The notes under the pieces are model-generated. The model was not told where the DNA came from. It was given only the letters and a program-made list of their open reading frames with translations, and made no database searches. A DNA stretch of 64,000 nucleotides, from the IMG/VR virus record IMGVR_UViG_3300027747_004779, positions 93,858-157,857 of that record. The stretch is one strand, 5' to 3'. This DNA is from a virus. Positions 1-64,000 of the stretch are shown one piece after another. The translations under genes and the position numbers were made by a program. Positions within the stretch are counted from its first letter, which is position 1, and every line of letters starts with the position of its first letter.

Positions 1-444
1 ATTTTCTTTTTTAATACGGTTAATGAAAGCATGAAATGCAATAGTAGTAAAATATGAAAAGGGACTAAACCCGGTATCAAGTTTAAATTTTTGATTACGC
101 AATGCTGAGAACATCTTAACGATTGCATCTCCGATCATATCGTCTTTGTAGGAATAATTAATGAAGTTTGGTGCATAGGATAACCCGTTAGCAATTTTAG
201 TTAAGCTCTCTCCAAGTTTTTGTGTTACAACCCCTGACTTATAATATGCGCGTATCTCCTCTTCAAACTCCTTACCATTTACGTAATGAACTTTTTCTTT
301 CGGTTTAAGCTTTCTTCCTGTAGGTGTTACTGTTGGTGGTAAAACAATACCTTTAGAAATAATTTTCTTGAGATCAGGATCGCTCTCAATTATTTCTTCT
401 TTTGAAGGCTTAGCCTTCGAAGGCTTAACCTTTTTAGATTTCAT
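1..444 (-). CDS. 55: Late-transcription sigma factor gp55 (3' end cut by window edge)
   Basis: Reads leftward from an ATG at 442-444 and runs off the window start, giving 148 residues. After a Lys/Pro-rich N-terminus the core resembles T4 gp55: a GLS segment, a region like T4 [20 protein letters not shown] (here KDDMIGDAIVKMFSALRNQK), then FSYFTTIAFHAFINRIKKE, matching T4 AYITQACFNAFVQRIKKE. gp55 is the phage sigma-like factor that directs host RNA polymerase to TATAAATA late promoters, with the sliding clamp and gp33. Many NATAAATA boxes in this window fit that role. The start overlaps the end of uvsW by 11 bases. The C-terminal clamp-binding tail lies outside the window. Confidence 0.85.
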   Translation of the reverse strand, partial: MKSKKVKPSKAKPSKEEIIESDPDLKKIISKGIVLPPTVTPTGRKLKPKEKVHYVNGKEFEEEIRAYYKSGVVTQKLGESLTKIANGLSYAPNFINYSYKDDMIGDAIVKMFSALRNQKFKLDTGFSPFSYFTTIAFHAFINRIKKEN

Positions 445-1891
445 TAATTCTTTTGATGGAGTATTTAATTTTTTCTTTTTCATAAAGTGCGCGACGTTTT
501 TCCATATGAGCTAGGCTATATTTGAAATTATCTGCGATGTCGAATATTATAAGCTTATCTTTATCCTTATGCAAGCGAAGACCTCTTCCAATCGATTGAA
601 CTATCTTTATTTTTGCTTTTCCGCCGCATGCAAAAACAATATAATGTAGGTTTTTAATATTAATACCGGTAGAAAATATTTTTGAAATGGCGACAACAAC
701 AATATCAGTTCTTTTCTCCATAAGCTGTCTAATTTCATCTCTCTCTGCTACTTCGACTTCACCGCGTATAAAATAGCACTGTTTCTCCGGACATTGTTCT
801 TTTATTGTCTTGTATAATAATTCTCCATGCTCAATATAATCAACCAGAATTAAGGAATTGTTTGTAAGCTTACAAACAATTTTGCTTATAACATTATTTC
901 TAAACCCGCTTCTCATTAAAAATCTTTGCTCTTCACGATAAAGATTTGACGAAGATATTACGACGTCTTTAAACGGGTCTTCATTATAATTTAGTTCTAT
1001 GATTTGCACCTGCACGCTACTTACATAACTTTCTAATCGAAGTTCGTAGCTGTTCTTCTCGTATATTACAGGGCCGATTTTACCTATAATATTCCACTGA
1101 TCCATTAAGCTCTCAGGCATTGTACCGGTAAAACCAAATCTAAAAGGTGTTTTTATTTTTTTAAGAATTTTGTTTACTTCATTACCTTTACGTATTTTAT
1201 GTACTTCGTCAACTATTAAGACATCAATTGTTTCAAGCCAAGATAAATCTGTATTTTTACTTTGTAAGATACCTAGATTTGCTATAGTAACGTTGGCTTC
1301 ATTTTTTAATTCATAACTCCCTGTCCATTTTCTAACAGAAAATGGAACGTTATAAGAGAAAAAATCTGAAGATGTCTGTTCTACTAGCCCTAAATCAGGC
1401 ACTATATATAAGCAATTAAATTTTGATCCGTACAATAAAAATAATTTTGTAAGTAAAGAGGCAGCAGTAAGTGTCTTTCCGCCTGCTGTAGCAAGTATGA
1501 TTGTACCGCGGCCAATTGATAAAGCTTTTTTAACAATTTCTTCTTGATAATCTCTCAATGGTAGTTTAAGAGGTATCGGATCGTATGAAAATCTTGTATC
1601 GGATTGAAGATTTTTAACAGGCATAATAACCTCAAGAAGAGATTCGTCTGTCTTTACTTCACCGACATATTGATTGTTATTAAGATATTTTCTTATTTCA
1701 AAATAAAGACCCGGGTCAAATCTACCTGTTGGCGTTATTGCATAAGTTCTTTGCGGTAAAAATCTCCCGTATCTTTTTCTCATAAAAAAAGCAGCTTCAT
1801 TTTTAACAGAAAATGCTTCTCTTATTTCTTCAAATTTATCACCAGAAATAATACCGACCCCTTTATTAGAGTCAAAAGAAAAATTAATCAT
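434..1891 (-). CDS. uvsW: UvsW-type superfamily 2 RNA-DNA/DNA helicase
   Basis: 485 residues, close to T4 UvsW (about 500). SF2 motifs are in order: Q-like YQEEIVKKAL, Walker A ATAGGKT (about residue 135), motif II VDEVHK, motif III FTGTMPE and motif VI QSIGRGLRLHKDKDK. An N-terminal domain of about 100 residues precedes the helicase core, as in T4. UvsW unwinds branched DNA and R-loops and switches phage replication from origin-dependent to recombination-dependent mode. Its ATG overlaps the uvsY stop (ATGA), so the two are probably translated together; gp55 follows with an 11-base overlap. Confidence 0.9.
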   Translation of the reverse strand: MINFSFDSNKGVGIISGDKFEEIREAFSVKNEAAFFMRKRYGRFLPQRTYAITPTGRFDPGLYFEIRKYLNNNQYVGEVKTDESLLEVIMPVKNLQSDTRFSYDPIPLKLPLRDYQEEIVKKALSIGRGTIILATAGGKTLTAASLLTKLFLLYGSKFNCLYIVPDLGLVEQTSSDFFSYNVPFSVRKWTGSYELKNEANVTIANLGILQSKNTDLSWLETIDVLIVDEVHKIRKGNEVNKILKKIKTPFRFGFTGTMPESLMDQWNIIGKIGPVIYEKNSYELRLESYVSSVQVQIIELNYNEDPFKDVVISSSNLYREEQRFLMRSGFRNNVISKIVCKLTNNSLILVDYIEHGELLYKTIKEQCPEKQCYFIRGEVEVAERDEIRQLMEKRTDIVVVAISKIFSTGINIKNLHYIVFACGGKAKIKIVQSIGRGLRLHKDKDKLIIFDIADNFKYSLAHMEKRRALYEKEKIKYSIKRINEI

Positions 1892-2280
1892 GTTGTCTCA
1901 AGCTTAATAATATCAACAAGATTTTTTATATCATAAGATGTCGAGCTCAACGTCTTTTCTGACTTTTCTAGTAGCTCAATAATAAGCTCTAATTCTTTTA
2001 TTTGCGTATCGATCACAATTACTTCGCTATGCTTTTCTGCAGTACGCTCAACAACCGGTGTAGCTAATTTTACCGGGCTTTGTTCTTGTATCTTATCAAC
2101 TAATGTACGTTTTAATAGCTCGCGCTTCTTACGTAACTCATTGATTTGTAATTTGTGTCTAATGCATCTGCCGGCCCATTTATGCTTAATACCAGGCAGT
2201 TTTAACTGATAATCTTTGAGAATAAGCTCGTCTATTTTTAAGTCGTTCTCAAGTTCTTTTATGTAATCTTCTAGTAGCAT
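1888..2280 (-). CDS. uvsY: UvsY-like recombination mediator
   Basis: 130 residues from the ATG at 2278-2280; a longer reading from 2334 adds a hydrophobic stretch unlike the family. The N-terminus MLLEDYIKELENDLKIDE matches the UvsY opening (T4 MRLEDLQEELKKDVFID). A Lys/Arg-rich middle and a C-terminal helix follow. UvsY loads the UvsX recombinase onto gp32-coated single-stranded DNA. Length is close to T4 UvsY (137). Direct linkage to uvsW through an ATGA overlap supports the call; uvsX is not in the window. Confidence 0.75.
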   Translation of the reverse strand: MLLEDYIKELENDLKIDELILKDYQLKLPGIKHKWAGRCIRHKLQINELRKKRELLKRTLVDKIQEQSPVKLATPVVERTAEKHSEVIVIDTQIKELELIIELLEKSEKTLSSTSYDIKNLVDIIKLETT

Positions 2281-2306
2281 TAACTTAAATAATAGTATAC
2301 ATCTAT

Positions 2307-2567
2307 ATGAAATCAATAGGTTTATTCGAATCAAAGTTTTGCAAACTTCTTGAAGAAGATAATGTTGCAGGTGGTACGGGCAGCGCTTTTGGTTCCGGTA
2401 CTTTAGCTCCTATAGGTAATTTTGGAAATCAATTTCCATCACAAAATGATGATGCTTACGCGCCAAATGATGCTAGAGTACCAAAGATATTAGGCACTAA
2501 AAAGAAAAAAAAGAAAAAAGATAAATTCTTAGTTCAGCGCCGTCCGCTTCCTGGTCTTAGCCTTTAA
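2307..2567 (+). CDS. Small protein: capsid-targeting-like leader, copy of the gp23 N-arm, poly-Lys tail
   Basis: 86 residues in three parts. Residues 1-17 (MKSIGLFESKFCKLLEE) look like a T4 capsid-targeting leader ending in an L-x-E gp21 cleavage site. Residues 37-62 match residues 83-108 of the major capsid protein encoded at 36919-38424: 22 of 26 identical, including NQFPSQND, AYAPND and PKIL. Residues 65-71 are seven consecutive lysines, followed by a basic tail ending PLPGLSL. In gp23 the matched stretch lies just after the predicted cleavage site (E60). Codons differ between the copies although the protein is conserved, so this is not a recent duplication. Function unknown; a capsid-bound or packaged basic protein is an inference. 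Confidence 0.7.
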   Translation: MKSIGLFESKFCKLLEEDNVAGGTGSAFGSGTLAPIGNFGNQFPSQNDDAYAPNDARVPKILGTKKKKKKKDKFLVQRRPLPGLSL

Positions 2568-2589
2568 TAGGTAATTAGCTAAATATAGT

Positions 2590-3003
2590 ATGGATCTTGG
2601 ACATTGGTTACTTTCAGAAGGTATTTTTCTAAATGAAGATACATTCGGCTTCATTTATGAAATAACAAATACAGTTACAAGTAAGAAGTATATTGGTAAA
2701 AAGCAGTGTAAATCAAAATTAAAAAGAAAACCATTGAAAGGTAAGAAAAACAAACGTATAGAAATAAAAGAGTCGGATTGGAAAGAATATACTAGCTCAT
2801 CTAATGAATTAAATGAAGATATAAAGAAATACGGTAAAGATAGATTTATATTTAAAATCTTGCGTGCATGCGGATCAAAATGGGAATTGGCATATTTTGA
2901 AATAAAAGAACAATTAGAAAAAAACGTTCTCTTAAGAGATGACTATTATAATGGTATTATTAATGTTCGTATTGGCCGTCCTCCAAAAAGTTTTCTTGAT
3001 TAG
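2590..3003 (+). CDS. GIY-YIG family endonuclease
   Basis: 137 residues. The GIY-YIG signature appears as FGFIYEITN followed by KKYIGKK (residues 20-37). A Lys-rich stretch, DWKEYTSSS, DIKKYGKDRFIFKIL and a C-terminal DDYYNGIINVRIG follow, typical of the short GIY-YIG nucleases scattered in T4-like phages (Seg family and relatives). Such enzymes cut DNA and often act as free-standing homing nucleases. The N-terminus MDLGHWLLSEGIFLNED carries two L-x-E sites, so packaging into the head is possible but unproven. A CTAAATA box ends 4 bases before the ATG. Confidence 0.75.
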   Translation: MDLGHWLLSEGIFLNEDTFGFIYEITNTVTSKKYIGKKQCKSKLKRKPLKGKKNKRIEIKESDWKEYTSSSNELNEDIKKYGKDRFIFKILRACGSKWELAYFEIKEQLEKNVLLRDDYYNGIINVRIGRPPKSFLD

Positions 3004-3029
3004 TTTGTATGTTTCATACATAATGTAGC

Positions 3030-3593
3030 ATGCTCAAAAAACTTGAGTTTAAGCAATATAACTTTCGTATAGTCGACTTTAATTCTATTTTTATTAAAAA
3101 AATTGAAGTTGATCTGATCAACGATCTGCATCGGTTTGAGCTATTTAAAAATAGAATAACATCGCATACAAAAAAGTTTTTTTATCACCATATAATTTTC
3201 GGTTTATGTGAGTTCTTATTACATGAAAAAGCTAAAGAAAAAACAATTATATATTTTAATAATACACAAATGTCTGATTTAGAGCTTTTTAAGTATTTTA
3301 AAGAGGATGAAGTGCGAGATGTAGTAGAACAAATAGTAAGAAGAATAAAGATACTACTACCCATTAGAGTCTTTATTACAAATATTTCTTATGATTTCCT
3401 TCAGCATCTTATAGACAGAAAAGATGGTAGAGGCGTGGAAGCTATAAACAGTCTTAGAACATATATCGATAGTGTTAATTATGAAAAATATACATTTAGT
3501 AGGGTTTTAACATTTACAAAGCGCAATGATCTTATTTTTTTAAGTAAAGAATATTTTGATAAGCTTAAAGCAAAGCAACTTATAATAGTTTAA
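3030..3593 (+). CDS. Hypothetical protein
   Basis: 187 residues, no family recognised. Mixed alpha/beta character with many Phe and Ile residues, an acidic helix around residues 82-100 (DLELFKYFKEDEVRDVVEQI), and a basic C-terminal half ending KLKAKQLIIV. No signal peptide or membrane segment. It lacks the [LIV]-x-E leader seen in several neighbours. It sits between the GIY-YIG nuclease and a late-promoter-driven gene, all on the plus strand. Confidence 0.6.
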   Translation: MLKKLEFKQYNFRIVDFNSIFIKKIEVDLINDLHRFELFKNRITSHTKKFFYHHIIFGLCEFLLHEKAKEKTIIYFNNTQMSDLELFKYFKEDEVRDVVEQIVRRIKILLPIRVFITNISYDFLQHLIDRKDGRGVEAINSLRTYIDSVNYEKYTFSRVLTFTKRNDLIFLSKEYFDKLKAKQLIIV

Positions 3594-3596
3594 AAC

Positions 3597-3604
3597 AATA
3601 AATA
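3597..3604 (+). promoter_or_regulatory. T4-type late promoter AATAAATA
   Basis: AATAAATA followed by 5 bases (ATATT) and the ATG at 3610. In T4 the octamer covers about -13 to -6, which would put +1 on the start codon. Confidence 0.65.
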
Positions 3605-3609
3605 ATATT

Positions 3610-4050
3610 ATGACCTTTAATGAACGTATGGCAAAATACAAATCTCTTCTAAATGAACAAGAGCCAGTTCCGCAAGATGCAGCTGCCCCTGCACCGCAAG
3701 CAGAGCAACCTTCAGCACTACCTGCAAAAGCTGCACCAATGGCTGTTCCACCCGAGGGATATGTAGATATGGTGAGATTACTTGCTAAGGCTTTAGTGAT
3801 GAATGTACCTGCAGGGTCGGTTGATACATTGTTTACAAAGCCTATAACAAAAGAGAACGCAATAGAAATGAGAGAGCAAATTGAAAATGCTATTTCAACA
3901 AGCGAGAGTGTAGGTGATAATGAAATGCGAATAACAAATCCTAACGTTGAGAAATTTGTTAATTCAATTAATGAAAATAATTTTATGGCGAAATATAAGC
4001 AAATTCTTGCTATGATGAGAAATTATAGTAACGACCCGAAGTTAAAATGA
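3610..4050 (+). CDS. Putative packaged protein with capsid-targeting leader and Pro/Ala linker
   Basis: 146 residues. The N-terminus MTFNERMAKYKSLLNE ends with an L-N-E site, the consensus cut by T4 gp21 protease. A Pro/Ala/Gln linker follows (about residues 17-45), then a helical domain (YVDMVRLLAKALVMNVPAG onward) that I do not recognise. The leader resembles T4 internal-protein capsid-targeting sequences (MKTYQEFIAEA type). A late promoter lies directly upstream. The gene leads a run of tightly packed genes to 7028. Role inside the head is inferred. Confidence 0.65.
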   Translation: MTFNERMAKYKSLLNEQEPVPQDAAAPAPQAEQPSALPAKAAPMAVPPEGYVDMVRLLAKALVMNVPAGSVDTLFTKPITKENAIEMREQIENAISTSESVGDNEMRITNPNVEKFVNSINENNFMAKYKQILAMMRNYSNDPKLK

Positions 4051-4051
4051 T

Positions 4052-5158
4052 ATGGAAAAATATCGAAGCTTACAGGATATTTATTTAAAAGAAAGCTTTG
4101 CAAAGTCACTACCCCCTTTGCCTAGACAGACAATTAATTGGTTAATGGAAGCTATAGCTGATGCCCCGCCTCCTGCTCCCAATTCAGCTTATGTACAGCT
4201 TTACGTAAAAGATCCTTCAAAAAATGAACAACAATTTGTAGGTAATATCGATATAGATTATTTTAATAAAGTTGTTAAGCCTGTTTTAAATAGAGGATCA
4301 GAGGGTGCAATTAATGTTAATAAGTTAATAGAAAAAAGACTTAAAGATGCAAATATAACAACTGAGAATTTAAATATAATTTTTGATTATATACAGAACA
4401 CAGGAATAAAAATTTCTTCTGAAAATTTTGCTAAATGTCAGAGTATACTTAAAACTGCGATTGCTTCAGAAACACCTTTTAACATAACTACTGTTTTATC
4501 AGAGAGTTTTGATACACCTGTAGAGAGCATTTCAAATAAATCAAATGAGCTTCTAGGCCTTATGCGCTTAAAAGCACAAAGTGGTTCTGCAACATTTGAA
4601 GATCGTAGTCAGGTTGCGGGTCCTGGTGAAGTTGTTTTGAGCTTCTTTGGTAACGGTAGAAAGCTTATAACATCGAAAAAGAAAACAGAAGCCGCTACAG
4701 CAGAAAAAGGAGATATATCTTTAGGTGAATTGAGAATAGAGCTTAAAGGAACGCAGGGAAGAATATACCCAGCAACAAAAATTACTTATAGTCAGCACGG
4801 TACTCCGGGTGATTTTGCAAAGAAAAACTTACAGAATAATCCATTAGATGTAGTAAAGTATTATACGTTCGGTGAAGAGGGGCTATCAATTGATAGATTC
4901 GATAATGAAATTAATGCTGGCCTGAAGCAAAATATAGATGTAAGACTTTTAGCAACAGGGCTAGCATTAAGAGAGTATCAAGTAAAAAGTGGATTTCATT
5001 ATTATGGTTTTGTAGATTCAAAAACATTTAATTGTGTAGCTTTAACAAGCGCAGATAAAGATATTATCGCTATAGGTAAATTTTATACTTCTTATATTGG
5101 TAATTATTTAAGCTTTGATAGAGGCGGTCATAAATTACCGCCCGCTTTTAAAATATAA
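4052..5158 (+). CDS. Hypothetical protein with possible PD-(D/E)xK nuclease core
   Basis: 368 residues. The N-terminus carries possible gp21 sites (IYLKE, INWLME, residues 10-33) followed by a Pro/Ala linker. The C-terminal half contains GPGEVVLSFFGNG, then GDISLGELRIELKG and GRIYP (about residues 189-240). A Glu, a later Asp and an E-L-K triad in beta strands is the pattern of PD-(D/E)xK nucleases. I cannot confirm the fold from sequence alone; a non-nuclease structural role is possible. It begins one base after the previous stop and overlaps the next gene by one base (TAATG), so it is co-translated with the ligase-like gene. Confidence 0.5.
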   Translation: MEKYRSLQDIYLKESFAKSLPPLPRQTINWLMEAIADAPPPAPNSAYVQLYVKDPSKNEQQFVGNIDIDYFNKVVKPVLNRGSEGAINVNKLIEKRLKDANITTENLNIIFDYIQNTGIKISSENFAKCQSILKTAIASETPFNITTVLSESFDTPVESISNKSNELLGLMRLKAQSGSATFEDRSQVAGPGEVVLSFFGNGRKLITSKKKTEAATAEKGDISLGELRIELKGTQGRIYPATKITYSQHGTPGDFAKKNLQNNPLDVVKYYTFGEEGLSIDRFDNEINAGLKQNIDVRLLATGLALREYQVKSGFHYYGFVDSKTFNCVALTSADKDIIAIGKFYTSYIGNYLSFDRGGHKLPPAFKI

Positions 5159-6378
5159 TGATGACGTTTAAACAGTTTCTGCTTGAAGGCGGAGTTGCTG
5201 GTCATATGGCACATCCTTACGATCTGCCTAATGTTAATACAGGAAGAGATCTTATTAACGTCTTTAATAAAATAGCTACTAGCTTAGTTAAAAAGCCTTC
5301 TGTAGTAAAAATAGATGGTGTTAATGCCTCTATTAAGCTTATTACAAATAAAGAGGGTAATAAAGAGTTTGCTATGGATAGAGGCTCAAATAAGCCAGAA
5401 GATGTAGAGGGTGTTACTATCGATAAGCTCAGCTCACGCTTTCCAGAGGGTCATGGTATGAGAGAAACGGGTAAAGTTGTATTAGAAATTTTTAATCAAG
5501 CTTTACCTTCAATAGAAAAGGAGCTCAAACAATTAAAGATGTGGGATAATAATCGCATTCTCTTTAATATGGAATTTGTTAAAGGTGCGACAAACGTAAT
5601 TGGATATGCAAATAACTTTCTTGCTATTCACGGGTTAAATGAAATAGTTGAGGTTAAAAGCCCTGTTCGAGGAAGTGTAAGTCGTGCATCGCGTGAAATA
5701 CCTTATGATAAAAAAGCTTTACAATCGCTAATAGAAAAAGTCAAACCAATTGCTGAAAAATATAATTTTGACGTGGTAAATGAGTTTGTTGTTACACTAG
5801 CGAATAGGATTGATTTTAATCCAGAATTAAATTCAAAATTTTCTGTTAGTTATGATTCACGTAACATTCAAACAAAACCTTTAAAAGATTGGCTTAGTGA
5901 GGCAAAAAATCCTCGTGCTGATAAGATTAAGCTTGCATCAGGTAAATCTATTAGTGCGGTGAGTTTAGAAAATTATAAGAACATGTCTGCAGGGGTGCCT
6001 TTAGATCATTATCTTGGTAAGAATACAAAGGATTATCAAAAAGCAATTGATGGTGCGGTATTAATACACGCAACAATTTTAATGGGTCAAAAGATAAAAG
6101 ATACTGCAACTTCAGAATTAGGTAATGTAGGTACACAAGAGGGTATTGTTATAAGAGATTCAAGTATATCTGTTAATCCGTTAAAAATAACAGGTAATTT
6201 TTTTACCGGCAAGGAAACAGGTCGTATTAAGCAGCTTAAAACACAAGAGGAAGAAGAGGGTATTAAGGGTCAGCTCTCAAATACTAATAAAGTATTAAAT
6301 TATAAAAACTATCAAACTAACCCCCCTTACGGAAAAGAAGGTGCGCGGTTAACATTAACACCAGGAATGAGTCTATGA
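5158..6378 (+). CDS. Ligase-superfamily nucleotidyltransferase-like protein with capsid-targeting leader
   Basis: 406 residues. MMTFKQFLLEGG closely resembles T4 internal-protein leaders (MKTYQEFIAEA), with gp21 cleavage expected after L-L-E. Downstream are motifs like those of DNA/RNA ligases and capping enzymes: KIDGVNA (motif I, K-x-D-G, about residue 48), RILFNMEFV (motif III-like), EGIVIRD (motif IV) and GRIKQLK (motif V-like). The nucleotide-binding Lys and the EG(I/V)V-R motif both look intact. This predicts a covalent nucleotidyl-enzyme intermediate and an end-joining or nucleotidyl-transfer activity; the substrate is unknown. I recall unnamed relatives in marine T4-like phages. The overlap with the HxGH gene downstream (4 bases) suggests joint expression. 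Confidence 0.6.
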   Translation: MMTFKQFLLEGGVAGHMAHPYDLPNVNTGRDLINVFNKIATSLVKKPSVVKIDGVNASIKLITNKEGNKEFAMDRGSNKPEDVEGVTIDKLSSRFPEGHGMRETGKVVLEIFNQALPSIEKELKQLKMWDNNRILFNMEFVKGATNVIGYANNFLAIHGLNEIVEVKSPVRGSVSRASREIPYDKKALQSLIEKVKPIAEKYNFDVVNEFVVTLANRIDFNPELNSKFSVSYDSRNIQTKPLKDWLSEAKNPRADKIKLASGKSISAVSLENYKNMSAGVPLDHYLGKNTKDYQKAIDGAVLIHATILMGQKIKDTATSELGNVGTQEGIVIRDSSISVNPLKITGNFFTGKETGRIKQLKTQEEEEGIKGQLSNTNKVLNYKNYQTNPPYGKEGARLTLTPGMSL

Positions 6379-7028
6379 AGTTTGATACATTAGTAGAGCA
6401 GATATTACAGCCACAGAAAAATAATCTTATTGTTATTTTTCCCGGGCGGTTTCAACCTTTTCATGTTGGTCATAAAAAGCTTTATGATGCTGCAAAACAG
6501 AAATTTCCTGGTGCCGATTTTTATATAGCCACAGCAGATACAACAGAAAATAGCGCTAAAGAGCCTGATCGTTATCCTTTTAATTTTGCAGAAAAAAAAG
6601 AAATTATTAAAGCGACGGGTATACCGGAAAAAGAAATTGTACTTACAAAACAACCTTACAAGCCTATTGAAATTTTAAAAAACTATGATCAAAATGTTGC
6701 AAAAGTAATTTATATTGTAGGTGAAAAGGATATGAGAGAGGATCCGCGATTTTCCTTTAAGCCTAAAAAAGATGGCTCTGCTCCTTACTTTCAGCCATTC
6801 AAGAGCTTAAATGAGCTCGAACCGTTTAAAGAACAAGGTGGTCATGGCTACATCTATGCACCGGGTACAATACAGTTTAATCTCGGTGGTAAAAATATTA
6901 CTAGTGCAACAGAGCTGAGAAATATGTATAAAGCAGCTGACGAGGCTACAAAAAAGCAGTATATAAAAGACGTTTTAGGTAAATTTGATCCAAAAGTCTA
7001 TAATCTGTTTAACACAAAATTGCGTTAA
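6375..7028 (+). CDS. HxGH-motif nucleotidyltransferase (cytidylyltransferase/NMNAT-like)
   Basis: 217 residues. The class signature is FPGRFQPFHVGHKKLYDAA (residues 22-40), with the HxGH motif as HVGH. The second nucleotide-binding motif is ITSATELR (usual form I-S-S/G-T-x-x-R) near residue 175. Enzymes of this fold join a nucleotide monophosphate from ATP or CTP to a phosphorylated substrate with release of pyrophosphate. NMN adenylyltransferases and glycerol-phosphate cytidylyltransferases are both possible. The first residues (MKFDTLVEQIL) resemble the leaders of its neighbours, with an L-V-E site. Its end overlaps the converging gene by 4 bases. Confidence 0.75.
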   Translation: MKFDTLVEQILQPQKNNLIVIFPGRFQPFHVGHKKLYDAAKQKFPGADFYIATADTTENSAKEPDRYPFNFAEKKEIIKATGIPEKEIVLTKQPYKPIEILKNYDQNVAKVIYIVGEKDMREDPRFSFKPKKDGSAPYFQPFKSLNELEPFKEQGGHGYIYAPGTIQFNLGGKNITSATELRNMYKAADEATKKQYIKDVLGKFDPKVYNLFNTKLR

Positions 7029-7678
7029 TTTTTATTTTCAAGTAAAACAATGGTTTCTAGTAATACCTTTTCGAGTGTTTCTCTCGATTCTTTTCTCAAT
7101 ACCGTCCTAAGCTGGCTTACTAAAGAATCACCGCCATTTGCAATTGCTTTATAAAGATCTTCTTCGTTATTTTCTTCAACGCCCATCATCTCCATCTGAC
7201 TACGAGCGGCTTCGTAATCCTTATAATCAAATACGGATTCAAGGTCATCATGAGCATTAGTAAGCTTGCTTAATACCCATGCTTCAACATTACCGCCCTT
7301 GCGTATAATATCGTGAAGCATTGCTGAAAGTTTAAAAATTCTAAATAATAACTGTTTGGACATGTATTCATTCTTTTCAGTTTCCTCAAGACCGTCTTGA
7401 AGGTTCATTCCGCCGTCACATCCCTCGCATTCTTCATTTTTTTGATTTGCTTGACATTCCTCACATTCACTACAATCACATCCTTTAGCAGCATAAGGAC
7501 AATGAGCGTCTTCTTCGTTTTCGCAGCCGCATTCTTTTTCTGGAACCTTAAAGCTCTGTATCTTCGAAGGTGTAGGTGTTACACTCTGATTATCAGCTTC
7601 TGGTCCAAGACCGAGATTCTCCTTAACGATCTTTTGATTATAGATCTCATTTAAGAGGTGAAAGTCCTTATGGAACAT
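7025..7678 (-). CDS. Cys-rich protein with capsid-targeting leader
   Basis: 217 residues. The leader MFHKDFHLLNEIYNQKIVKEN contains an L-N-E site. Residues about 48-90 hold eleven cysteines in closely spaced pairs (ECGCEN, CPYAAKGCDCSECEEC, ECEGC), suggesting a small metal-binding knot. The C-terminal half is helical; a segment like GGNVEAWVLSKLTNAHDDLESV is a motif I recall from many cyanophage head-associated proteins (form ...W.QSKITKA.DYL). A late promoter lies upstream with 5-base spacing. Function unknown; packaging is inferred. Confidence 0.65.
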   Translation of the reverse strand: MFHKDFHLLNEIYNQKIVKENLGLGPEADNQSVTPTPSKIQSFKVPEKECGCENEEDAHCPYAAKGCDCSECEECQANQKNEECEGCDGGMNLQDGLEETEKNEYMSKQLLFRIFKLSAMLHDIIRKGGNVEAWVLSKLTNAHDDLESVFDYKDYEAARSQMEMMGVEENNEEDLYKAIANGGDSLVSQLRTVLRKESRETLEKVLLETIVLLENKN

Positions 7679-7683
7679 GTAAT

Positions 7684-7691
7684 TATTTATT
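7684..7691 (-). promoter_or_regulatory. T4-type late promoter AATAAATA
   Basis: On the minus strand AATAAATA, 5 bases (ATTAC), then the ATG of the Cys-rich gene at 7678. Confidence 0.65.
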
Positions 7692-8094
7692 CTAATTCGA
7701 TAAAATTATTACTGTTAGTTGAGTAAAATATCTTCTTAAAGTTCAACTGTTTAACGAGGTTTAAACAGCTTTTGCAAGGTTTTGACAAGTCTAATTGATT
7801 ATTTCTATTAATACGAGTGTTTACTAGTGTATATTTACTGCAATCTTCTTCGCCTAATCTTAATATTGCTGACAACTCAGAATGAACTCCTACGGTATGT
7901 GATATGTCGTCACCAGTACGGCTAAAAAAACCTATTTCCAAATTCTTTGGGTGTGTTTTAGTAGGGTTATTAATACCTATAGAAAGAAGTCTATTTTTAT
8001 GAAATATAAAAGAGAAGTGTTTACATCTGTAGTTTCCATGCTTCTTTAATAAAGCATAAGATATTTCTGTTGTCTTTCTAAACAGGTTTTCCAT
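7687..8094 (-). CDS. Cytidine/dCMP deaminase-fold protein
   Basis: 135 residues. Zinc-site motifs of the deaminase fold are present: GVHSELSAIL (H-x-E, about residue 69) and KPCKSCLNLV (P-C-x-x-C, about residue 107). Such enzymes deaminate cytosine or related bases in nucleosides, nucleotides or nucleic acids. The protein is shorter than T4 dCMP deaminase (193) and lacks its extra zinc region, so substrate is open: dCMP, a free nucleoside, or a modified base are all possible. No late box is seen at the start. The neighbouring minus-strand gene starts inside its 3' end, so readthrough is likely. Confidence 0.65.
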   Translation of the reverse strand: MENLFRKTTEISYALLKKHGNYRCKHFSFIFHKNRLLSIGINNPTKTHPKNLEIGFFSRTGDDISHTVGVHSELSAILRLGEEDCSKYTLVNTRINRNNQLDLSKPCKSCLNLVKQLNFKKIFYSTNSNNFIELE

Positions 8095-8126
8095 ACTTAA
8101 TGTTAAATGAAAAGTGTTTAAAAATC

Positions 8127-8134
8127 AATAAATA
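8127..8134 (+). promoter_or_regulatory. T4-type late promoter AATAAATA
   Basis: AATAAATA, 5 bases (TTACT), then the ATG at 8140. Confidence 0.65.
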
Positions 8135-8139
8135 TTACT

Positions 8140-8541
8140 ATGGAAGCGTTTAAAGATTTTTACAATAAACCAGTACTAGGTGTTGATGAAGTTATTGACG
8201 TTGAGGGATTAGGTGAGGTAAAGGCAAAAGTCGATAGCGGTAATGAGGCGTATAATGTTATTCACGGTATAGATATCTCGCAAGAAGGGGATAACATATC
8301 TTTTACAACAGTAGGTGGAAAAAGAATGACAGCACCAAGAGATGGTGAAATAAAAATACATATAGGAAGTGGTGTTAAGGAAGATAGGCCTACGGTAAAG
8401 CTTAATATTAAAATCGGCGATAAAGCTTATAAGGGTGTAACGTTTAGTGTTGCAGATCGATCTGAGAATCAAGATCCTATCTTAATAGGTGAACCGTTTC
8501 TTAAGCAATTAAACGCTGTTATCGACGTAAATAAAAAATAA
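8140..8541 (+). CDS. Retropepsin-like aspartic protease domain protein
   Basis: 133 residues. KAKVDSGNEAYNVIHG (residues about 28-43) resembles the catalytic D-[ST]-G loop of retropepsin-like proteins, and DPILIGEPFLKQLNAVID near the C-terminus resembles the hydrophobic I-L-I-G strand that follows the active site. The arrangement, with R-P-T-V-K-L-N and VADRS between them, is like the RimK-associated DUF785 family (AKVDTGA ... LTDR ... P-LLGR-FL). One catalytic Asp implies a homodimer. A late promoter 5 bases upstream points to a role in assembly or the virion. Activity is inferred. Confidence 0.6.
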   Translation: MEAFKDFYNKPVLGVDEVIDVEGLGEVKAKVDSGNEAYNVIHGIDISQEGDNISFTTVGGKRMTAPRDGEIKIHIGSGVKEDRPTVKLNIKIGDKAYKGVTFSVADRSENQDPILIGEPFLKQLNAVIDVNKK

Positions 8542-8543
8542 AA

Positions 8544-9185
8544 TTAATTCTGCGCAAACTCGACAAACTTGTAAAACTCAGCTCGTGAATTATCATTATT
8601 ATCTAGAAACGCACCAGACATTCTGGCTGTACGCATCGTTGAATCATGTCTAATACCACGATTAGAACAGCAGGTATGATTGGCTTCAATCATTACAGCT
8701 ACCCCATTATTTTTTTCACATACTAGATCAATATGAGCATGAATTTGCATGGTAAGGTTTTCCTGTACCTGCGGACGGCGGGCAAACCAATCAACAATAC
8801 GATTGAGCTTGCTTAAACCAATAACCTTACCTTCCTTAGATGGTATATAAGCTACATGAGCTACACCAGTAAAAGGTGCATGATGATGTGAGCAAAGCGA
8901 AGTCAATTTAATATTATTTTGACAGACCATGCCATCATATTGATCGATATTATCAAAGGCTGTAATTTTCGGTGGTTTACTATAACAGCCCCATGCAAAG
9001 TCTTCTACAAAGGCCTTAGCCACGCGATGTGGGGTATTATCGCTGTTAGGATCATTTCTCCAATCATAACCTAATGCATCCATGTATGCTTCATAAGCTT
9101 TAGATGCTCTTTCAATTATTTGTTCTCTTTCTTCTTGAGTATGAGGATGATTATGATTAGCGAAAGCGAGTTTTACTTTAGACAT
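8544..9185 (-). CDS. folE: GTP cyclohydrolase I
   Basis: 213 residues, the usual FolE length. Zinc-site segments are intact: SLCSHHHAPFTGVAHVAYIP and HTCCSNRGIRHDSTMRT. The GLSKLNRIVDWFARRPQVQE signature is also present. FolE converts GTP to 7,8-dihydroneopterin triphosphate, the first step of 7-deazaguanine (and folate) synthesis. In this genome QueD (10752), QueE (13302), QueF (38940) and a DpdA-like enzyme (43472) make the deazaguanine route the likely purpose. Confidence 0.93.
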   Translation of the reverse strand: MSKVKLAFANHNHPHTQEEREQIIERASKAYEAYMDALGYDWRNDPNSDNTPHRVAKAFVEDFAWGCYSKPPKITAFDNIDQYDGMVCQNNIKLTSLCSHHHAPFTGVAHVAYIPSKEGKVIGLSKLNRIVDWFARRPQVQENLTMQIHAHIDLVCEKNNGVAVMIEANHTCCSNRGIRHDSTMRTARMSGAFLDNNDNSRAEFYKFVEFAQN

Positions 9186-9197
9186 ATCTACGATTAT

Positions 9198-9671
9198 ATG
9201 ATAAGATGTAACGAGATCAACATAAATAATTATGTGAAGTATAATGACGTAATATTAGAAAGTCTAAAGAAAACAGCTTTAAAGCGTATTCGAATTAAAG
9301 TAGATCCTGCGCAAGTAAGTGCTGAAGCTGACTTTTCTAAAGTAGATGGTTATGAGGGATATGTATTAGAAGAAGGCAAAGGTCATTTAAAGATATTAGT
9401 TCTTTCACCAGAAATGTGTATACAAGATATACCGGAAGAGTTTATTGAAGCGCTAGCAGCAGAAGCAGATTATGATTCATTTTGCTGTTTTAAAGAATAT
9501 CTAATTAAGCATTTACTTAAGGATGGTAAAGTAATGAACGATCCGATAATCATACAAATAAATAATACAAGCTGCTTAAGTGATATTGAAGTTATTATTC
9601 GTCAATGTGGGTATACCGGAGATAAACTAGCAGACTTATATAGAGGATTTTTAACAGATGAAGAAGCTTGA
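9198..9671 (+). CDS. Hypothetical protein
   Basis: 157 residues from the ATG at 9198, chosen because the longer reading from 9120 runs into folE on the other strand. Contains AKRIRIKV-like strands (ALKRIRIKVDPAQVSAEADF), then VLEEGKGHLKILVLSPE and an acidic helical C-terminus ending LYRGFLTDEEA. No motif recognised. It overlaps the following gene by 14 bases. Divergent from folE with only 12 bases between the starts. Confidence 0.6.
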   Translation: MIRCNEININNYVKYNDVILESLKKTALKRIRIKVDPAQVSAEADFSKVDGYEGYVLEEGKGHLKILVLSPEMCIQDIPEEFIEALAAEADYDSFCCFKEYLIKHLLKDGKVMNDPIIIQINNTSCLSDIEVIIRQCGYTGDKLADLYRGFLTDEEA

Positions 9672-10281
9672 ATTTAACGATCTTGTAAATGCTGTCCTTA
9701 ATGAAGATAATTTTCTTCAAAAAATAGGTAAAGGTGCAGCAAATTGGGCCTCAAAACCATCTAATTGGGTTGGAGCAGCTGCAGCAGCTGTAAATGCACC
9801 AAAAGCTATACACACTGCTGTAACGGGTAGAGGTCAAATAGGGAGAGGTTTGAACGCATTACAGGGTGCGTTGGCTAAAAGAGAGCAAAAAAAGGAAGAA
9901 GAGCGTAAAAAGCAAGAAAAAGATGCAAAGGGACAGAGGCCAACGAGAACAGCAACTGATACAAAGATAGAAGATTTTGATAAAGATGTTATAAAGACAC
10001 TTCTTGCAAAGTCAAAAACAGGAACGTCTGCAGCACAGCAAACAACAACGGGTACTGTACAAGCACCCGGGCAAGTAGCAGGGGGCACTGCAACACCGAC
10101 TTCTGCTAGCGGGACAAGTTCCGGAGCAGTATCGGCTCCGATAACGCAATCACCTTCCGCGACTCAAAGAGATCCTAAAGAAGGCGATGTATTTGCTTTA
10201 GTTGGAAAATACGGTCGTGTAAAAAGATATCAGGTTAAAAAAATAGATGGAAACATTGTAAGTGCAGCACCCATGATATAA
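9658..10281 (+). CDS. Putative packaged protein with capsid-targeting leader and low-complexity linker
   Basis: 207 residues. Leader MKKLEFNDLVNAVLNED contains an L-N-E site near residue 16. Then an Ala-rich, weakly hydrophobic stretch (VGAAAAAVNAPKAI, about residues 39-52) that could be a membrane-active helix, a strongly charged Lys/Glu region (REQKKEEERKKQEKD), and a long Thr/Ser/Ala/Gly/Pro linker (about residues 115-170). The C-terminal 35 residues (GDVFALVGKYGRVKRYQV) look like a small beta domain. No enzyme motif. Function unknown. Confidence 0.6.
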   Translation: MKKLEFNDLVNAVLNEDNFLQKIGKGAANWASKPSNWVGAAAAAVNAPKAIHTAVTGRGQIGRGLNALQGALAKREQKKEEERKKQEKDAKGQRPTRTATDTKIEDFDKDVIKTLLAKSKTGTSAAQQTTTGTVQAPGQVAGGTATPTSASGTSSGAVSAPITQSPSATQRDPKEGDVFALVGKYGRVKRYQVKKIDGNIVSAAPMI

Positions 10282-10284
10282 ATA
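10277..10284 (+). promoter_or_regulatory. T4 consensus late promoter TATAAATA
   Basis: Exact TATAAATA, 5 bases (CTAGT), then the ATG at 10290. It overlaps the end of the preceding gene. Confidence 0.75.
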
Positions 10285-10289
10285 CTAGT

Positions 10290-10484
10290 ATGCCATCAAA
10301 ATCTGAAAAACAAAGAAAATTCTTTGGTGCCGTAATGAGTGCTAAAAAAGGTGCTAAAGGTGTAACTGGCGCGGCAAAAAAAGCTGCTAAAGAAATGCCA
10401 GAAAAAAAAATTAAAAAATTCCTTAAAAAAGAATCATTTGACAGCACGGTTAATAATATATTAAAAGGTCTTTATAATGTCTGA
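10290..10484 (+). CDS. DUF3008-like small basic protein
   Basis: 64 residues, Lys-rich. MPSKSEKQRKFFGAVMSAKKG is close to the DUF3008-type pattern MPAKSKAQQ-F-G-V-AKKG found in many phages. The C-terminal ESFDSTVNNILKGLYNV forms an amphipathic helix like the leaders of neighbouring proteins but at the other end. Likely nucleic-acid binding or a virion component; not established. Driven by an exact late promoter; overlaps the next gene by 8 bases. Confidence 0.7.
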   Translation: MPSKSEKQRKFFGAVMSAKKGAKGVTGAAKKAAKEMPEKKIKKFLKKESFDSTVNNILKGLYNV

Positions 10485-10638
10485 AATACCAGCATATCTC
10501 CAGAAAAGAGGCTTTTTAATTATTGACTCGAATAATAAAGTTTTACTCGACGAAAAGCTTTATCCTCTTATCTTTAACAGTAAAGAGGCGGCCGATTCGT
10601 ATATAAAAGAAAATAATATTATTGGAACTGTAAAATAA
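10477..10638 (+). CDS. Small hypothetical protein (53 aa)
   Basis: ATG at 10477, stop TAA 10636-10638. The product begins MSEIPAYLQKRGFLIIDS and contains NSKEAADSYIKENN. It overlaps the previous gene by 8 bases, the packing typical of this phage, and has balanced composition, so it is probably real. No family recognised. Confidence 0.5.
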   Translation: MSEIPAYLQKRGFLIIDSNNKVLLDEKLYPLIFNSKEAADSYIKENNIIGTVK

Positions 10639-10716
10639 CAGTTGATTTTTAAAAAAATATCCTTATAATAATACAGGATATAGAAAAGACAGTTACTACA
10701 CATTCTTTGTTGTTAG

Positions 10717-10745
10717 TTGATATAGTAGTTAACTAGGTATATAAT
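10717..10745 (+). promoter_or_regulatory. Host sigma-70-like promoter before queD
   Basis: TTGATA at 10717-10722, 17-base spacer, TATAAT at 10740-10745. The expected start of transcription, about 7 bases downstream, falls at the queD ATG (10752), so this mRNA may also be leaderless. The 10639-10716 stretch holds no gene. Confidence 0.65.
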
Positions 10746-10751
10746 AAAAAT

Positions 10752-11417
10752 ATGAAATACGAGAGTACAAAGATAATTGAATTAGGTAGCTGTGCATTTA
10801 GACAATGGAAAGCTGATAGTCATTGCAAATTTATACATGGATATAGATTAGTAGCTAAATTTTGGTTTGCATGCAATTATTTAGATGAAAAAAATTGGGT
10901 AGTAGATTTTGGTGGGTTAAAAGGTCTTAAGCAAGTTTTGGAGAAACAGTTTGATCATACATTATGTATTGCAGCAGATGACCCTTTACTTGAAGTGTTT
11001 AAACAGCTACATTCAACAGGAGGATGTGATTTGAGAGTTATGTCTAAAGGTGTTGGAATTGAAAGAACTGCGGAATGGTGTTTTGATGTAGCTGATGGGC
11101 ATGTAAGAGGTATTACAAATAATAGATGTTGGGTCGAAAAGGTAGAAGTATGGGAACATGATAAAAATTCTGCTATTGTTTCTTTTAGTACTACGGCTGA
11201 AGTTCACCAATCGATTGGTGAGACGGTTGCAACAACAATACAAGCACCAATAAATCAAGTTAGAGACTTTTTAGAGGATGTAGCAGAAGAGACAGGTGTT
11301 AATGTTTCTAATGTACTCAAGAATGCACCTCCAACAGAGTCTCAGGCTGCGCGTGTAGGCAATAAGATAACAACAGGTTATGCAAACTTATTTGGCGGTA
11401 CAAGCTGGGGTCAGTAA
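10752..11417 (+). CDS. queD: QueD-like 6-carboxy-5,6,7,8-tetrahydropterin synthase (divergent)
   Basis: 221 residues, longer than bacterial QueD (about 120). Family signatures are CKFIHGYRL (usual KC..LHGH), WVVDFGGLK, QFDHTLCI and VEKVEVWE. The catalytic Cys and one zinc His are kept, but the HGH motif reads HGY and the upstream AAH motif reads CAF, so two of three expected zinc ligands appear replaced. I recall HGY in cyanophage homologues, so this may be a phage subfamily. QueD turns the FolE product into 6-carboxytetrahydropterin. The C-terminal 60 residues are an extra low-motif tail. Confidence 0.75.
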   Translation: MKYESTKIIELGSCAFRQWKADSHCKFIHGYRLVAKFWFACNYLDEKNWVVDFGGLKGLKQVLEKQFDHTLCIAADDPLLEVFKQLHSTGGCDLRVMSKGVGIERTAEWCFDVADGHVRGITNNRCWVEKVEVWEHDKNSAIVSFSTTAEVHQSIGETVATTIQAPINQVRDFLEDVAEETGVNVSNVLKNAPPTESQAARVGNKITTGYANLFGGTSWGQ

Positions 11418-11593
11418 TGGATGCTGAAACAAAGCAGCAACTTTATGGCGGTGAAATAACCGATTTTTTACCAAAACCTCAAGAGAAGGAATTAAAAGAC
11501 GATTATAAAGCAATTGAGAATATATATCTTAATTTAAAGAAAAAATCATTTGGTCTTGATACCGGCGATAACTTTAACAATAAACTTAAGTAA
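11417..11593 (+). CDS. Small hypothetical protein (58 aa)
   Basis: ATG at 11417 overlaps the queD stop (TAATG). The product starts MDAETKQQLYGGEITDFL and is charged, with KAIENIYLNLKKKSFGLD near the end. Its last 48 bases overlap the converging phoH gene. The start-stop coupling with queD is the main support. Function unknown. Confidence 0.45.
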   Translation: MDAETKQQLYGGEITDFLPKPQEKELKDDYKAIENIYLNLKKKSFGLDTGDNFNNKLK

Positions 11594-12286
11594 CTTACTT
11601 CTCGTTATATCTTCTTCTGTAAAGTGAAAAGTCTGAATACCGTTTTCCCTGCTTACATCTGTATCAAATGCTTTCATAATATTTGCAAAACCTGATTTTT
11701 GAATATCAGATTGCAAGGAATCACCTATAACAAATAATTTACAATTTTTACCAAATCGCGTAAGAATAGTAACTAATTCGCTATGCTCGAGATTTTGAGC
11801 TTCATCTACTATTACCACATTATTCATAAACGTTGCACCGCGTAGAAAATTTACCGGTATACTTTTTAAATAATCGCTTTGAAATAACATTTCTGTAATT
11901 TGTTTTCCAACCAGTTCATCGCATTTCTCAATTAACGGAATACTCCATGGTTTAAATTTTTCATCTACTTCTCCGGGTAGACTGCCTAGTTTACGCGTTG
12001 CAGATTCAACAATACTTCTAATGTATACAATCTCGTCTATTTTTTTATCTCTAAGCATACTAAGAGCAACAAATACAGCCAGATAGGTTTTTGATGAGCC
12101 TGCAGGTCCATCACAAAAGATAATTTGTGAAGCATCATCTATAGCTTTTTCAACAAAGGCTTTATGATGTTCGTTTAAATGAAATTTCTGGTCAATTTTA
12201 AAGTTAAGAAAGATATCATTCTTAATAATACCGTTCTCATCTTTAGCTTTGGCAGCTTTTTTAAGCTGTCTGTCTTTTTTTGACAT
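11546..12286 (-). CDS. phoH: PhoH-like P-loop ATPase
   Basis: 246 residues. Walker A is FCDGPAGSSKTYLAV, then YIRSIVESATRKLGSLPGE, Walker B VVIVDEAQNLE, and VIGDSLQSD: the standard PhoH order. PhoH-like proteins are common in marine phages; they are ATPases with proposed RNA-related roles, and the link to phosphate stress varies. An AATAAATA box lies 7 bases from the ATG on the minus strand. Confidence 0.9.
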   Translation of the reverse strand: MSKKDRQLKKAAKAKDENGIIKNDIFLNFKIDQKFHLNEHHKAFVEKAIDDASQIIFCDGPAGSSKTYLAVFVALSMLRDKKIDEIVYIRSIVESATRKLGSLPGEVDEKFKPWSIPLIEKCDELVGKQITEMLFQSDYLKSIPVNFLRGATFMNNVVIVDEAQNLEHSELVTILTRFGKNCKLFVIGDSLQSDIQKSGFANIMKAFDTDVSRENGIQTFHFTEEDITRSKLLKFIVKVIAGIKTK

Positions 12287-12293
12287 CTATATA

Positions 12294-12301
12294 TATTTAT
12301 T
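12294..12301 (-). promoter_or_regulatory. Late-type promoter AATAAATA before phoH
   Basis: Minus-strand AATAAATA with a 7-base gap to the phoH ATG. The gap is slightly longer than in the main set, so confidence is lower. Confidence 0.45.
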
Positions 12302-12338
12302 CTGGATAATCTTCTTTTGTAACATATAATAATAATAA

Positions 12339-13292
12339 ATGAACATTGTTGTTACTGGTGGCTTGGGGTTTATTGGCTCGCATTTAATTGAGGTTCTTTT
12401 AGAAAAAACAGATGCAGATATACATTGTTTAGATAATGAAACATATGCAGCAGATCTTGTTTTTAAGGGTAAAACGAGTCATAATAATAGAGTATTTTTT
12501 CACAGGGTAGATGTAGCTAAGAGCGATCAAATTAAATTTGTTTCACCTTATTTAAATGATATTGATTATGTGATTCACTTAGCAGCTGAATCGCATGTGG
12601 ATAATAGTATAAATGGACCTGAGATATTTGTTTTAACTAATGTCCTCGGTACCTTTAATATGCTAGAGTTCGCTAAGAGAAAGAATGTCCGGAGATTTGT
12701 ACACGTCAGTACAGATGAAGTTTATGGCTCTATTAATACTCTAGAGCAACAAGCTTTTTTAGAATCTACAATACTTGATCCAAGCTCTGTTTATTCCTCT
12801 ACTAAAGCATCCTCTGATCTTATTGTAAAAAGCTATAATAGGACATATAATTTAGATGTTTGTATTACAAGATGCTGTAATAATTATGGACCGAGACAGA
12901 ACAAAGAGAAACTACTACCAAAATTAATAACCAATGCTTTAACCGATCAGCAAATACCTGTTTATGGTAATGGTCAAAATGTAAGAGAATGGATATATGT
13001 TGTAGATCATTGTAACGCGATTTTATCTATATTGAATAAGGGTAAAACAGGCGAAATATACAATATAGGAACAGGGTGTACAATTTCAAATATAGATCTA
13101 GTAAAACGTGTACTTAACAAATTAGACAAAAAAGATGATCTCATAACATATGTTGAGGATAGAAAGGGCCACGATTTAAAATATGAGATTAACTCTAATA
13201 AACTAAGAACAGAGCTTAATTGGCAGCCTGAGGTTGATTTTTTTGACAGTGGATTAGATTTAACTATTGATTATTATAAAAATACGCTATAA
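12339..13292 (+). CDS. NAD-dependent epimerase/dehydratase (RmlB-like, extended SDR)
   Basis: 317 residues. N-terminal Rossmann motif GGLGFIGSHL, HLAAESHVDNSI, VHVSTDEVYG and YSSTKASSD (catalytic Y-x-x-x-K), then NNYGPRQ and EWIYVVDHC. This set closely follows dTDP-glucose 4,6-dehydratase (RmlB), which makes dTDP-4-keto-6-deoxyglucose. The ST-D-E pattern at VSTDEVYG supports dehydratase over simple epimerase activity. It probably supplies nucleotide sugars for the glycosyltransferase cluster at 16454-24842, though related UDP-sugar enzymes cannot be excluded. Confidence 0.85.
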   Translation: MNIVVTGGLGFIGSHLIEVLLEKTDADIHCLDNETYAADLVFKGKTSHNNRVFFHRVDVAKSDQIKFVSPYLNDIDYVIHLAAESHVDNSINGPEIFVLTNVLGTFNMLEFAKRKNVRRFVHVSTDEVYGSINTLEQQAFLESTILDPSSVYSSTKASSDLIVKSYNRTYNLDVCITRCCNNYGPRQNKEKLLPKLITNALTDQQIPVYGNGQNVREWIYVVDHCNAILSILNKGKTGEIYNIGTGCTISNIDLVKRVLNKLDKKDDLITYVEDRKGHDLKYEINSNKLRTELNWQPEVDFFDSGLDLTIDYYKNTL

Positions 13293-13301
13293 TAAAGGCT
13301 A

Positions 13302-14039
13302 ATGAACGATAAGACTATTTTTTTGAGTGACGATAAACTCTTTTATACCCTCGAGGGTGAAGGTGAATATGTAGGATATCCTTCTGTGTTTATGCGTCTC
13401 TCTATGTGTAACTTGACATGTAAAGGCTTTGCATCTGCAGATTCGCCTAATGGTTGTGATAGCTTTATTAGCTGGTCGGTGAAAAATAGAATGACTTTTG
13501 ATCAAGTATTTGACTATATGACACAACGCGGTTATCAATGTCATTTAAAGGACGGTGCTATTTGGAAGATTACTGGCGGCGAGCCGCTTATTCAGCAGAA
13601 AGCTCTTCTTGAACTTGTGGATCAATATATTTTTAGATTTGGATATATACCTAAGATTGACTTTGAAACTAATGCAACAATATTACCTGATCAACAATGG
13701 AAAGACTGGGGTGCTACTTTTACTACATCACCTAAGCTTAGCAATAACGGCGACCCTGTTGAAAGGAGATATAAGCCCGAAGTTTTAAAATGGCATGCTC
13801 AAAACCGATCCGGATTTAAATTTGTAGTCAGTAGTGAGGATGAAGTAAAAGAAATTTTAGAAAAATATGTATATGAATGTAAAGTGCCAACAGATCGCAT
13901 TTGGCTTATGCCATGCTGTGGCAGTAGAGATGAACATACCGAAAAATGCCCGGGTGTCGCCGACTTATGTAAAAAACATAATCTTAAATTTAGTCCGAGA
14001 TTGCAGCTTGTAATTTGGAATAAAGCTCTTAAAGTATAA
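13302..14039 (+). CDS. queE: QueE-like 7-carboxy-7-deazaguanine synthase (radical SAM)
   Basis: 245 residues. N-terminal YTLEGEGEYVGYPSVFMRLS fits QueE, followed by MCNLTCKGF, WKITGGEPLIQ and FETNAT. The radical SAM motif is odd: C-x3-C is present but the third cysteine position of C-x3-C-x2-C is Phe, and the next Cys comes nine residues later (NGCDSF). Either the cluster uses that later Cys, as variant QueE proteins do with longer spacings, or activity is altered. QueE rearranges 6-carboxytetrahydropterin into 7-carboxy-7-deazaguanine. The next gene starts 1 base after the stop. Confidence 0.82.
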   Translation: MNDKTIFLSDDKLFYTLEGEGEYVGYPSVFMRLSMCNLTCKGFASADSPNGCDSFISWSVKNRMTFDQVFDYMTQRGYQCHLKDGAIWKITGGEPLIQQKALLELVDQYIFRFGYIPKIDFETNATILPDQQWKDWGATFTTSPKLSNNGDPVERRYKPEVLKWHAQNRSGFKFVVSSEDEVKEILEKYVYECKVPTDRIWLMPCCGSRDEHTEKCPGVADLCKKHNLKFSPRLQLVIWNKALKV

Positions 14040-14040
14040 C

Positions 14041-14781
14041 ATGAGAATTGCAATATCAGGCACAGCATGTCAGGGCAAGTCGACATTTATTAATGATTTT
14101 ATCAAATATTGGCCTGCATATAGTCGATCGCAGGAATCATACAGGAAAGTTCTTAAAGACGAAAAACTTAATATTAATAAAAAAGTTGATAAAGAGGGGC
14201 AATGGAAAATTTTAAATTGTTTAATTGATGATATTCAAAAAACAGAAAAAGGAGATAAGATTTTATTTGATAGATGTCCGCTAGATAACCTTGTATATTC
14301 ATTATGGAGTGAAGAAAAACAAACTTCAGATATTGATAAAAAATTTATTGATAAATGTATACCGCTTGTACAAGAGAGTATGCGTGCAATTGATATTATT
14401 CTTTTTATACCTATTACAAGAGCTGCACCGGTTAAGCTTGAAATAAAAGAGAATAGAGAGCTTGATAAGGAATTTATTGAAGAGATAGATAATATTTTTA
14501 AAGCCATAGCACGTAATTTAATGTCTAAAGGGGTCTGTCCATTTATGAAAGAAGATGATAGACCTCCTATGATAGAAGTCTTTGGTAACCCTGAACAACG
14601 CGTTGAAATGTGTAAACTTTATATTGATAATCAAGGAGATCTCATTGATGAAGGTAAAAGTATTCTTGATGCAGATAACTTAAGTAAGATGGAGCAACTT
14701 TTAAATATGCAGAAAGGCATTTTAAAAGATGAAAAATTAGAAGCAGCTATTGCAAATAGAATCATTACTGGCCATAAATAA
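14041..14781 (+). CDS. P-loop kinase (NadR/AAA_28-like)
   Basis: 246 residues. Walker A ISGTACQGKSTFINDF at the very N-terminus and LFDRCPLDNLVYSL, the D-R-x-x-x-D LID/substrate motif of nucleoside and deoxynucleotide kinases. Helical C-terminal half. Similar small kinases (one more at 39841) occur in deazaguanine- and nucleotide-related loci. The substrate is unknown; a modified nucleotide is possible. It immediately follows queE. Confidence 0.7.
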   Translation: MRIAISGTACQGKSTFINDFIKYWPAYSRSQESYRKVLKDEKLNINKKVDKEGQWKILNCLIDDIQKTEKGDKILFDRCPLDNLVYSLWSEEKQTSDIDKKFIDKCIPLVQESMRAIDIILFIPITRAAPVKLEIKENRELDKEFIEEIDNIFKAIARNLMSKGVCPFMKEDDRPPMIEVFGNPEQRVEMCKLYIDNQGDLIDEGKSILDADNLSKMEQLLNMQKGILKDEKLEAAIANRIITGHK

Positions 14782-14785
14782 TAAC

Positions 14786-14998
14786 ATGGCACAGTTTAAT
14801 GATAAGTATGAAGAGCTTTTAGAAAGCTTTAAATACATTAAAACAGTTAAAAGAGAGTTTTATCCTAAAAACTTTAGGCTATCAGAAACGTTTGTTAAAG
14901 CTTTTAGAGCAGAATATAAGCGCTTACTTGATGAAGGTATTCATCCTCGCAAAGCTTTAATTAAGCTTAATAAAGCGCTCTTGTTTCACTCAAATTGA
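14786..14998 (+). CDS. Small hypothetical protein (70 aa)
   Basis: Starts at the ATG at 14786 rather than an upstream in-frame one that lies inside the kinase gene. Helical, Lys/Glu-rich (FNDKYEELLESFKYIKTV, RAEYKRLLDEGIHPRKAL). Its end overlaps the converging fibre-like gene by 9 bases. No family recognised. Confidence 0.6.
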   Translation: MAQFNDKYEELLESFKYIKTVKREFYPKNFRLSETFVKAFRAEYKRLLDEGIHPRKALIKLNKALLFHSN

Positions 14999-15700
14999 TT
15001 CTGAGTAAAAGATGCGCCAGAGTAGCGGAGTATCATAACGCACTCTATAGCCAGTATTGACAGTAAAAACTAAATTATCAAAATTAGCTCCTCTAACATC
15101 GCGACTAATATCAAAAGCGTATGGGGCACCAGAAAGAGCATTTTGTGGCATGAAACGAAAATGGTATGATTTTAAATCCGCAACATTAACTCTTGGATAT
15201 TTGATAAAAAAGCCTGATACAATACATTTTCTAGAATCTGTGTTTTGTAAAATAGTAAAAGGGTCCGGATTACTAATAAGACCGCCCGAAGCTATTGGTG
15301 TGTTATTTGATACATCAACAATATATTTGTATAAGCTATTTTGATATGCCGTAAGTGCAGGTAAAATTGTACCTGTTAATGTTTTAAACTCTAATGACCC
15401 TATAGCACTAAATGCGCTTGTAATTAACCCACCGTTAACGGTAAGTTTATTATATGATCCTGGTCCCGACCAGACACCTGAAAGGCCATTAAGACTGTAA
15501 TTTTTACTCGATATAAGTGTTGTGGCAGAAACTTTTGAAAAAAAACTATCGCTACCTGTTAAATTACCAAACACTGTAGCGTTTTTATTTGCATCCGTCT
15601 TTACAACGTTAAAATTTTCGAAATCTATTGTTTTAGTATAATTACTTGATTGAATGACAAGTAAATCGCCATTATTCACAATCGAAATTTGCGTACGCAT
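14990..15700 (-). CDS. Fibre-like virion protein, paralogue of the 15705 gene
   Basis: 236 residues. N-terminal NNGDLLVIQSSNYTKTIDFENFNVVKTDA is nearly repeated in the next gene. The rest is rich in Ser, Thr, Asn and Gly with short beta strands, ending YRVRYDTPLLWRIFY. The repeated N-terminal domain (a strand-rich attachment module) also recalls the collar-type fibres at 58-63 kb. Probably a virion accessory or small fibre. Four bases separate it from the upstream paralogue, so they form a minus-strand operon. Confidence 0.6.
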   Translation of the reverse strand: MRTQISIVNNGDLLVIQSSNYTKTIDFENFNVVKTDANKNATVFGNLTGSDSFFSKVSATTLISSKNYSLNGLSGVWSGPGSYNKLTVNGGLITSAFSAIGSLEFKTLTGTILPALTAYQNSLYKYIVDVSNNTPIASGGLISNPDPFTILQNTDSRKCIVSGFFIKYPRVNVADLKSYHFRFMPQNALSGAPYAFDISRDVRGANFDNLVFTVNTGYRVRYDTPLLWRIFYSESI

Positions 15701-15704
15701 TTAA

Positions 15705-16424
15705 TTATGTTGTTGTATATGTATACAACAATCTCCAATACAGAGGCGATTCTTCTTTAACTCGGTAGCCCGCATTTGCAGTAAATGTTAAACCATTTAA
15801 CCCATCGTTAAGAACATTAGTTACATATGGGCAGGTTGAAAGCGGTACTGTAGATGTGAGTAGAATATGTTGTGGTTGTATTGAGCCTGGCGATATATCA
15901 GGATGACGATTAAAGAACCCTGCAATGTTATATGCTTGTGAGACATTATTTGCATTAATTGTTACATAGCTTTGACCCGGATCGTTGCTTGATTCATCAA
16001 CAACAATTCTATATATAGTATTTTGAAAAGTAGTTAATGCTGGTAGAACAGTATTATTTATATATTGATATTCTGGAGACCCAAGCACATAAGATGCACT
16101 AGTAACCAGACCACCGGTAATTGTAAAGACGTTGTAATAACCAGCAGGCGCAAAAACACCCGCTTTATCATTAGCAGTAAAATTTAAGCTCGATACTGTT
16201 TCACTGCTCTTAATATTAGTAAAGTTACAACTACCACCAGAAAGACCACCCTCAACAGTAGCATTACCAGCAGCATCTGTCTTTACTACATTAAAATTTT
16301 GAAAATCTATTGTTTGAATACCGCTATCTGTTTGAATAAGCAACAGATCACCGTTAACTGCTTCTTGTGTTTGCGGTAAATCAGCTATATTAATACTATT
16401 ACTATTTGAAGAGGTAATTGCCAT
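15705..16424 (-). CDS. Fibre-like virion protein, paralogue of the 14990 gene
   Basis: 239 residues. Begins with INIADLPQTQEAVNGDLLLI, an N-terminal layout like the fibre proteins near 60 kb (MADVTINEL...P). It shares IDFQNFNVVKTDA and a C-terminal GYRVKEESPLYWRLLY block with its neighbour; the middle differs. Driven by a perfect TATAAATA on the minus strand. Attachment or adsorption is inferred; no enzymatic motif. Confidence 0.6.
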   Translation of the reverse strand: MAITSSNSNSINIADLPQTQEAVNGDLLLIQTDSGIQTIDFQNFNVVKTDAAGNATVEGGLSGGSCNFTNIKSSETVSSLNFTANDKAGVFAPAGYYNVFTITGGLVTSASYVLGSPEYQYINNTVLPALTTFQNTIYRIVVDESSNDPGQSYVTINANNVSQAYNIAGFFNRHPDISPGSIQPQHILLTSTVPLSTCPYVTNVLNDGLNGLTFTANAGYRVKEESPLYWRLLYTYTTT

Positions 16425-16430
16425 TTCTTT

Positions 16431-16438
16431 TATTTATA
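16431..16438 (-). promoter_or_regulatory. T4 consensus late promoter TATAAATA
   Basis: Exact TATAAATA on the minus strand, 6 bases before the ATG at 16424. It sits in the 30-base divergent gap ahead of the glycosyltransferase cluster. Confidence 0.75.
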
Positions 16439-16453
16439 CTAATATATCTGAAT

Positions 16454-17254
16454 ATGCAAAAGATTGGAGTAGGTATAGTCACTTGTAATCGACCCAAATT
16501 TTTCTTAAAATGCTTTAAATCTATACCACAAAACGTTGAACTTGTAGTTGTTAACGATGGCGCTGATTTTGAAGACATTATAAAACTGCACAACATACGT
16601 AAATTTGAATACATGCATAACAAGGAAAACCTTGGTGTTGGTAAAACGAAGAATAAAGCTTTAAAATATCTTCTCGAACAGAATTGCGATCACATTTTTC
16701 TTATTGAAGATGATATTATTATTAAAGACTCCACTGTTTTTGACAAATATATAGAAGCACGAAATATAACAGGAATACAGCATTTTAATTTTGGTTATCA
16801 CGGACCAGCTAATAAAAACAATATATCCGGTGGTAAGCCATGTCCGCGGTTTATTGTTGACTATGGTAGTATAAAGATAGCTATTAACTCTGCCAGTGTT
16901 GGCGCTTTTTGCTATTACACACGCGAGGTACTTGAAGAAGTTGGCCTGATTGATGATGATTTTCTTAACGCGTTTGATCATGTAGATCATGATTATAGAA
17001 TACATAAAGCCGGCTATACGACACCTTATTGGAATTGGCCAGATCTTGCTAATAGTATGGACTATCTAGACGAAATTGAATGTTCAGAAAAGAGTAGCGC
17101 AATAAGACCAAGAAAAGATTGGCAAGAAAATTTTACAAAAGGAGCTGAATGTTTTAGGAAAAAACACGGGTATATGCCTGCATGGCAAGGTTGTGTACCA
17201 GATACATCAAAAGAAGACGTTATTAAGTTTCTTAAATCAATAAAACCAAAATGA
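16454..17254 (+). CDS. Glycosyltransferase family 2-like
   Basis: 266 residues from the ATG at 16454; the longer reading from 16418 would cross the divergent promoter. GT-A features: VGIVTCNRPKFFLKCF at the start, VVVNDGAD, NLGVGKTKNKAL and LIEDDI (D-x-D-like metal site). A C-terminal DHVDHDYRIHKAG may form the acceptor site. It is first of a run of plus-strand sugar genes with tiny overlaps. Donor and acceptor unknown. Confidence 0.8.
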   Translation: MQKIGVGIVTCNRPKFFLKCFKSIPQNVELVVVNDGADFEDIIKLHNIRKFEYMHNKENLGVGKTKNKALKYLLEQNCDHIFLIEDDIIIKDSTVFDKYIEARNITGIQHFNFGYHGPANKNNISGGKPCPRFIVDYGSIKIAINSASVGAFCYYTREVLEEVGLIDDDFLNAFDHVDHDYRIHKAGYTTPYWNWPDLANSMDYLDEIECSEKSSAIRPRKDWQENFTKGAECFRKKHGYMPAWQGCVPDTSKEDVIKFLKSIKPK

Positions 17255-18000
17255 AAATAAGTTTATTAGTACCGAGTAGAGAGAGACTAAATCTGAAGCT
17301 AACACTTATAAGCTCAATTATTACTACCGTAAGCGATATTAATAATGTTGAGTTAGTTTTTGGTGTCGATGAAGATGATCCTAAGAGAGACATTGTTTAT
17401 AAAATTGCTCAAGCAATACCGTTCGTACGTATTGTTGATATTAAGAATAATGGAAAGTTTATAGGTATAAATCGTATTTGGAATATTTTAGCAGCTAATA
17501 CAAATAATGAGCTTTTTGGCTACATAGGTGATGATATGATTTTTATGACACCTGATTGGGATAAAAAAATTCTTTTAGAATTTAACAAAACGCTTTGTCC
17601 TGCAGATAACATAAAACTTTTACATTGTTATGATGGACATCGTAATTTTGATGAAATTTGTGTTAATGCTTTTGTACATAGAAAATATTATGAAGTGCTT
17701 GGTTACTTTTGTAAAGAGGACTTTTTAATTAATTGGTCTGATCAATGGATGTATCAAACATTTAATGCATTTGGCAGGATAACTTACCGACGAGATATAC
17801 ATATACAGCATAATCATTGGATTTACGGGGGTAGAAAGAAAGATAATACTGCTGACAGAATGCTTTCAGATAATCATGATACAATAAGCGATCAACTTTG
17901 GCATGACTTAGCACCGGAGCGAGTTGAAGCAGTAAAAACTCTTAGTAAGTATCTTAATATATCTCCCGATTGGTCAAAAGTCGATTGCGGAAAAAAATAA
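17251..18000 (+). CDS. Glycosyltransferase-like protein
   Basis: 249 residues. SLLVPSRERLNLKLTLI resembles a GT-A opening, followed by FGVDEDDPKRDIV and GYIGDDMIFMTPDWD with acidic pairs at the expected sugar-nucleotide position. Overlaps the previous gene by 4 bases (ATGA). Target unknown. Confidence 0.7.
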   Translation: MKISLLVPSRERLNLKLTLISSIITTVSDINNVELVFGVDEDDPKRDIVYKIAQAIPFVRIVDIKNNGKFIGINRIWNILAANTNNELFGYIGDDMIFMTPDWDKKILLEFNKTLCPADNIKLLHCYDGHRNFDEICVNAFVHRKYYEVLGYFCKEDFLINWSDQWMYQTFNAFGRITYRRDIHIQHNHWIYGGRKKDNTADRMLSDNHDTISDQLWHDLAPERVEAVKTLSKYLNISPDWSKVDCGKK

Positions 18001-18003
18001 TCT

Positions 18004-18606
18004 ATGAGCAAACATTCACCGAAACCAAAATTATCAATTTTAATTCCGAGTACACCCAACCGTGTAGCTAATAAAATGCTTAAATTATTTACTAATCTTG
18101 AAGCGCAGGTTGCTAAGCTTGCTAACCCGGATGATGTCGAGCTGCTTGTATTTTTGGATAATAAGAGACGTTCAATTGGATTTAAACGCGAATCACTTCT
18201 TTATATAGCTCGTGGGGATTTTGTGGCATTTATGGATGATGACGACGTGGTGCATGATTTTTATATTGAAGAAGCTATTAAAGCTATTAATAGTAATCCT
18301 GATGTTGATGTGATAACGTTTAAAGAGTACGTTTATATAAACGATTCACCACGCTATGAACTTACATTTGAACTTGGATATCCAAAAAACGATTCTGTGC
18401 AAATACCGAATGCAAAGCGCCCGCCATGGCATTGCTGTTTTTGGAAGCGTAAACTAGCACAGAAATATCATTTTCCCGATCTTATGTATGGTGAAGATTG
18501 GGCTTGGGCCTCAGAAATTAATAAAGAAGCAAAAACAAGCTATCATATTGATAAGTTTATGCGCACATACATATATAATGATAAAGTTACAGAAGCTATT
18601 GAATGA
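18004..18606 (+). CDS. Glycosyltransferase family 2
   Basis: 200 residues. PKLSILIPSTPNRVANKML (nucleotide-binding strand), VELLVFLDNKRRSIGFKRE and ARGDFVAFMDDDDVVHDFYI, in which the DDD(D) run is the metal-binding D-x-D site. LMYGEDWAWASEI near the C-terminus supplies the usual E-D catalytic pair. A clear GT2 enzyme, shorter than average. Three bases separate it from its upstream neighbour. Confidence 0.85.
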   Translation: MSKHSPKPKLSILIPSTPNRVANKMLKLFTNLEAQVAKLANPDDVELLVFLDNKRRSIGFKRESLLYIARGDFVAFMDDDDVVHDFYIEEAIKAINSNPDVDVITFKEYVYINDSPRYELTFELGYPKNDSVQIPNAKRPPWHCCFWKRKLAQKYHFPDLMYGEDWAWASEINKEAKTSYHIDKFMRTYIYNDKVTEAIE

Positions 18607-18617
18607 GGTAACATAAG

Positions 18618-19265
18618 TTGCGCCTACAAGATTTAAATCAATATTTAAAAAATAAGTGTTGTCTTGAAATAGGCGGTCCAAGTCGACTACTTTTTTCACT
18701 CTATAGTGATGTTAATGCAATTTCATTTTTTAATTATAAAGTAGCTATGGATCGACATGCATCTGCTGAATGTCCCTCTAATACAACAAATACGTTTTTT
18801 GGCGATGCAACAGAAACAAAAGATTTTGTACAATTAAACAATCAGCAATTTGATACAATAATTTCCTCACATACCTTAGAACATATTGCAAATCCTGTTA
18901 AAGCTCTAAAGCTTTGGTATACGCATGGTAGCAATTGCGGTACCATAATTACAATAGTTCCAGAAAAACAGTGTTGCTGGGATCGCTCAAGAGATTATAC
19001 AACTAAAGAACATTTAATGGAAGATTATAATAATGATATAACAGAACAAGACATGACACATCTACATGAAGCTTCATGTATGCAAGAGTCAAGACCTACC
19101 TATTATAGTGATGTCGGTGATACCAATAATGCTAGAATTATACACCATCATACATTTTGTAGAGAGACCTTAATCGCAATTCATAAAGCTGCAGGATTTG
19201 AGGAAATATTCTGTAATAATCTGGAAGATGATAAATTACAATTAATTTATATAGGTAAAAAATGA
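18618..19265 (+). CDS. Class I SAM-dependent methyltransferase
   Basis: 215 residues from a TTG start at 18618, supported by a GAGGT sequence about 9 bases upstream. CCLEIGGPSRLLF is the SAM-binding motif I (E-x-G-G-P) and FDTIISSHTLEHIANPVKAL is the motif IV/V region typical of methyltransferases acting on small molecules or sugars. His/Asp pairs further on (HHHTF) could bind metal. Probably modifies a sugar in the surrounding cluster. Overlaps the next gene by 4 bases. Confidence 0.7.
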   Translation: MRLQDLNQYLKNKCCLEIGGPSRLLFSLYSDVNAISFFNYKVAMDRHASAECPSNTTNTFFGDATETKDFVQLNNQQFDTIISSHTLEHIANPVKALKLWYTHGSNCGTIITIVPEKQCCWDRSRDYTTKEHLMEDYNNDITEQDMTHLHEASCMQESRPTYYSDVGDTNNARIIHHHTFCRETLIAIHKAAGFEEIFCNNLEDDKLQLIYIGKK

Positions 19266-19903
19266 AGAACGTTTGCTTTCTACATGTCGCTACTGTCGGT
19301 AAATATCAAGCTGTAGTTAATGATATTTTTACAAAACTTAAGACAAGCGGGCTACTCGATGAGCTTCATCGTATATATGTAAACATCGCCGGGGATGAGA
19401 TGGTAGTTATACCGCCTGAAGATAAAATAAAAATATTTCCTGATAAATGTGATTTAGGGATGTATGAGTTAAGCACCCTTAACTTACTCAAGCAATATTC
19501 TGATATTAAGAATGCAAATATTCTCTATGTACATACAAAGGGTGTGACATCTTTTAATAATCCCTGTATAGAAGAATGGAGAGAGTATATGCTATATTTT
19601 AATATTTTAAAATATAAAAACGCTATTAAACAGCTCGAGACAAATGATGCGGTAGGAGTAGATTTAGTTGACACACCGACCAAGCATTTTTCAGGCAACA
19701 TTTGGTGGTCAAAGACGTCACATATTAAAACTCTTCCTCCGGTATCTTGCTTACCGGTAATATTGAGTGAACGACATAAATGTGAATTTTGGGTTTGTAG
19801 TAAAACAACAGGAACGTATAAATCATTGCACAATAGTAACATTGATGTATATAGTAGACACTTAACTCGCTATCCTAAGGAAAAATATGAAAATATCAAT
19901 TAA
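19262..19903 (+). CDS. Glycosyltransferase-like protein
   Basis: 213 residues. NILYVHTKGVTSF, WREYMLYFNI, VGVDLVDTPTKHFSGNIWWSKTSHI and CEFWVCSK form a pattern I recall from uncharacterised polysaccharide-locus proteins (H-F-S-G-N-x-W-W). No classical D-x-D is seen. Overlaps the next gene by 17 bases. Confidence 0.6.
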   Translation: MKNVCFLHVATVGKYQAVVNDIFTKLKTSGLLDELHRIYVNIAGDEMVVIPPEDKIKIFPDKCDLGMYELSTLNLLKQYSDIKNANILYVHTKGVTSFNNPCIEEWREYMLYFNILKYKNAIKQLETNDAVGVDLVDTPTKHFSGNIWWSKTSHIKTLPPVSCLPVILSERHKCEFWVCSKTTGTYKSLHNSNIDVYSRHLTRYPKEKYENIN

Positions 19904-20834
19904 TTATATCCCACATGATAGATATTTATATGTCGATAGTTTCTTAAAAGAAATTACTAAAATCTCTAGCAGCCTAAAAAAAGATATTGTTGTTAATTTC
20001 TTAATATCATCAACTAAAAGGGACTGGAGAGCAGATAAAGATTTTCTCGCTTCTAAAGATGTTTACTCTAACGTCTTTTTGATTAATAACGGCGACTACA
20101 TGACGAAGATTAAAACAGCACTAGAAAACAGCGATCAATATGCTATTAAGCTTGATGAAGATATTTTTGTACCAGCTAATGTCTGGGAATATATGCTTAG
20201 TAATTTAAATGTTCTAGAGGATAAAAATAATCTATTTATTTCACCAATACTGTCTACCGGAATCCCTACGGTAGATAAATTTGCTAATCAATTTCTTGCA
20301 CAAGAAGAGCGTGAAACATTATATAATATTTTTCTTAAAACAGCATTACCGAGCATATGGGGCGCAAATTATGAACCTCTTATTGAACACACATTCAATG
20401 CAAAAGAATGGAATTCAGATAATTTTTATAACGAGGTAGGCAGAATTCAACATTATTATAAAGGTGTTCACCCTGTACGGTTTTCATCTGCTGCACAGAC
20501 ATTTCTTCTTAATTGTGTATTGAAGAATCTAGATAAAATATTAAACGAAACAAATTTTTCTCTCTATACAGATCAAAAGCCATATTTTTGTAATAGTGTT
20601 TTTGGAATTAAAAAAGACGTCTGGACAAAAATTTTAAATGATACAAGCCTATTTAAAGACGGGTTTGATGAAGTACCTCTTAATCTATATCGAGAAGATA
20701 ATAAGTTGAATATGGTATTTATTAATAACGGCTTTAGTGTACATCCATCCTATAATACAATAAACGTTTTTGGCGATAATTATAAAGTTCTTTCTGATAG
20801 GTTCTTTAATCATGAATACTTCAAGCAACAGTAA
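19887..20834 (+). CDS. Glycosyltransferase-like protein
   Basis: 315 residues. YAIKLDEDIFVPANVW (residues about 88-103) has the acidic D-E-D motif of GT-A enzymes. The remainder, with HHYYKGVHPVRFSS-like and FGIKKDVWTKIL segments, resembles large polysaccharide-locus proteins rather than a named family. Overlaps both neighbours. Confidence 0.6.
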   Translation: MKISINYIPHDRYLYVDSFLKEITKISSSLKKDIVVNFLISSTKRDWRADKDFLASKDVYSNVFLINNGDYMTKIKTALENSDQYAIKLDEDIFVPANVWEYMLSNLNVLEDKNNLFISPILSTGIPTVDKFANQFLAQEERETLYNIFLKTALPSIWGANYEPLIEHTFNAKEWNSDNFYNEVGRIQHYYKGVHPVRFSSAAQTFLLNCVLKNLDKILNETNFSLYTDQKPYFCNSVFGIKKDVWTKILNDTSLFKDGFDEVPLNLYREDNKLNMVFINNGFSVHPSYNTINVFGDNYKVLSDRFFNHEYFKQQ

Positions 20835-21525
20835 TTGGACTTTTGGCATTATTACTGAAAATATTACGCTTACAGAGAGCGGTGATATTTGTAAAGAGCA
20901 AAACCAGATTTTATATAGTGCTATTCAAAGTATCTTAGATCTCAATATATCTTTAAACAAATATGAGCTTATTATTATTGGTGGTAATAACCTAAAGAAA
21001 GATATTCAAAAAGATAATATTACTATCTTATATTTTGACGAAAATATTAAAAAAGCCTGGATAACAAAAAAGAAAAATATTATTTTTAATAGAGCGCAAT
21101 TTGAAAATACTATTATTATTCATGACTATGTTTCGTTCGATAAAAACTGGTATAGCGGGTTTCTTTCTTTTGAGACAGATTGGGATGTTTGTATGTGTCA
21201 AATAAGAAATAAGGATAATATTAGATGGCGGGATTGGCTTCTTTGGTGGTGTGGTACAGCTCCCTATAGATTAGAGCATAACGGAAAGCGGCTTCCTGCT
21301 AACAGATTATTATACGACGACTATCAGTTTGTTAATAATGATATGTATATAAACGGTACCGTTATTATTGGAAAAACAAACTACTTAAAAAATAATAAAT
21401 TTGATGAAAATCGCTGCTGGGGACAAGGTGAAGACTGTGAGTGGTCCGCGCGTTGCAGACCTACATGGAAATATAAGATGAATGTTAATTCGACCTTAAG
21501 ATTATTAAAACAAAAAGAGGATTAA
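20812..21525 (+). CDS. Glycosyltransferase-like protein
   Basis: 237 residues from the ATG at 20812, overlapping the previous gene by 23 bases; an earlier in-frame ATG would overlap by 65. NWTFGIITENITL, YELIIIGGNN, HDYVSFDKNWYSGFL and WGQGEDCEWSARCRP resemble GT-A-fold enzymes, with E-D-x-E-W as the likely catalytic acid region. Specificity unknown. Confidence 0.6.
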   Translation: MNTSSNSNWTFGIITENITLTESGDICKEQNQILYSAIQSILDLNISLNKYELIIIGGNNLKKDIQKDNITILYFDENIKKAWITKKKNIIFNRAQFENTIIIHDYVSFDKNWYSGFLSFETDWDVCMCQIRNKDNIRWRDWLLWWCGTAPYRLEHNGKRLPANRLLYDDYQFVNNDMYINGTVIIGKTNYLKNNKFDENRCWGQGEDCEWSARCRPTWKYKMNVNSTLRLLKQKED

Positions 21526-22245
21526 GTGAACGTTGCTCTTTGTTTTTACGGACAACCTAGATATCTTGAAAACTTAAACTCTGTACAGTCACATAAAGAG
21601 CATATATATTCACAAGCTACTGTCGATGTGTATACTCATTTCTGGTTTAGTGAATCACAAAAATCATATCCTGTTTCCGATTGGTGTAGAGCAAGTGATC
21701 TTAAAGTTCATAAGAATACAGTAGAAGCGATTAAGGCATTTTATAAACCTATTGCTTTAGCATATGAACAACAAAAAGAATTTACCCCTAGTAACGAAAT
21801 TAAAGAAATATTAAAAATAAAACCATATTATACAGAAAATAATGTTTTTAATTTATTATCTCACCTCTACTCACTACAAAAATGTATTGAATTATTCGAA
21901 GAGCGAAAAAATAAAAGTTATGACTTTGTTATTGTCTCTAGATTCGACAACAAAATACATAAATTTCCTAACTTAACGCAACTATTAAAAAATAAATTCT
22001 ATTTAACGGATTTTTACGGCAAAGGGTTTAATGACTATATATACATAACGGATGAAAAATACCTTAGTGGGCTAAAAGTATATGAAAATTTTGATAGTAT
22101 TTCTAAATTAACAATTGGTTGCGTACCGGAAGAATATAAGCAAATCAATTTTCATCGAACTCATGGAAAAGATATCATCGAGTATATACCAAATTTGCAA
22201 GCTGGCATATTAAGATCTAGTCACGATACTATTGGACAGATATGA
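21526..22245 (+). CDS. Putative glycosyltransferase
   Basis: 239 residues from a GTG start abutting the previous stop. VALCFYGQPRYLENLNSV, VDVYTHFWFSES and DFVIVSRFDNKIHKF are typical of capsular or LPS sugar-transfer proteins with R-F-D-N as the acidic site. Overlaps the next gene by 4 bases (ATGA). Confidence 0.6.
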   Translation: MNVALCFYGQPRYLENLNSVQSHKEHIYSQATVDVYTHFWFSESQKSYPVSDWCRASDLKVHKNTVEAIKAFYKPIALAYEQQKEFTPSNEIKEILKIKPYYTENNVFNLLSHLYSLQKCIELFEERKNKSYDFVIVSRFDNKIHKFPNLTQLLKNKFYLTDFYGKGFNDYIYITDEKYLSGLKVYENFDSISKLTIGCVPEEYKQINFHRTHGKDIIEYIPNLQAGILRSSHDTIGQI

Positions 22246-23615
22246 TAAAACATATTATTTTTGATTTAGACGGTGTCTTAGTCGATGCACGTGAATTACA
22301 TTACTATTCGCTTAACAAGGCCTTAGAGTCATTTGATAAAAAATATATTATTACCAAGGAAGAGCATTTCTCTATATATGACGGCCTACCTACTAGTAAA
22401 AAATTAGAAATGTTGACGCAGCTTAAAGGCCTACCGGTAGAATTTTATAAAGATATTTGGTCAAAAAAACAAGAATATACTGCGGAATTTATACTTTCTA
22501 ATATTGATCCTGATGAAAGATTAATAACTGTTTTGGATAGATTAAAGCGAGAAGGTTATTCAATTAGTGTTGCATCAAATTCTATTCGTGAAACAGTAAA
22601 AAATATATTATTTAAAAAAGGATTTTTACCTTATATAAATTTTTTCCTATCTAATGAAGATGTCAAAAGAGCAAAACCGAATACAGAGATTTTTTTGCGT
22701 AGTATGATTCAGGCAGAAGTTGATCCAAAAGAGTGTCTTATTATAGAAGACTCTAATATAGGTAAAAAAGCAGCACAAAATTCTGGAGCTTACCTCTGCC
22801 CTGTATTATGTACTAATGATGTTACGTATGAAAAAATACGTACAGCTATTGATATGGCAAACAATACAGCACAAACTCATAAATGGGTAGGGGGTAATAT
22901 TAATGTTTTAATTCCTATGGCGGGCGCTGGAACGCGATTTGAAAAAGCTGGATATACGTTTCCAAAGCCTCTTATTGAAGTAAGAGGTAAGCCTATGATT
23001 CAGGTTGTCGTTAATAATATAAATATTGAGGGACAGCATATTTTTATAGCGCAGCGCGCTCATAGCGAAAAATATAATTTAAAAGATACCTTAAATTTAA
23101 TTTCACCTGGATGCAAATTAACAATTTCTGATAGCTTAACTGAAGGTGCTGCATGCACTACATTGCTAGCAAAAGAATATATTAATAACGATACGCCATT
23201 AATTATGGCAAATTCAGATCAATATATTGACTGGGATAGTAGTGAATTTATGTGGTCAATGATGGCTGATCACGTCGATGGTGGTATCCTGGTATTTGAA
23301 TCAACTCATCCTAAATGGAGCTTTGCAAAACTTAATAATGAGGGGTATGTATGCGAAGTTGCGGAGAAGCGGCCTATAAGCAATCTTGCTACTGTAGGTA
23401 TATACTTTTGGCGCAAAGGATCAGACTACGTAAAATATGCAGAACAGATGATAAAGAAGAACATTCGTGTTAATAATGAATTTTATGTTTGCCCGGTTTT
23501 TAACGAAGCAATTCAAGACGGTAAAAAAATAAAAGTATTTAAAATTGCTAATGATAAGATGTGGGGTATCGGTACGCCGGAAGATTTAAGTTATTTTCTT
23601 GAAAATCATCCATGA
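22242..23615 (+). CDS. Bifunctional HAD phosphatase and sugar nucleotidyltransferase fusion
   Basis: 457 residues. Residues 1-215 are a HAD hydrolase of the beta-phosphoglucomutase type: IIFDLDGVLVDA (catalytic D-x-D), VASNS (motif II), RAKPN (motif III Lys), LIIEDSNIGKKAA (motif IV). Residues 223-457 are a nucleotidyltransferase: NVLIPMAGAGTRFEKAGYTF then PKPLIEVRGKPMIQ, and MANSDQYIDW. Joining these two activities in one chain suggests that a sugar phosphate is isomerised or dephosphorylated and then activated to NDP-sugar within one protein. The exact sugar is unknown. Confidence 0.82.
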   Translation: MIKHIIFDLDGVLVDARELHYYSLNKALESFDKKYIITKEEHFSIYDGLPTSKKLEMLTQLKGLPVEFYKDIWSKKQEYTAEFILSNIDPDERLITVLDRLKREGYSISVASNSIRETVKNILFKKGFLPYINFFLSNEDVKRAKPNTEIFLRSMIQAEVDPKECLIIEDSNIGKKAAQNSGAYLCPVLCTNDVTYEKIRTAIDMANNTAQTHKWVGGNINVLIPMAGAGTRFEKAGYTFPKPLIEVRGKPMIQVVVNNINIEGQHIFIAQRAHSEKYNLKDTLNLISPGCKLTISDSLTEGAACTTLLAKEYINNDTPLIMANSDQYIDWDSSEFMWSMMADHVDGGILVFESTHPKWSFAKLNNEGYVCEVAEKRPISNLATVGIYFWRKGSDYVKYAEQMIKKNIRVNNEFYVCPVFNEAIQDGKKIKVFKIANDKMWGIGTPEDLSYFLENHP

Positions 23616-24043
23616 AGATTATATCACACCGCGGTAATATTTTTGGTCTCGATCCAAAAAGAGAGAATGTGCCTGAAATAGTAGAGGAATGTATTGATAT
23701 GGGGTTTGATGTCGAAGTAGATGTATGGCTCAAGGATAACGTGTACTATCTTGGTCACGATGCGCCCAAGATACCAATAGCAAAAGAATTTTTATTGAGA
23801 GAACAGCTCTGGTGTCATGCGAAAAACCTTGAAGCACTTCATCACATGCTTAATGATAATATACATTGCTTCTGGCATCAGGAAGACGATTTTACACTAA
23901 CATCGAGAGGCGTTATATGGACATACCCGGGTAAGGAGATTACCGATAAATCTATTCTGGTAACAAACGTTTTTCCAAAAGAAAAATGTTATGGTATATG
24001 CACCGATTTTCCCTTTAAAATGCACAATGAAAAGAATAGCTAA
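23612..24043 (+). CDS. Glycerophosphodiester phosphodiesterase-like protein
   Basis: 143 residues. IISHRGN, EECIDMGFDVEVDVW and YYLGHDAPK match the opening of the GDPD/PI-PLC TIM barrel (H-R-G, E-x-D, G-H-D). The protein is much shorter than a normal GDPD (about 250), so it is either a minimal version or a truncated domain. The catalytic His and both acids are kept. Such short forms occur in polysaccharide clusters. Overlaps the next gene by 17 bases. Confidence 0.7.
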   Translation: MKIISHRGNIFGLDPKRENVPEIVEECIDMGFDVEVDVWLKDNVYYLGHDAPKIPIAKEFLLREQLWCHAKNLEALHHMLNDNIHCFWHQEDDFTLTSRGVIWTYPGKEITDKSILVTNVFPKEKCYGICTDFPFKMHNEKNS

Positions 24044-24842
24044 TTTTACTCAAACATATAAGGGTACGCTACGTTGGTCTCCAGGCAGTGATGGTAAGAA
24101 TAGAGATTTTTTAATTGATGCACTTTGCCATAATGAAGGAAAGATTGAGAGCTACAAATTGCTCGATTTACAGACGTTTAATTTTCATAATATAGATGTT
24201 GAACATAGCAAACAATTAGCTAATAAAATTAAAACTGTCTTACCATCTTGTGAGTTTTTTGTTTATCAAGATATGAGTCTTGGCAGTACTATATATAAAC
24301 ATCTTAACTTTTTAAAAGAGCGTGGTATGACAGATTTCATCTGGATACAGGACGATGAATTTTTTACATATAATAATTTTAATGATTTTAGGGATGTTAT
24401 TAATTTTTACAGAGCACACAATGATATTAAACATATAAACCTATTACATAGATTAAATGAGGGTGTACAGAGCGATGCATATTCAAATCATCCTGGAGTT
24501 AGACAAGCAGACAATATAAAAATATCTAATAATATAAATTTAACTAAAACGCGCGCAAAAGATATTGAGCCTGCGAATAATTATGTAATGGACTTTTCAG
24601 CATTTATTTGTGACATTGATTATTTTCTTAATAATATGTTTCACGAAACGTTTGCCGAACATCTTGATGCATATAGGCTAGAGGGTGCAGTAAATGAATT
24701 ATGTCTTAAGAATAATATTCAAAGATGTTTTGTAAATGTTAATTTTTTTGAATCATTTAATATTGTCGGCATGCCGCCTTCGCTTGGCAAGAGCGATGTC
24801 GCTTTGCAAAAACTTAAAAATTTAGTTAAAAAACCTTCTTGA
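24027..24842 (+). CDS. Glycosyltransferase-like protein, last of the sugar cluster
   Basis: 271 residues from the ATG at 24027. FIWIQDDEFFTYNNF has the Q-D-D-E metal-site pattern of GT-A enzymes, and HINLLHRLNEGV and FAEHLDAYRLEG follow. The gene closes a plus-strand run that has almost no spacing from 16454. Confidence 0.6.
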   Translation: MKRIANFTQTYKGTLRWSPGSDGKNRDFLIDALCHNEGKIESYKLLDLQTFNFHNIDVEHSKQLANKIKTVLPSCEFFVYQDMSLGSTIYKHLNFLKERGMTDFIWIQDDEFFTYNNFNDFRDVINFYRAHNDIKHINLLHRLNEGVQSDAYSNHPGVRQADNIKISNNINLTKTRAKDIEPANNYVMDFSAFICDIDYFLNNMFHETFAEHLDAYRLEGAVNELCLKNNIQRCFVNVNFFESFNIVGMPPSLGKSDVALQKLKNLVKKPS

Positions 24843-24872
24843 ACTTTAAAGAATTGACGTTATTATATTAAT

Positions 24873-25460
24873 ATGATTTTAAACGATGTTAAATGCTACG
24901 ACGGTAAACTTCTTCATTCTAGATTCGCTTACAAATATTTCCGTGAAAGGACACTCCCCATTGGTAATATAATTGCATTTCGCGCGCCAATGAAAGTAGA
25001 GGCTGAAGGGATGATTGATAGTGAAGATGTCCTTAACAACGACTACATTTACAGCGATGATGCAATTAATTTTCTTTGGGAGATTCCTAACCTTGATCCC
25101 TTTGGCGCTGTCGCTTGGCAGCGTCTTTTTAATACTCAAATTGCACAAATTCTTAGTACGAGATATCTTGAAACGCCCATTGAAGTCGATGGAGACGATT
25201 TGATTGTACATAAAGAGCATATGCAAGCTGGTATTGCGCAACCTAAAGGTAAGTGTAGCGTGAGCATTACATATTCCTCAAATAATGTTGCTCTTGGTCA
25301 TACAGGTATTAATATTACGGCTGGTAAAAAAGCGCCTGCGTTTGCTTATTCAACCAATCTTTCAAATGAGCAAGCAATTGCTTTCATGAAAGATATCGTA
25401 GAGTTGTTCTATAAAATGAATGATGATATTTTTATCGCGACGTCAAAAGTTATTTGTTAA
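24873..25460 (+). CDS. Conserved protein, possibly DUF366-like
   Basis: 195 residues. YDGKLLHSRFAYKYFRE, GNIIAFRAPMKVEAEGMID, DSEDVLNNDYIYSDDAINF and DPFGAVAWQRLFNTQI are strongly patterned. I recall this layout from DUF366-type proteins in archaea and T4-like cyanophages, but cannot confirm it. Function unknown. The TAA stop overlaps the next ATG by one base. Confidence 0.6.
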   Translation: MILNDVKCYDGKLLHSRFAYKYFRERTLPIGNIIAFRAPMKVEAEGMIDSEDVLNNDYIYSDDAINFLWEIPNLDPFGAVAWQRLFNTQIAQILSTRYLETPIEVDGDDLIVHKEHMQAGIAQPKGKCSVSITYSSNNVALGHTGINITAGKKAPAFAYSTNLSNEQAIAFMKDIVELFYKMNDDIFIATSKVIC

Positions 25461-25831
25461 TGACAATATTTGATTTTATTTCAAATATTGCTTATACAAA
25501 AAATAAAAACTGTCTTAATACTGTAGATGAAGAATCAGAGTTTCAGCCTTTTTTGGTTAATCGCTGGCTTAGTATGTATTCTCCGTCTATGGCTAAACTT
25601 TCGAACACTTTAAACAAATATATAGGTATATTTGAATCTAAGAAAGATCTCTTTTCATTATTTTGTGCAACCTTTCCTAAAGTACCGGCTAAAAAAATAA
25701 CATATTTTAAGAAAAATAAAGAGCAAAAAAACGCTCAAGATGAAGAGATCGTAACACAAATATCAAAAAATATAGAGCTGTCTAAAAGAGAGATTCGTAA
25801 TTATATCTTTGAACTAAATAAAAAAGATTGA
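25460..25831 (+). CDS. 62: Clamp loader small subunit gp62-like
   Basis: 123 residues from the ATG at 25460. MTIFDFISNIAYTKNK, FQPFLVNRWLSMYSPSM and ELSKREIRNYIFEL match the pattern I recall from cyanophage gp62 (SIFDFIN.I...K, F.PF.VNRFLSM, VSKKEA.DY). T4 gp62 is longer (187) and partners gp44 to load the sliding clamp gp45. gp44 and gp45 are not seen in the window, so the usual 45-44-62 order is broken here. Confidence 0.6.
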   Translation: MTIFDFISNIAYTKNKNCLNTVDEESEFQPFLVNRWLSMYSPSMAKLSNTLNKYIGIFESKKDLFSLFCATFPKVPAKKITYFKKNKEQKNAQDEEIVTQISKNIELSKREIRNYIFELNKKD

Positions 25832-25860
25832 TTAAATAGCCAGATTAATTAAATTACTTT

Positions 25861-26322
25861 ATGCCTATAGATATAGATGTTTTGCCAACACAAAAAAGCT
25901 TGTTAGATTTATCAGAATTACCTAAAAATACATTCAATTCAGTGTTTTATGGTTATAACCTTAAAGCTCTTTTAGATGATATTCTCTTAGTACAATATAT
26001 GGATGAAACCTCAGATGGTACATCTATTGTACGCAATGGTATTGTTATACCAATTAACGCAGATACAAAAGCGTGGAGAATTGGTGAAGTGGTTTTGTGT
26101 GGGCCCAATGCCAAATATGTTAAGAAAGGCGACTATGTTTGTTTTCCAAACAATTTAGGTGTGCCTGTTGCTAACTTAGATATTGATGGTTTTGGTACTC
26201 TAAAGAAAGGGCTGTTCTTAAACGAGCAGCGTATTTTTGGTATTTGTTCTTTAAGAAAAGACGATGAAAGTGTCGCTTCCCACATTAAAAAATCTTCTTC
26301 TAAGCAACGTGGCGGAAATTAA
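25861..26322 (+). CDS. 31: GroES/gp31-like co-chaperonin
   Basis: 153 residues. LLDDILLVQYMDE at the start of the beta barrel, RNGIVIPINADTKAWRIGEVVLCGPNAK, and VKKGDYVCFPNNLG follow the GroES pattern (D-R-V-L-V ... G-x-I-x-P ... G-x-V-x-x-V-G-x-G ... V-x-x-G-D-x-V). The flexible loop before IVIP would be the GroEL-binding mobile loop. T4 gp31 replaces GroES to fold gp23. The early location away from gp23 is like T4. Confidence 0.75.
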   Translation: MPIDIDVLPTQKSLLDLSELPKNTFNSVFYGYNLKALLDDILLVQYMDETSDGTSIVRNGIVIPINADTKAWRIGEVVLCGPNAKYVKKGDYVCFPNNLGVPVANLDIDGFGTLKKGLFLNEQRIFGICSLRKDDESVASHIKKSSSKQRGGN

Positions 26323-26641
26323 ATTTCTGCGCCGACGTCCTCGGGCAGGAGTTCCACCAGCAAGAAGAATGCTGTGTACTAATTCGCTTGCATTGCTAAT
26401 GAGCCCAGAAGGCAGAATTGCATTAAATTATCGTCGGGCGATTAATTATCCGAAATTTGATCCTAACGTAAAAAATCTTTTAATTACTTGGGATATTTTT
26501 ATGCAGGACTATAGATGTATTAACATGTCTGCTTGTGATTTAATTAATGTAATTCCTGCAAATAAGCAGTTTTGGAAATTTTTTAACGAGCGTCTTTCTT
26601 TACTCGATGCGCAGCAAAAAATGAGGTTTATGAACTCATGA
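26309..26641 (+). CDS. Hypothetical protein
   Basis: 110 residues if started at GTG 26309, which leaves a 14-base overlap with the co-chaperonin gene; an ATG at 26264 would overlap by 59. Very basic N-terminus (KFLRRRPRAGVPPARRM) followed by a helical domain with NYRRAINYPKFDPNVKN and QFWKFFNERLSLL. Perhaps nucleic-acid binding. No family recognised. Overlaps the next gene by 4 bases. Confidence 0.55.
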   Translation: MAEIKFLRRRPRAGVPPARRMLCTNSLALLMSPEGRIALNYRRAINYPKFDPNVKNLLITWDIFMQDYRCINMSACDLINVIPANKQFWKFFNERLSLLDAQQKMRFMNS

Positions 26642-26985
26642 CATCAATTGAACAAATAGAGGTGGGTGTCAATAAGCTTCTGCAAAGTAATATAATTTTT
26701 GCACTAGAAAATAAAATTGTAAAAAAAGGTAAGCTTATTTTATTTTGTGTAAAAGATTTCTTTTGCGTCTTTACGCTTATATGTGAAGAAAAGAACAACA
26801 AAAAAATTATTTATGAAATTCCGTACCCATTTGCATTGAATGTGCTTAATAATAAAGTTATTTTTGACTATACAGTTAATACCTTTTGCGAAAAAAATAA
26901 ACAAGTGGCAGATATTATTCGAACTCTCGGGATAGAGAAGACGTCAAAGCTCTTTAATAAAAGATTATCGATAACTGCAGTTTAA
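26638..26985 (+). CDS. Hypothetical protein
   Basis: 115 residues. A small alpha/beta protein (GKLILFCVKDFFCVFTLI is strongly hydrophobic but interrupted by Lys and Asp, so not a clear membrane segment). Cys-containing C-terminus. Sits between the basic hypothetical protein and the helicase. Nothing recognised. Confidence 0.55.
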   Translation: MTSIEQIEVGVNKLLQSNIIFALENKIVKKGKLILFCVKDFFCVFTLICEEKNNKKIIYEIPYPFALNVLNNKVIFDYTVNTFCEKNKQVADIIRTLGIEKTSKLFNKRLSITAV

Positions 26986-27014
26986 TTTTTGTTTTTATAG
27001 TATATAATTAACAC

Positions 27015-28646
27015 GTGTTTAGCAGATATCTTTCGCATTTTCCAAGAGAGTATGAACCGAGTAATCAGCAAGTCAAACTTATTCGTGGCGTTGAGCGCGC
27101 GTTCAATAACGGAAAAAAATTTGTAATTTGTTGCGCTCCAACTGGGACAGGCAAAAGTTTTCTTGCTAAGACATTATCCGGGTTAGGTTCAAAGCCAAAT
27201 ACAACATTTGTTAACAGTATTGAGAGCTATGCAGCTTATAAACAAGACTTTGCCGGTAATTATATTAATGAAGTTGATTGTTTGTCACAGCCACCATTTG
27301 GGACATTTGCTCTGACAATTACCAAATCACTGCAAGATCAATATTTAAAGCTCTTTCCAGATACAGACATCCTTAAAGGTAAATCGAATTATATTTGTGA
27401 TGTTGATCAAAATTTTGATGTTGAAACCGCACCGTGTGTATTAGTTTCAAAAATACGTGATGAGTGTTGGGAAAAAAACCGATGTCCTTATTATAATGCG
27501 CGTAACACATCACTCCTTTCAAATTTTTCTGTTTTAAATTATAAGATGTTTCTTGCATTACCAAATCATGTAAAGCGCAAAAATTTTATTATTTGTGACG
27601 AAGCTTCAGAATTAGAAGACGAGCTGGTTAAACGGTTTTCAGCTGAAGTTACCTATGACCGCTTGAAGCAGTATGGTATTAGCTTTAGCTCGCTTATTAC
27701 CGATAATAAAGATAAAACAAGAGCGTGGATTTATGATTTAGTTTTTAACGTTAGTGAACAAATTAATACTTTAATTAACCGGGTAAATAAAAAACAACGA
27801 ACTCTTTCGCAGCCTGAAAAGATAAAATTACAGTATCTAAAAAACTTACACAATTCATTGACAACCGTTGACGGCCTTTGGAAGGATTGCGAATTTATTA
27901 TTGATAAAGACAGCAAAAGGGTAACTTTTACTCCGCTAAAAGCTGATAGACTTACAAAATTTATTTTTGATTATGCTGAAAATGTATTGTTAATGTCAGC
28001 TACAATTATTGATCATAAGAATTTCGCAAAAACACTAGGCATTAAAGATTATGAATATGTAGAGGTTGAGAGCGATTTTGACCCTGCTAAATCGCCTATA
28101 TACGTGTCATCAAAGCATAAGTTAAATTATAAAAACCTAACAAATGTTCTGCCCGATATTTGCGAACAAATAAAAACAATTATTGAGTATCATAAGAACG
28201 ATAAAGGTATTATTCATACACATTCGCGAGATATAACAAATTTTCTTAAAACGAAACTATCTAATAATAAACGATTCTTGTTTAGGGACGATCTAGCAAA
28301 TAATGAGGAGATTCTTAAACAGCATTATGAAGCTGACTTTCCAACGATTCTAGTTTCCCCCTCTCTGTCTTTTGGTGTCGATTTAAAAGACGATCTAGCA
28401 AGATTTCAGATTATTATTAAACTTCCATTCCCTCCTTTATCATCAAAGCGTATTAAAAAATTATTTGAAACAGATAAAGATTGGTATGAAAATAAGATGT
28501 TAAATTCATTAGTACAAGCATGTGGCCGAGCGACTCGTAGTAAAAATGACTTTTCAACTACTTATATACTTGATGGTAATATAGTTAATTCGCTTAAACG
28601 TACAAAAGATAAGTTACCCAAATCTTTTATAGAGCGCATTTGCTAA
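27015..28646 (+). CDS. XPD/DinG-type SF2 helicase with probable Fe-S cluster
   Basis: 543 residues from GTG 27015. Walker A CAPTGTGKSFLAKT, motif II ICDEASELED, motif III LLMSATIID, HTHSRDITNF, and motif VI QACGRATRSKNDF. Between motifs I and II are four cysteines (ICD, APC, DEC, NRCPYYNAR), the position and C-P-Y-Y-x-A-R context of the Fe-S domain of XPD and DinG. These helicases unwind DNA 5' to 3', often at D-loops, R-loops or bubbles. T4 itself has no close equivalent; it would complement UvsW here. A TATAAT at 27003-27008 may be part of its promoter. Confidence 0.8.
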   Translation: MFSRYLSHFPREYEPSNQQVKLIRGVERAFNNGKKFVICCAPTGTGKSFLAKTLSGLGSKPNTTFVNSIESYAAYKQDFAGNYINEVDCLSQPPFGTFALTITKSLQDQYLKLFPDTDILKGKSNYICDVDQNFDVETAPCVLVSKIRDECWEKNRCPYYNARNTSLLSNFSVLNYKMFLALPNHVKRKNFIICDEASELEDELVKRFSAEVTYDRLKQYGISFSSLITDNKDKTRAWIYDLVFNVSEQINTLINRVNKKQRTLSQPEKIKLQYLKNLHNSLTTVDGLWKDCEFIIDKDSKRVTFTPLKADRLTKFIFDYAENVLLMSATIIDHKNFAKTLGIKDYEYVEVESDFDPAKSPIYVSSKHKLNYKNLTNVLPDICEQIKTIIEYHKNDKGIIHTHSRDITNFLKTKLSNNKRFLFRDDLANNEEILKQHYEADFPTILVSPSLSFGVDLKDDLARFQIIIKLPFPPLSSKRIKKLFETDKDWYENKMLNSLVQACGRATRSKNDFSTTYILDGNIVNSLKRTKDKLPKSFIERIC

Positions 28647-28652
28647 TAAATA
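28645..28652 (+). promoter_or_regulatory. T4-type late promoter AATAAATA before gp15
   Basis: AATAAATA, 5 bases (TTATA), then GTG at 28658. Supports the GTG start for the gp15 gene. It overlaps the helicase stop. Confidence 0.65.
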
Positions 28653-28657
28653 TTATA

Positions 28658-29473
28658 GTGAAACTCGAGACCTTTCATTTTGAGATTAAAGACCTTATAA
28701 CACAGTTTGTAGCTGCGTTTGATGATATTATTATAAAAAGGTATGATAAAAACCGTGTACCGCAAAATAAAGTACAAGTAAGATATGTTTATGCTCCCAA
28801 AGAGCGGGTTTTATATGATCTAGTTAACAAAGCACAAAATCTCACAGTACCTGTAGTTGCTGTCAGTATAACAAATGTAGCTCGCGATGAAGATCGCGTT
28901 TTTAATAAAAATAGCGGGTTTTATCTAACAAGAGGACCTACAGATAATTCAATAAGCTCTACATCACAATATTACAGAACACCAGTACCAGTTAATATAG
29001 GCGTCTCCATGTCTATTATAACAAAATTTCAATCAGATATGGATCAAATTATTTCAAATTTTGTTCCATACAATAATCCTTATATTATTCTTTCTTGGCA
29101 GATTCCAAGTACAGTTGTACCAAGCGGGTTTGATCTTCCACAAGAAATACGAAGCGAAGTTTTATGGGATGGTGGAATCAATCTTTCTTATCCAATTGAT
29201 ATTCAGGCGAACGAAAAATATCGTCTTATTGGCGATACATCTTTTATAGTAAAAGGCTGGTTATTCCCATATATGCAACAGCCCGTTGGAAACATATATT
29301 TTATTAATAATAACTTTAATTCATCATCAATTATTACTGATTATGACGCGCTTACTGGTAATACATATACATATCCAACTAGCACAAACCTTGTAAGCGA
29401 TACAGAAACTGTATCAATTTCTGGAATTCCACAATTTACCAATGTTGACTATACTACATCGCTCAATCAATAA
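28658..29473 (+). CDS. 15: Tail completion and sheath stabiliser gp15-like
   Basis: 271 residues from GTG 28658 (T4 gp15 is 272). Aligned blocks: MSIITKFQSDMDQIISNFVP with T4 SIFTRYEDDMFQIVEQILP, and a later FIVKGWLFPYMQQP with T4 FEVNGWMYPPVDD. gp15 forms the ring at the head-proximal end of the tail and locks sheath and tube, contacting the neck. It opens the head operon, directly before gp20; in T4 it is separated from 20 by 16-17-18-19, absent here. Confidence 0.78.
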   Translation: MKLETFHFEIKDLITQFVAAFDDIIIKRYDKNRVPQNKVQVRYVYAPKERVLYDLVNKAQNLTVPVVAVSITNVARDEDRVFNKNSGFYLTRGPTDNSISSTSQYYRTPVPVNIGVSMSIITKFQSDMDQIISNFVPYNNPYIILSWQIPSTVVPSGFDLPQEIRSEVLWDGGINLSYPIDIQANEKYRLIGDTSFIVKGWLFPYMQQPVGNIYFINNNFNSSSIITDYDALTGNTYTYPTSTNLVSDTETVSISGIPQFTNVDYTTSLNQ

Positions 29474-29508
29474 AGTTAATATTTATAGTTTAAGTTTAGA
29501 ATAGAGCA

Positions 29509-29516
29509 CATAAATA
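29509..29516 (+). promoter_or_regulatory. Late-type promoter CATAAATA before gp20
   Basis: CATAAATA with a 12-base gap to the portal ATG at 29529, longer than the usual 5-6. A short leader is expected. Confidence 0.55.
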
Positions 29517-29528
29517 TAATAAAACAAT

Positions 29529-31334
29529 ATGGCAAACCAGGATTCAAATAGAGAAAGTACATTCGGCAGAGACTTAATGAAGTTTGTTTCTTCGAAATTA
29601 CCCTATCAGTCTCTTAATATTGAAGATAAGATTAACTCGCTTAATCCAAAGTACGAGGAATTCTTTGATAAAGGTACAAAACGCGAAGAAGCATTGTCCA
29701 GACAATCGATTTCTTCATCGCTAGCTTTCACAGATGATTTATATGCCAATGTAATTCAGAATAAAGATTATCATAACTACATGTATGCAAACTTGCAGCC
29801 TGATAAAGGTCGCAGGTTAATGGATTATAGAGTAATGGCGGCTTTCTCTGAAGTTGCAGATGCATTAGATGAAATATGCGATGAATTTATTAACAAGGAT
29901 GATAACGGTGAAATTGTTAAACTAAGACTAAAAACAGATGCGCTTTCTGAAGAGCAGAAAGAAAAGCTTAAAAAAGAATTTCAAAAGTATATTAGTTACT
30001 TTGACCTTGAAAATAAAGGTTGGGAGTACTTGAGACAGCTCTTAGTTGATTCTGAGTTATACTTTGAACATATTGTTCATAAGAAATATCCTCAAGAAGG
30101 TATTCTTGGTGTTGTTGCTATTCCACCCGACCTTATTGACCCAATCTTTGAAAATGTACAAAACCAGATTGTAAGAGGTTATTTGTTGCGTAAAAATATT
30201 TACGATGCTAAGAACCCTGGCAAAGTATCAAAAGTCGAGCTCGTACCGATGGATGTTAATCAAGTTACATACATTAATTCAGGCATATGGAATGAGTCAA
30301 AGACAGTTAGACTTCCGTTCATAGAAAATGCTAGAAGAGCTTACAGACAGCTATCACTTATTGAAGATGCGATCGTAATTTATCGTTTAGTCCGTGCACC
30401 AGAGCGTTTGGTTTTTAACGTAGATGTAGGTAATATGCCCCCACCTAAGGCAGAAGCATATCTACGCAAATTAATGACAAATTACTGGTCAAAAAGAACT
30501 TATGATGCTGATCAAGGTGCATCAGTACAGAAATTTAATCCACAATCAATGCTCGATAGCTTTTGGTTTGCAAAACGCGCTGGTAGTGAGGGTACAACAG
30601 TTACCCAGTTGCCTGGCGGTGCTAATCTTGGTGAACTTACCGATCTAATGTATTTTGTACAAAAGCTCTACAAGTCGCTTAAAGTACCAGTAACACGTCT
30701 CAATGTTGAGGATGTATTTAAAGATGGAACAGACATTCTTCGCGAAGAGCTAAAATTTGCACGATTTATTATTCGACAACAGCAGCGCTTTGCTTCCGGA
30801 CTTAAGAACGGTTTTGTTACACATCTCAAGCTAAAAAAGTTTTGGGAAGAATATAAACTTAAAGAAGCAGAAATTGATATTACGCTTAATGTACCAACAA
30901 ACTTTTATGAGCTTAGAGAAAATCAGAAGTTCCAGCTTAAAGCAGAAAACTTTAATTCTATTACACAAAGCGATCTTGTTTCTAAAACATATGCACAGAA
31001 AAAATATCTTGGCTGGACAGATACCGATCTTATGGCTAATAGAGAGTTTTTAAGAAAAGACAGAGAACTACTTTGGGAGTTAGATCAAATTACAAATGGT
31101 GGACCAAATTGGAGAGAGCAAGGCGCTGTAGCGCCTGGTCAAGGGCCTGAAGCAGGAGCCGGAGGAGCAGGAGGCGGTACAGCAGGTGGTGGAGGATCAA
31201 GATTACCACCAGAATTTGGCCCTGGGCCTGGTGGTGCTGGTGGAGAAGCAGGCGCAGCTACGCCAGCAGCTGGTGGAGGTACGACTTCTAATAGTGCAGC
31301 TGCGGGAGGCGAAACCGCTACTCCCGCGGCATAA
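29529..31334 (+). CDS. 20: Portal vertex protein gp20
   Basis: 601 residues. Core segments such as NVIQNKDYHNYMYANLQPDK, RRLMDYRVMAAFSEVADALD, IYRLVRAPERLVFNVDVGNM and PVTRLNVEDVFKDG are those of T4 gp20. The protein forms the 12-fold portal through which DNA is packaged and released and to which the neck attaches. T4 gp20 is 524 long; the excess is a C-terminal tail of about 80 residues, rich in Gly, Ala and Pro (GGAGGGTAGGG type), probably disordered. Confidence 0.95.
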   Translation: MANQDSNRESTFGRDLMKFVSSKLPYQSLNIEDKINSLNPKYEEFFDKGTKREEALSRQSISSSLAFTDDLYANVIQNKDYHNYMYANLQPDKGRRLMDYRVMAAFSEVADALDEICDEFINKDDNGEIVKLRLKTDALSEEQKEKLKKEFQKYISYFDLENKGWEYLRQLLVDSELYFEHIVHKKYPQEGILGVVAIPPDLIDPIFENVQNQIVRGYLLRKNIYDAKNPGKVSKVELVPMDVNQVTYINSGIWNESKTVRLPFIENARRAYRQLSLIEDAIVIYRLVRAPERLVFNVDVGNMPPPKAEAYLRKLMTNYWSKRTYDADQGASVQKFNPQSMLDSFWFAKRAGSEGTTVTQLPGGANLGELTDLMYFVQKLYKSLKVPVTRLNVEDVFKDGTDILREELKFARFIIRQQQRFASGLKNGFVTHLKLKKFWEEYKLKEAEIDITLNVPTNFYELRENQKFQLKAENFNSITQSDLVSKTYAQKKYLGWTDTDLMANREFLRKDRELLWELDQITNGGPNWREQGAVAPGQGPEAGAGGAGGGTAGGGGSRLPPEFGPGPGGAGGEAGAATPAAGGGTTSNSAAAGGETATPAA

Positions 31335-31360
31335 CCCGCTAAATTAATTAAATAATAGTT

Positions 31361-33445
31361 ATGGCTGTATATTATCCATCTTTTGATAATTACAGACGCG
31401 CACAAATTCGTCAAAAACAACTCTTACACACTGATTATAAAACAGTTATACAAGAAGGTATTGGTGTAGGGGCTATTCCAGCAGTAAACACTTCGCCTAC
31501 ACCAACGCCTACCCAAACAATAACGCCTTCATTAACTCCTTCATTAACTAACACACAAACACCGACATTAACACCCACTATTACGCAAACAATAACACCA
31601 ACAACAACACAAACAGCTACACCTTCTGAGACGCCCACGAATACACCAACACAAACACCTACGTTGACTCTTACACAAACACCCACTGTAACCAAGACAT
31701 CTACTATAACACCGACACAAACGCCCACAGTAACACCAACAATAACCCAAACACCAACCATTACACCAAATTTGGTAACGGTATATTATTATTCCGATTC
31801 TACAACATCTTTCAGCATGGATACTACATTAACAAGTACAAGTCGCGATACTAATAAAACTCTGATTGCAGTTAATATTGGGAGTGTAGTAACTAGTATT
31901 GGTACTGCTTTTGTTAATTGTACAGAGCTTACTGATATTATTATTCCTAGCAATGTGACTATTATTGAGTATGGTGCATTCCAAGGCTGTACCGGTCTAA
32001 CTAGTGTTACCATTCCTAGCAGTGTGACGGCCATTGGGTCTTATATGTTTTTTTATTGCACTAACTTAGTTAGTGTATATTTCTTAGGCGATGCTCCTAC
32101 TGGGGGATTTGGAGCGTTTGAAGGTACAACGTGCACAGTGTATTATTGTTCAGATAAAGTTAACTTTACCAACCCATTCCTAGACCGGCCTGCGGTCGCT
32201 ATTACATGTGGCATTAATACACGTACACCTACCCCAACACCTACTTCAACACCAACACCTACACAGACTCTTACTCCCTCAATAGGGTCATCACCTACTC
32301 CTACAAATACACTTACACAGACACCAACACCGTCAGTTACACCCACTATTACTCAAACACCGACAAATACACCTACACAGACACAGACCTCCTCTGTAAC
32401 ACCAACACAAACACCTTCAGTCACACAAACCACCACAGTAACACCTACCAATACCATATCGCCTACACCAACCAACACTTCGACATTAACCCCTACACCC
32501 ACACAGACACCTACTCTAACAGTTACACCCTCTGTAACGCCTACGAATACACAAACATCGACCAATACACCAACCAATACACCTACAGTAACACCTACTG
32601 TCACAGTAACCAACACGCCTACTATGACATTAACACCAACCACTCCACCATATACTATTAGTTATCTCATAGTAGCGGGCGGAGGAGGAGGCTCAAACGG
32701 TGGAGGCGGTGGCGGGGCAGGCGGTGTATTAACATCATCCATACAAGTCTATCCTAATGCAGCATATAGTTTTGTAGTTGGAGCTAGCGCTATAGGTAGA
32801 ACCGATGGTTCAAATATTCTCGATAGTGTAGGAAAAAATAGTATAGCATTTGGCTTAACAGCAATTGGTGGAGGCACATCATATGGTGTGTTAAACGCAG
32901 CAATTAGCGGCGGTAGCGGATCTGGATCTGAAATGTATAATACCATCCAAGGTCAGGGAACATTAGGACAAGGAAACAGTGGCGGTGATGGTGGATATAC
33001 TGGTGGCGGGGGTGGAGCAGGTGCACCAGGAGGATGGAGCATAGGGTTTTCACAACCAGGCGGTAATGGAGGTATAGGTATAATTAACCCTATAGCAGGT
33101 TCAACAGTGGGTCAGCTTTCTGCAGGTAATTATTGGATTGGTGGTGGTGGAGGTGGTGGGTGTAATAATAACAACATTGGAGGTAAAGGTGGCCTAGGTG
33201 GTGGCGGCGTAGGTAAAGCAGACAATACTAAGGGTGGCAATGGTCTTGCAAACACCGGTGGTGGTGGAGGTGGTACATCAGGTTATTCCGGAAGCCCGGG
33301 TGGCGGTAATGGTGGATCAGGTGCTATAGTTTTGTCTATACCTACTTCACGCTATACAGGTATTTTTACAGGAGCACCACAAGTACTTACATATGGTTCA
33401 AATACAATTTTACAGTATTTGACATCCGGAAGCTACACAGCATAA
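31361..33445 (+). CDS. Large adhesin: Thr/Pro-rich stalks, BspA-like leucine-rich repeats, Gly-rich tip
   Basis: 694 residues. Residues about 45-140 and 288-428 are T-P-T-x-T-x-T repeats (stalk-like). Between them is a BspA-type leucine-rich segment (LTDIIIPSNVTIIEYGAFQG, then LTSVTIPSSVTAIGSYMFF). The C-terminus from about residue 430 is Gly-rich (YLIVAGGGGGSNGGGGGGAG and later GGGG runs), like Gly-rich tail-fibre tips and gp38-type adhesins. Probably surface binding. Odd location: it sits inside the head operon between the portal and gp13. Antisense frames here are artefacts of the repeats. Confidence 0.75.
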   Translation: MAVYYPSFDNYRRAQIRQKQLLHTDYKTVIQEGIGVGAIPAVNTSPTPTPTQTITPSLTPSLTNTQTPTLTPTITQTITPTTTQTATPSETPTNTPTQTPTLTLTQTPTVTKTSTITPTQTPTVTPTITQTPTITPNLVTVYYYSDSTTSFSMDTTLTSTSRDTNKTLIAVNIGSVVTSIGTAFVNCTELTDIIIPSNVTIIEYGAFQGCTGLTSVTIPSSVTAIGSYMFFYCTNLVSVYFLGDAPTGGFGAFEGTTCTVYYCSDKVNFTNPFLDRPAVAITCGINTRTPTPTPTSTPTPTQTLTPSIGSSPTPTNTLTQTPTPSVTPTITQTPTNTPTQTQTSSVTPTQTPSVTQTTTVTPTNTISPTPTNTSTLTPTPTQTPTLTVTPSVTPTNTQTSTNTPTNTPTVTPTVTVTNTPTMTLTPTTPPYTISYLIVAGGGGGSNGGGGGGAGGVLTSSIQVYPNAAYSFVVGASAIGRTDGSNILDSVGKNSIAFGLTAIGGGTSYGVLNAAISGGSGSGSEMYNTIQGQGTLGQGNSGGDGGYTGGGGGAGAPGGWSIGFSQPGGNGGIGIINPIAGSTVGQLSAGNYWIGGGGGGGCNNNNIGGKGGLGGGGVGKADNTKGGNGLANTGGGGGGTSGYSGSPGGGNGGSGAIVLSIPTSRYTGIFTGAPQVLTYGSNTILQYLTSGSYTA
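31497..31770 (+). repeat. Thr/Pro-coding degenerate repeat tract 1
   Basis: ACA-CC-type codons in a 6-base-like periodicity encoding T-P-T-x-T repeats. Degenerate at codon level, so it can grow or shrink by slipped pairing. Confidence 0.7.
32221..32648 (+). repeat. Thr/Pro-coding degenerate repeat tract 2
   Basis: Longer second T-P-T-x-T tract in the same gene. Same period and composition as tract 1. Confidence 0.7.
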
Positions 33446-33495
33446 TATTATAACTCTAGTTGTATATTTTAACGATAATAAATTAAATAATATAT

Positions 33496-34572
33496 ATGGA
33501 CTGTTCTGCAATTACACCTATAACAGCGTTTCAAAGCACTAATCTTAATAGTAAGATAGATACATTTTCACGCCTTGGAGATAGAATTACACGTAGCCTT
33601 GGCGCGCCATTAATTAATCTGGAACTGCATCATGATCAATTATTTGAAAATATTTCTATAGCTTGTGAGATGTTTGCAAGATATGCAGGATATACAGAAG
33701 AAATTTTAGTTTTTGATTCCAATTTATATGTAGACGGTAAGGGAATTAAGATGGATGAGTTGTTTAGTATTACCCCGTTTTTTAATAAAACGATTACACC
33801 ATCTAAAACAGTTTACGCTGCAACATCATCAATTACTAGTAGTGTCTTTACCTCGTCAACTACACTATCAAGCATATATTCCGACGGCATCTTTAACAAT
33901 CAAATCTTAACTACATCAAGCTATCTTAGCGTAATTAATTTTAACGGTACATTAGCACAATATTTTAGTCCATCATCTAATAGTCAAGAGAAGTTCGTTA
34001 ATAGTTTTGACTATGATATAATGGATTATAGAAAAGTAATCGATGTTATTGACTTCGAAGAAGGAAGCTCTGACGGTGTTAATACCTTGTTTACTATTGA
34101 ACAAACACTAGCACAGCAAACATATTTTAGCTATGCGATGGGTAATTATGGTTTTGATCTTATTAGCTGGTATACACTTAAGAATTGGTTGGAAGTACGT
34201 GAAAAATTACTTGCAACGCGTAGGTATTATACTTTCGATGATAGGACTCAGTATCTTGTTTTCTTCCCACCACCTCGTACACCGGGATCAGGAAGCCGTT
34301 TCTACGGTGCAATGCCATGCTATGTTGAAAGACCTTTAAGGGATATTATTAAAGAGCCTTGGGTATATCAGTATGCACTTGCATTAAGCAAAATTTCAGT
34401 AGGCAATGTACGAGGTAAATATACCGGTACAACACTCTTTGGAGGGGGACAAATCAATTATACTGATCTTCTTTCGCAGGGACTTGCAGAAAAAGAAAAG
34501 CTCGAACAAAAGCTCTACGAAGGTGCACCGGGACTAGGCGCTGCAGCGCCACCACAGTTCTTTGTTGGATAA
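33496..34572 (+). CDS. 13: Neck protein gp13
   Basis: 358 residues. [20 protein letters not shown] aligns with T4 [20 protein letters not shown], and [20 protein letters not shown] with T4 [31 protein letters not shown] closes both. gp13 joins head completion and neck after DNA packaging. It is longer than T4 gp13 (309), mostly by inserted Ser/Thr-rich segments around residues 90-160. Its stop overlaps the gp4 start by one base. Confidence 0.85.
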   Translation: [358 protein letters not shown]

Positions 34573-35030
34573 TGATTCCGTTAAACAAAACAGACAAATA
34601 TAGACAAGGTCTTTTTAGACCGAGAAATGTATCAAAATACGTTGGACGTAATCCGCCAGTTTATAGATCGGGTTGGGAATTAAAGTTTTTTAGATGGTGT
34701 GATGAAAATACTAATGTCCTTGAATGGGCTAGTGAAGCAATTGTTATACCGTATATTAACCCTATTGATGGTAAAGCACATAGATATATTACCGATGGTG
34801 TTGTTGTAATAAAAGAAGCGGATAAGGTTAGTAAATATATTATAGAAATTAAACCAAGCGATCAGTTATTACAGCCTGTTGCCGGAAAAAAGAAGAATAG
34901 TACTGTCATTTATGAGAATAAACGATATATACAGAATATGGCTAAGTGGAAAGCTGCTAAAACATGGTGTGACAAAAGAAATTACAAATTCTTAATTTTG
35001 ACAGAAAAGGAATTAGGTCTAAATAAATAG
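34572..35030 (+). CDS. 4: Head completion protein gp4 (nuclease-like)
   Basis: 152 residues (T4 gp4 150). YRSGWELKFFRWCDEN, VLEWASEAIVIPY, KAHRYITDGVVVI and YIIEIKPSDQ follow gp4 (also called gp50/65 in T4). The E / D / E-x-K layout is like TnsA-type nucleases. gp4 acts on packaged DNA ends or the portal region before tail joining. Position between gp13 and gp21 differs from T4, where gene 4 lies far from 21. Confidence 0.85.
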   Translation: MIPLNKTDKYRQGLFRPRNVSKYVGRNPPVYRSGWELKFFRWCDENTNVLEWASEAIVIPYINPIDGKAHRYITDGVVVIKEADKVSKYIIEIKPSDQLLQPVAGKKKNSTVIYENKRYIQNMAKWKAAKTWCDKRNYKFLILTEKELGLNK

Positions 35031-35040
35031 ACATCTAAAT

Positions 35041-35048
35041 AATAAATA
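35041..35048 (+). promoter_or_regulatory. T4-type late promoter AATAAATA before gp21
   Basis: AATAAATA, 5 bases (ATAAT), then ATG at 35054. An identical spacer precedes the gp67-like gene. Confidence 0.7.
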
Positions 35049-35053
35049 ATAAT

Positions 35054-35725
35054 ATGGCTTTACGTCTATTAGTCGAAACACCGGCTCCGGAAGAGCAATT
35101 TGAATATATACTAGAAGAAAAAAATTCTAAAGAGCCAGCACGTCTTTGTATTCAAGGACCTTACATGGTCTGTAATGAAGTAAATAAAAATCAAAGAATT
35201 TATGAAAAGTCAGATATGGAGCGCGAAGTTAATCGTTACATTAAAGAGATGGTTAATTCTAAGCGCGCCATGGGTGAATTAAATCATCCTACATCTGCTG
35301 AAGTTAATCTCGAAAGAGCTTGTCATATAGTAACTAATCTAAAGCTAGAAGGTAATTATGTTATCGGTAAGTCACAAGTGCTCTCTACACCGATGGGACA
35401 AATTGTTCGCTCTCTTATTAATGACGGGGTTAAAGTTGGTATGTCAAGCCGCGCTCTTGGTAAGTTAAACGAAGAAGCTGGCGGTGTTAATCGCGTTACC
35501 GATATGCGCCTTATTGCTGTTGATTGTGTTGCAGATCCATCGTGCCCCAAAGCCTTTGTTAACGGTATTCTTGAGAGTAAGCAGTATGTACTCGCTGCCG
35601 ATGGCCAGCTAGAAGAAGTATTTGAGCGTTTTGAGAATGCACTTAAAAATTTACCTGGTAAGGAAATACAAACATATCTTAAAGAGCAAATTCTTTCTTT
35701 CTTTAGGCATTTAAAGACTAACTAA
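35054..35725 (+). CDS. 21: Prohead core protease gp21
   Basis: 223 residues (T4 gp21 212). Catalytic His in MGELNHPTSAEVNLE and catalytic Ser in VGMSSRALGKL, the S-H pair of the herpesvirus-type assembly protease fold. It cleaves scaffold, capsid and internal proteins after (L/I)-x-E during head maturation. Its own N-terminus MALRLLVETPAPEE carries such a site (L-V-E), as expected for self-processing. Confidence 0.93.
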   Translation: MALRLLVETPAPEEQFEYILEEKNSKEPARLCIQGPYMVCNEVNKNQRIYEKSDMEREVNRYIKEMVNSKRAMGELNHPTSAEVNLERACHIVTNLKLEGNYVIGKSQVLSTPMGQIVRSLINDGVKVGMSSRALGKLNEEAGGVNRVTDMRLIAVDCVADPSCPKAFVNGILESKQYVLAADGQLEEVFERFENALKNLPGKEIQTYLKEQILSFFRHLKTN

Positions 35726-35759
35726 ATATGAAAAAAGAGAAGAAAACACTCAAAGGTAA

Positions 35760-35767
35760 GATAAATA
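35760..35767 (+). promoter_or_regulatory. T4-type late promoter GATAAATA
   Basis: GATAAATA, 5 bases (ATAAT), then ATG at 35773. This fixes the start of the small core protein. Confidence 0.65.
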
Positions 35768-35772
35768 ATAAT

Positions 35773-35943
35773 ATGGCCAAGAAAGCTGCTAAAAGCAAGA
35801 TTAATGAAAGTTCAGAAATAGTTAAGTTTTTACGCTCAATTTCTCAAAAAAATTATTCCGAGGCCAATAAATATTTACAGAACGTTATCGAATCGAAGCT
35901 TAAAGCTAAGATGGCTAACGCTCTAAAAGAAAACATTTTTTAA
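35773..35943 (+). CDS. 67: Small prohead core protein, gp67-like
   Basis: 56 residues from the ATG at 35773, which has a late promoter at standard spacing; an in-frame ATG at 35728 would add 15 Lys-rich residues and has none. SSEIVKFLRSISQKNYSEAN then KYLQNVIESKLKAKM resembles the start of T4 gp67 (LIEAIKSNDLVAARKLFAEA). It lacks the acidic tail of T4 gp67. An I-N-E site at residues 10-12 fits gp21 processing. Position between 21 and 22 is as in T4. Confidence 0.65.
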   Translation: MAKKAAKSKINESSEIVKFLRSISQKNYSEANKYLQNVIESKLKAKMANALKENIF

Positions 35944-35944
35944 T

Positions 35945-36835
35945 ATGGAAAACAACAACAATATATCAAGCGTTCTTAGAGAAGCAACCAAAGACATTCT
36001 TACAGAGGATGTTCTTAAGGAAATCGAAGCCGCTTTTAATAGTACAGTAAATGAAAGAGTACAATTACATGTTGAGAAAGCTTTATCAGAACAAGATGCT
36101 GATTATTCAAAGAAGCTCGAAACACTTGTTGAAGCTATCGATACTGATCATACAGATAAGCTCAAAAAAGTTGTTGAAGCTATTGATGCTGATCGCGCTG
36201 AGAAGCTTAAGACTGTTGTTGAAAAATACGAGGCAGCGCTAAACAAAGAAGCCGCTGCATTTAAATCTTCTATGGTAGACAAAGTAAGTAAGTTCCTCGA
36301 TCTTTATATTGATGAGAAATTACCTACTACTGCTATTAATGAAGCTGTGAAGAACAAGAGAGCTGTTGGGCTTCTCGAAGATCTTCGCAAGGTTCTTTCT
36401 GTTGACATGATTCTCGCGAAAGATAATATTCGTGATGCTATTGTTGATGGAAAGACAAAAATTGATGAAGCTGCTAGTCAGCTTGAAGCCGCTAATAAGC
36501 AGGTTACAAAGTTAACTGAAGAGAATAAGAAGTTAACTTCTAAGATTGTCTTAGAAGAAAAGATTTCTAATCTCGATGAAGACGAAAAGACTTATATGAA
36601 GAAAATGCTTAATGGTAAGTCTGCAGAATTCATTAAAGAAAACTTTGATTACACACTCAATTTATTTGAGAAAACTGAAGAAGAGCGGCTTTCGAATCTT
36701 AAAACAGAAGCCGTAACAGAATCTGTATCAACCACAGTTGATAGACCTGTTATTGAAGAGAAGGTTTCTGAGCCCGTTAATGAAGAAGTTGCCCCTGCGT
36801 TTGGCCTCTACATGAGCGAGCTTAAAAAATACTAA
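35945..36835 (+). CDS. 22: Prohead scaffold protein gp22
   Basis: 296 residues (T4 gp22 269), very helical and charged. Contains internal repeats of the form KLxxLVEAID-DHxDKLKKVVEAID (about residues 58-95) that could extend the coiled coil. It forms the core on which gp23 assembles and is destroyed by gp21. The C-terminal FGLYMSELKKY is like the conserved tail that contacts the shell. Follows gp67 by one base. Confidence 0.88.
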   Translation: MENNNNISSVLREATKDILTEDVLKEIEAAFNSTVNERVQLHVEKALSEQDADYSKKLETLVEAIDTDHTDKLKKVVEAIDADRAEKLKTVVEKYEAALNKEAAAFKSSMVDKVSKFLDLYIDEKLPTTAINEAVKNKRAVGLLEDLRKVLSVDMILAKDNIRDAIVDGKTKIDEAASQLEAANKQVTKLTEENKKLTSKIVLEEKISNLDEDEKTYMKKMLNGKSAEFIKENFDYTLNLFEKTEEERLSNLKTEAVTESVSTTVDRPVIEEKVSEPVNEEVAPAFGLYMSELKKY

Positions 36836-36918
36836 TTTTTTAATAAAGATTTAATTGAGGGCTTTGCCCCTGAATAGTTTATAAAAGGTCGACAAGTTAC
36901 ATAGGAAATTATTATTAT

Positions 36919-38424
36919 ATGTCAAAACAAATTCGTCCTACACAGGCTTACATCGATGAGTCTCGCGCGAAAGTATTGCTCGAAAAATGGGGTCCAGTAT
37001 TGGATTACTCTTCGAACAATGTTGCCGCGATTGAAGATGATCACACTCGTTTGAACACCGCCATCCTTTTGGAAAACCAAGAGAAGTGGTGTTTCGAGGC
37101 AAGCAATATTGCTGGAAGTTCAAGTTCTGTTTTCAATGCTACAGGCACTGGTAACCCCAATGTCGGTAACTACGGAAATCAGTTCCCTTCCCAGAATGAT
37201 AGCGCTTATGCTCCTAACGATTCGCGTCTTCCGAAGATTCTAATCCCGATGATCCGCCGTACGTTCCCTGAGTTGATTACTAACGAAATCGTTGGTGTTC
37301 AGCCCATGAGCGGTCCTGTAGGTCTCGCTTTTGCTCTACGTTATAAGTACGAAGGTTCTGCTCTCGGTGCTACTAATGCAAAAGGTCTTGATGGCTCTCT
37401 AGCCTCAGGAGCTCTCGCTGGTGGTCCTCAGAGTCAGTCCTCTGGTGCCGAATTAGGTTATCAATACCTCGATTCACGCTTTACTGGCGTTTCTTCTGCT
37501 GCCCTCTCGGGTAACAGTTTCTTCTCCGTACAGGCTCAGGATCAAGGTGTTGCTCAGTTGCTAGCCAACTTTGAGTTAACCTCAAACATTCCCCAGGTCG
37601 TAGTTAGCTTCGAAAAGACAGCCGTTGAGGCTGGTACTCGTAGGCTCGCCGCCCGCTGGTCTGTTGAACTCGAGCAGGATCTTAAGAACATGAACGGCAT
37701 TGATATCGATACCGAACTCACCAACGCTATGTCGTATGAGTTGCAGGCCGAAATCGACCGTGAAATGATCATTCGTATGATCCAGACAGCCCTAAACGCT
37801 GGCTTAGGAACAGGCTTCTCAGTCTGGTCCCCTGCCTCCGCAGACGGCCGTTGGCTCGTTGAGCGCAATCGCGACTTCTATCAGAGACTAATTGTTGAAG
37901 CTAACAGAATTGCTGTCCGTAACCGCCGTGGTTCGGCTAATTTCATCGTCGCTACACCTCGTGTATGCGCAATCCTTGAAATGTTGCCCGAATTCCAGTG
38001 GGTACCGGTCCAGGGTAATGTTAACACCCAACCCGTTGGCGTCGCCAAGGTAGGTTCACTTGCTGGTCGTTTTAACGTATACCGCGATACACGTACAGAA
38101 GCACAGGCTGAAGCTAACGCCGGAGGAAACTTCGGTGGTAACGGTGGGTTCCCCGCTGGTACAACACGCACAACCCGTCTCGAGTACGCTCTCCTTGGTT
38201 ACAAGGGTCCGGAATTCTACGACACTGGTATCATCTATTGTCCGTATATTCCGGTAATGGTTCAGAGAACTATTGGTCCTAATGATTTTGCTCCTCGTGT
38301 TGGTCTATTAACCCGTTATGGCGTTGTAGATAACATCTTTGGTGCAAATCTTTACTACCACGTAATTATCTTGACCGGTCTCGGTGTTGCGTTTACACCC
38401 GGCACACAATCAGTCTACTTCTAA
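36919..38424 (+). CDS. 23: Major capsid protein gp23
   Basis: 501 residues (T4 521). Clear match across the HK97-type fold with GNYGNQFPSQND, RRTFPELITNEIVGVQPMSG, ARWSVELEQDLKNMNGID, EIDREMIIRMI and GPNDFAPRVGLLTRYG. T4 gp23 is cut after residue 65; here the likely site is E60 in WCFEASN. Codons are noticeably richer in C-ending forms than in the rest of the window, as for a very highly expressed gene. The gap before it (36836-36918) has no gene and contains GGGC-TTT-GCCC, a weak hairpin. Confidence 0.97.
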   Translation: MSKQIRPTQAYIDESRAKVLLEKWGPVLDYSSNNVAAIEDDHTRLNTAILLENQEKWCFEASNIAGSSSSVFNATGTGNPNVGNYGNQFPSQNDSAYAPNDSRLPKILIPMIRRTFPELITNEIVGVQPMSGPVGLAFALRYKYEGSALGATNAKGLDGSLASGALAGGPQSQSSGAELGYQYLDSRFTGVSSAALSGNSFFSVQAQDQGVAQLLANFELTSNIPQVVVSFEKTAVEAGTRRLAARWSVELEQDLKNMNGIDIDTELTNAMSYELQAEIDREMIIRMIQTALNAGLGTGFSVWSPASADGRWLVERNRDFYQRLIVEANRIAVRNRRGSANFIVATPRVCAILEMLPEFQWVPVQGNVNTQPVGVAKVGSLAGRFNVYRDTRTEAQAEANAGGNFGGNGGFPAGTTRTTRLEYALLGYKGPEFYDTGIIYCPYIPVMVQRTIGPNDFAPRVGLLTRYGVVDNIFGANLYYHVIILTGLGVAFTPGTQSVYF

Positions 38425-38482
38425 AAAAAGTAGTCGGGATATAAAAAGAAACCATTTTCACCTAGTCCGTCCTAGGAAATTT

Positions 38483-38516
38483 AAAAAAGGGCCTCTTGCG
38501 GGGCCCTTTTTTTTTT
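38483..38516 (+). terminator. Rho-independent terminator after gp23
   Basis: AAAAAA-GGGCC stem with GGCCC and an unbroken run of ten T. It closes the head operon; a similar strong stop after gp23 is usual in T4-like phages. Confidence 0.9.
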
Positions 38517-38545
38517 GGGTTGTCATAAAAAAATATATGTAAAAG

Positions 38546-38553
38546 AATAAATA
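38546..38553 (+). promoter_or_regulatory. T4-type late promoter AATAAATA
   Basis: AATAAATA, 5 bases (TTTGT), then the ATG at 38559. Confidence 0.65.
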
Positions 38554-38558
38554 TTTGT

Positions 38559-38939
38559 ATGGCAACAAAAGTATTTTCTAATCAAGTAGCAGATCCAGCA
38601 GCTACATTTCCTACATCTTTAAACCTCTCACTAACGTCAAATGGTGTTGATTTGCAAACATTAGGTAGTAATGCAAAAAGCTTGTTGTTTAATGCAGTTT
38701 CTCCATTAGCAGGTTCAACAACAACATGTTCTGTAACTGCTAATAATATAAAGACAGTCTTTAGAGCAGATAATAACTATAACGGCGGTGTATTTGCTTT
38801 ACAGCTAAATGACGGTACATCATATACATTCACATTAGCAACTGCTACGCCAAATGCACAGACTTTAACTTTAAATAATTACGATTCTGTAAGTCCTGAA
38901 AAGCTCCGTAAGTGGGGCCAAGAAAACGGCGGCTTCTAA
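38559..38939 (+). CDS. Small virion-like protein after gp23, function unknown
   Basis: 126 residues, rich in Ser, Thr and Asn, predicted all-beta (SLTSNGVDLQTLGSNAKSLL, GVFALQLNDGTSYTFTLAT). No cysteine pattern or catalytic motif except one Cys. Placement right after the gp23 terminator with its own late promoter suggests a head decoration or fibre protein, but I recognise no family. Confidence 0.55.
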   Translation: MATKVFSNQVADPAATFPTSLNLSLTSNGVDLQTLGSNAKSLLFNAVSPLAGSTTTCSVTANNIKTVFRADNNYNGGVFALQLNDGTSYTFTLATATPNAQTLTLNNYDSVSPEKLRKWGQENGGF

Positions 38940-39860
38940 TTATTGCCGTACAGTCTTCGGAAAATACTTAAACTTATCCCACATAGCATGATTCTGTTTT
39001 AATAGCTCTTGGCTATTAGCTCTAATAGGATTAATGTCAATACCGCCTCGTCTAACGTATAAGCACGATACCATCAGTTCTTCTGGTTTAACTAAATCAT
39101 ATAACCGTTTGTATATAGTCTCACAAATCTCTTCATGAAAATGACATTCATCTCTAAATGAGACAATGTACTGTAATAACGAGGTTTGATTAAGCTGATA
39201 AGGTCCTTTATAATGAATATAAACGTCCCCCCAATCCGGTTGAGATGTGACCCTGCAATTACTCTTTAAAAGAGCTGAATGAAAGCGTTGCACTTTATTA
39301 GAATCACCTTCTGTCCAACCAAGCAAAGAAGGATCTTCCTTATAGCCGCGGGATTTAATTGACGTAACGTCAATATTATTTTCCAATGTAGGGTAGTTAG
39401 CGCTAGAAAACAAAGGCGGATAATACATCGCGTCATCAATAGCTTTTGTTAGTTTAACACATACTCTAACTTCTGTTTCTAATAGTTTAGATAAATCATT
39501 CTCCATTACTGCCTCTAGCTGTTGCAATATGCTAATAATATTACCCTGATACGTCTCCATATTAAATGAATTCATATAGAGCTTAATAGACTTTGATTCA
39601 ACAATATATTTGTTAGTAGCCGGATATACAACCTTAGCAATAGCAGCAATTGGCATACCTTCATTGGTTAAACAAGATACTTCATACGCATTCCATACAT
39701 CGTAACCACAAAATGGGGGATTATCATCAGAGATATCTAAATGCTTTCTATTATTCTGTCTTGGCTCGCGAACTAAAAGTGAAGGGTCATAGGTGCATTT
39801 ATACCCTGTTATTTTACCAAGATGCTTTGATATATTACTATTATCTAATTCCGTATTCAT
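38940..39860 (-). CDS. queF: QueF, NADPH-dependent 7-cyano-7-deazaguanine reductase (long type)
   Basis: 306 residues (E. coli QueF 282). YIVESKSIKLYMNSFNM matches the E(S/T)KSxKLYLxSF motif, LKSNCRVTSQPDWGDVYIHY has the active-site Cys, CHFHEEICETIYKRL follows, and YVRRGGIDINPIRAN is the C-terminal signature of the long (tandem-T-fold) type. QueF reduces the nitrile of preQ0 to the aminomethyl of preQ1. It overlaps the kinase gene by 20 bases. In phages this indicates a preQ1-type DNA modification rather than preQ0. Confidence 0.95.
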   Translation of the reverse strand: MNTELDNSNISKHLGKITGYKCTYDPSLLVREPRQNNRKHLDISDDNPPFCGYDVWNAYEVSCLTNEGMPIAAIAKVVYPATNKYIVESKSIKLYMNSFNMETYQGNIISILQQLEAVMENDLSKLLETEVRVCVKLTKAIDDAMYYPPLFSSANYPTLENNIDVTSIKSRGYKEDPSLLGWTEGDSNKVQRFHSALLKSNCRVTSQPDWGDVYIHYKGPYQLNQTSLLQYIVSFRDECHFHEEICETIYKRLYDLVKPEELMVSCLYVRRGGIDINPIRANSQELLKQNHAMWDKFKYFPKTVRQ

Positions 39861-40419
39861 TAAGTTTTATTTTAATTGCTTCCATTCGTTCTTCAACTGT
39901 TCCTTTTAAAATAGTTACCTTACCTTTTAATCTTTCATCAGATAACCAAAAGTTCTCATACTTATCAATAATTGCATCTCTAAATTCTTTATTTGTACTT
40001 CTCTCACCATCGTCAACTAGCGGCACATCATGAGGACTCGGATAAAAGATATGATCATATTTGTGAATATAGTTTACATAGTACATTAATCCTAAACTAT
40101 TAGATACAGGAAAATCATTTAGCCTGTCTCTAGCAAAATAACTTGTATAAACCATCCCATCCATTAAGCAGCGATCATGCAATATACCTTGAAAATTAAA
40201 ACCTTTATAGTTGTAAAATAAGTTCTCAAACTCTTTATTGAGAATTAATGTCTGCGTCACATCATTTGCACCCTCTTCATTTATATCACAATTATGCCAA
40301 CGCTTAATTAGCCTAGTTACTTCATCAATATAGCAAAGCTTAGATCCATAATATTCTTTACACTTTTTTAAAAGAGTAGTCTTACCCGAACACTGAGGAC
40401 CTGTAAACGTAAATATCAT
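39841..40419 (-). CDS. P-loop kinase (AAA_28/NadR-like)
   Basis: 192 residues. FTGPQCSGKTTLLKKCKEYY (Walker A), LCYIDEVTRLI and LHDRCLMDGMVYTS, with an Asp-Arg-Cys segment like the kinase at 14041 (FDRCPLDN). Probably phosphorylates a nucleoside, nucleotide or base derivative. Sits between a small coiled-coil gene and queF in one overlapping minus-strand unit, which hints at a link with 7-deazaguanine metabolism. Confidence 0.7.
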   Translation of the reverse strand: MIFTFTGPQCSGKTTLLKKCKEYYGSKLCYIDEVTRLIKRWHNCDINEEGANDVTQTLILNKEFENLFYNYKGFNFQGILHDRCLMDGMVYTSYFARDRLNDFPVSNSLGLMYYVNYIHKYDHIFYPSPHDVPLVDDGERSTNKEFRDAIIDKYENFWLSDERLKGKVTILKGTVEERMEAIKIKLNEYGIR

Positions 40420-40547
40420 TCTTTATCTAATTCTATACCATATAACAAATTCTTCAAGATAATAATCTCTGCTTTTAATATTTTGTTTTCTTCTTTTAGA
40501 CGACGTATTTCATTGTTTTTTTGAGTAAAAATATGCACTAAAGACAT
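40416..40547 (-). CDS. Small coiled-coil protein (43 aa)
   Basis: ATG at 40545-40547; its TGA overlaps the kinase ATG (ATGA). The product starts MSLVHIFTQKNNEIRRLKEE and is almost one amphipathic helix with heptad-like Leu/Ile spacing. The tight overlap makes it likely to be expressed. Function unknown; may oligomerise or bind the kinase. Confidence 0.5.
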   Translation of the reverse strand: MSLVHIFTQKNNEIRRLKEENKILKAEIIILKNLLYGIELDKE

Positions 40548-40588
40548 ACTTTAGTATAGTTGTTCTTTGCTAAAAAGCAAAGCTAAAT

Positions 40589-40596
40589 ATTAAATA
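40589..40596 (+). promoter_or_regulatory. Late-type promoter ATTAAATA
   Basis: ATTAAATA, 8-base gap, ATG at 40605. Weaker than the consensus. Confidence 0.4.
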
Positions 40597-40604
40597 TTAA
40601 TATT

Positions 40605-41597
40605 ATGACTAATGATAATTCATTAATTTTTGAAGCCTATTCAAAAAATAAATCTAAGTCAAAAGTTAAATCTCTTCCTGCTCCCAGTAGCCCCGGTACA
40701 AAATCTCTTCCACCACCTAGAAAGCCTAAGCCAGGTACAAAATCTCTTCCACCACCTAGAAAGCCTAAGCCAGGTACAAAATCTCTTCCACCACCTAGAA
40801 AGCCTAATACTGAGACCGGGCCTGGGGTATCTAGGCAAAAATGCGCTAACAAAACAAAAGAAGAACTTTGCGATCTTAATTATGCACTAAAAAAGAAGAG
40901 CGAAGCTAATACTCCAGAAGCAAAAACATTTAAAGCATATTACAACAAATTTTTAAATACATGTGGTGATTTAGTGAGCAAATATGGTTGTAATAAAGAT
41001 GATGACGAGATTCCCGATAATGAGGCGCCAGATGATGACGAGATTCCCGATGATGAGACGCCAGATGATGACGAGATTCCTGATGACGAGATTCCTGATG
41101 ACGAGACGCCAGATGATGACGAGATTCCAGATTTCGAACCCGACCCTACTATTAATACCCCAATACCTTTAAAATTATGCGTTTCAAACGCAAAAGAAGA
41201 ATCAGCAAATGGTACTTATACCTTAAAATCAAAAGCTAACAGACCAATTTATATACATGATAATAAAGTAGCTACTATAGATGCAGATGTTTGGCCCGAA
41301 CCAAATTATTGGTATATACATGCCGTTGGCGGAGTTCCAGTTACATATGCTAAAGATGTATTTGACGTAGATTATAAAGGCCCGGAAGGACGATTTAAAG
41401 CTGCAGGTTATTCTCAAACCGACACTAATGTAACAGTTAAACGCGGTGAATGCGAGCAACAAAAACCAAAGCCGACACCGACACCTGAATCACCGGCGCC
41501 TAATACCCCTGCAGGTACTCAACCAACAGGAAATAAAAATAAAGATTTTGATTGGGATAAAATAGCTGACTGGATTATGAATGGAAGTAAAAAATAA
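40605..41597 (+). CDS. Repeat-rich putative packaged protein with capsid-targeting-like leader
   Basis: 330 residues. Leader MTNDNSLIFEAYSKNKSK with an I-F-E site. Then three 13-residue repeats of the form KSLPPPRKPKPGT (residues about 31-70), a Cys-containing helical region, acidic repeats DDDEIPDDE (about residues 132-178) and a C-terminal beta region (YTLKSKANRPIYIHDNKVAT). Ends with a Pro/Thr linker and FDWDKIADWIMNG. No enzyme motif. The opposite-charge repeats suggest scaffolding or binding. Confidence 0.65.
   Translation: MTNDNSLIFEAYSKNKSKSKVKSLPAPSSPGTKSLPPPRKPKPGTKSLPPPRKPKPGTKSLPPPRKPNTETGPGVSRQKCANKTKEELCDLNYALKKKSEANTPEAKTFKAYYNKFLNTCGDLVSKYGCNKDDDEIPDNEAPDDDEIPDDETPDDDEIPDDEIPDDETPDDDEIPDFEPDPTINTPIPLKLCVSNAKEESANGTYTLKSKANRPIYIHDNKVATIDADVWPEPNYWYIHAVGGVPVTYAKDVFDVDYKGPEGRFKAAGYSQTDTNVTVKRGECEQQKPKPTPTPESPAPNTPAGTQPTGNKNKDFDWDKIADWIMNGSKK
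40695..40807 (+). repeat. 39-bp tandem repeat (3 copies)
   Basis: Units starting GGTACAAAATCTCTTCCACC at 40695, 40734 and 40773; near-perfect, last one truncated. Encodes the Pro/Lys-rich stalk. Confidence 0.85.
40998..41130 (+). repeat. Acidic GATGATGACGAG-type repeats
   Basis: Imperfect units of GATGATGACGAGATTCC and GATGAGACGCCA giving D-D-D-E-I-P-D runs. Copy number could vary by slippage. Confidence 0.7.
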
Positions 41598-41600
41598 TTT

Positions 41601-41948
41601 TTATTTTCCCCATTTACCATTATATACTATTTCTGCAATAATGCCGTATACTGCGGAATCTCTAAATGCATCCATAACCGGCTCATTTGCAGAGCTCATT
41701 GCTTTCTTCTTTAAAACTAAATTAATTAAGCGCTGAATTTTATCATTAAGACGAACCACAATAGCGGATATAGCAGCAAATTTATCTTCTTGTTTTACTA
41801 AATCTGAGCCAAGAGAAATATTACCAGGACCGTAATCAAACTGTTTCTTACAAAATGTCTCATATAATTCTGTCTGTATTTTCTGAAACTCTTTACACGT
41901 TTCTGGAAAATTTTTTTCTACGTATTTAATGGCATCCTCTTTATTCAT
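41601..41948 (-). CDS. DUF1599/Nmad1-like protein
   Basis: 115 residues. YETFCKKQFDYGPGNISLGS, VVRLNDKIQRLINLVLKKK and EPVMDAFRDSAVYGIIAEIV are the pattern I recall for DUF1599, renamed nucleotide modification-associated domain 1. That family occurs in loci that alter DNA bases. Ends a minus-strand operon with DpdA-like, formyltransferase and IMPDH/GMP-reductase genes. Overlaps the upstream gene by 4 bases. Confidence 0.65.
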   Translation of the reverse strand: MNKEDAIKYVEKNFPETCKEFQKIQTELYETFCKKQFDYGPGNISLGSDLVKQEDKFAAISAIVVRLNDKIQRLINLVLKKKAMSSANEPVMDAFRDSAVYGIIAEIVYNGKWGK

Positions 41949-42904
41949 AATCTCACTCCGTAATTCACTTTATTTAAATTTAACGAACCGAGATTGCAAC
42001 CACCTGCATAACTAATCGCACTCTGTAAATCTTGTTTTATTTCTTCAAGCTTTTCAATATATGTAAAGGTATCAGTATCCATAAGCTTCATTGTACCTTC
42101 AATATTTTTCTTTTCGATTTTATTATGTACACTAGCAGATCCAAAATATTGCTTGAACCGTCTCCCGCTTGCATCTTTAACGAGAGGTGCAGGGCTATCT
42201 GAACATGCAGCAAATATAGAACCACACATCACCATATTAGCGCCGGCAACTAACGCCTTAGCAATATCACCATTACTACGCACACCGCCATCTGCAATAA
42301 TAGGAATATTTTTATCTTTAGCACACTCCATAACACAGCTAAACATCGGATAAGTAAATCCGGTTTTATCTTTTGTTGTACATGCATAGCCACCACCAAT
42401 ACCAACCTTTACAGCATCAGCTCCTGCATCGTGTAAATATTCTACTCCTTGAAACGAAGCAACATTACCGGCAATAATTTTAGTAGATGGTAACACTTGC
42501 TTAATATGTCTGATTTGCTCCGCTACTTTTAAATGATGACCATGCGCAACATCTATTGTAATAAAATCAACTTTCATCATGCTTTGCCCTATAGCTGTTA
42601 GTATGCTTTTATCTTTCTGCTGTATGCCAATGCTAATAGATATAACGTTAAATTTACGTAGATTTGCATATCGTACAAAGCTTTGTATATCATTATCAAA
42701 CCGGTGCATAACATAGAAATAACCGTGTTTATCCAAAAGCTCGCATGTGTTCTCATCGATACAGCACTTCATATTAGCCGGGAGAACAGGTAGTTTAAAA
42801 TCGTAACCGCAAAATAATACGTCTGTATCTATTTCTGCTCTAGACTTTACTGTATTAAAATTGGGTTTGAGAAAGACATTCTCATAATGTAAAGATATAT
42901 CCAT
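41945..42904 (-). CDS. IMP dehydrogenase/GMP reductase family
   Basis: 319 residues, TIM barrel. TIDVAHGHHLKVAEQI, AGNVASFQGVEYLHDAGADA, VKVGIGGGYACTTKDKTGF (catalytic Cys loop) and IPIIADGGVRSNGDIAKAL are diagnostic. The size, without a CBS insert, fits GMP reductase (GMP to IMP with NADPH) better than IMP dehydrogenase, but the loop is not decisive. Follows the formyltransferase by one base, so it is co-transcribed with the deazaguanine genes and may adjust guanine nucleotide pools. Confidence 0.88.
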   Translation of the reverse strand: MDISLHYENVFLKPNFNTVKSRAEIDTDVLFCGYDFKLPVLPANMKCCIDENTCELLDKHGYFYVMHRFDNDIQSFVRYANLRKFNVISISIGIQQKDKSILTAIGQSMMKVDFITIDVAHGHHLKVAEQIRHIKQVLPSTKIIAGNVASFQGVEYLHDAGADAVKVGIGGGYACTTKDKTGFTYPMFSCVMECAKDKNIPIIADGGVRSNGDIAKALVAGANMVMCGSIFAACSDSPAPLVKDASGRRFKQYFGSASVHNKIEKKNIEGTMKLMDTDTFTYIEKLEEIKQDLQSAISYAGGCNLGSLNLNKVNYGVRL

Positions 42905-42905
42905 T

Positions 42906-43475
42906 TTAACGTTCTAAAATTTTATATGCTGTAAAGAAGCTTTTCCAGAGGTCTAAAGCAGTATCTCTTAAAGCACCGTATACACCATCTAAATTCATAC
43001 CTTCAATCCCTACCCCCTGGCTCATTAATATCTCACCTTCATCTACACCTGGTGTAACTTTGTGAATCACACAGCCCGCTAATTTATATCCCTCTGTAAA
43101 CGCTCTTTCTTGTGGATTAAATCCTTTAAGTGAAGGAAACTTATCAATAAGTCCTGGATGTAAATTATATATTTCATAATGCTCACAAATCTCCTTAGGA
43201 ATAATTCTTAAATACCCATGAAGAGTAATTACTGGGTTATCAAAACACTTTAAGATTTTTAAATAATTACTTGCTACCGGTTTACTAGGTAAAGATATCA
43301 AAATAGTTTTATTAAGCTTATGCTCTCTAAACTGTGTTGTGTTCAATAACCCATTGTTAACGTTTTTAAAATCTGGCTTATTAGTTACAATTGCATCTGG
43401 GTATACACCTAGCGTATTTGATATATCATGTATCTCAGTACCGGTTTGAGAGAAAAATGTTATCCAAGGTCTCAT
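42906..43475 (-). CDS. Formyltransferase (PurN/GART-fold)
   Basis: 189 residues. VITLHGYLRIIPKEIC, YNLHPGLIDKFPSLKG (N-x-H-P-G, the catalytic Asn and His) and GCVIHKVTPGVDEGEILM (Asp). This triad is the 10-formyltetrahydrofolate transferase signature. Bacterial PurN formylates GAR, an amine on a purine precursor. Here the gene overlaps dpdA (ATGA) and is in an operon with other modification genes, so the acceptor may be the aminomethyl group of preQ1 in DNA or free. I recall a formylamino-methyl deazaguanine having been reported in phage DNA; not verified here. Confidence 0.8.
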   Translation of the reverse strand: MRPWITFFSQTGTEIHDISNTLGVYPDAIVTNKPDFKNVNNGLLNTTQFREHKLNKTILISLPSKPVASNYLKILKCFDNPVITLHGYLRIIPKEICEHYEIYNLHPGLIDKFPSLKGFNPQERAFTEGYKLAGCVIHKVTPGVDEGEILMSQGVGIEGMNLDGVYGALRDTALDLWKSFFTAYKILER

Positions 43476-44278
43476 CTACGAATAATCTTCTTAAACATTG
43501 TAGTATTATACTTTACTAGTTCAAGCTGATCATCTGTAAAATTGTGCGTAATAAGGTCAGCTAATTTTGTTGACGGTTTATTATCAAGCCCATAATCAGC
43601 ATCGTACTTTAATCCATGTATAGCAGCAACAACGGGATTGCTGGTATCGCAACTAACAATATTGTGAATATCTCTATCAACATAAAATCTAAACTCCTTA
43701 GCTAAAGAACAACCAAGCAAGTGATGGGGTTTGTTCCAATTCCATATCCCATTACTTATTAAATCGCTTATAAAGCGCTGACGACCAGTACACCATTTTT
43801 CAAGATGAGACTTACCTTCGCCGATAGCTTGATAATAGCTAAAATCAAAACTTATCGCGATCATATCAGCGTTATCTGACATAAATTTGTAACACTCTTT
43901 TAATTCATGCCAAGTTTTACCCTGCACAGCACCTATAGCTTTTGTTAAAAAGCTTTCCTTAATATTAAGTGTGTAATTTTCAAATGCTTTAAAGCTTTGT
44001 ATTGTACCTTGAGTATCTTCAAGTACATCCGGTACAATGAACATGTTGGGTTTAATTTCTTTAACCTTTACCCAGAACTCATGACTATCAAAAGCTTTGC
44101 CTAATTCAAAGATAGAATTGTCAAGCAATACTTCTCTATTGTAAGCAATTCTGGCAAATTTAAAAAAATCACTATATACAGGGTATTGATCTAAGAGATG
44201 TACTAAACAGTAATCAAAATCGTTATATTCTTTAGAGATATCAAGTATAGATATAGGCGATTCATGTGATACTTTCAT
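43472..44278 (-). CDS. dpdA: DpdA-like DNA deazaguanine transglycosylase
   Basis: 268 residues from the ATG at 44276-44278, 7 bases after AAGGA; a second ATG at 44284 sits too close to it. TGT-like TIM-barrel segments in order: REVLLDNSIFELGKAF, MFIVPDVLEDTQGTI (D-x-L-E-D), KAIGAVQGKTWHELKECY (G-x-V-Q-G of tRNA-guanine transglycosylases), IAISFDFSYY, HHLLGCSLAKEF, and VSCDTSNPVVAAIHG. TGT swaps guanine for a 7-deazaguanine base; phage DpdA acts on DNA. The QueF gene nearby suggests preQ1 as the base. It leads the modification operon ending at 41601. TGT zinc cysteines are absent, as in phage DpdA. Confidence 0.72.
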   Translation of the reverse strand: MKVSHESPISILDISKEYNDFDYCLVHLLDQYPVYSDFFKFARIAYNREVLLDNSIFELGKAFDSHEFWVKVKEIKPNMFIVPDVLEDTQGTIQSFKAFENYTLNIKESFLTKAIGAVQGKTWHELKECYKFMSDNADMIAISFDFSYYQAIGEGKSHLEKWCTGRQRFISDLISNGIWNWNKPHHLLGCSLAKEFRFYVDRDIHNIVSCDTSNPVVAAIHGLKYDADYGLDNKPSTKLADLITHNFTDDQLELVKYNTTMFKKIIRR

Positions 44279-44320
44279 TAGCATATCCTTATTATAAATG
44301 TAAATAATAGATAGATCAAC

Positions 44321-47242
44321 ATGAATTATCCAAAATATTTCGGTAATTATCTAGGTATAGTTGTACAGAATAATGACCCGCTTAAGAGGGGCCGTGTTAA
44401 AGTATTTGTACCACATATATCGCCTACAGTTTATAATAAGTGGGTAGAGACAGGCAAAGATAAATGCTTTAAATTTTTAGGTAAAAATGTATATAGTGAC
44501 CTTTCAGATGTTCATGATGAACTTAAAAAAATTCTTCCCTGGGCTGAAATTGCAGCTCCTCTTGCCGGAGAGAGCGGTAGCGGAAGATTTAATGCACATT
44601 TTAATATTGGTACAATTAGTGATAGCAGTAATATAAAGCAAGCTTTTAGTAACGCAGATAATTGTGAAATTGATTACTCAAAAACAAATGAGTATAGTCA
44701 AAATTTAGATAATATTGGCGAAAAACCAGGCTTTATATATGATGTTTCATATTATAAGCTAAAAGATGCATTCGCAGATCCACAAGAAAATAATGCAAAT
44801 AATGTAAATATTTTTACATATAATTATACCCCAGAATGTTATAGTAATTGTGCAAAAGGCGCATTTCCTGTTATAAATGTTGGCGCGCATGTATGGGTGT
44901 TCTTCAATAATGGCGACCCTCTTAAACCGGTAATATTTGGCACATCTTACGGGTCTGATGACTGGGGAAGTATTTTCGGTATTGCGAATACAGAAGGTAC
45001 ACAATTATCTGCTGCACCAGATGAGGGTATGGATTACCCCGGAGCATTTGAAAATGCTGCGCTATCCGGAAGCAATGTAGGTTATGATATTAATACTGAT
45101 ACATATCGTAACAAATATGTGTTAAATCAAAAAGGTGGTACTATAGCTATTGTTAATACCGACAATCGTGAAATGCTTAAGTTTACGCATTACTCCGGTT
45201 CATTTAAAGAGTTTAATAATCATACTACAATTGAGCTGGCTACAAACAACGACCAAAAGCTAGTTCTCGGTGATTCATTTCTTACTATCCGAGGATCGAG
45301 AAATGAATTTACACAATTTGATTACGATTGTATTGTAAAAGGTGATTTATATAAAAAAGTTGGTAACTTAGATAGTGAACTGCACAAACAGTGGCGGGAA
45401 ACTGCAAGAGAGATTGCAGATATAAGACAGTTATTTGATATACAGAGAACGGGTAGCTACAGTAGCGTCGGTGGTTCAGCGCGCACTGCACCGGGTCAAT
45501 CTAAAAGCGGCACACCGGATAAGTGCCCTGTTTGTAATAAGGATACAAACAAATATAATGCTGTTAATACATCGTACAAGAAGACATATGTAAATAAGAC
45601 CAACAGAACAACAGCAAATTCACAAGGCGACTTTACATTTGCGCAGACTATTCTACCTGGTGTTGGTGGAGGTAGAGTACCAAGTGTGCCTAACCTTGGA
45701 AACCTTGCCACACCTCTAAGAGTCTCGCCTACCGATGGGCTAGGTGGATCTGTAGATGGAAGCACAGGAATGAATAGACCGGGTATGATTTTTGGTGAAA
45801 CATGCCCCGCATGCGGTGGTTCAGGTTTGAGCCCTAGCTCTCAAGGTGGAAAATGGTCAACAGAAACAAGAAAAGCAAACCTACAAAACATTTTACAACA
45901 AAAAATTTGTGAATTAGCTGACATTGAGAAGAAGATGGGTATTGGTGGGAGTGAGATTGTTAATATTACAAAGCATAAGGTTGAAAATATTGGACAAGCA
46001 ATGAATGATTATGGTGCTGTTCGAATTGATCCAAAAGGTAAAATGTATGTATCGGATGTTAAAGTTGCAAAGTACGGAACGTACTACAATAGAACACCGA
46101 CACCTCTTGTTGAAATGGTGCAAGTACCAGATCTGCCTTCCGGTAATTATACCCTTAATGTTGGTAACAAATACAATTGCATGGTAGGCGCTGGTGGTAT
46201 GAATATGAAGTCTTACGGTGCAGTTAACATTAGCGGCGCAATGACAAACGTTGCAGGTTCACAAGTTAATATTTCTAGTGAAAACGAAGTTACTATTGAC
46301 GGTGGTAAGCGTATTAATATTACCGGTGATGTTGTAAGTCTTAAGCAACGAGATAAAAAACAAGTTGTTGTTGAAGGATCTCTGGGTATTACGAATAACG
46401 CTGCGGTTGCAGGAGGCTTGCATGTTGAGGGTGAAGGTACATTTAATCATATAACAATGCCTAAACAAATTATGGCTACCGAACAAGCACAAGTCTTCGG
46501 TGCAGCTGCTACAGATCAATCAAACGGTAACGGAAAAATTATAGGCTTTGGTGCGCCGTTAGCAGATTATGCTACAGAAGCTACTGATCCTAATGGTGGT
46601 CTATATTTTAGTCCAGATGTACCGGGCGCTCCAGCGTTTATCGGAATTACAGATATGAAGCTTACGATTGGACGTATTAGAGGTTCAACTAGTACAGGCC
46701 CAGGCACCGGTACATTTGATATAATAGGATATATTCCGGTTGGCGGTACGTCAACATTAAATCCCGCGTTTGGGTGGTCTCCAACGAATGTGGCTAAAAA
46801 TGTAGCTGATGCTGGTCCTGCTATACCTGTACCAATGCCTAATACAGTACCTATACCAATTTACGGTGGTGTACCGGATAGTTTCGGTGCAGGTCTCTCG
46901 CCTGCTGCAGCTACAGACGCGTATATTTACGGTACTGGAACACCAACTATTAGGGGCGCTTTTACGAAGAGTGGGGGTGGTACGGCAGACGGAGGTGTTA
47001 TACAATCTATAGCTATAAATAATCAAACAGCAGCTAGAATGCCTTTAGCTTTATTCGGTACCGGACGTCAAGCAGATTCATTTGTATTTGAACCGCATAG
47101 TCATTTATTCCCTGCACCTGCAATGACATTAACTGATACTAATATGGCCACAAGAGAAAAAGCGGTTGGAAAAGATGCGCCTATTAACGCTGAGCCACCT
47201 GTTAATGCTCCAACATTAACAAACGAACCAGTGACTAATTAG
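44321..47242 (+). CDS. 5: Baseplate central spike/hub gp5-like protein
   Basis: 973 residues. N-terminal YPKYFGNYLGIVVQNNDPLK and RGRVKVFVPHISP form the OB-like start of gp5/VgrG-type hubs. HVWVFFNNGDPLKPVIFGTS follows. Two CxxC pairs (CPVCNKDTN about residue 402; CPACGGSGLSP about residue 491) look like a zinc knuckle inserted in the spike. Beta-helix-like VGAGGMNMKSYGAVNISGA and INITGDVVSLKQRDKKQVVV follow. The tail contains FEPHSHLFPAPAM, an H-x-H near the tip. No lysozyme domain was identified, unlike T4 gp5. Confidence 0.75.
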   Translation: MNYPKYFGNYLGIVVQNNDPLKRGRVKVFVPHISPTVYNKWVETGKDKCFKFLGKNVYSDLSDVHDELKKILPWAEIAAPLAGESGSGRFNAHFNIGTISDSSNIKQAFSNADNCEIDYSKTNEYSQNLDNIGEKPGFIYDVSYYKLKDAFADPQENNANNVNIFTYNYTPECYSNCAKGAFPVINVGAHVWVFFNNGDPLKPVIFGTSYGSDDWGSIFGIANTEGTQLSAAPDEGMDYPGAFENAALSGSNVGYDINTDTYRNKYVLNQKGGTIAIVNTDNREMLKFTHYSGSFKEFNNHTTIELATNNDQKLVLGDSFLTIRGSRNEFTQFDYDCIVKGDLYKKVGNLDSELHKQWRETAREIADIRQLFDIQRTGSYSSVGGSARTAPGQSKSGTPDKCPVCNKDTNKYNAVNTSYKKTYVNKTNRTTANSQGDFTFAQTILPGVGGGRVPSVPNLGNLATPLRVSPTDGLGGSVDGSTGMNRPGMIFGETCPACGGSGLSPSSQGGKWSTETRKANLQNILQQKICELADIEKKMGIGGSEIVNITKHKVENIGQAMNDYGAVRIDPKGKMYVSDVKVAKYGTYYNRTPTPLVEMVQVPDLPSGNYTLNVGNKYNCMVGAGGMNMKSYGAVNISGAMTNVAGSQVNISSENEVTIDGGKRINITGDVVSLKQRDKKQVVVEGSLGITNNAAVAGGLHVEGEGTFNHITMPKQIMATEQAQVFGAAATDQSNGNGKIIGFGAPLADYATEATDPNGGLYFSPDVPGAPAFIGITDMKLTIGRIRGSTSTGPGTGTFDIIGYIPVGGTSTLNPAFGWSPTNVAKNVADAGPAIPVPMPNTVPIPIYGGVPDSFGAGLSPAAATDAYIYGTGTPTIRGAFTKSGGGTADGGVIQSIAINNQTAARMPLALFGTGRQADSFVFEPHSHLFPAPAMTLTDTNMATREKAVGKDAPINAEPPVNAPTLTNEPVTN

Positions 47243-47432
47243 GTCTTGTTTTACGCCAGGCAGTTCTATGATTAGAAACCCAGTCAATTAAAGCTCGCTC
47301 AAAACCAACATCCCTACCCTCACGTTCAGACATACACCATTTATGCTTATGTATCTCGTCTCTCTCAGCATGAAACTCTCTATATAGAGCTGTATTTTGT
47401 ATTAACACGCAAACTGACGATAAGGTCGTCAT
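47235..47432 (-). CDS. Short conserved protein (DUF4032-like C-terminal motif)
   Basis: 65 residues. ALYREFHAERDEIHKHKWCM and VGFERALIDWVSNHRTAW form a strongly conserved pattern I recall from short phage and bacterial proteins sometimes labelled DUF4032. No function known. A late promoter lies 5 bases upstream. Its end overlaps the baseplate gene by 8 bases. Confidence 0.65.
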   Translation of the reverse strand: MTTLSSVCVLIQNTALYREFHAERDEIHKHKWCMSEREGRDVGFERALIDWVSNHRTAWRKTRPN

Positions 47433-47437
47433 GTTAT

Positions 47438-47445
47438 TATTTAAT
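47438..47445 (-). promoter_or_regulatory. Late promoter ATTAAATA
   Basis: Minus-strand ATTAAATA, 5 bases (ATAAC), ATG at 47432. Confidence 0.6.
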
Positions 47446-47461
47446 CATCTTTACAATAAAA

Positions 47462-47514
47462 TATATACATCAGTAACCTCAAAGGTTCCCACCTACCCAC
47501 CCCTGATGTATATA
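47462..47514. repeat. Inverted repeat with C/G-rich loop downstream of nrd genes
   Basis: 12-base arms TATATACATCAG and CTGATGTATATA surround a 29-base loop. The loop holds a small hairpin (AACCT-CAA-AGGTT) and a C-rich tract that reads GGGGTGGGTAGGTGGG on the minus strand. No gene lies in 47446-47542. Perhaps a processed RNA end or regulatory structure for the minus-strand transcript. Confidence 0.6.
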
Positions 47515-47542
47515 ATACAACTTCTCCTTCAAGGTTTATTTA

Positions 47543-47761
47543 TTATTGGGCGGATAATTTTTCTTTAAGCTTGTCAAATATTTCTTGTTTCTCTTCTAGC
47601 GCTTGAGGTTTAAGTACATCAATTAATTTTAATACTACAGGAATGCGTAACGTTTTTAATGTAGTAAAATTAGGCTCGAAAGGTAAAAATTTATTAGCTA
47701 TAAGATACAAAATAGAAATTTCTTCTTCTGTGAGGCTGTTAAGCGTATAAGAATAAATCAT
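47543..47761 (-). CDS. Small hypothetical protein after nrdB
   Basis: 72 residues. MIYSYTLNSLTEEEISILYL and ALEEKQEIFDKLKEKLSAQ suggest a compact helical protein. Overlaps the nrdB stop by 4 bases (ATGA), so it is expressed with the reductase genes. No family recognised. Confidence 0.6.
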   Translation of the reverse strand: MIYSYTLNSLTEEEISILYLIANKFLPFEPNFTTLKTLRIPVVLKLIDVLKPQALEEKQEIFDKLKEKLSAQ

Positions 47762-48822
47762 AACTTGATATCATCAAATGTATCTTCAGTTATATTAGTA
47801 TCACGTGCACCAATCTTATAAGCAGATATCTCTGTCTCCTGAGGAGCGACCTGTACTTTACTACTGTCTAAATAGCTATCAAGCCATCCTGCAATTGGAT
47901 TTTCTTTCTGATTAAAAAGTTTCTTATACCCTAAAGAGCGTAATCTATTATCACAAAGCCACTTTGTATAACCACCAAGAACGTCAGGGTTGAGCCCTAG
48001 TAGAGAACCTTTGCTAAACAAATATTGTGCCCACTCAATTTCATTCTTTACAGCTTGCTCATAAACTGCATATACTTTATCTTCACTCTTTTTAGCGATA
48101 CTTGTAAATCCCTCTCTATCTTCTTCACGGAATATCTTTAAAAGATTTTGAGTAATACCGAAGTGTAGCGCTTCATCGCGCTGAATAAACTTAATAATTT
48201 TCGCATTGCCTTCCATTTTACCTCGGTAGCCGAAATAAAAACTACAAGCAAAAGAGACATAAAATACAAGACCTTCCATTACATTTGTCGATAAAACGCA
48301 ATCATAAATTTTCTCTTTTTTATCTTTCTTTTCATCTGAGCCAAGAATTTTGTCATAATTACCTCTAATTAATTCTGCTCTACTTACAATTTCTTTATCC
48401 TCCATAATGCTGTCAAAAAACTTTGTAGCGTCGGGATGAACGTTATTAAGCAAATAAGAGTAGCTGTAGCTATGAATACCTTCAAATCGTGCCCAAGTAT
48501 TCATACATATCTCTACTTCGGGATTAGTAACGTACTCTTTTAACGAATGTATAGACCTAGAGAGCATGCTATCCCCTAATGTTTGGAATCTTAAGTTCTG
48601 ATCAAATACAAAGCGCTCTTCTGCAGTTAACTCTTTATAATCACTTCTATCTTTTTGCAAAGCAATTTCATGTGGCCACCAAAAAAATTCTTCTTGTTTT
48701 TTAAACAACTCAAAAAAGACTGGATACTTAAATCTATCATATCTCTGTAAATTCAAGTCTTCGCCAAAAAATATTGGCTGTTTTGTATAGTCAACATTCT
48801 TGAGATTAAGTACAGATTTCAT
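47758..48822 (-). CDS. nrdB: Class I ribonucleotide reductase small subunit
   Basis: 354 residues. FQTLGDSMLSRS, CMNTWARFEGIHSYSYSYLL (E, H and the radical Tyr in the E-x-x-H-S-x-S-Y pattern), EDKEIVSRAELI and RDEALHFGITQNLL (second E-x-x-H pair) are all kept, so a di-iron/tyrosyl radical site is expected. It supplies the radical for deoxynucleotide formation with NrdA. AATAAATA lies 5 bases upstream, so it may also be transcribed late. Confidence 0.96.
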   Translation of the reverse strand: MKSVLNLKNVDYTKQPIFFGEDLNLQRYDRFKYPVFFELFKKQEEFFWWPHEIALQKDRSDYKELTAEERFVFDQNLRFQTLGDSMLSRSIHSLKEYVTNPEVEICMNTWARFEGIHSYSYSYLLNNVHPDATKFFDSIMEDKEIVSRAELIRGNYDKILGSDEKKDKKEKIYDCVLSTNVMEGLVFYVSFACSFYFGYRGKMEGNAKIIKFIQRDEALHFGITQNLLKIFREEDREGFTSIAKKSEDKVYAVYEQAVKNEIEWAQYLFSKGSLLGLNPDVLGGYTKWLCDNRLRSLGYKKLFNQKENPIAGWLDSYLDSSKVQVAPQETEISAYKIGARDTNITEDTFDDIKL

Positions 48823-48827
48823 AAGAG

Positions 48828-48835
48828 TATTTATT
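48828..48835 (-). promoter_or_regulatory. Late-type promoter AATAAATA before nrdB
   Basis: Minus strand AATAAATA, 5 bases (CTCTT), then the nrdB ATG. Unexpected for a nucleotide-synthesis gene. It lies between nrdA and nrdB, at the end of nrdA. Confidence 0.5.
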
Positions 48836-51092
48836 ATAGCTTACAGGCACCACTAGAGCAATCAGCTTCTTTGTTTGTTGACTGCTCTTTATCACCATCA
48901 TCTGTATTGTTGTAATATAAGCTTATGAGTCCCATACTATAAGCATACATTAACTCTTTCATTACTCTAGCATCAGGTAAAACATTATTTTCATAATGAC
49001 TGTAATTATAATAAATGTTTGTAGAAATAGCCATGTCAATATATTTCTGAATAACAGCATTAACATTTATAATACCTGTATTATCTTTAAAGTTATAAGC
49101 TAGTTCGTAGTTACTATCAAATTTACCAATACCCGGGACTAATACCGGCAACTTACCCATCTTAGATGTTTTATACGTCATTAAAGAGCGTACAGGTTCA
49201 ACGCCGTTAGTAGAGCTTTGAATAACGGAACTTGATTCACAAGGCATACAGCATGATAATGTTGAATGACGTAAGCCATGCTCTTTTATTTCTTTTCTTA
49301 ATACTTCCCAATCTAGGTCGAGCTTTCTTTTACAAATAGTATCAACATTCTTTTTATATGTATCGATAGGTAGAATACCTTTAGCATATTTTGTATGCTC
49401 ATACTTCTCACATCTACCTCTTTCTTTTGCAAGGTTTAGACTTGATTTTAAAAGATAATATTGGAAATGCTCCATATATTCATCAAGCAAACTTAATGCT
49501 TGCTTGGAGTCATATGATACTTCGTTCTTTGCAAAAAAAGCAGCAAGATTAGTAATACCAATGCCTAAGCTGCGTCTCTTCTTAGCAAAATTTTCTGCTG
49601 CCTTATTAAAGTATGTCTGTATATCAATAATTTCCTCTAAGAAGCGAACAATTAAATCAGTAGTCTTTTCTAAGTCTTTCCAGTCCTTTATTTCAAGCAT
49701 ATTAATGGCAGATAAAATACACATACCAATTTCTGCATCTGGGTCATGATAGTCATTAAGAGGTATAGTAGGATGAATGACTTCTGTGCAAAGATTACTC
49801 ATAGTAATCTTATCTAACCATGAACTATGCTCATTAGCGGTATCGACATTGAGAATATAAATTCTACCTGTCTCTACACGCTCTTTAACAATAAGAGAGA
49901 AAAGCTTTCTCGCGGAAATCTTCTTTTTTATCTTTATTTTTCTATCTACTTCACATTCTTCGTATACTTTATTAAATTTAGAAGTACCCCATGCTTCGTA
50001 AAGATGCGGTACTTCGTGCGGACTAAATAACGTTAAATCCTCATTCTTAATAACTCTGTCATAAAATAACTTTGACATACCTACTGTATAATCTAATTTT
50101 CTTACTCTATTATCATCTGTACCTGCGTTGTTCTTTAAAACAACAATATCGTCGATCTCGTAATGCCACCATTGAATATTGGTAGTTGCTGAACCGCCTC
50201 GGAGGCCATTTTGCTGCCATGCTTTTACTGAAGCCTCAAATATCTTTAAGAAAGGAATAATACCTGTGTGTACTACTTCACCATTATTAACTGGTGAGCC
50301 AATTGCTCTTATTTTAGACACATCAATGCCAATACCACAACGACTTGCAGTAGCAATTGATACCGCTGTTCCGGATGCTGTGATAGATTCTTTATTATCG
50401 TCAACTCCGATCAAGCAGCAGCTAGCATAACTTTTAGAATTTGTTCTCAATCCTGCCATAATAGGAGTCGGTAAATTTATTTTATGTCTTGATATAGCGT
50501 TATAAAAACGATGAACATATTCTAAACGAGTCTCCTTGGGGTAATTTATAAACGCATATGCAGCGATTAATACATATGCAAATTGTGGTGTTTCAAAAAT
50601 TTTTCCTGTAACACGATTTTTGATGAGGTATTTGTCACATAACTGCTTTATACCCGCGTATGTAAAATTTAAATCTCTATCGTGATCGACAAATTCACCG
50701 ATTTTGTTTATTTCATCTTCTGAGTATTTTTCAATAATAGCACCATCGTAAACTTTCTTTTTTATACCTGCATGTATTACGTCAATAAGTCGAGGGGCAT
50801 GTTTTCCACCCCATACATCTTTTCTAAGCTGATAATTGAGTAGCCGGCTGGCTACATATTGATAGTTTGGTTTTTCAAGAGAAATTAAATTAGCGGCCGA
50901 ATCGATAATAACTTGATGAATGTCTTGCGTTGTTATATTTTCTGTAATATTGAGTTTTGCATTAATTTCAACCTCTGATAAACTAACACCCGAAATCCCT
51001 TCTGTAGCCCAGTTTATTACTTTATTAATTTTTTCAATATTAAATTTTTCAAACTCCCCGCTTCGCTTCTTAATCATTATTTGTGTGTTCAT
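48834..51092 (-). CDS. nrdA: Class I ribonucleotide reductase large subunit
   Basis: 752 residues (T4 NrdA 754). ATP-cone-like N-terminus (IKKRSGEFEKFNIEKINKVI), SYASCCLIGVDDNKESI, NLCTEVIHPTIP, and CMPCESSSVIQSSTNGVEPV are the catalytic landmarks. The C-terminus SSGACKL has Cys residues for regeneration by thioredoxin or glutaredoxin. It reduces ribonucleoside diphosphates. With nrdB it supports phage DNA synthesis in a nutrient-poor host. Confidence 0.97.
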   Translation of the reverse strand: MNTQIMIKKRSGEFEKFNIEKINKVINWATEGISGVSLSEVEINAKLNITENITTQDIHQVIIDSAANLISLEKPNYQYVASRLLNYQLRKDVWGGKHAPRLIDVIHAGIKKKVYDGAIIEKYSEDEINKIGEFVDHDRDLNFTYAGIKQLCDKYLIKNRVTGKIFETPQFAYVLIAAYAFINYPKETRLEYVHRFYNAISRHKINLPTPIMAGLRTNSKSYASCCLIGVDDNKESITASGTAVSIATASRCGIGIDVSKIRAIGSPVNNGEVVHTGIIPFLKIFEASVKAWQQNGLRGGSATTNIQWWHYEIDDIVVLKNNAGTDDNRVRKLDYTVGMSKLFYDRVIKNEDLTLFSPHEVPHLYEAWGTSKFNKVYEECEVDRKIKIKKKISARKLFSLIVKERVETGRIYILNVDTANEHSSWLDKITMSNLCTEVIHPTIPLNDYHDPDAEIGMCILSAINMLEIKDWKDLEKTTDLIVRFLEEIIDIQTYFNKAAENFAKKRRSLGIGITNLAAFFAKNEVSYDSKQALSLLDEYMEHFQYYLLKSSLNLAKERGRCEKYEHTKYAKGILPIDTYKKNVDTICKRKLDLDWEVLRKEIKEHGLRHSTLSCCMPCESSSVIQSSTNGVEPVRSLMTYKTSKMGKLPVLVPGIGKFDSNYELAYNFKDNTGIINVNAVIQKYIDMAISTNIYYNYSHYENNVLPDARVMKELMYAYSMGLISLYYNNTDDGDKEQSTNKEADCSSGACKL

Positions 51093-51136
51093 GGGTACTA
51101 GAAAAAGTATTTAATCTTTCTTACAAAGAAAAAAAA

Positions 51137-51718
51137 TTAAAAATTATAATTTTTTACTACGGAGTGAATAAAGTTTTTTGTTGTTGTATTGTATATATTT
51201 TTATTACTTAAAACATAAATAACAAAATACCCTAGCGCCTGAAATCCGTTAACAGAGTTAACATCTAACATGTTTGTATATAAATCATTTTGCTTTAATT
51301 TAGTATTCGAAAAAATATCGAGGTGCTCACTGTCAATGGGGTATATACCTTTACGTAAATAAGCAAAACAATTGTTACAGCTTAAATTATATTCATTAAG
51401 TAACTCCACATAATATTCCTTATTAATTTTTTCACCGCTCGATGTACCGAGCGCTTCGAGCTTATTAACTAGATAATTAAACTTAGAGTTAAGATTTATT
51501 TTTACCCCTCTAAAAAATTTGGGCATTATTGATTCACCGGGTACAAGATGAATAACATTAACAGGATTATATTCCGGCTTTATAATCAAACGCTTTTGAT
51601 CATATAGATTTTTTAATTGAAACCCCAGTAAGCAAAGTGGGTAGTCTCTATCTTCAAGATAAGAAAAAGAATCAATATCGAGCGGCTGCTCAGCGAGATC
51701 GGTATCTAACAAATTCAT
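51137..51718 (-). CDS. Hypothetical protein
   Basis: 193 residues. FSYLEDRDYPLCLLGFQLKN, VNVIHLVPGESIMPKFFRGV and LSCNNCFAYLRKGIYPID are strand-rich; no family recognised. Sits upstream of nrdA on the same strand with a 44-base gap. Confidence 0.55.
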   Translation of the reverse strand: MNLLDTDLAEQPLDIDSFSYLEDRDYPLCLLGFQLKNLYDQKRLIIKPEYNPVNVIHLVPGESIMPKFFRGVKINLNSKFNYLVNKLEALGTSSGEKINKEYYVELLNEYNLSCNNCFAYLRKGIYPIDSEHLDIFSNTKLKQNDLYTNMLDVNSVNGFQALGYFVIYVLSNKNIYNTTTKNFIHSVVKNYNF

Positions 51719-51748
51719 AACTCGATTATATGAACTTGTTTATCTATA

Positions 51749-52240
51749 TCAACCCTTAAAGTGTCTCAAGAATTCTGTAAGTAATACAACCGCTACAGAC
51801 GTTAATGAAGCGAGTACGGATGTTGTAAGCGCAGTCTTAAAGTTCCATGCACTTGAATTTTCCGAATTACGGCGTCCGAATTCACTCGCTATTTGTGCAG
51901 AAATATTGTTAAACCGCTCAGTAACAACTTCAGTTACATGTTTAAACTTAAGTTCCATTTCTTTTTCGAGATTAACTAGCTTGTCATCAAAATTATTATC
52001 TAAATTTTTAACTTTATCATTTACAAAATTCACTAAATCGCCTGTACGCGCTTTTATTTCACCCTCAAGATTTTCAATTTGTGATTCAAGAGTTTCGTGA
52101 TGAGATTTTAATTTACCCTCAAGATTTGATAGCTGTGTAACAATAGAAGGCTTCCCGTTACCTTGATAAATTGCTTTATAAACTTGCTGCACTTCATCCT
52201 GCAGTTTTTTTACTGTTGAGCTTCCAGATCTCTTACGCAT
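51749..52240 (-). CDS. Coiled-coil protein with C-terminal membrane segment
   Basis: 163 residues. Long heptad region (about residues 30-120: LSNLEGKLKSHHETLESQIE, NFDDKLVNLEKEMELK) followed by one hydrophobic span near the C-terminus (ALTTSVLASLTSVAVVLLTEFL) and a short basic end. It resembles a tail-anchored membrane protein. Possible holin, spanin-like or superinfection-exclusion role, but unproven. One base from the next minus-strand gene. Confidence 0.6.
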   Translation of the reverse strand: MRKRSGSSTVKKLQDEVQQVYKAIYQGNGKPSIVTQLSNLEGKLKSHHETLESQIENLEGEIKARTGDLVNFVNDKVKNLDNNFDDKLVNLEKEMELKFKHVTEVVTERFNNISAQIASEFGRRNSENSSAWNFKTALTTSVLASLTSVAVVLLTEFLRHFKG

Positions 52241-52241
52241 A

Positions 52242-52475
52242 TTACCTTACCTGAAATGAATATGACAAAATTCCTTTTGGTAAAGAGTAAACCTTTCCAC
52301 GAAGGGAACCAGTCTGATCTTTGACAACAATTGTCATTTTATTTTGTGTAACTACAGGGCCATTAACTATTTCCACATTACCAAGATTAATAGTATATGA
52401 CTTAATACCTTTTCTAATATCAAAAACATTTACCTTATTTTTTCCTGATAAAACTGCAGAATAGAGCTTCTCCAT
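52242..52475 (-). CDS. Small beta-rich protein
   Basis: 77 residues: KNKVNVFDIRKGIKSYTINL and KMTIVVKDQTGSLRGKVYSL form a repetitive beta pattern. A late promoter at 6 bases marks it as a late gene, probably virion related. I recall similar tiny proteins in cyanophages but cannot name the family. Confidence 0.55.
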   Translation of the reverse strand: MEKLYSAVLSGKNKVNVFDIRKGIKSYTINLGNVEIVNGPVVTQNKMTIVVKDQTGSLRGKVYSLPKGILSYSFQVR

Positions 52476-52481
52476 ATTAAG

Positions 52482-52489
52482 TATTTATC
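52482..52489 (-). promoter_or_regulatory. Late promoter GATAAATA
   Basis: Minus strand GATAAATA, 6 bases, ATG at 52475. With the plus-strand box at 52510 it forms a divergent late pair. Confidence 0.6.
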
Positions 52490-52509
52490 GTTGTTAACCA
52501 GAAAAAATG

Positions 52510-52517
52510 CATAAATA
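52510..52517 (+). promoter_or_regulatory. Late promoter CATAAATA
   Basis: CATAAATA with 10 bases to ATG 52528. A closer TATAAACA (52519-52526) ends 1 base from the ATG; the same TATAAACA-T-ATG occurs at 56284. Confidence 0.55.
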
Positions 52518-52527
52518 ATATAAACAT

Positions 52528-53718
52528 ATGGCAGATACAATTACAAAAATTTTAATTAGACAGGGAACAGATGTACAAAGACGTACAGCAGATTTAACAG
52601 GTGTTGTTTTTAGTAGCGGTGAGCCAGGCTATTGTGTTGATACAAAGCGACTATTTATTGGTGATGGAAGTACCCCTGGTGGATTTGCTATCGGTATTCA
52701 AAACCTTGGCTCCGTTGGCACACTATACGGAACTTGGCAAAACGGTTTTTCATTTGATGCAATAACACAGTTTAACAACAAAGGTGCTTTTGTTGGAGAT
52801 ATTATCTATGATAGAGATACACGTGGATTATATTCACTAACTAGCGTTACTACATTTCCACCACTGACAACAGACATCGTTAAGTATGATTTTGCTACAT
52901 TAATTAATAATCAACAATTTGTGTATGATGAAAATAACACACTCAATATTAAAAACGGCGGTGTAGGTAACAATCAGCTAAGTCTTAGCATTGTTGACGG
53001 TGTAACATTATTTAAACCTGCATATAGTTCGCCAATGTCTATTAAGCAGGGTGGTGTAGATAATACGCGACTCGCTTTCGTACCACCAAATACCCTTAAG
53101 GGTAATAATTCGTATTATGATGCTTACCCTCAAGACTTAGATATCGGGGCAGGATGTGTAGTCGGTAGAACTAACACCTCGCAACTTACTGCATTTCCTT
53201 TTAGCGTTATACTTTCTGAAGCAACATTTAATTATACAAACGGTATAATTGTTGATCAAGCTGCAACCCCGCCGGTCTTTAAGCTGGATGAAACATATTT
53301 TACTGTTGGTGGTAACAGTATTACATTGCGCAAGGCAACAACAGTTAGCCAGGCGTTCACAGTTAATAATAATGCTACTGTTAACGGTACATTTCGTTGT
53401 ACCGGTGATATTGTTGCATACTATGCGCCTTCCGATATAAATCTAAAAGAAGACTTTAAACAAATTGAATCACCTTTACAGAAAATACTTAACATCACGG
53501 GATATAGCTTTACATGGAAAAAGGGAATACAAAATAGCGACATTCTTGTTGGTAGGGACTATGGTGTAATTGCGCAAGAAGTAGAGAAAGAATTACCAGA
53601 GGTTGTAGCTACACGTGAAGATGGAACAAAGTCGGTAAGTTATATTAAATTAATACCTTTGCTAATTGAAAGTATTAAAGAGCTTAAAAAAGAAATTGAC
53701 TCTTTAAAAAGTAAATGA
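52528..53718 (+). CDS. Tail fibre/spike with S74 intramolecular chaperone
   Basis: 396 residues. The N-terminal part is strand-rich with Gly and Thr. Residues about 305-396 form an S74 peptidase chaperone: SDINLKEDFKQIESPLQKIL (catalytic Ser-Lys), GYSFTWKKG, YGVIAQEVEKELPEVV, SVSYIKLIPLLIESIKEL. Such domains trimerise the fibre and are released by self-cleavage at the Ser. The stop overlaps the next ATG by 4 bases. Confidence 0.9.
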   Translation: MADTITKILIRQGTDVQRRTADLTGVVFSSGEPGYCVDTKRLFIGDGSTPGGFAIGIQNLGSVGTLYGTWQNGFSFDAITQFNNKGAFVGDIIYDRDTRGLYSLTSVTTFPPLTTDIVKYDFATLINNQQFVYDENNTLNIKNGGVGNNQLSLSIVDGVTLFKPAYSSPMSIKQGGVDNTRLAFVPPNTLKGNNSYYDAYPQDLDIGAGCVVGRTNTSQLTAFPFSVILSEATFNYTNGIIVDQAATPPVFKLDETYFTVGGNSITLRKATTVSQAFTVNNNATVNGTFRCTGDIVAYYAPSDINLKEDFKQIESPLQKILNITGYSFTWKKGIQNSDILVGRDYGVIAQEVEKELPEVVATREDGTKSVSYIKLIPLLIESIKELKKEIDSLKSK

Positions 53719-53912
53719 AGTTCGAAGAAACAATAAAAAGGCTTCTAGAAGGGTTTATTGAATTCCCTCAATCACAAGCAGCTCCAAGTACCGGACCAGA
53801 TCAGGGCATGACATCAGGAGATCAGCAAAATACATTTCCCAGTAAGATGGAAACATTACAATTAAAATTACCTAAGAAAAAAAAGAAGAAAAAAATTAAC
53901 GAACGTTCTTAA
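53715..53912 (+). CDS. Small protein with capsid-targeting leader and poly-Lys tail
   Basis: 65 residues. Leader MKFEETIKRLLEGF with an L-L-E site. A Gln/Ser/Pro-rich middle (FPQSQAAPSTGPDQGMTSGD) and a C-terminal PKKKKKKKINERS. It shares the leader-linker-polylysine layout of the 2307 gene, and NTFPS recalls its NQFPS. It overlaps the converging SleB gene by 17 bases. Possibly a DNA-associated head protein. Confidence 0.6.
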   Translation: MKFEETIKRLLEGFIEFPQSQAAPSTGPDQGMTSGDQQNTFPSKMETLQLKLPKKKKKKKINERS

Positions 53913-54429
53913 GAAATGTATGATGACCGATTGTATTGGTTACAACAGCTTCAATATTTTTACCACCAACTGTTGGGTTACTCCATTTAGGCGCTACTTT
54001 ACCGGGACCACTTGATACATGATAATGTGTTGCACCATCTGTAATATCTTTGAGCTTACCGGATAATCCTGCAAGAGCTACTTCGCGCGCTTTAGCCCAA
54101 TTAGAGTGTTTTGAGGCGCGTTGAATAATTTGACTCATTTCCTCTTTACCTACATTATAATTATTAAAAAAACTAAATTGCTTAGGTTTTAAAACATTGC
54201 TTACAGCACTACGTACAAGGTCATTGGATCCTTTTGCTCTGTTTACAATAACATTCATTACAGCATGCATACCCTTTTCACCTTCCCCACCTGCTTCACC
54301 AATTAATGCTGCTGCAATTACATCGATGTTTGTAATAGGTGCTTGAGCTTTCTGTACAATAGCTGGAGGTTGTGGAGGTAGGTCAACAGCTGCTTCTAAA
54401 AGCTTCTCAAATATCTCTTTAAATCGCAC
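53896..54429 (-). CDS. SleB-type cell-wall hydrolase with capsid-targeting leader
   Basis: 177 residues from GTG 54429, supported by ATTAAATA five bases upstream. Leader MRFKEIFEKLLEAAVDLPPQ has I-F-E and L-L-E sites. From about residue 35: DVIAAALIGEAGGEGEKGMH (catalytic Glu of the SleB/CwlJ hydrolase fold), AVMNVIVNRAK, PKQFSFF, ITDGATHYHV and IGHHTF. Such enzymes cleave peptidoglycan. A lysis enzyme carrying a head-targeting leader suggests packaging and release with DNA at infection. Confidence 0.8.
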   Translation of the reverse strand: MRFKEIFEKLLEAAVDLPPQPPAIVQKAQAPITNIDVIAAALIGEAGGEGEKGMHAVMNVIVNRAKGSNDLVRSAVSNVLKPKQFSFFNNYNVGKEEMSQIIQRASKHSNWAKAREVALAGLSGKLKDITDGATHYHVSSGPGKVAPKWSNPTVGGKNIEAVVTNTIGHHTFLKNVR

Positions 54430-54434
54430 CTAAT

Positions 54435-54442
54435 TATTTAAT
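54435..54442 (-). promoter_or_regulatory. Late promoter ATTAAATA
   Basis: Minus strand ATTAAATA, 5 bases (ATTAG), GTG at 54429. It overlaps the end of the upstream 3D-domain gene. Confidence 0.6.
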
Positions 54443-55013
54443 TTAAAACAGCGACCTTTACAATTTTTGGATGTGAGTCTGCAAAATCAATAGCATCACT
54501 TTTATTAACAAAGAATACATCAATAACAGGAAGTTTACCACCAGATGCCACCTTATCTTTAACTGCAGTACCGGTGTCAACTGCTTTAACAAGACCAACG
54601 TTAGGTATAATAACTTCTTTATCATAGGGAATAATACGCGGATCCACGGCAATAGAATCGCCTTGCTTAAGTGTATAACCTGTTGAGCTTCTCATTCTAC
54701 GACTATCAGCATCTGTACCACTACCGCGAGCCCAATAAACAGTTAATCTTACAGTAAGTACTTTATATTCACTACTATCAGTCTTCGGAATAAAGGTACC
54801 ATTATATTTTATACCGTCTTTCTTTACTTCTATCTTTTTAGCGACCTCTTGTTCTTTTGTAGGTGTTAATGCCTTTAGCTCTTTTTTTACATCACTAACT
54901 GTTAGCTTTTTCTCTATACGCTGAAAAGCAGACATGCTTATAGGATTAGCAGTTAGAATTAAACCAACTATTATTAGGACTAGCTTGTTTGTTTTTGTGT
55001 TTTTTGTTTTCAT
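54438..55013 (-). CDS. Exported 3D-domain (MltA-like) lytic protein
   Basis: 191 residues. An N-terminal Lys-rich start then a hydrophobic span LVLIIVGLILTANPISMSAF, a signal or signal-anchor sequence. The C-terminal half has the 3D fold: RLTVYWARGSGTDADSRR, IAVDPRIIPYDKEVIIP, and LVKAVDTGTAVKDKVASG followed by IDVFF (the three acidic residues). 3D domains occur in lytic transglycosylases. Probably the phage endolysin or an outer-wall enzyme, next to the SleB gene. Confidence 0.78.
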   Translation of the reverse strand: MKTKNTKTNKLVLIIVGLILTANPISMSAFQRIEKKLTVSDVKKELKALTPTKEQEVAKKIEVKKDGIKYNGTFIPKTDSSEYKVLTVRLTVYWARGSGTDADSRRMRSSTGYTLKQGDSIAVDPRIIPYDKEVIIPNVGLVKAVDTGTAVKDKVASGGKLPVIDVFFVNKSDAIDFADSHPKIVKVAVLN

Positions 55014-55039
55014 AAATTAAAAAGAAGTCGCTTTGCGAC
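55014..55039 (-). terminator. Probable terminator between phosphoribosyltransferase and 3D gene
   Basis: On the minus strand GTCGC-AAA-GCGAC followed by TTCTTTTTAATTT. A second palindrome (GCCTT-A-AAGGC at 55042-55052) precedes it. The U-rich end lies just before the 3D gene ATG. Confidence 0.6.
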
Positions 55040-55071
55040 AGGCCTTAAAGGCGTAATGTGTGTTTTAATAT

Positions 55072-55530
55072 TTAATCTAGTCTAACGGATTCCCAAGGAA
55101 AGTCAAGCCATATATTGTCGTCAAATTCTTTAATATAGAAATTAGGAATAAATTGTGTCGACTTTTTAATATAAAGAGTTGCAAATTTAAAGTTTGTAAA
55201 CTCACATGATTCAAAATAATCCTTTGCAGCTAGAAGTGTTTTACCTTTATCAGAAAGGTCGTCAACAATAACTACCCTCTTTTCTCTAAATTCTGAATTA
55301 AATTTAAACCCTGGTATCTGACCAAATTCTAACTCCCCTGCTGTAAATTCACTATAAGATTTAATAGCAAAATTAACAACCGGTATATCATATATGTAAG
55401 AAATAATAGTACCGGGAACTAGGCCGCCGCGACCAATAGCAGCTATAGCATCACACGGTCCAATTAAATTTGCTAATTCTTTGCAGTCTTTATTAACCTG
55501 CTCCCAGGTTAAATTAATACGTTCAGGCAT
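55072..55530 (-). CDS. Purine phosphoribosyltransferase (PRPP-dependent)
   Basis: 152 residues from the ATG at 55528-55530 (a TTG one codon earlier is not needed). AIAAIGRGGLVPGTIISYIY and the PRPP loop RVVIVDDLSDKGKTL give the type I PRT fold. Short size and a final WLDFPWES fit the hypoxanthine/xanthine-guanine salvage group (gpt-like). It could recycle guanine or, speculatively, a deazaguanine base. Minus strand, ending before a hairpin. Confidence 0.8.
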   Translation of the reverse strand: MPERINLTWEQVNKDCKELANLIGPCDAIAAIGRGGLVPGTIISYIYDIPVVNFAIKSYSEFTAGELEFGQIPGFKFNSEFREKRVVIVDDLSDKGKTLLAAKDYFESCEFTNFKFATLYIKKSTQFIPNFYIKEFDDNIWLDFPWESVRLD

Positions 55531-55560
55531 CAATATATTATATTTTAAAATCTAAAATAA

Positions 55561-55836
55561 TCAAACTTTATCAAATATATTTGCTATATCTTTGTGAAGA
55601 GTATTCATATTAACCATAATATATTCATAATCTTCTTTGAGACCGCGGGCAGCTCTCTTGGACATATTGTTGAGCTCTAAAGCAATTCGCTTCTTTAATG
55701 CATCTGCCTTCTCTTCATTCTCACTTCTTACACTACTGTATTCGCGAGGTGAATATGTATATGAATCGGTATTACGTGTGGTATGATTAATACCAGCGTT
55801 ATATGCTTCTGCTATAGCTTTATGATCCGGGGTCAC
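55561..55836 (-). CDS. Small helical protein with capsid-targeting-like leader
   Basis: 91 residues from GTG 55836. MTPDHKAIAEAYNAGI contains I-A-E-A exactly as in T4 internal protein leaders (FIAEA). A Ser/Tyr-rich linker and a charged helical C-terminus (KKRIALELNNMSKRAARGLK) follow. Function unknown; a head cargo is plausible. Divergent from the zinc-ribbon gene. Confidence 0.6.
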   Translation of the reverse strand: MTPDHKAIAEAYNAGINHTTRNTDSYTYSPREYSSVRSENEEKADALKKRIALELNNMSKRAARGLKEDYEYIMVNMNTLHKDIANIFDKV

Positions 55837-55851
55837 CTAAATACTTATGCT

Positions 55852-56085
55852 GTGGCTGACCACGAATCTATAAAAAAACGTAAAGCTACAGCTAAAAGAA
55901 TACTTAGAAATATTGATTTTTATAAGGTTTGTGTTGGTTGTGAATCTGTAATTTACAGAGAAGATATTTTTTGCCCGGTATGTGATGCGTATAGGTTCAA
56001 CGAAGATATAGATTATATTAAGAAAGTAGTTGAAGTGTTAGCTAATAAAGAGCAATCAACTATATTACCGGACGATTTTATCTAA
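55852..56085 (+). CDS. Zinc-ribbon protein
   Basis: 77 residues if started at GTG 55852, which avoids overlap with the divergent gene; an ATG at 55822 would add 10 residues and overlap. KVCVGCESVIYREDIFCPVC contains two C-x-x-C pairs, a classic zinc ribbon, after a basic helix. CTAAATA is 8 bases upstream. Possibly transcription or DNA related. Its 3' end overlaps the converging small gene by 21 bases. Confidence 0.6.
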   Translation: MADHESIKKRKATAKRILRNIDFYKVCVGCESVIYREDIFCPVCDAYRFNEDIDYIKKVVEVLANKEQSTILPDDFI

Positions 56086-56226
56086 GGGAATGTAGTCGTT
56101 AAGATATCTGGAAAGCAAAATAACCCTTTTCATCATTTCATCTTTTTTCATACCTTTATTTTTTTTAGCCTTCTCGTAAAGGTCTAAAATTTCATCTGCG
56201 GTGACTTTTTTTCTGTCCACCTTCAT
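56065..56226 (-). CDS. Small hypothetical protein (53 aa)
   Basis: Starts at the ATG at 56224-56226, with ATTAAATA 5 bases upstream. MKVDRKKVTADEILDLYEKA and MMKRVILLSRYLNDYIP suggest a compact helical protein. Unknown family. Confidence 0.6.
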   Translation of the reverse strand: MKVDRKKVTADEILDLYEKAKKNKGMKKDEMMKRVILLSRYLNDYIPLDKIVR

Positions 56227-56231
56227 AATAA

Positions 56232-56239
56232 TATTTAAT
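56232..56239 (-). promoter_or_regulatory. Late promoter ATTAAATA
   Basis: Minus strand ATTAAATA, 5 bases (TTATT), ATG at 56226. Confidence 0.55.
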
Positions 56240-56283
56240 CTTATTCTAGTTGCATTCCTATGCAAGCATCATAATATAAACAT

Positions 56284-56478
56284 ATGTCAAACATCAATCC
56301 TCTCACACTACAAGAACATGTCGCAACCTTCACTGCCGAATACGAAAAGTTTTCTGGTGGTAACAATGCCGCTGGTACTCGTGCCCGTAAAGCTCTTCAA
56401 GAAGTAATTAAGTTTGCTCGCGAAGCACGTAAGGGTGTTCAAGAAGAAAAGAACGCTCGTAAAGCTTCTAAGTCTTAA
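56284..56478 (+). CDS. Histone H1-like (Hc1-type) protein
   Basis: 64 residues. GNNAAGTRARKALQEVIKFA followed by REARKGVQEEKN matches the pattern GNKAAGTRARKAL-ELKKLA-E-RKEIQE-K of bacterial histone H1-like proteins. Codons are rich in C- and CGT-type forms, as in gp23, so expression is probably high. Likely condenses DNA or covers nascent phage DNA. TATAAACA ends 1 base before the ATG. Confidence 0.75.
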   Translation: MSNINPLTLQEHVATFTAEYEKFSGGNNAAGTRARKALQEVIKFAREARKGVQEEKNARKASKS

Positions 56479-56813
56479 GCTTTCTTTGCTAAACGCTTCC
56501 GTTCATTTCGGTGGACGGAAGCTATAGCTTGTACAACTTGAGTTGCGCGATCTAAATTGTCTACAGTTCTATAAATCGCTTCAACAATATCGTAAGCTGC
56601 ATGTATAGCTTTACGATCTGTATCAACATCCTCAAGAGTTATTGATTTTGTCTTATTAGGTTTTTCGGCATCTTCTGCTTTAATGGCTCCTGCTACAGGT
56701 CCTGTTGGCTTAGAAATTGCTTGTGCTAGAGGCGATGTCTTATTAATAGGAGGTGCAACCGGTACACCGGGCATTGAATAAGCTTCATATATAAGATGAC
56801 AGTCCTTATGCAT
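56475..56813 (-). CDS. Putative packaged protein with capsid-targeting leader
   Basis: 112 residues. MHKDCHLIYEAYSMPG has an I-Y-E-A site. A Pro/Ala linker (residues 16-40) leads to a helical domain with TDRKAIHAAYDIVEAIYRTV and VVQAIASVHRNERKR. The start is close to the leader of the 7025 gene (MFHKDFHLLNE). Late promoter 5 bases upstream. Overlaps the H1-like gene by 4 bases. Confidence 0.6.
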   Translation of the reverse strand: MHKDCHLIYEAYSMPGVPVAPPINKTSPLAQAISKPTGPVAGAIKAEDAEKPNKTKSITLEDVDTDRKAIHAAYDIVEAIYRTVDNLDRATQVVQAIASVHRNERKRLAKKA

Positions 56814-56818
56814 ATTAA

Positions 56819-56826
56819 TATTTATG
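56819..56826 (-). promoter_or_regulatory. Late promoter CATAAATA
   Basis: Minus strand CATAAATA, 5 bases (TTAAT), ATG at 56813. Divergent with the box at 56832. Confidence 0.65.
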
Positions 56827-56831
56827 TAAAT

Positions 56832-56839
56832 AATAAATA
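56832..56839 (+). promoter_or_regulatory. Late promoter AATAAATA
   Basis: AATAAATA with 9 bases to ATG 56849. Confidence 0.5.
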
Positions 56840-56848
56840 ATATTACAT

Positions 56849-57718
56849 ATGGCTGATATAACTATCTCTGGATTAGATGCTGCAGTACCTCCTGCGGGAG
56901 CTGTTATTCCGTTTTCTGATGGAACGACTACAAATAAGGTCGACATTAATAGTATTGTGGGATTAACTACAAACGGTACTTTTAGAGGAACTCTTCAAAG
57001 AGGCTCTTATGGCTCTTTGTCAGTTGCAGGATCTACTAATACATGGGCTGGTATAGACTTTACTGATGCTTCTGCCACGTTGATGGTACGTACTTCAGAT
57101 CAATATTCTGGTATATTTAAAACTAACAATGCATGGATATGGGCATTTGACGGGAGCGGTAATTTGGTAACTGGAGCTATTCCATGGGCCAATATTACCG
57201 GTAAACCAACAAATACAGGCTTAGGGGGCATGCAGGCTTTTACTTCTGGAAGTGGGACATGGACAGTACCAACAAGTGTAACAAAAATTAAGGTAACAGT
57301 TGTTGGTGGTGGAGGGGGAGGTGCTGGAAACACACAAAACGGTGGTACCGGGGGTAGTTCTTTAGCTACATATTCTGGCGTAACTATTACAGGCTATGGT
57401 GGTACCGGTACCAGCGCGGGGGGATCAGCTTCAGGAGGAGATTTAAATATTGCCGGTGGAGTGCCAACATCTAGGTCAAACTCCGGAGGCGGTTCAATAT
57501 TTAATAATAACAGTTACGGTACGGGTGGTAATTCAAACGCTGTAGTTTGGTCTAGTGGAGGGGGAGGCGGTGGGGCAGGCGGTGTAGCTATAAAATATTT
57601 TTCAGTAACACCAGGCACTACATTAGATTACTCGGTAGGTGGTGGTGGGAGTAGAGGAAGCAACGGTACATATAGTGGGACTAGCGGTATCGGCGGTATT
57701 GTAATAATTGAATGGTAG
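56849..57718 (+). CDS. Gly-rich tail fibre-like protein
   Basis: 289 residues. The N-terminus MADITISGLDAAVPPAGAVI then PFSDGTT is the attachment motif shared with the genes at 58272-63215. The C-terminal half, from about residue 148 (VVGGGGGGAGN and several GGGG runs), is like Gly-rich receptor-binding tips and ends IGGIVIIEW, shared with the 61686 and 62487 proteins (I-E-W/V-E-W). It is separated from the rest of the array by three small minus-strand genes. Confidence 0.75.
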   Translation: MADITISGLDAAVPPAGAVIPFSDGTTTNKVDINSIVGLTTNGTFRGTLQRGSYGSLSVAGSTNTWAGIDFTDASATLMVRTSDQYSGIFKTNNAWIWAFDGSGNLVTGAIPWANITGKPTNTGLGGMQAFTSGSGTWTVPTSVTKIKVTVVGGGGGGAGNTQNGGTGGSSLATYSGVTITGYGGTGTSAGGSASGGDLNIAGGVPTSRSNSGGGSIFNNNSYGTGGNSNAVVWSSGGGGGGAGGVAIKYFSVTPGTTLDYSVGGGGSRGSNGTYSGTSGIGGIVIIEW

Positions 57719-57913
57719 TTACCAATGGTGTATAGCGTTTGCTATAATAAAACCACACGTAATAAAGTTAACTAAAACAATAAGCGTACGAATTAAGAGA
57801 CTAATGTTTGCATCTCGTACCCTTAGTGTAGGTACATCCGGCTTACATTCATCGGTTAAACCTACTCGATGATCTACCGCTCGTGACCAAATAAGCCAAA
57901 GCTTAGTAAACAT
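57719..57913 (-). CDS. Small membrane protein
   Basis: 64 residues. A basic/aromatic N-terminus (MFTKLWLIWSRAVDHRVGL), then LLIRTLIVLVNFITCGFIIA, one probable membrane helix, ending AIHHW. Overlaps the upstream small gene by one base (TAATG). Could be a holin-like or membrane accessory protein. Confidence 0.55.
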   Translation of the reverse strand: MFTKLWLIWSRAVDHRVGLTDECKPDVPTLRVRDANISLLIRTLIVLVNFITCGFIIANAIHHW

Positions 57914-58050
57914 TAATATTTCTTACGCTTGGTGCCTTTATCAGAACGCTGGGCCCGAGCCTTCTTTATACCACAAGCATTACGCAAATACTTTGCATAG
58001 CTTTTATTTGCACTGTTACCGTAATATCCAATAATTTTACTTGTTGCCAT
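57913..58050 (-). CDS. Small basic protein (45 aa)
   Basis: ATG at 58048-58050, stop at 57913-57915 overlapping the next ATG. MATSKIIGYYGNSANKSYAK then RAQRSDKGTKRKKY: Lys/Arg-rich, probably nucleic-acid binding. No family recognised. Confidence 0.5.
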   Translation of the reverse strand: MATSKIIGYYGNSANKSYAKYLRNACGIKKARAQRSDKGTKRKKY

Positions 58051-58074
58051 ATCCTTTATGATAAAGGAATAATA

Positions 58075-58233
58075 TTATTTTTCAAATGTTTTTTTAACAA
58101 GTAACTCTTGTTGTCTCTTGAGCACTTGCTGTACATATTGACATTGAGCCTGACCGCCCAGCTTCTCTATAACAGCTTCACATTCTTTGAGAGAAAGCTT
58201 ATTAACTTTCTTCTTCTTTGCTTTTTCGGACAT
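58075..58233 (-). CDS. Small Lys/Gln-rich protein (52 aa)
   Basis: ATG at 58231-58233, with ACTAAATA 5 bases upstream. MSEKAKKKKVNKLSLKECEA and QYVQQVLKRQQELLVKKTF make a charged helix. First gene of the three-gene minus unit that splits the fibre array. Unknown function. Confidence 0.5.
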   Translation of the reverse strand: MSEKAKKKKVNKLSLKECEAVIEKLGGQAQCQYVQQVLKRQQELLVKKTFEK

Positions 58234-58238
58234 ACAAT

Positions 58239-58246
58239 TATTTAGT
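58239..58246 (-). promoter_or_regulatory. Late promoter ACTAAATA
   Basis: Minus strand ACTAAATA, 5 bases (ATTGT), ATG at 58233. Confidence 0.5.
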
Positions 58247-58257
58247 CTTTAATATAA

Positions 58258-58265
58258 CATAAATA
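58258..58265 (+). promoter_or_regulatory. Late promoter CATAAATA
   Basis: CATAAATA, 6 bases (ATCAAT), ATG at 58272. The same box and spacer occur before 61686. Confidence 0.65.
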
Positions 58266-58271
58266 ATCAAT

Positions 58272-58838
58272 ATGGCCGATGATATTGCAATATCACAATT
58301 GACACCTCGCAATCCCACGAGCTCTGCAGTTGTACCATATTATGAAAGTGGTGAAACATATAGCGCAACATTAACACAGATACGTCAAATAGCTGCTGCA
58401 CCACAGGGGTTAATATTAATCTGGTCGGGATCTATAGCTAGTATACCCACGGGATGGAATCTATGTGATGGAAGCACAGTGGCAGGATATGGCGTTGTAC
58501 CGGATTTAAGAGATAGATTCATAGCGGGGAGCGGATCAACCTATGCACTAAAAGCAACCGGGGGAAGTAAAGATTCAATAGTGGTGGCACATACGCATAC
58601 TGGCACTGCAGGTGCCCATACGCACTCTGCAAATGTATCTGTTAACACCGGTGCAGGTAATTACGCCGCTTGTCAATCAAGGATTCGCCCATGCTTTGGT
58701 GTTACTTTTTACGGCGGATCAACAACAGGCTCCACAGATGCTACAACACCTGCTTTAAGTATAGATTCACAAGGATCTTCTGGTGTTAATGCAAATCTAC
58801 CACCCTACCTTGCTCTAGCATACATAATAAAGGTATAA
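58272..58838 (+). CDS. Collar-domain tail fibre protein 1
   Basis: 188 residues. N-terminal MADDIAISQLTPRNP; tail collar core IWSGSIASIPTGWNLCDG, PDLRDRFIAGSG; metal-binding-like HTHTGTAGAHTHS; C-terminus NLPPYLALAYIIKV. The region between the His motif and the C-terminus (NVSVNTGAGNYAACQSRI onward) is the variable tip. It is the first of six related genes. Collar domains fold like the T4 gp12 end; His pairs hold Fe in some such fibres. Confidence 0.85.
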   Translation: MADDIAISQLTPRNPTSSAVVPYYESGETYSATLTQIRQIAAAPQGLILIWSGSIASIPTGWNLCDGSTVAGYGVVPDLRDRFIAGSGSTYALKATGGSKDSIVVAHTHTGTAGAHTHSANVSVNTGAGNYAACQSRIRPCFGVTFYGGSTTGSTDATTPALSIDSQGSSGVNANLPPYLALAYIIKV

Positions 58839-58839
58839 T

Positions 58840-59397
58840 ATGGCAGAAGTAACAATAGATCAATTAACACCGCGGCAGCCAACAACTGCTGCTATTATTC
58901 CTTTTATGAATTCAAGTGCTATCGATGCAAACAATGCAACAGGAAGTCAAGCAAGCTCTCTTGCATTTCCAGCAGGTTTTATTGCAATGTGGTCAGGTAG
59001 TACTGTTCCAGGTGGCTGGTACCTATGTAACGGTGCAAACGGTACACCAGATTTAAGAAATCAATTTATAATCGGATCATCACAAGATAGTGGAGGTCAA
59101 AGCGTAACAACTGTTACAGGGAGCAACACAAAAACTGGCGGTTCAGCTGATGCCGTAAATATTGCTCACACACATACCGGATCCACCTCTCATACGCATT
59201 CTGGATCGGTTGCAAGTGTTTCTCTTGCGGGCGGAGGTGCACCAAATGGCGGTGTGTCAGCAACTACATATGCAAGCTTAAATGCAGGTTTAACTTCATC
59301 AGAAGCACCTGCTTTAAGTATAGATTCACAAGGATCATCAGGAATAAATGCAAACCTTCCACCCTACTATGCCTTGGCATACATAATGAAAGCATAA
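58840..59397 (+). CDS. Collar-domain tail fibre protein 2
   Basis: 185 residues. AEVTIDQLTPRQPTTAAIIP, MWSGSTVPGGWYLCNG, PDLRNQFIIGSS, HTHTGSTSHTHSGSVASVSL, ALSIDSQGSSGINANLPPYY. Same plan as the previous gene with a different middle. One base gap to the upstream stop. Confidence 0.85.
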   Translation: MAEVTIDQLTPRQPTTAAIIPFMNSSAIDANNATGSQASSLAFPAGFIAMWSGSTVPGGWYLCNGANGTPDLRNQFIIGSSQDSGGQSVTTVTGSNTKTGGSADAVNIAHTHTGSTSHTHSGSVASVSLAGGGAPNGGVSATTYASLNAGLTSSEAPALSIDSQGSSGINANLPPYYALAYIMKA

Positions 59398-59400
59398 TAT

Positions 59401-59940
59401 ATGGCAGATCAAACGATAAATGAATTAGTAAATGCAGCTCCGGTAGCTGCCTCACTTGTACCGTATTCAGAAAGCGGTACAACATACTGCGCGACGATGA
59501 CACAGCTTCTTGGCGCACCTGCAGGTATAATAGGTATGTGGAGCGGTACAGTTGCTTCAATTCCCACGGGATGGGCTTTGTGTGATGGGCAATCAGGCCG
59601 GCCAGATTTAAGAAATAAGTTTGTTGTAGGTGCAGGTAATTCTTATGCTGTTAATGCCGGAGGAGGAAATAAAGATGCTATTGTGGTAAGTCACACACAT
59701 ACGGGTACAGTCGCTTCACATTCACACACCGGTGTGTTAAAAACCGTGTACAGTGGAGGAGGATCAAGATTTGGACAAAATTCTTTTCCAACTAATTCAT
59801 GGAGCGATGTGACTGGCTATACTCTAGGAAATACCGGGGCTTCATCTAATTCATCTGCTAGCATCAGCACTGATGGTTCATCTGGTACCAATGCCAATCT
59901 ACCTCCTTACTATGCCTTGTGTTATATAGTAAAGACGTGA
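59401..59940 (+). CDS. Collar-domain tail fibre protein 3
   Basis: 179 residues. ADQTINELVNAAPVAASLVP, MWSGTVASIPTGWALCDG, PDLRNKFVVGAG, HTHTGTVASHSHTGVLKTVY, SGTNANLPPYYALCYIVK. The variable part is VYSGGGSRFGQNSFPTNSWS-like. TGA stop lies at the start of an intergenic repeat. Confidence 0.85.
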   Translation: MADQTINELVNAAPVAASLVPYSESGTTYCATMTQLLGAPAGIIGMWSGTVASIPTGWALCDGQSGRPDLRNKFVVGAGNSYAVNAGGGNKDAIVVSHTHTGTVASHSHTGVLKTVYSGGGSRFGQNSFPTNSWSDVTGYTLGNTGASSNSSASISTDGSSGTNANLPPYYALCYIVKT

Positions 59941-59990
59941 TATACTCACGCGCGCAGCGAACTGGCACGGCCTGAAGCATAAGTATATAT
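59941..59990 (+). repeat. Degenerate copy of the fibre-array intergenic repeat
   Basis: TATACTCACGCGCGCAGCGA followed by ACTGGCACGGCCTGAAGCAT, related to the two 47-base copies at 61635 and 62436. Confidence 0.7.
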
Positions 59991-60536
59991 ATGGCCGATG
60001 TAACCATCAATGATTTGGGTGATTTAGTTCCACAAGGATCCCTGTATGTGCCCATAAGTAATGATACAACCACAGGCAGAGCTACAATATCGCAAATAAC
60101 TACATTATTTTCAGGAGTTCCGACCAGTGTAATAGGTGTTTGGTCAGGCTCCACATCGAATATACCTGCAGGCTGGTATCTATGTAATGGCTTAAATGGG
60201 ACGCCTGATTTAAGAGATAGATTTGTGGTAGGAGCGGGTAATGCATATGCTGTAGGGAGTACTGGCGGCTCCAAAGATGCTATATTAGTAAGTCACAATC
60301 ATTCAACTTCGAGCTCGGTATCAGACCCTGGGCATTCACATACTGTAGTTGCATTAGCAGGATCAGGAAGTAAAGGTTGTACTGTTGCTGCTGGTAATAG
60401 AACAACCGTAGGTGATACTACCGGTATAGCATATACCGGAATATCTGTATCAACATCTGTAGCTGCAGCTGGATCAAGTGGAACAAGTGCAAATCTACCT
60501 CCTTATTATGCGCTTTGTTATATAATGAAAGGTTAA
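59991..60536 (+). CDS. Collar-domain tail fibre protein 4
   Basis: 181 residues. ADVTINDLGDLVPQGSLYVP, VWSGSTSNIPAGWYLCNG, PDLRDRFVVGAG, then HNHSTSSSVSDPGHSHTVVA, GTSANLPPYYALCYIMKG. The tip insert has SKGCTVAAGNRTTVGDTTG. Confidence 0.85.
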   Translation: MADVTINDLGDLVPQGSLYVPISNDTTTGRATISQITTLFSGVPTSVIGVWSGSTSNIPAGWYLCNGLNGTPDLRDRFVVGAGNAYAVGSTGGSKDAILVSHNHSTSSSVSDPGHSHTVVALAGSGSKGCTVAAGNRTTVGDTTGIAYTGISVSTSVAAAGSSGTSANLPPYYALCYIMKG

Positions 60537-60539
60537 TAT

Positions 60540-61082
60540 ATGGCAGATGTAACAATATATCAATTACCTGATCTTACACCATCTAATGCCTCAGTAATTC
60601 CTGTATCGGACGGTACGGTGACTGGTAGAGCTGCAGTATCACAAATAATCTCCCTAGCATCAGGAGCTCCTTATGGACTTGTAGTAATATGGTCGGGCTC
60701 TATTGTTACAATTCCTCAGGGGTGGTATCTATGCAACGGCAGCAATAGTACACCAGACTTGAGAGATAAATTTGTTATTGGAGCAGGTGGCTCTTATGGT
60801 ATAAACGCAACTGGTGGATCAAGTGATGCAATAGTTGTAAGTCATACACATGCAGCTACTAGTTCAGTAAGTGACCCTGGTCATACACATTCCTATACTG
60901 GGACCTCTGGTACCGCGAACACTGGAGGTAGTTCATGTTGTGGGGCGACATATCCTAATACAAATACAGGAAGTTCGGGTACCGGAATATCTGTATCAAC
61001 ATCTGTAGATGCAGCTGGATCAAGTGGAACTAATGCTAATCTACCTCCTTATTATGCTTTGTGCTATATAATGAAAGGTTAA
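60540..61082 (+). CDS. Collar-domain tail fibre protein 5
   Basis: 180 residues. ADVTIYQLPDLTPSNASVIP, IWSGSIVTIPQGWYLCNG, HTHAATSSVSDPGHTHSYTG, DAAGSSGTNANLPPYYALCY. The DNA before and after the tip is almost identical to the next gene; only the tip (SGTANTGGSSCCGATYPNT) differs. Confidence 0.85.
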   Translation: MADVTIYQLPDLTPSNASVIPVSDGTVTGRAAVSQIISLASGAPYGLVVIWSGSIVTIPQGWYLCNGSNSTPDLRDKFVIGAGGSYGINATGGSSDAIVVSHTHAATSSVSDPGHTHSYTGTSGTANTGGSSCCGATYPNTNTGSSGTGISVSTSVDAAGSSGTNANLPPYYALCYIMKG

Positions 61083-61085
61083 TAT

Positions 61086-61634
61086 ATGGCAGATGTAACA
61101 ATATATCAATTACCTGATCTTACACCAACAACTACCTCATTAATTCCTGTATCAGACGGTACGGTGACTGGTAAACTTACAGTCAGTGTAGTAAATTCTT
61201 TTGTTTCAGGATTTCCTTCAGGTTTTATTGCCATGTGGTACACAACAAATCCTTCTTATACACTGCCTGCAGGGTGGTATCTATGCAACGGTAGCAATGG
61301 TACACCCAACATGATAGATAGATTTGTTGTCGGAGCAGGTAGCAGTTATAACCCAACTAATACTGGTGGATCAAGTGATGCAATAGTTGTAAGTCATACA
61401 CATGCAGCTACTAGTTCAGTAAGTGACCCTGGTCATACACATTCCTACCTTAGGATAACTCAAGCAAGTTCTAAAGGCTGTAGCGGGATAGGAGTAAGAT
61501 ATGGCGTTGCCTCAACCACAGGAAGTTCGGGTACCGGAATATCTGTATCAACATCTGTAGATGCAGCTGGATCAAGTGGAACTAATGCTAATCTACCTCC
61601 TTATTATGCTTTGTGCTATATAATGAAGTCGTGA
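61086..61634 (+). CDS. Collar-domain tail fibre protein 6
   Basis: 182 residues. Near twin of protein 5 in the first about 20 and last about 50 residues and in HTHAATSSVSDPGHTHSY; the tip is LRITQASSKGCSGIGVRYGV. The central PAGWYLCNG region also varies (PNMIDRFVVGAG). Confidence 0.85.
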   Translation: MADVTIYQLPDLTPTTTSLIPVSDGTVTGKLTVSVVNSFVSGFPSGFIAMWYTTNPSYTLPAGWYLCNGSNGTPNMIDRFVVGAGSSYNPTNTGGSSDAIVVSHTHAATSSVSDPGHTHSYLRITQASSKGCSGIGVRYGVASTTGSSGTGISVSTSVDAAGSSGTNANLPPYYALCYIMKS

Positions 61635-61681
61635 TATACTAACGAGCGCAGCGAATCAGCACGGCACAGAACATAAATAAT
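61635..61681 (+). repeat. 47-bp intergenic repeat, copy A
   Basis: TATACTAACGAGCGCAGCGA then ATCAGCACGGCACAGAACAT and AAATAAT. Identical to 62436-62482. Includes the late promoter of the next gene. Confidence 0.9.
61672..61679 (+). promoter_or_regulatory. Late promoter CATAAATA
   Basis: Inside repeat copy A; CATAAATA, 6 bases (ATCAAT), ATG at 61686. Confidence 0.65.
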
Positions 61682-61685
61682 CAAT

Positions 61686-62411
61686 ATGGCCGATGTAACC
61701 ATCAATGAATTAACTAGTCAAGCTCCTACTACGAGTGATCTGTTTCCTTTTGCTACAGCTGTGTCGCCTTCAACATACAAGGCATCATTAGCACAGATCA
61801 AGACAGCTTTGGCAATATCATGGTCTGATGTGAGTGATAAACCAAGCTTTGCTACTGTAGCTACAACCGGTAGCTATACAGATCTCTCTAATAAGCCAAC
61901 AATACCTACAAATACAGGCATAGGAGGTGCACAATACTTTACTGCTGCAACCACTTCCTGGGTAGTACCAGCTGGTATAACAAAAATTAAGGTTTATTGT
62001 ATTGGCGCAGGTGGTAACGGTGGGGCTAATGACCATTGTAGTGCTGGAGGAGATTCATATATTACCAATATTAGCATTGTAGGAGGCGGTGGTGCAGGTA
62101 ATGGCGGTGGAGCAGGGACTGGTGCTGGTGGGGTAGGCTCAGGTACACTTGCTATAGTAACTAGAACAGGTAGCTCGGGATCATCTAATACAGCTGCAAC
62201 TGCAGCACAAGCAGCAATGATCTTCGGTAGTTCTGTTGGCTATGGGGGGTCGTCAGATGGGTCTAGGATAAGAGGTGGTGGCGCAGGAGGGTACGCCTTC
62301 GGGGTGGCAACTGTTACCCCGGGTACTACGCTAACAGTTAATGTGGGTCAGGTTGGTAGTTTTGCAAATGCCACTAGAGGTACTGTAGGGGCAATAGGAA
62401 TAGAGTGGTAA
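61686..62411 (+). CDS. Gly-rich fibre protein 7
   Basis: 241 residues. The N-terminus ADVTINELTSQAPTTSDLFP links it to the collar array. Then WSDVSDKPSFATVATTGSYT, a Gly-rich C-terminal half (VGGGGAGNGGGAGTGAGG) and a final AIGIEW. Tip type is Gly-rich rather than collar. Confidence 0.8.
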   Translation: MADVTINELTSQAPTTSDLFPFATAVSPSTYKASLAQIKTALAISWSDVSDKPSFATVATTGSYTDLSNKPTIPTNTGIGGAQYFTAATTSWVVPAGITKIKVYCIGAGGNGGANDHCSAGGDSYITNISIVGGGGAGNGGGAGTGAGGVGSGTLAIVTRTGSSGSSNTAATAAQAAMIFGSSVGYGGSSDGSRIRGGGAGGYAFGVATVTPGTTLTVNVGQVGSFANATRGTVGAIGIEW

Positions 62412-62435
62412 TAGCGCACTTTACCGTAAAAAGGC

Positions 62436-62482
62436 TATACTAACGAGCGCAGCGAATCAGCACGGCACAGAACATAAATAAT
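62436..62482 (+). repeat. 47-bp intergenic repeat, copy B
   Basis: Exact duplicate of 61635-61681. It lies after a GCGCACTTTACCGTAAAAAG sequence that resembles the inverted repeat at 63221. Confidence 0.9.
62473..62480 (+). promoter_or_regulatory. Late promoter CATAAATA
   Basis: CATAAATA at the end of repeat copy B, 6 bases (ATTATT), ATG at 62487. Confidence 0.65.
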
Positions 62483-62486
62483 TATT

Positions 62487-63215
62487 ATGGCCGATGTAAC
62501 CATTAATGATCTATCCAGCCAGGCGCCTACTACGAGTGATCTGTTTCCCTTTAGTACTGCAGTATCACCTAGTACATACAAAGCGTCGTTAGCACAGATT
62601 AAGACTGCACTGGCTATACCTGCAGCTCAAATACAATCAGATTGGACTCAAGCAAATACTAGTGCATTGGATTACATTAAGAATAAACCAACAATACCTA
62701 CGAGTACAGGTTTAGGCGGTATACAAGGCTTTACCACTGCAGGTAATTATACATTTACAGCGCCTGCAGGTGTCACCAAGGTGAAGGTAACTGTGCAAGG
62801 AGGTGGAGGGGGTGCAGGTGGAATAACTTCAAATTTTCAATGCGGTGGTAATGTTGGGGCTAGTGGTGGTTATGCTATTGGAATGGTGAACGTGGTTGCA
62901 GGCACAAGCTACGCTGTGGTAGTTGGTGGTGCTGGTGCTGGTGGTGGATTAGGCGGGTGTGGAGGCACTGGTGGCACATCATCCTTTAACGACACAAGCA
63001 TCTATGCCACTGGTGGTACAGGTGGGTGTCCTTGTGGCGCTGCTGGAACTGCGGGTACAGGTGTTAATGGTCAAATAAATATGTCAGGGGCAAGTTTATT
63101 TGGAGGATTTGGTTGGGGTTCAAGTGCACCTGGAACAGGCACTGGTCAAGGGTGTGGTGCTGGTCAACGAAACGGTTGTGCTGGTGGCGCTGGGTTTGTT
63201 ATGGTGGAGTGGTAG
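62487..63215 (+). CDS. Gly-rich fibre protein 8
   Basis: 242 residues. ADVTINDLSSQAPTTSDLFP, VKVTVQGGGGGAGGITSNFQ, long Gly/Cys-rich end (GGTGGCPCGAAGTAGTGVNG, GFVMVEW). Paralogue of protein 7 with a different tip; the cysteines are unusual. Confidence 0.8.
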   Translation: MADVTINDLSSQAPTTSDLFPFSTAVSPSTYKASLAQIKTALAIPAAQIQSDWTQANTSALDYIKNKPTIPTSTGLGGIQGFTTAGNYTFTAPAGVTKVKVTVQGGGGGAGGITSNFQCGGNVGASGGYAIGMVNVVAGTSYAVVVGGAGAGGGLGGCGGTGGTSSFNDTSIYATGGTGGCPCGAAGTAGTGVNGQINMSGASLFGGFGWGSSAPGTGTGQGCGAGQRNGCAGGAGFVMVEW

Positions 63216-63403
63216 TAGCGTACTTTACCGTAAAGTAACCCTTATAAGAGCTATATAAAAATTCTGCAAAAAAAATTATAAAATTTTTTGGCATGCACCT
63301 ATATAAATTCACAACGCTTTCTTCTATATGTATAAATTCCCGTACTGGGGGATATATCCCCGTGGGGGTTTCTGAGCCCACCTGGGGGTTCTAGAACACC
63401 ATC
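63216..63403. other. Intergenic region with inverted and G-rich repeats, no gene seen
   Basis: Holds a near-perfect palindrome TACTTTAC-C-GTAAAGTA (63221-63237), an imperfect AT palindrome around AAAAAATTATAAAATTTTTT, and three GGGGG tracts (ACTGGGGGATATATCCCC, then GTGGGGGTTTCTGAGCCC and CTGGGGGTTCTAGAAC). Marks the end of the fibre array. Confidence 0.6.
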
Positions 63404-63586
63404 TTATTTTGAAACAGTAGTACTATCTAAGTACCAAGGGCGTGGATCATTCATGTAAGTAAACTCTCTACTACTATCTACATCACCATACCATTTATGT
63501 TCACCCTCTATATACTTCTCTATAGTCTTCTTTCTACTTAAGAAGTACTCCATAGCACTTAACGTCTTTACCTTTGTATCATTCAT
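63404..63586 (-). CDS. Small hypothetical protein (60 aa)
   Basis: MNDTKVKTLSAMEYFLSRKK, with DPRPWYLDST near the end. A strong Shine-Dalgarno AGGAGGT lies about 4 bases before the ATG, unlike the late genes of this window, which have none. No late box. Suggests an early-type gene. Unknown function. Confidence 0.6.
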   Translation of the reverse strand: MNDTKVKTLSAMEYFLSRKKTIEKYIEGEHKWYGDVDSSREFTYMNDPRPWYLDSTTVSK

Positions 63587-63633
63587 CTATACCTCCTATT
63601 GTATATGCTATCTATCTATCGACAATATCTATT

Positions 63634-63706
63634 TGGGCTCGGAGGGACTTGAACCCCCAACCAAAGCATTATGAGTGCTCTGCTCTGACCATTGAGCTAC
63701 AAGCCC
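63634..63706 (-). tRNA. tRNA-Ile(CAU), lysidine-type (tRNA-Ile2)
   Basis: Minus strand, 73 bases with G1-C72 stem GGGCTTG / CGAGCCC, D-arm AGCTCAATGGTCAGAGC, anticodon loop CTCATAA, T-arm GGGGGTTCAAGTCCCTC, discriminator A, no encoded CCA. Anticodon CAT could mean Met, but the D-loop and anticodon-stem end resemble E. coli Ile2 (GTGGTTAGAGCAG; CTTGGT). TilS would convert C34 to lysidine to read AUA, common in this AT-rich genome. Confidence 0.88.
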
Positions 63707-63712
63707 AACGCA

Positions 63713-64000
63713 CTAGCTAGGCAAGGCATCATACCGCTTTAATGCCTCATCAATACTACAACAAGTCCAAGCCGTAATGCCCCATAACGAACTTCCAGGA
63801 TAGGTCTCTGCAGGCTCAATCATCACACCACCCATCAAGTAACCATTATGCCGTCCGATCTTAACTACCTCATAATTGTTCAATGAGCTATCCTCTCTTG
63901 TCTGTTGGAAGATAGCTTTCTTACCTTCTCTCTTTAGTTGGGTATAGGTGAAGCCCTTCTTCTTGAATTGCGTTGGGATCGTTTTATATTCTTTAGTCTC
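63713..64000 (-). CDS. Hypothetical protein (start outside window)
   Basis: 96 residues visible with stop at 63713-63715, reading on beyond the right edge. KTIPTQFKKKGFTYTQLKRE, NNYEVVKIGRHNGYLMGG, ETYPGSSLWGITAWTCCSID. I recall relatives annotated as hypothetical in many phages. No function. Codon use is less AU-biased than the late genes. Confidence 0.6.
   Translation of the reverse strand, partial: ETKEYKTIPTQFKKKGFTYTQLKREGKKAIFQQTREDSSLNNYEVVKIGRHNGYLMGGVMIEPAETYPGSSLWGITAWTCCSIDEALKRYDALPS

Follow-up and report, generated by a model that had tools for sequence, protein, structure and literature searches.

An uncultivated phage, represented by a contig of 157,857 bp, encodes a set of enzymes whose best reading is that DpdA inserts preQ1 into phage DNA and that N-formylation gives the base fdPreQ1, an interpretation that is probably correct. 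The gene set, the folds and catalytic residues of its products and the linkage of the genes across relatives are direct observations, from which we infer the chemistry. Formylation of preQ1 is already reported in a few phages; here the genes form a conserved block that includes several partners of unexplained role. New among these are a kinase linked to DpdA, a fusion of formyltransferase and DUF1599 in one relative and a phosphoribosyltransferase of the guanine type.

Gene Layout and Predicted Synthesis of preQ1

The genes of the block were found in a 64-kb window of the 158-kb contig, the window being its positions 93,858–157,857. All coordinates refer to it unless the contig is named. On the minus strand lie, in order of position, the genes for QueF (38940–39860), an AAA_28/NadR-like P-loop kinase (39841–40419; PF13521, E 2e-12), a small DUF1599/Nmad1-like protein (41601–41948), a GMP reductase (41945–42904), a DpdN-like formyltransferase (42906–43475) and DpdA (43472–44284). 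The last four had been described in a sequence-only reading as an operon overlapping gene by gene. This holds for dpdA with the formyltransferase gene and for the GMP reductase gene with the DUF1599-like gene, each pair sharing 4 nt, but the formyltransferase and GMP reductase genes stand 1 nt apart. The kinase and queF genes, which overlap by 20 nt, form a second block, separated from the first by a plus-strand gene (40605–41597). The earlier reading placed the end of dpdA at 44278, in agreement with an in-frame alternative ATG whose product begins MKVSHE, a start common to several relatives. This arrangement is repeated in dozens of other contigs, far more often than chance would allow. A promoter scan gave no excess over shuffled sequences.

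The enzymes expected upstream of QueF are encoded elsewhere on the contig. FolE, GTP cyclohydrolase I (8544–9185, minus strand; PF01227, E 6e-48), QueD, 6-carboxytetrahydropterin synthase (10752–11417, plus strand; PF01242, E 4e-16), and QueE, 7-carboxy-7-deazaguanine synthase (13302–14039, plus strand; TIGR03963 and TIGR04322, E about 1e-10, below cut-offs), had been listed previously together with QueF, and all four are confirmed, the first three lying in the window outside the segment 38940–44278. A second AAA_28 P-loop kinase gene is located directly 3′ of queE (14041–14781, plus strand; PF13521, E 2e-8). QueC, proposed earlier as an object of search in the remaining genome, was found at contig positions 84716–85465 (minus strand), 8.4 kb upstream of the window, so that the set FolE, QueD, QueE, QueC, QueF and DpdA is complete on one contig. 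QueC also occurs in 10/10 relatives tested and in the Flavobacterium phage vB_FspM_immuto_2-6A (hereafter immuto). In alignments, QueE shows the motif CX3CX11C and QueD has HGY in place of HGH, a replacement common to the immuto QueD.

QueF, a predicted NADPH-dependent nitrile reductase converting preQ0 to preQ1, has the two-domain bacterial architecture (PF14819, E 2e-33; PF14489, E 4e-23), the NADPH motif ESKSIKLY and the residues C202, D209, H242 and E243. Like FolE, QueD and QueE, it scores under its NCBIfam cut-off, with 264.5 bits for TIGR03138 against a curated equivalog value of 293.45 that is a naming threshold and corresponds to no mechanistic feature. For viruses encoding QueF the base described is dPreQ1, and a phage QueF is inseparable by sequence alone from the archaeosine-making QueF-L (PMC6884629). 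The enzyme might thus be an amidotransferase of the QueF-L type leading to archaeosine (dG+), with the formyltransferase acting elsewhere. Its two-domain architecture and NADPH-binding motif, together with the amine required by a formyltransferase that always accompanies QueF, make this highly improbable.

A Transglycosylase-fold DpdA

DpdA, the predicted DNA-guanine transglycosylase of the block, is 45% identical to the immuto protein annotated as DpdA and 44% identical to gp056 of the Campylobacter Firehammervirus CP220, a group that is probably the DpdA3 subfamily, which is associated with full replacement of dG. Sequence searches of Pfam, NCBIfam and the PDB gave no match, and a sequence profile compared with the PDB yielded just chance matches (E about 0.04) and none to TGT; structure prediction was therefore used. 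The alignment supplied for the model contained rows from related loci only, annotated phage records being left out. In the resulting AlphaFold2 model (pLDDT 92), the top 50 Foldseek matches in the PDB are all TGT (E about 1e-9), among them structures bound to preQ1 and to preQ0. D55, D86, Q121-G122 and D213 are invariant among the aligned relatives, and the three aspartates, candidate catalytic residues, occupy motif positions that resemble those of TGT in the alignment. The modeled structure places DpdA in the TGT fold, as an enzyme separate from Tgt itself. The two share the fold and presumably the base-exchange chemistry, but DpdA is only 12–14% identical to Tgt, has about 270 amino acids, lacks the CxCxxC zinc site and would act on DNA.

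Bacteria use these enzymes in the steps leading to queuosine, and preQ1 might be made for queuosine in host tRNA, as a means of tuning translation, instead of for DNA. This is barely credible, as the genes share an operon with a DpdA that has the TGT fold yet escapes Pfam, NCBIfam and PDB sequence searches, and as formylation would block queuosine synthesis.

The Formyltransferase and Its Relation to PurN

The formyltransferase, 45% identical to its immuto homolog, has the Formyl_trans_N fold (PF00551, E 1e-15) with an Asn-His-Asp triad. As had been claimed, this triad is kept, N104, H106 and D145 aligning with N106, H108 and D144 of Escherichia coli PurN, the GAR transformylase. Fold and triad are thus common to both enzymes; the phage protein differs in a three-residue SLK insert following the HPGLIxxFP segment and in a shorter C terminus. 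Its best matches in Pfam, NCBIfam and the PDB are to PurN, which is also represented by a PHROG from cyanophages, so that an auxiliary purine-biosynthesis gene might be sitting by chance in a real preQ1/DpdA operon. Several features render such a coincidence very unlikely. Against the PurN model TIGR00639 the protein scores 53 bits, far from the cut-off of 150. It does not have the phosphate-binding Gly-Ser-Asn loop of PurN, the position of Asn13 in that loop being taken by Glu14, a glutamate invariant in all relatives aligned, which argues against GAR as the substrate. Linkage points the same way. In the DpdA neighborhoods of 70 distinct relatives, on which all linkage counts are based, the formyltransferase is present in 59, always beside QueF and with the kinase (59/59), and it is absent from CP220, in which QueF has no match. 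Another 8 of the 70 have DpdA, kinase and QueF and no formyltransferase. From its sequence, the enzyme is most likely a DpdN-like candidate preQ1 formyltransferase.

Conserved Partner Genes

The gene read earlier as “IMPDH/GMPR”, fourth in the order given above, is nearer to GMP reductase (GuaC, Bacillus type) both by NF003966 (335 bits, cut-off 344) and by PDB entry 1ypf (E 9e-75), and the IMPDH half of that label was rejected. Its product keeps CTT, with the catalytic Cys, and NIEG, with the Glu of the NVEG/NIEG loop; the gene is optional among relatives.

The earlier naming of the small protein as DUF1599 agrees with phrog_1485 (E 3e-12) and with tblastn matches to phage proteins so annotated, but the window protein has no Pfam match, falling short of the gathering score of PF07659, and only 5/11 relatives' proteins match that family (best E 0.012). 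The sequence assignment to DUF1599 is accordingly a weakly supported one. An identity as a MazG/PRA-PH pyrophosphohydrolase was rejected (hhalign probability 0.9%; no PDB match), and no PRA-PH match occurs in the phage's own genome.

The DUF1599-like gene adjoins the formyltransferase gene in 53 of the 59 relatives that carry the latter, and in one, L145, the two are fused. The NadR-like kinase is a neighbor of DpdA in 69/70 neighborhoods. As neither protein is accounted for by a scheme that stops at fdPreQ1, the final base could go further, DUF1599 and/or the kinase turning the formamide into an undescribed base; the Pfam name of PF07659, “Nucleotide modification associated domain 1”, would suit such a role. 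Such an extension is unlikely, however. In immuto-type phages and in L222 the formyltransferase has no DUF1599 alongside, and DUF1599-like genes also occur in ordinary nucleotide-metabolism operons of the crAss-like phage cr108_1. In CP220 the kinase lies beside DpdA without QueF or formyltransferase and is therefore not specific to fdPreQ1. Nor is the kinase a marker of DpdA phages only, Campylobacter phage CC_R7 having the kinase, QueC and QueE and no DpdA match.

A guanine/xanthine (Gpt-type) phosphoribosyltransferase (55072–55533, minus strand; PF00156, E 2e-16; NF006613, E 8e-21; PDB 1vdm, E 5e-18) was found in 8/8 long relatives tested. Its value as an exclusive marker of 7-deazaguanine phages is weakened because Cellulophaga phage phiST carries one and has neither QueC nor QueF. 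The enzyme could be a recycler of the guanine released by DpdA.

The Proposed Pathway

The earlier proposal of a preQ1, DpdA and formyltransferase pathway is supported by the full set of synthesis genes, the DpdA fold, the residues of QueF and the formyltransferase, the loss of the PurN Asn and the linkage to QueF, its end product being a prediction. In the pathway favored here, GTP would be converted to preQ0 by the phage's own FolE, QueD, QueE and QueC, and QueF would reduce the nitrile of preQ0 to the primary amine of preQ1. DpdA would exchange guanines in phage DNA for preQ1, and the PurN-fold formyltransferase would use 10-formyl-THF to formylate the nitrogen of the aminomethyl group, which yields 2′-deoxy-7-(formylamino)methyl-7-deazaguanosine (fdPreQ1). 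Formylation after insertion into DNA is somewhat favored over formylation of the free base. With this modification, the N7 sites of guanine would be hidden from the restriction enzymes of the host. The order of substrates, the product, the extent of replacement and the protection are all predicted. Phage 7-deazaguanines protect against restriction, and dpdA is essential in phage CAjan (PMC6884629). Palindromes are not avoided in this sequence (observed/expected 1.01 for 4-mers and 1.03 for 6-mers, computed without a control set), which is compatible with protected DNA and carries little weight.

As a side hypothesis, guanine released by DpdA may be returned to GMP by the phosphoribosyltransferase, with the guanine pool trimmed by GMP reductase. 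In a machine larger than those described so far, DpdA would have two partners, a dedicated NadR-like kinase and a phosphoribosyltransferase, the latter recycling released guanine to GTP for more preQ1, and the formyltransferase and DUF1599 would form a complex, possibly leading to an undescribed base. Such a machine is conceivable and rather doubtful.

Comparison with Known Systems

Among cultured phages, the closest to share this set is immuto (NC_055915), grown on Flavobacterium sp. LMO8. It has FolE, QueD, QueE, QueC, DpdA, formyltransferase, P-loop kinase and QueF, a likewise ordered dpdA-(orf)-formyltransferase-kinase-queF arrangement and a phosphoribosyltransferase gene adjoining that of FolE. 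Apart from the 45% identity of DpdA and formyltransferase, it differs in that GMP reductase and DUF1599 do not adjoin these two, and a PRA-PH/MazG-type pyrophosphohydrolase is instead encoded between FolE and DpdA. CP220 shares DpdA followed by the same kinase family, and a weakly similar phosphoribosyltransferase, but its product is presumably the amide dADG and no preQ1 derivative. The base dADG is cited for the Campylobacter Firehammervirus group (PMC6884629).

Compared with the fdPreQ1/DpdN pathway, the same base is predicted here for a phage known from its genes alone, and DUF1599 (once fused), GMP reductase and the kinase are extra conserved neighbors. In that pathway, reportedly described by Cui et al. 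in 2023, preQ1 is inserted by DpdA and then formylated by a predicted formyltransferase, DpdN. The block for preQ1 formylation is not confined to one Flavobacterium phage; it is widespread and tightly conserved in T4-like phages of many metagenomes, so that the predicted preQ1 formyltransferase can be tested on dozens of homologs. It raises the questions of what role the DpdA-linked kinase plays, why DUF1599 accompanies or fuses to the formyltransferase, and whether phages recycle the guanine set free by base exchange, which would amount, if replacement is complete, to about 56,000 guanines per genome copy.

Gene Organization and Completion of the preQ1 Pathway

The IMG/VR virus record comprises 157,857 bases, of which the window represents 93858-157857, and its T4 gp23-like major capsid protein, about 32% identical to cyanophage homologs, marks it as a T4-like myovirus. 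Six minus-strand modification genes lie in two blocks, and all those named in the sequence-only reading are among them. The first contains dpdA (43472-44284), the formyltransferase (42906-43475), a GMP reductase (41945-42904), and a DUF1599-like gene (41601-41948); in the second, an AAA_28 kinase (39841-40419) overlaps queF (38940-39860). Between the blocks runs a plus-strand gene (40605-41597) whose product carries tandem repeats, some proline-rich (KPGTKSLPPPR) and others acidic (DDDEIPDDE).

FolE, QueD, and QueE are encoded inside the window, 25–30 kb from these blocks. QueC, which the earlier reading had not seen and proposed seeking in the remaining genome, lies at contig positions 84716-85465, 8.4 kb upstream of the window start; its presence on the same contig as FolE, QueD, QueE, and QueF makes the predicted preQ1 pathway of this phage complete. 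QueC was likewise found in 10 of 10 long relatives searched, Campylobacter phages among them, and in Flavobacterium phage vB_FspM_immuto_2-6A (immuto). QueF is of the two-domain bacterial type and retains the NADPH motif ESKSIKLY as well as the Cys, Asp, His, and Glu residues within SNC, QPDWG, and FHEE. Its score of 264 bits falls below the NCBIfam equivalog cut-off of 293, and FolE, QueD, and QueE are also under theirs. QueF and QueF-L are hard to tell apart from sequence, and in two viruses with genes of QueF/QueF-L type mainly dPreQ1 was detected (PMC6884629).

In QueD (10752-11417), as in immuto-type proteins and that of the related contig L222, HGY replaces the HGH zinc motif. The cysteine spacing of QueE (13302-14039) is CX3CX11C versus the usual CX3CX2C, and the L222 protein has a much longer insert at this site. 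In a subgroup of related loci (L100, L104, L106, L110, and others), QueF is strongly diverged (about 215 bits versus 430–600) with its catalytic residues kept, and the formyltransferase has diverged together with it.

A Formyltransferase Probably Distinct from PurN

The formyltransferase matches PF00551 (E 1e-15), and its structure model (pLDDT 91) has PurN, the GAR transformylase, as its top PDB matches. The catalytic triad noted earlier is borne out by alignment with E. coli MG1655 PurN, in which N104, H106, and D145 correspond to N106, H108, and D144. The Gly-Ser-Asn loop of PurN binds the phosphate of GAR. In the formyltransferase this loop is Gly-Thr/Ser-Glu, with Glu invariant in all aligned relatives, and the negative side chain argues against a phosphorylated substrate. 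By its sequence features the enzyme is a putative DpdN, the predicted preQ1 formyltransferase. The enzyme of one related locus, L039, lacks the catalytic Asp, and the dpdA of that locus is also broken.

IMG/VR was scanned with formyltransferase, DpdA, and kinase queries, and removal of duplicate DpdA proteins and too-short contigs left 70 neighborhoods. As these were chosen by similarity and include many close kin, the number of independent lineages among them is perhaps five or six. The formyltransferase occurs in 59 of the 70 DpdA neighborhoods, always with QueF and the kinase (59 of 59). The neighborhood of Campylobacter Firehammervirus CP220 has DpdA and kinase only, with no QueF match anywhere in the CP220 genome. 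Across the 70 neighborhoods the formyltransferase is therefore confined to loci able to make an amine. Another eight combine DpdA, kinase, and QueF without it (L134, L135, L137, L139, and L142-L144 are such contigs); these lineages presumably stop at dPreQ1 or make another tailored form.

DpdA and the Proposed Reaction Sequence

DpdA has no match among Pfam families, NCBIfam families, or PDB sequences. It is 45% identical to an immuto protein annotated as a DNA guanine transglycosylase and 44% identical to a hypothetical CP220 protein. A structure model from 19 aligned sequences (mean pLDDT 92, pTM 0.89) places it in the DpdA fold family; its best 50 PDB matches are all tRNA-guanine transglycosylases (TGTs), several with bound preQ1 or preQ0. 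The conserved motifs LDNS, PDxLE, IGxxQG, HHLLGC, and S-x-DTSNP run in the order of the TGT active-site motifs, and D55, D86, and D213 would be TGT's aspartates. In Brevundimonas phage StAshley, a hypothetical protein downstream of QueE (L060:6975-7775) weakly resembles this DpdA (E 1e-6) and is likely an unannotated transglycosylase.

In the proposed sequence, FolE, QueD, QueE, and QueC would convert GTP to preQ0, QueF would reduce this to preQ1, DpdA would exchange guanine in DNA for preQ1, and the formyltransferase would N-formylate the base using 10-formyl-THF. Insertion before formylation is the simpler reading, and modestly favored, because DpdAs of this family also function in lineages that lack the formyltransferase and in CP220, which has no QueF match.

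Cui et al. 2023 (NAR 51:9214, doi 10.1093/nar/gkad657) reportedly described 2'-deoxy-7-(formylamino)methyl-7-deazaguanine (fdPreQ1) in phage DNA, assigned complete replacement of guanine to a DpdA3 subfamily, and predicted DpdN to be a preQ1 formyltransferase. The chemistry is already known elsewhere, and the present system probably works like the DpdA/DpdN pathway. Added here are the completed pathway, the phosphate-loop change setting the enzyme apart from PurN, and the invariable formyltransferase-QueF linkage, which together support the preQ1-DpdA-formyltransferase interpretation first offered, along with unexplained kinase, DUF1599, and phosphoribosyltransferase partners. In phages, 7-deazaguanines shield the DNA against restriction enzymes, and phage CAjan requires dpdA for these bases (PMC6884629).

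Partner Genes

The kinase is NadR-like, with P-loop, DRC, and DDGxRS motifs, and adjoins DpdA in 69 of 70 neighborhoods. Nearly restricted to DpdA-bearing phages, the kinase family has relatives (E up to 1e-5) among 50,697 phage records solely in such Campylobacter and Flavobacterium phages. Campylobacter phage CC_R7 has QueC, QueE, and the kinase, with no match to the DpdA family of the window. The kinase goes with DpdA rather than preQ1, since CP220 has it without QueF; that it is a nucleoside kinase is a guess. A second AAA_28 P-loop kinase (14041-14781) directly follows queE.

The DUF1599-like gene adjoins the formyltransferase in 53 of the 59 neighborhoods, and the two are fused in one 303-aa open reading frame at L145:2331-3242, in a related locus. 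Its sequence weakly suggests membership in PF07659; a search for pyrophosphohydrolase similarity found none. GMP reductase is optional: 28 of the 59 neighborhoods have it no more than 6.5 kb away, some relatives carry it elsewhere, and in others it was not seen.

A Gpt-type purine phosphoribosyltransferase (55072-55533 in the window) is present in all eight long IMG/VR relatives tested and in Cellulophaga phage phiST, where neither QueC nor QueF was found; Campylobacter phages have one with weak similarity. Its relatives adjoin FolE in immuto and in StAshley, which also carries QueC, QueD, and QueE, suggesting that the enzyme may return DpdA-released guanine to GMP. With 56,317 G+C pairs in the contig, complete replacement would release 56,317 guanines per genome copy.
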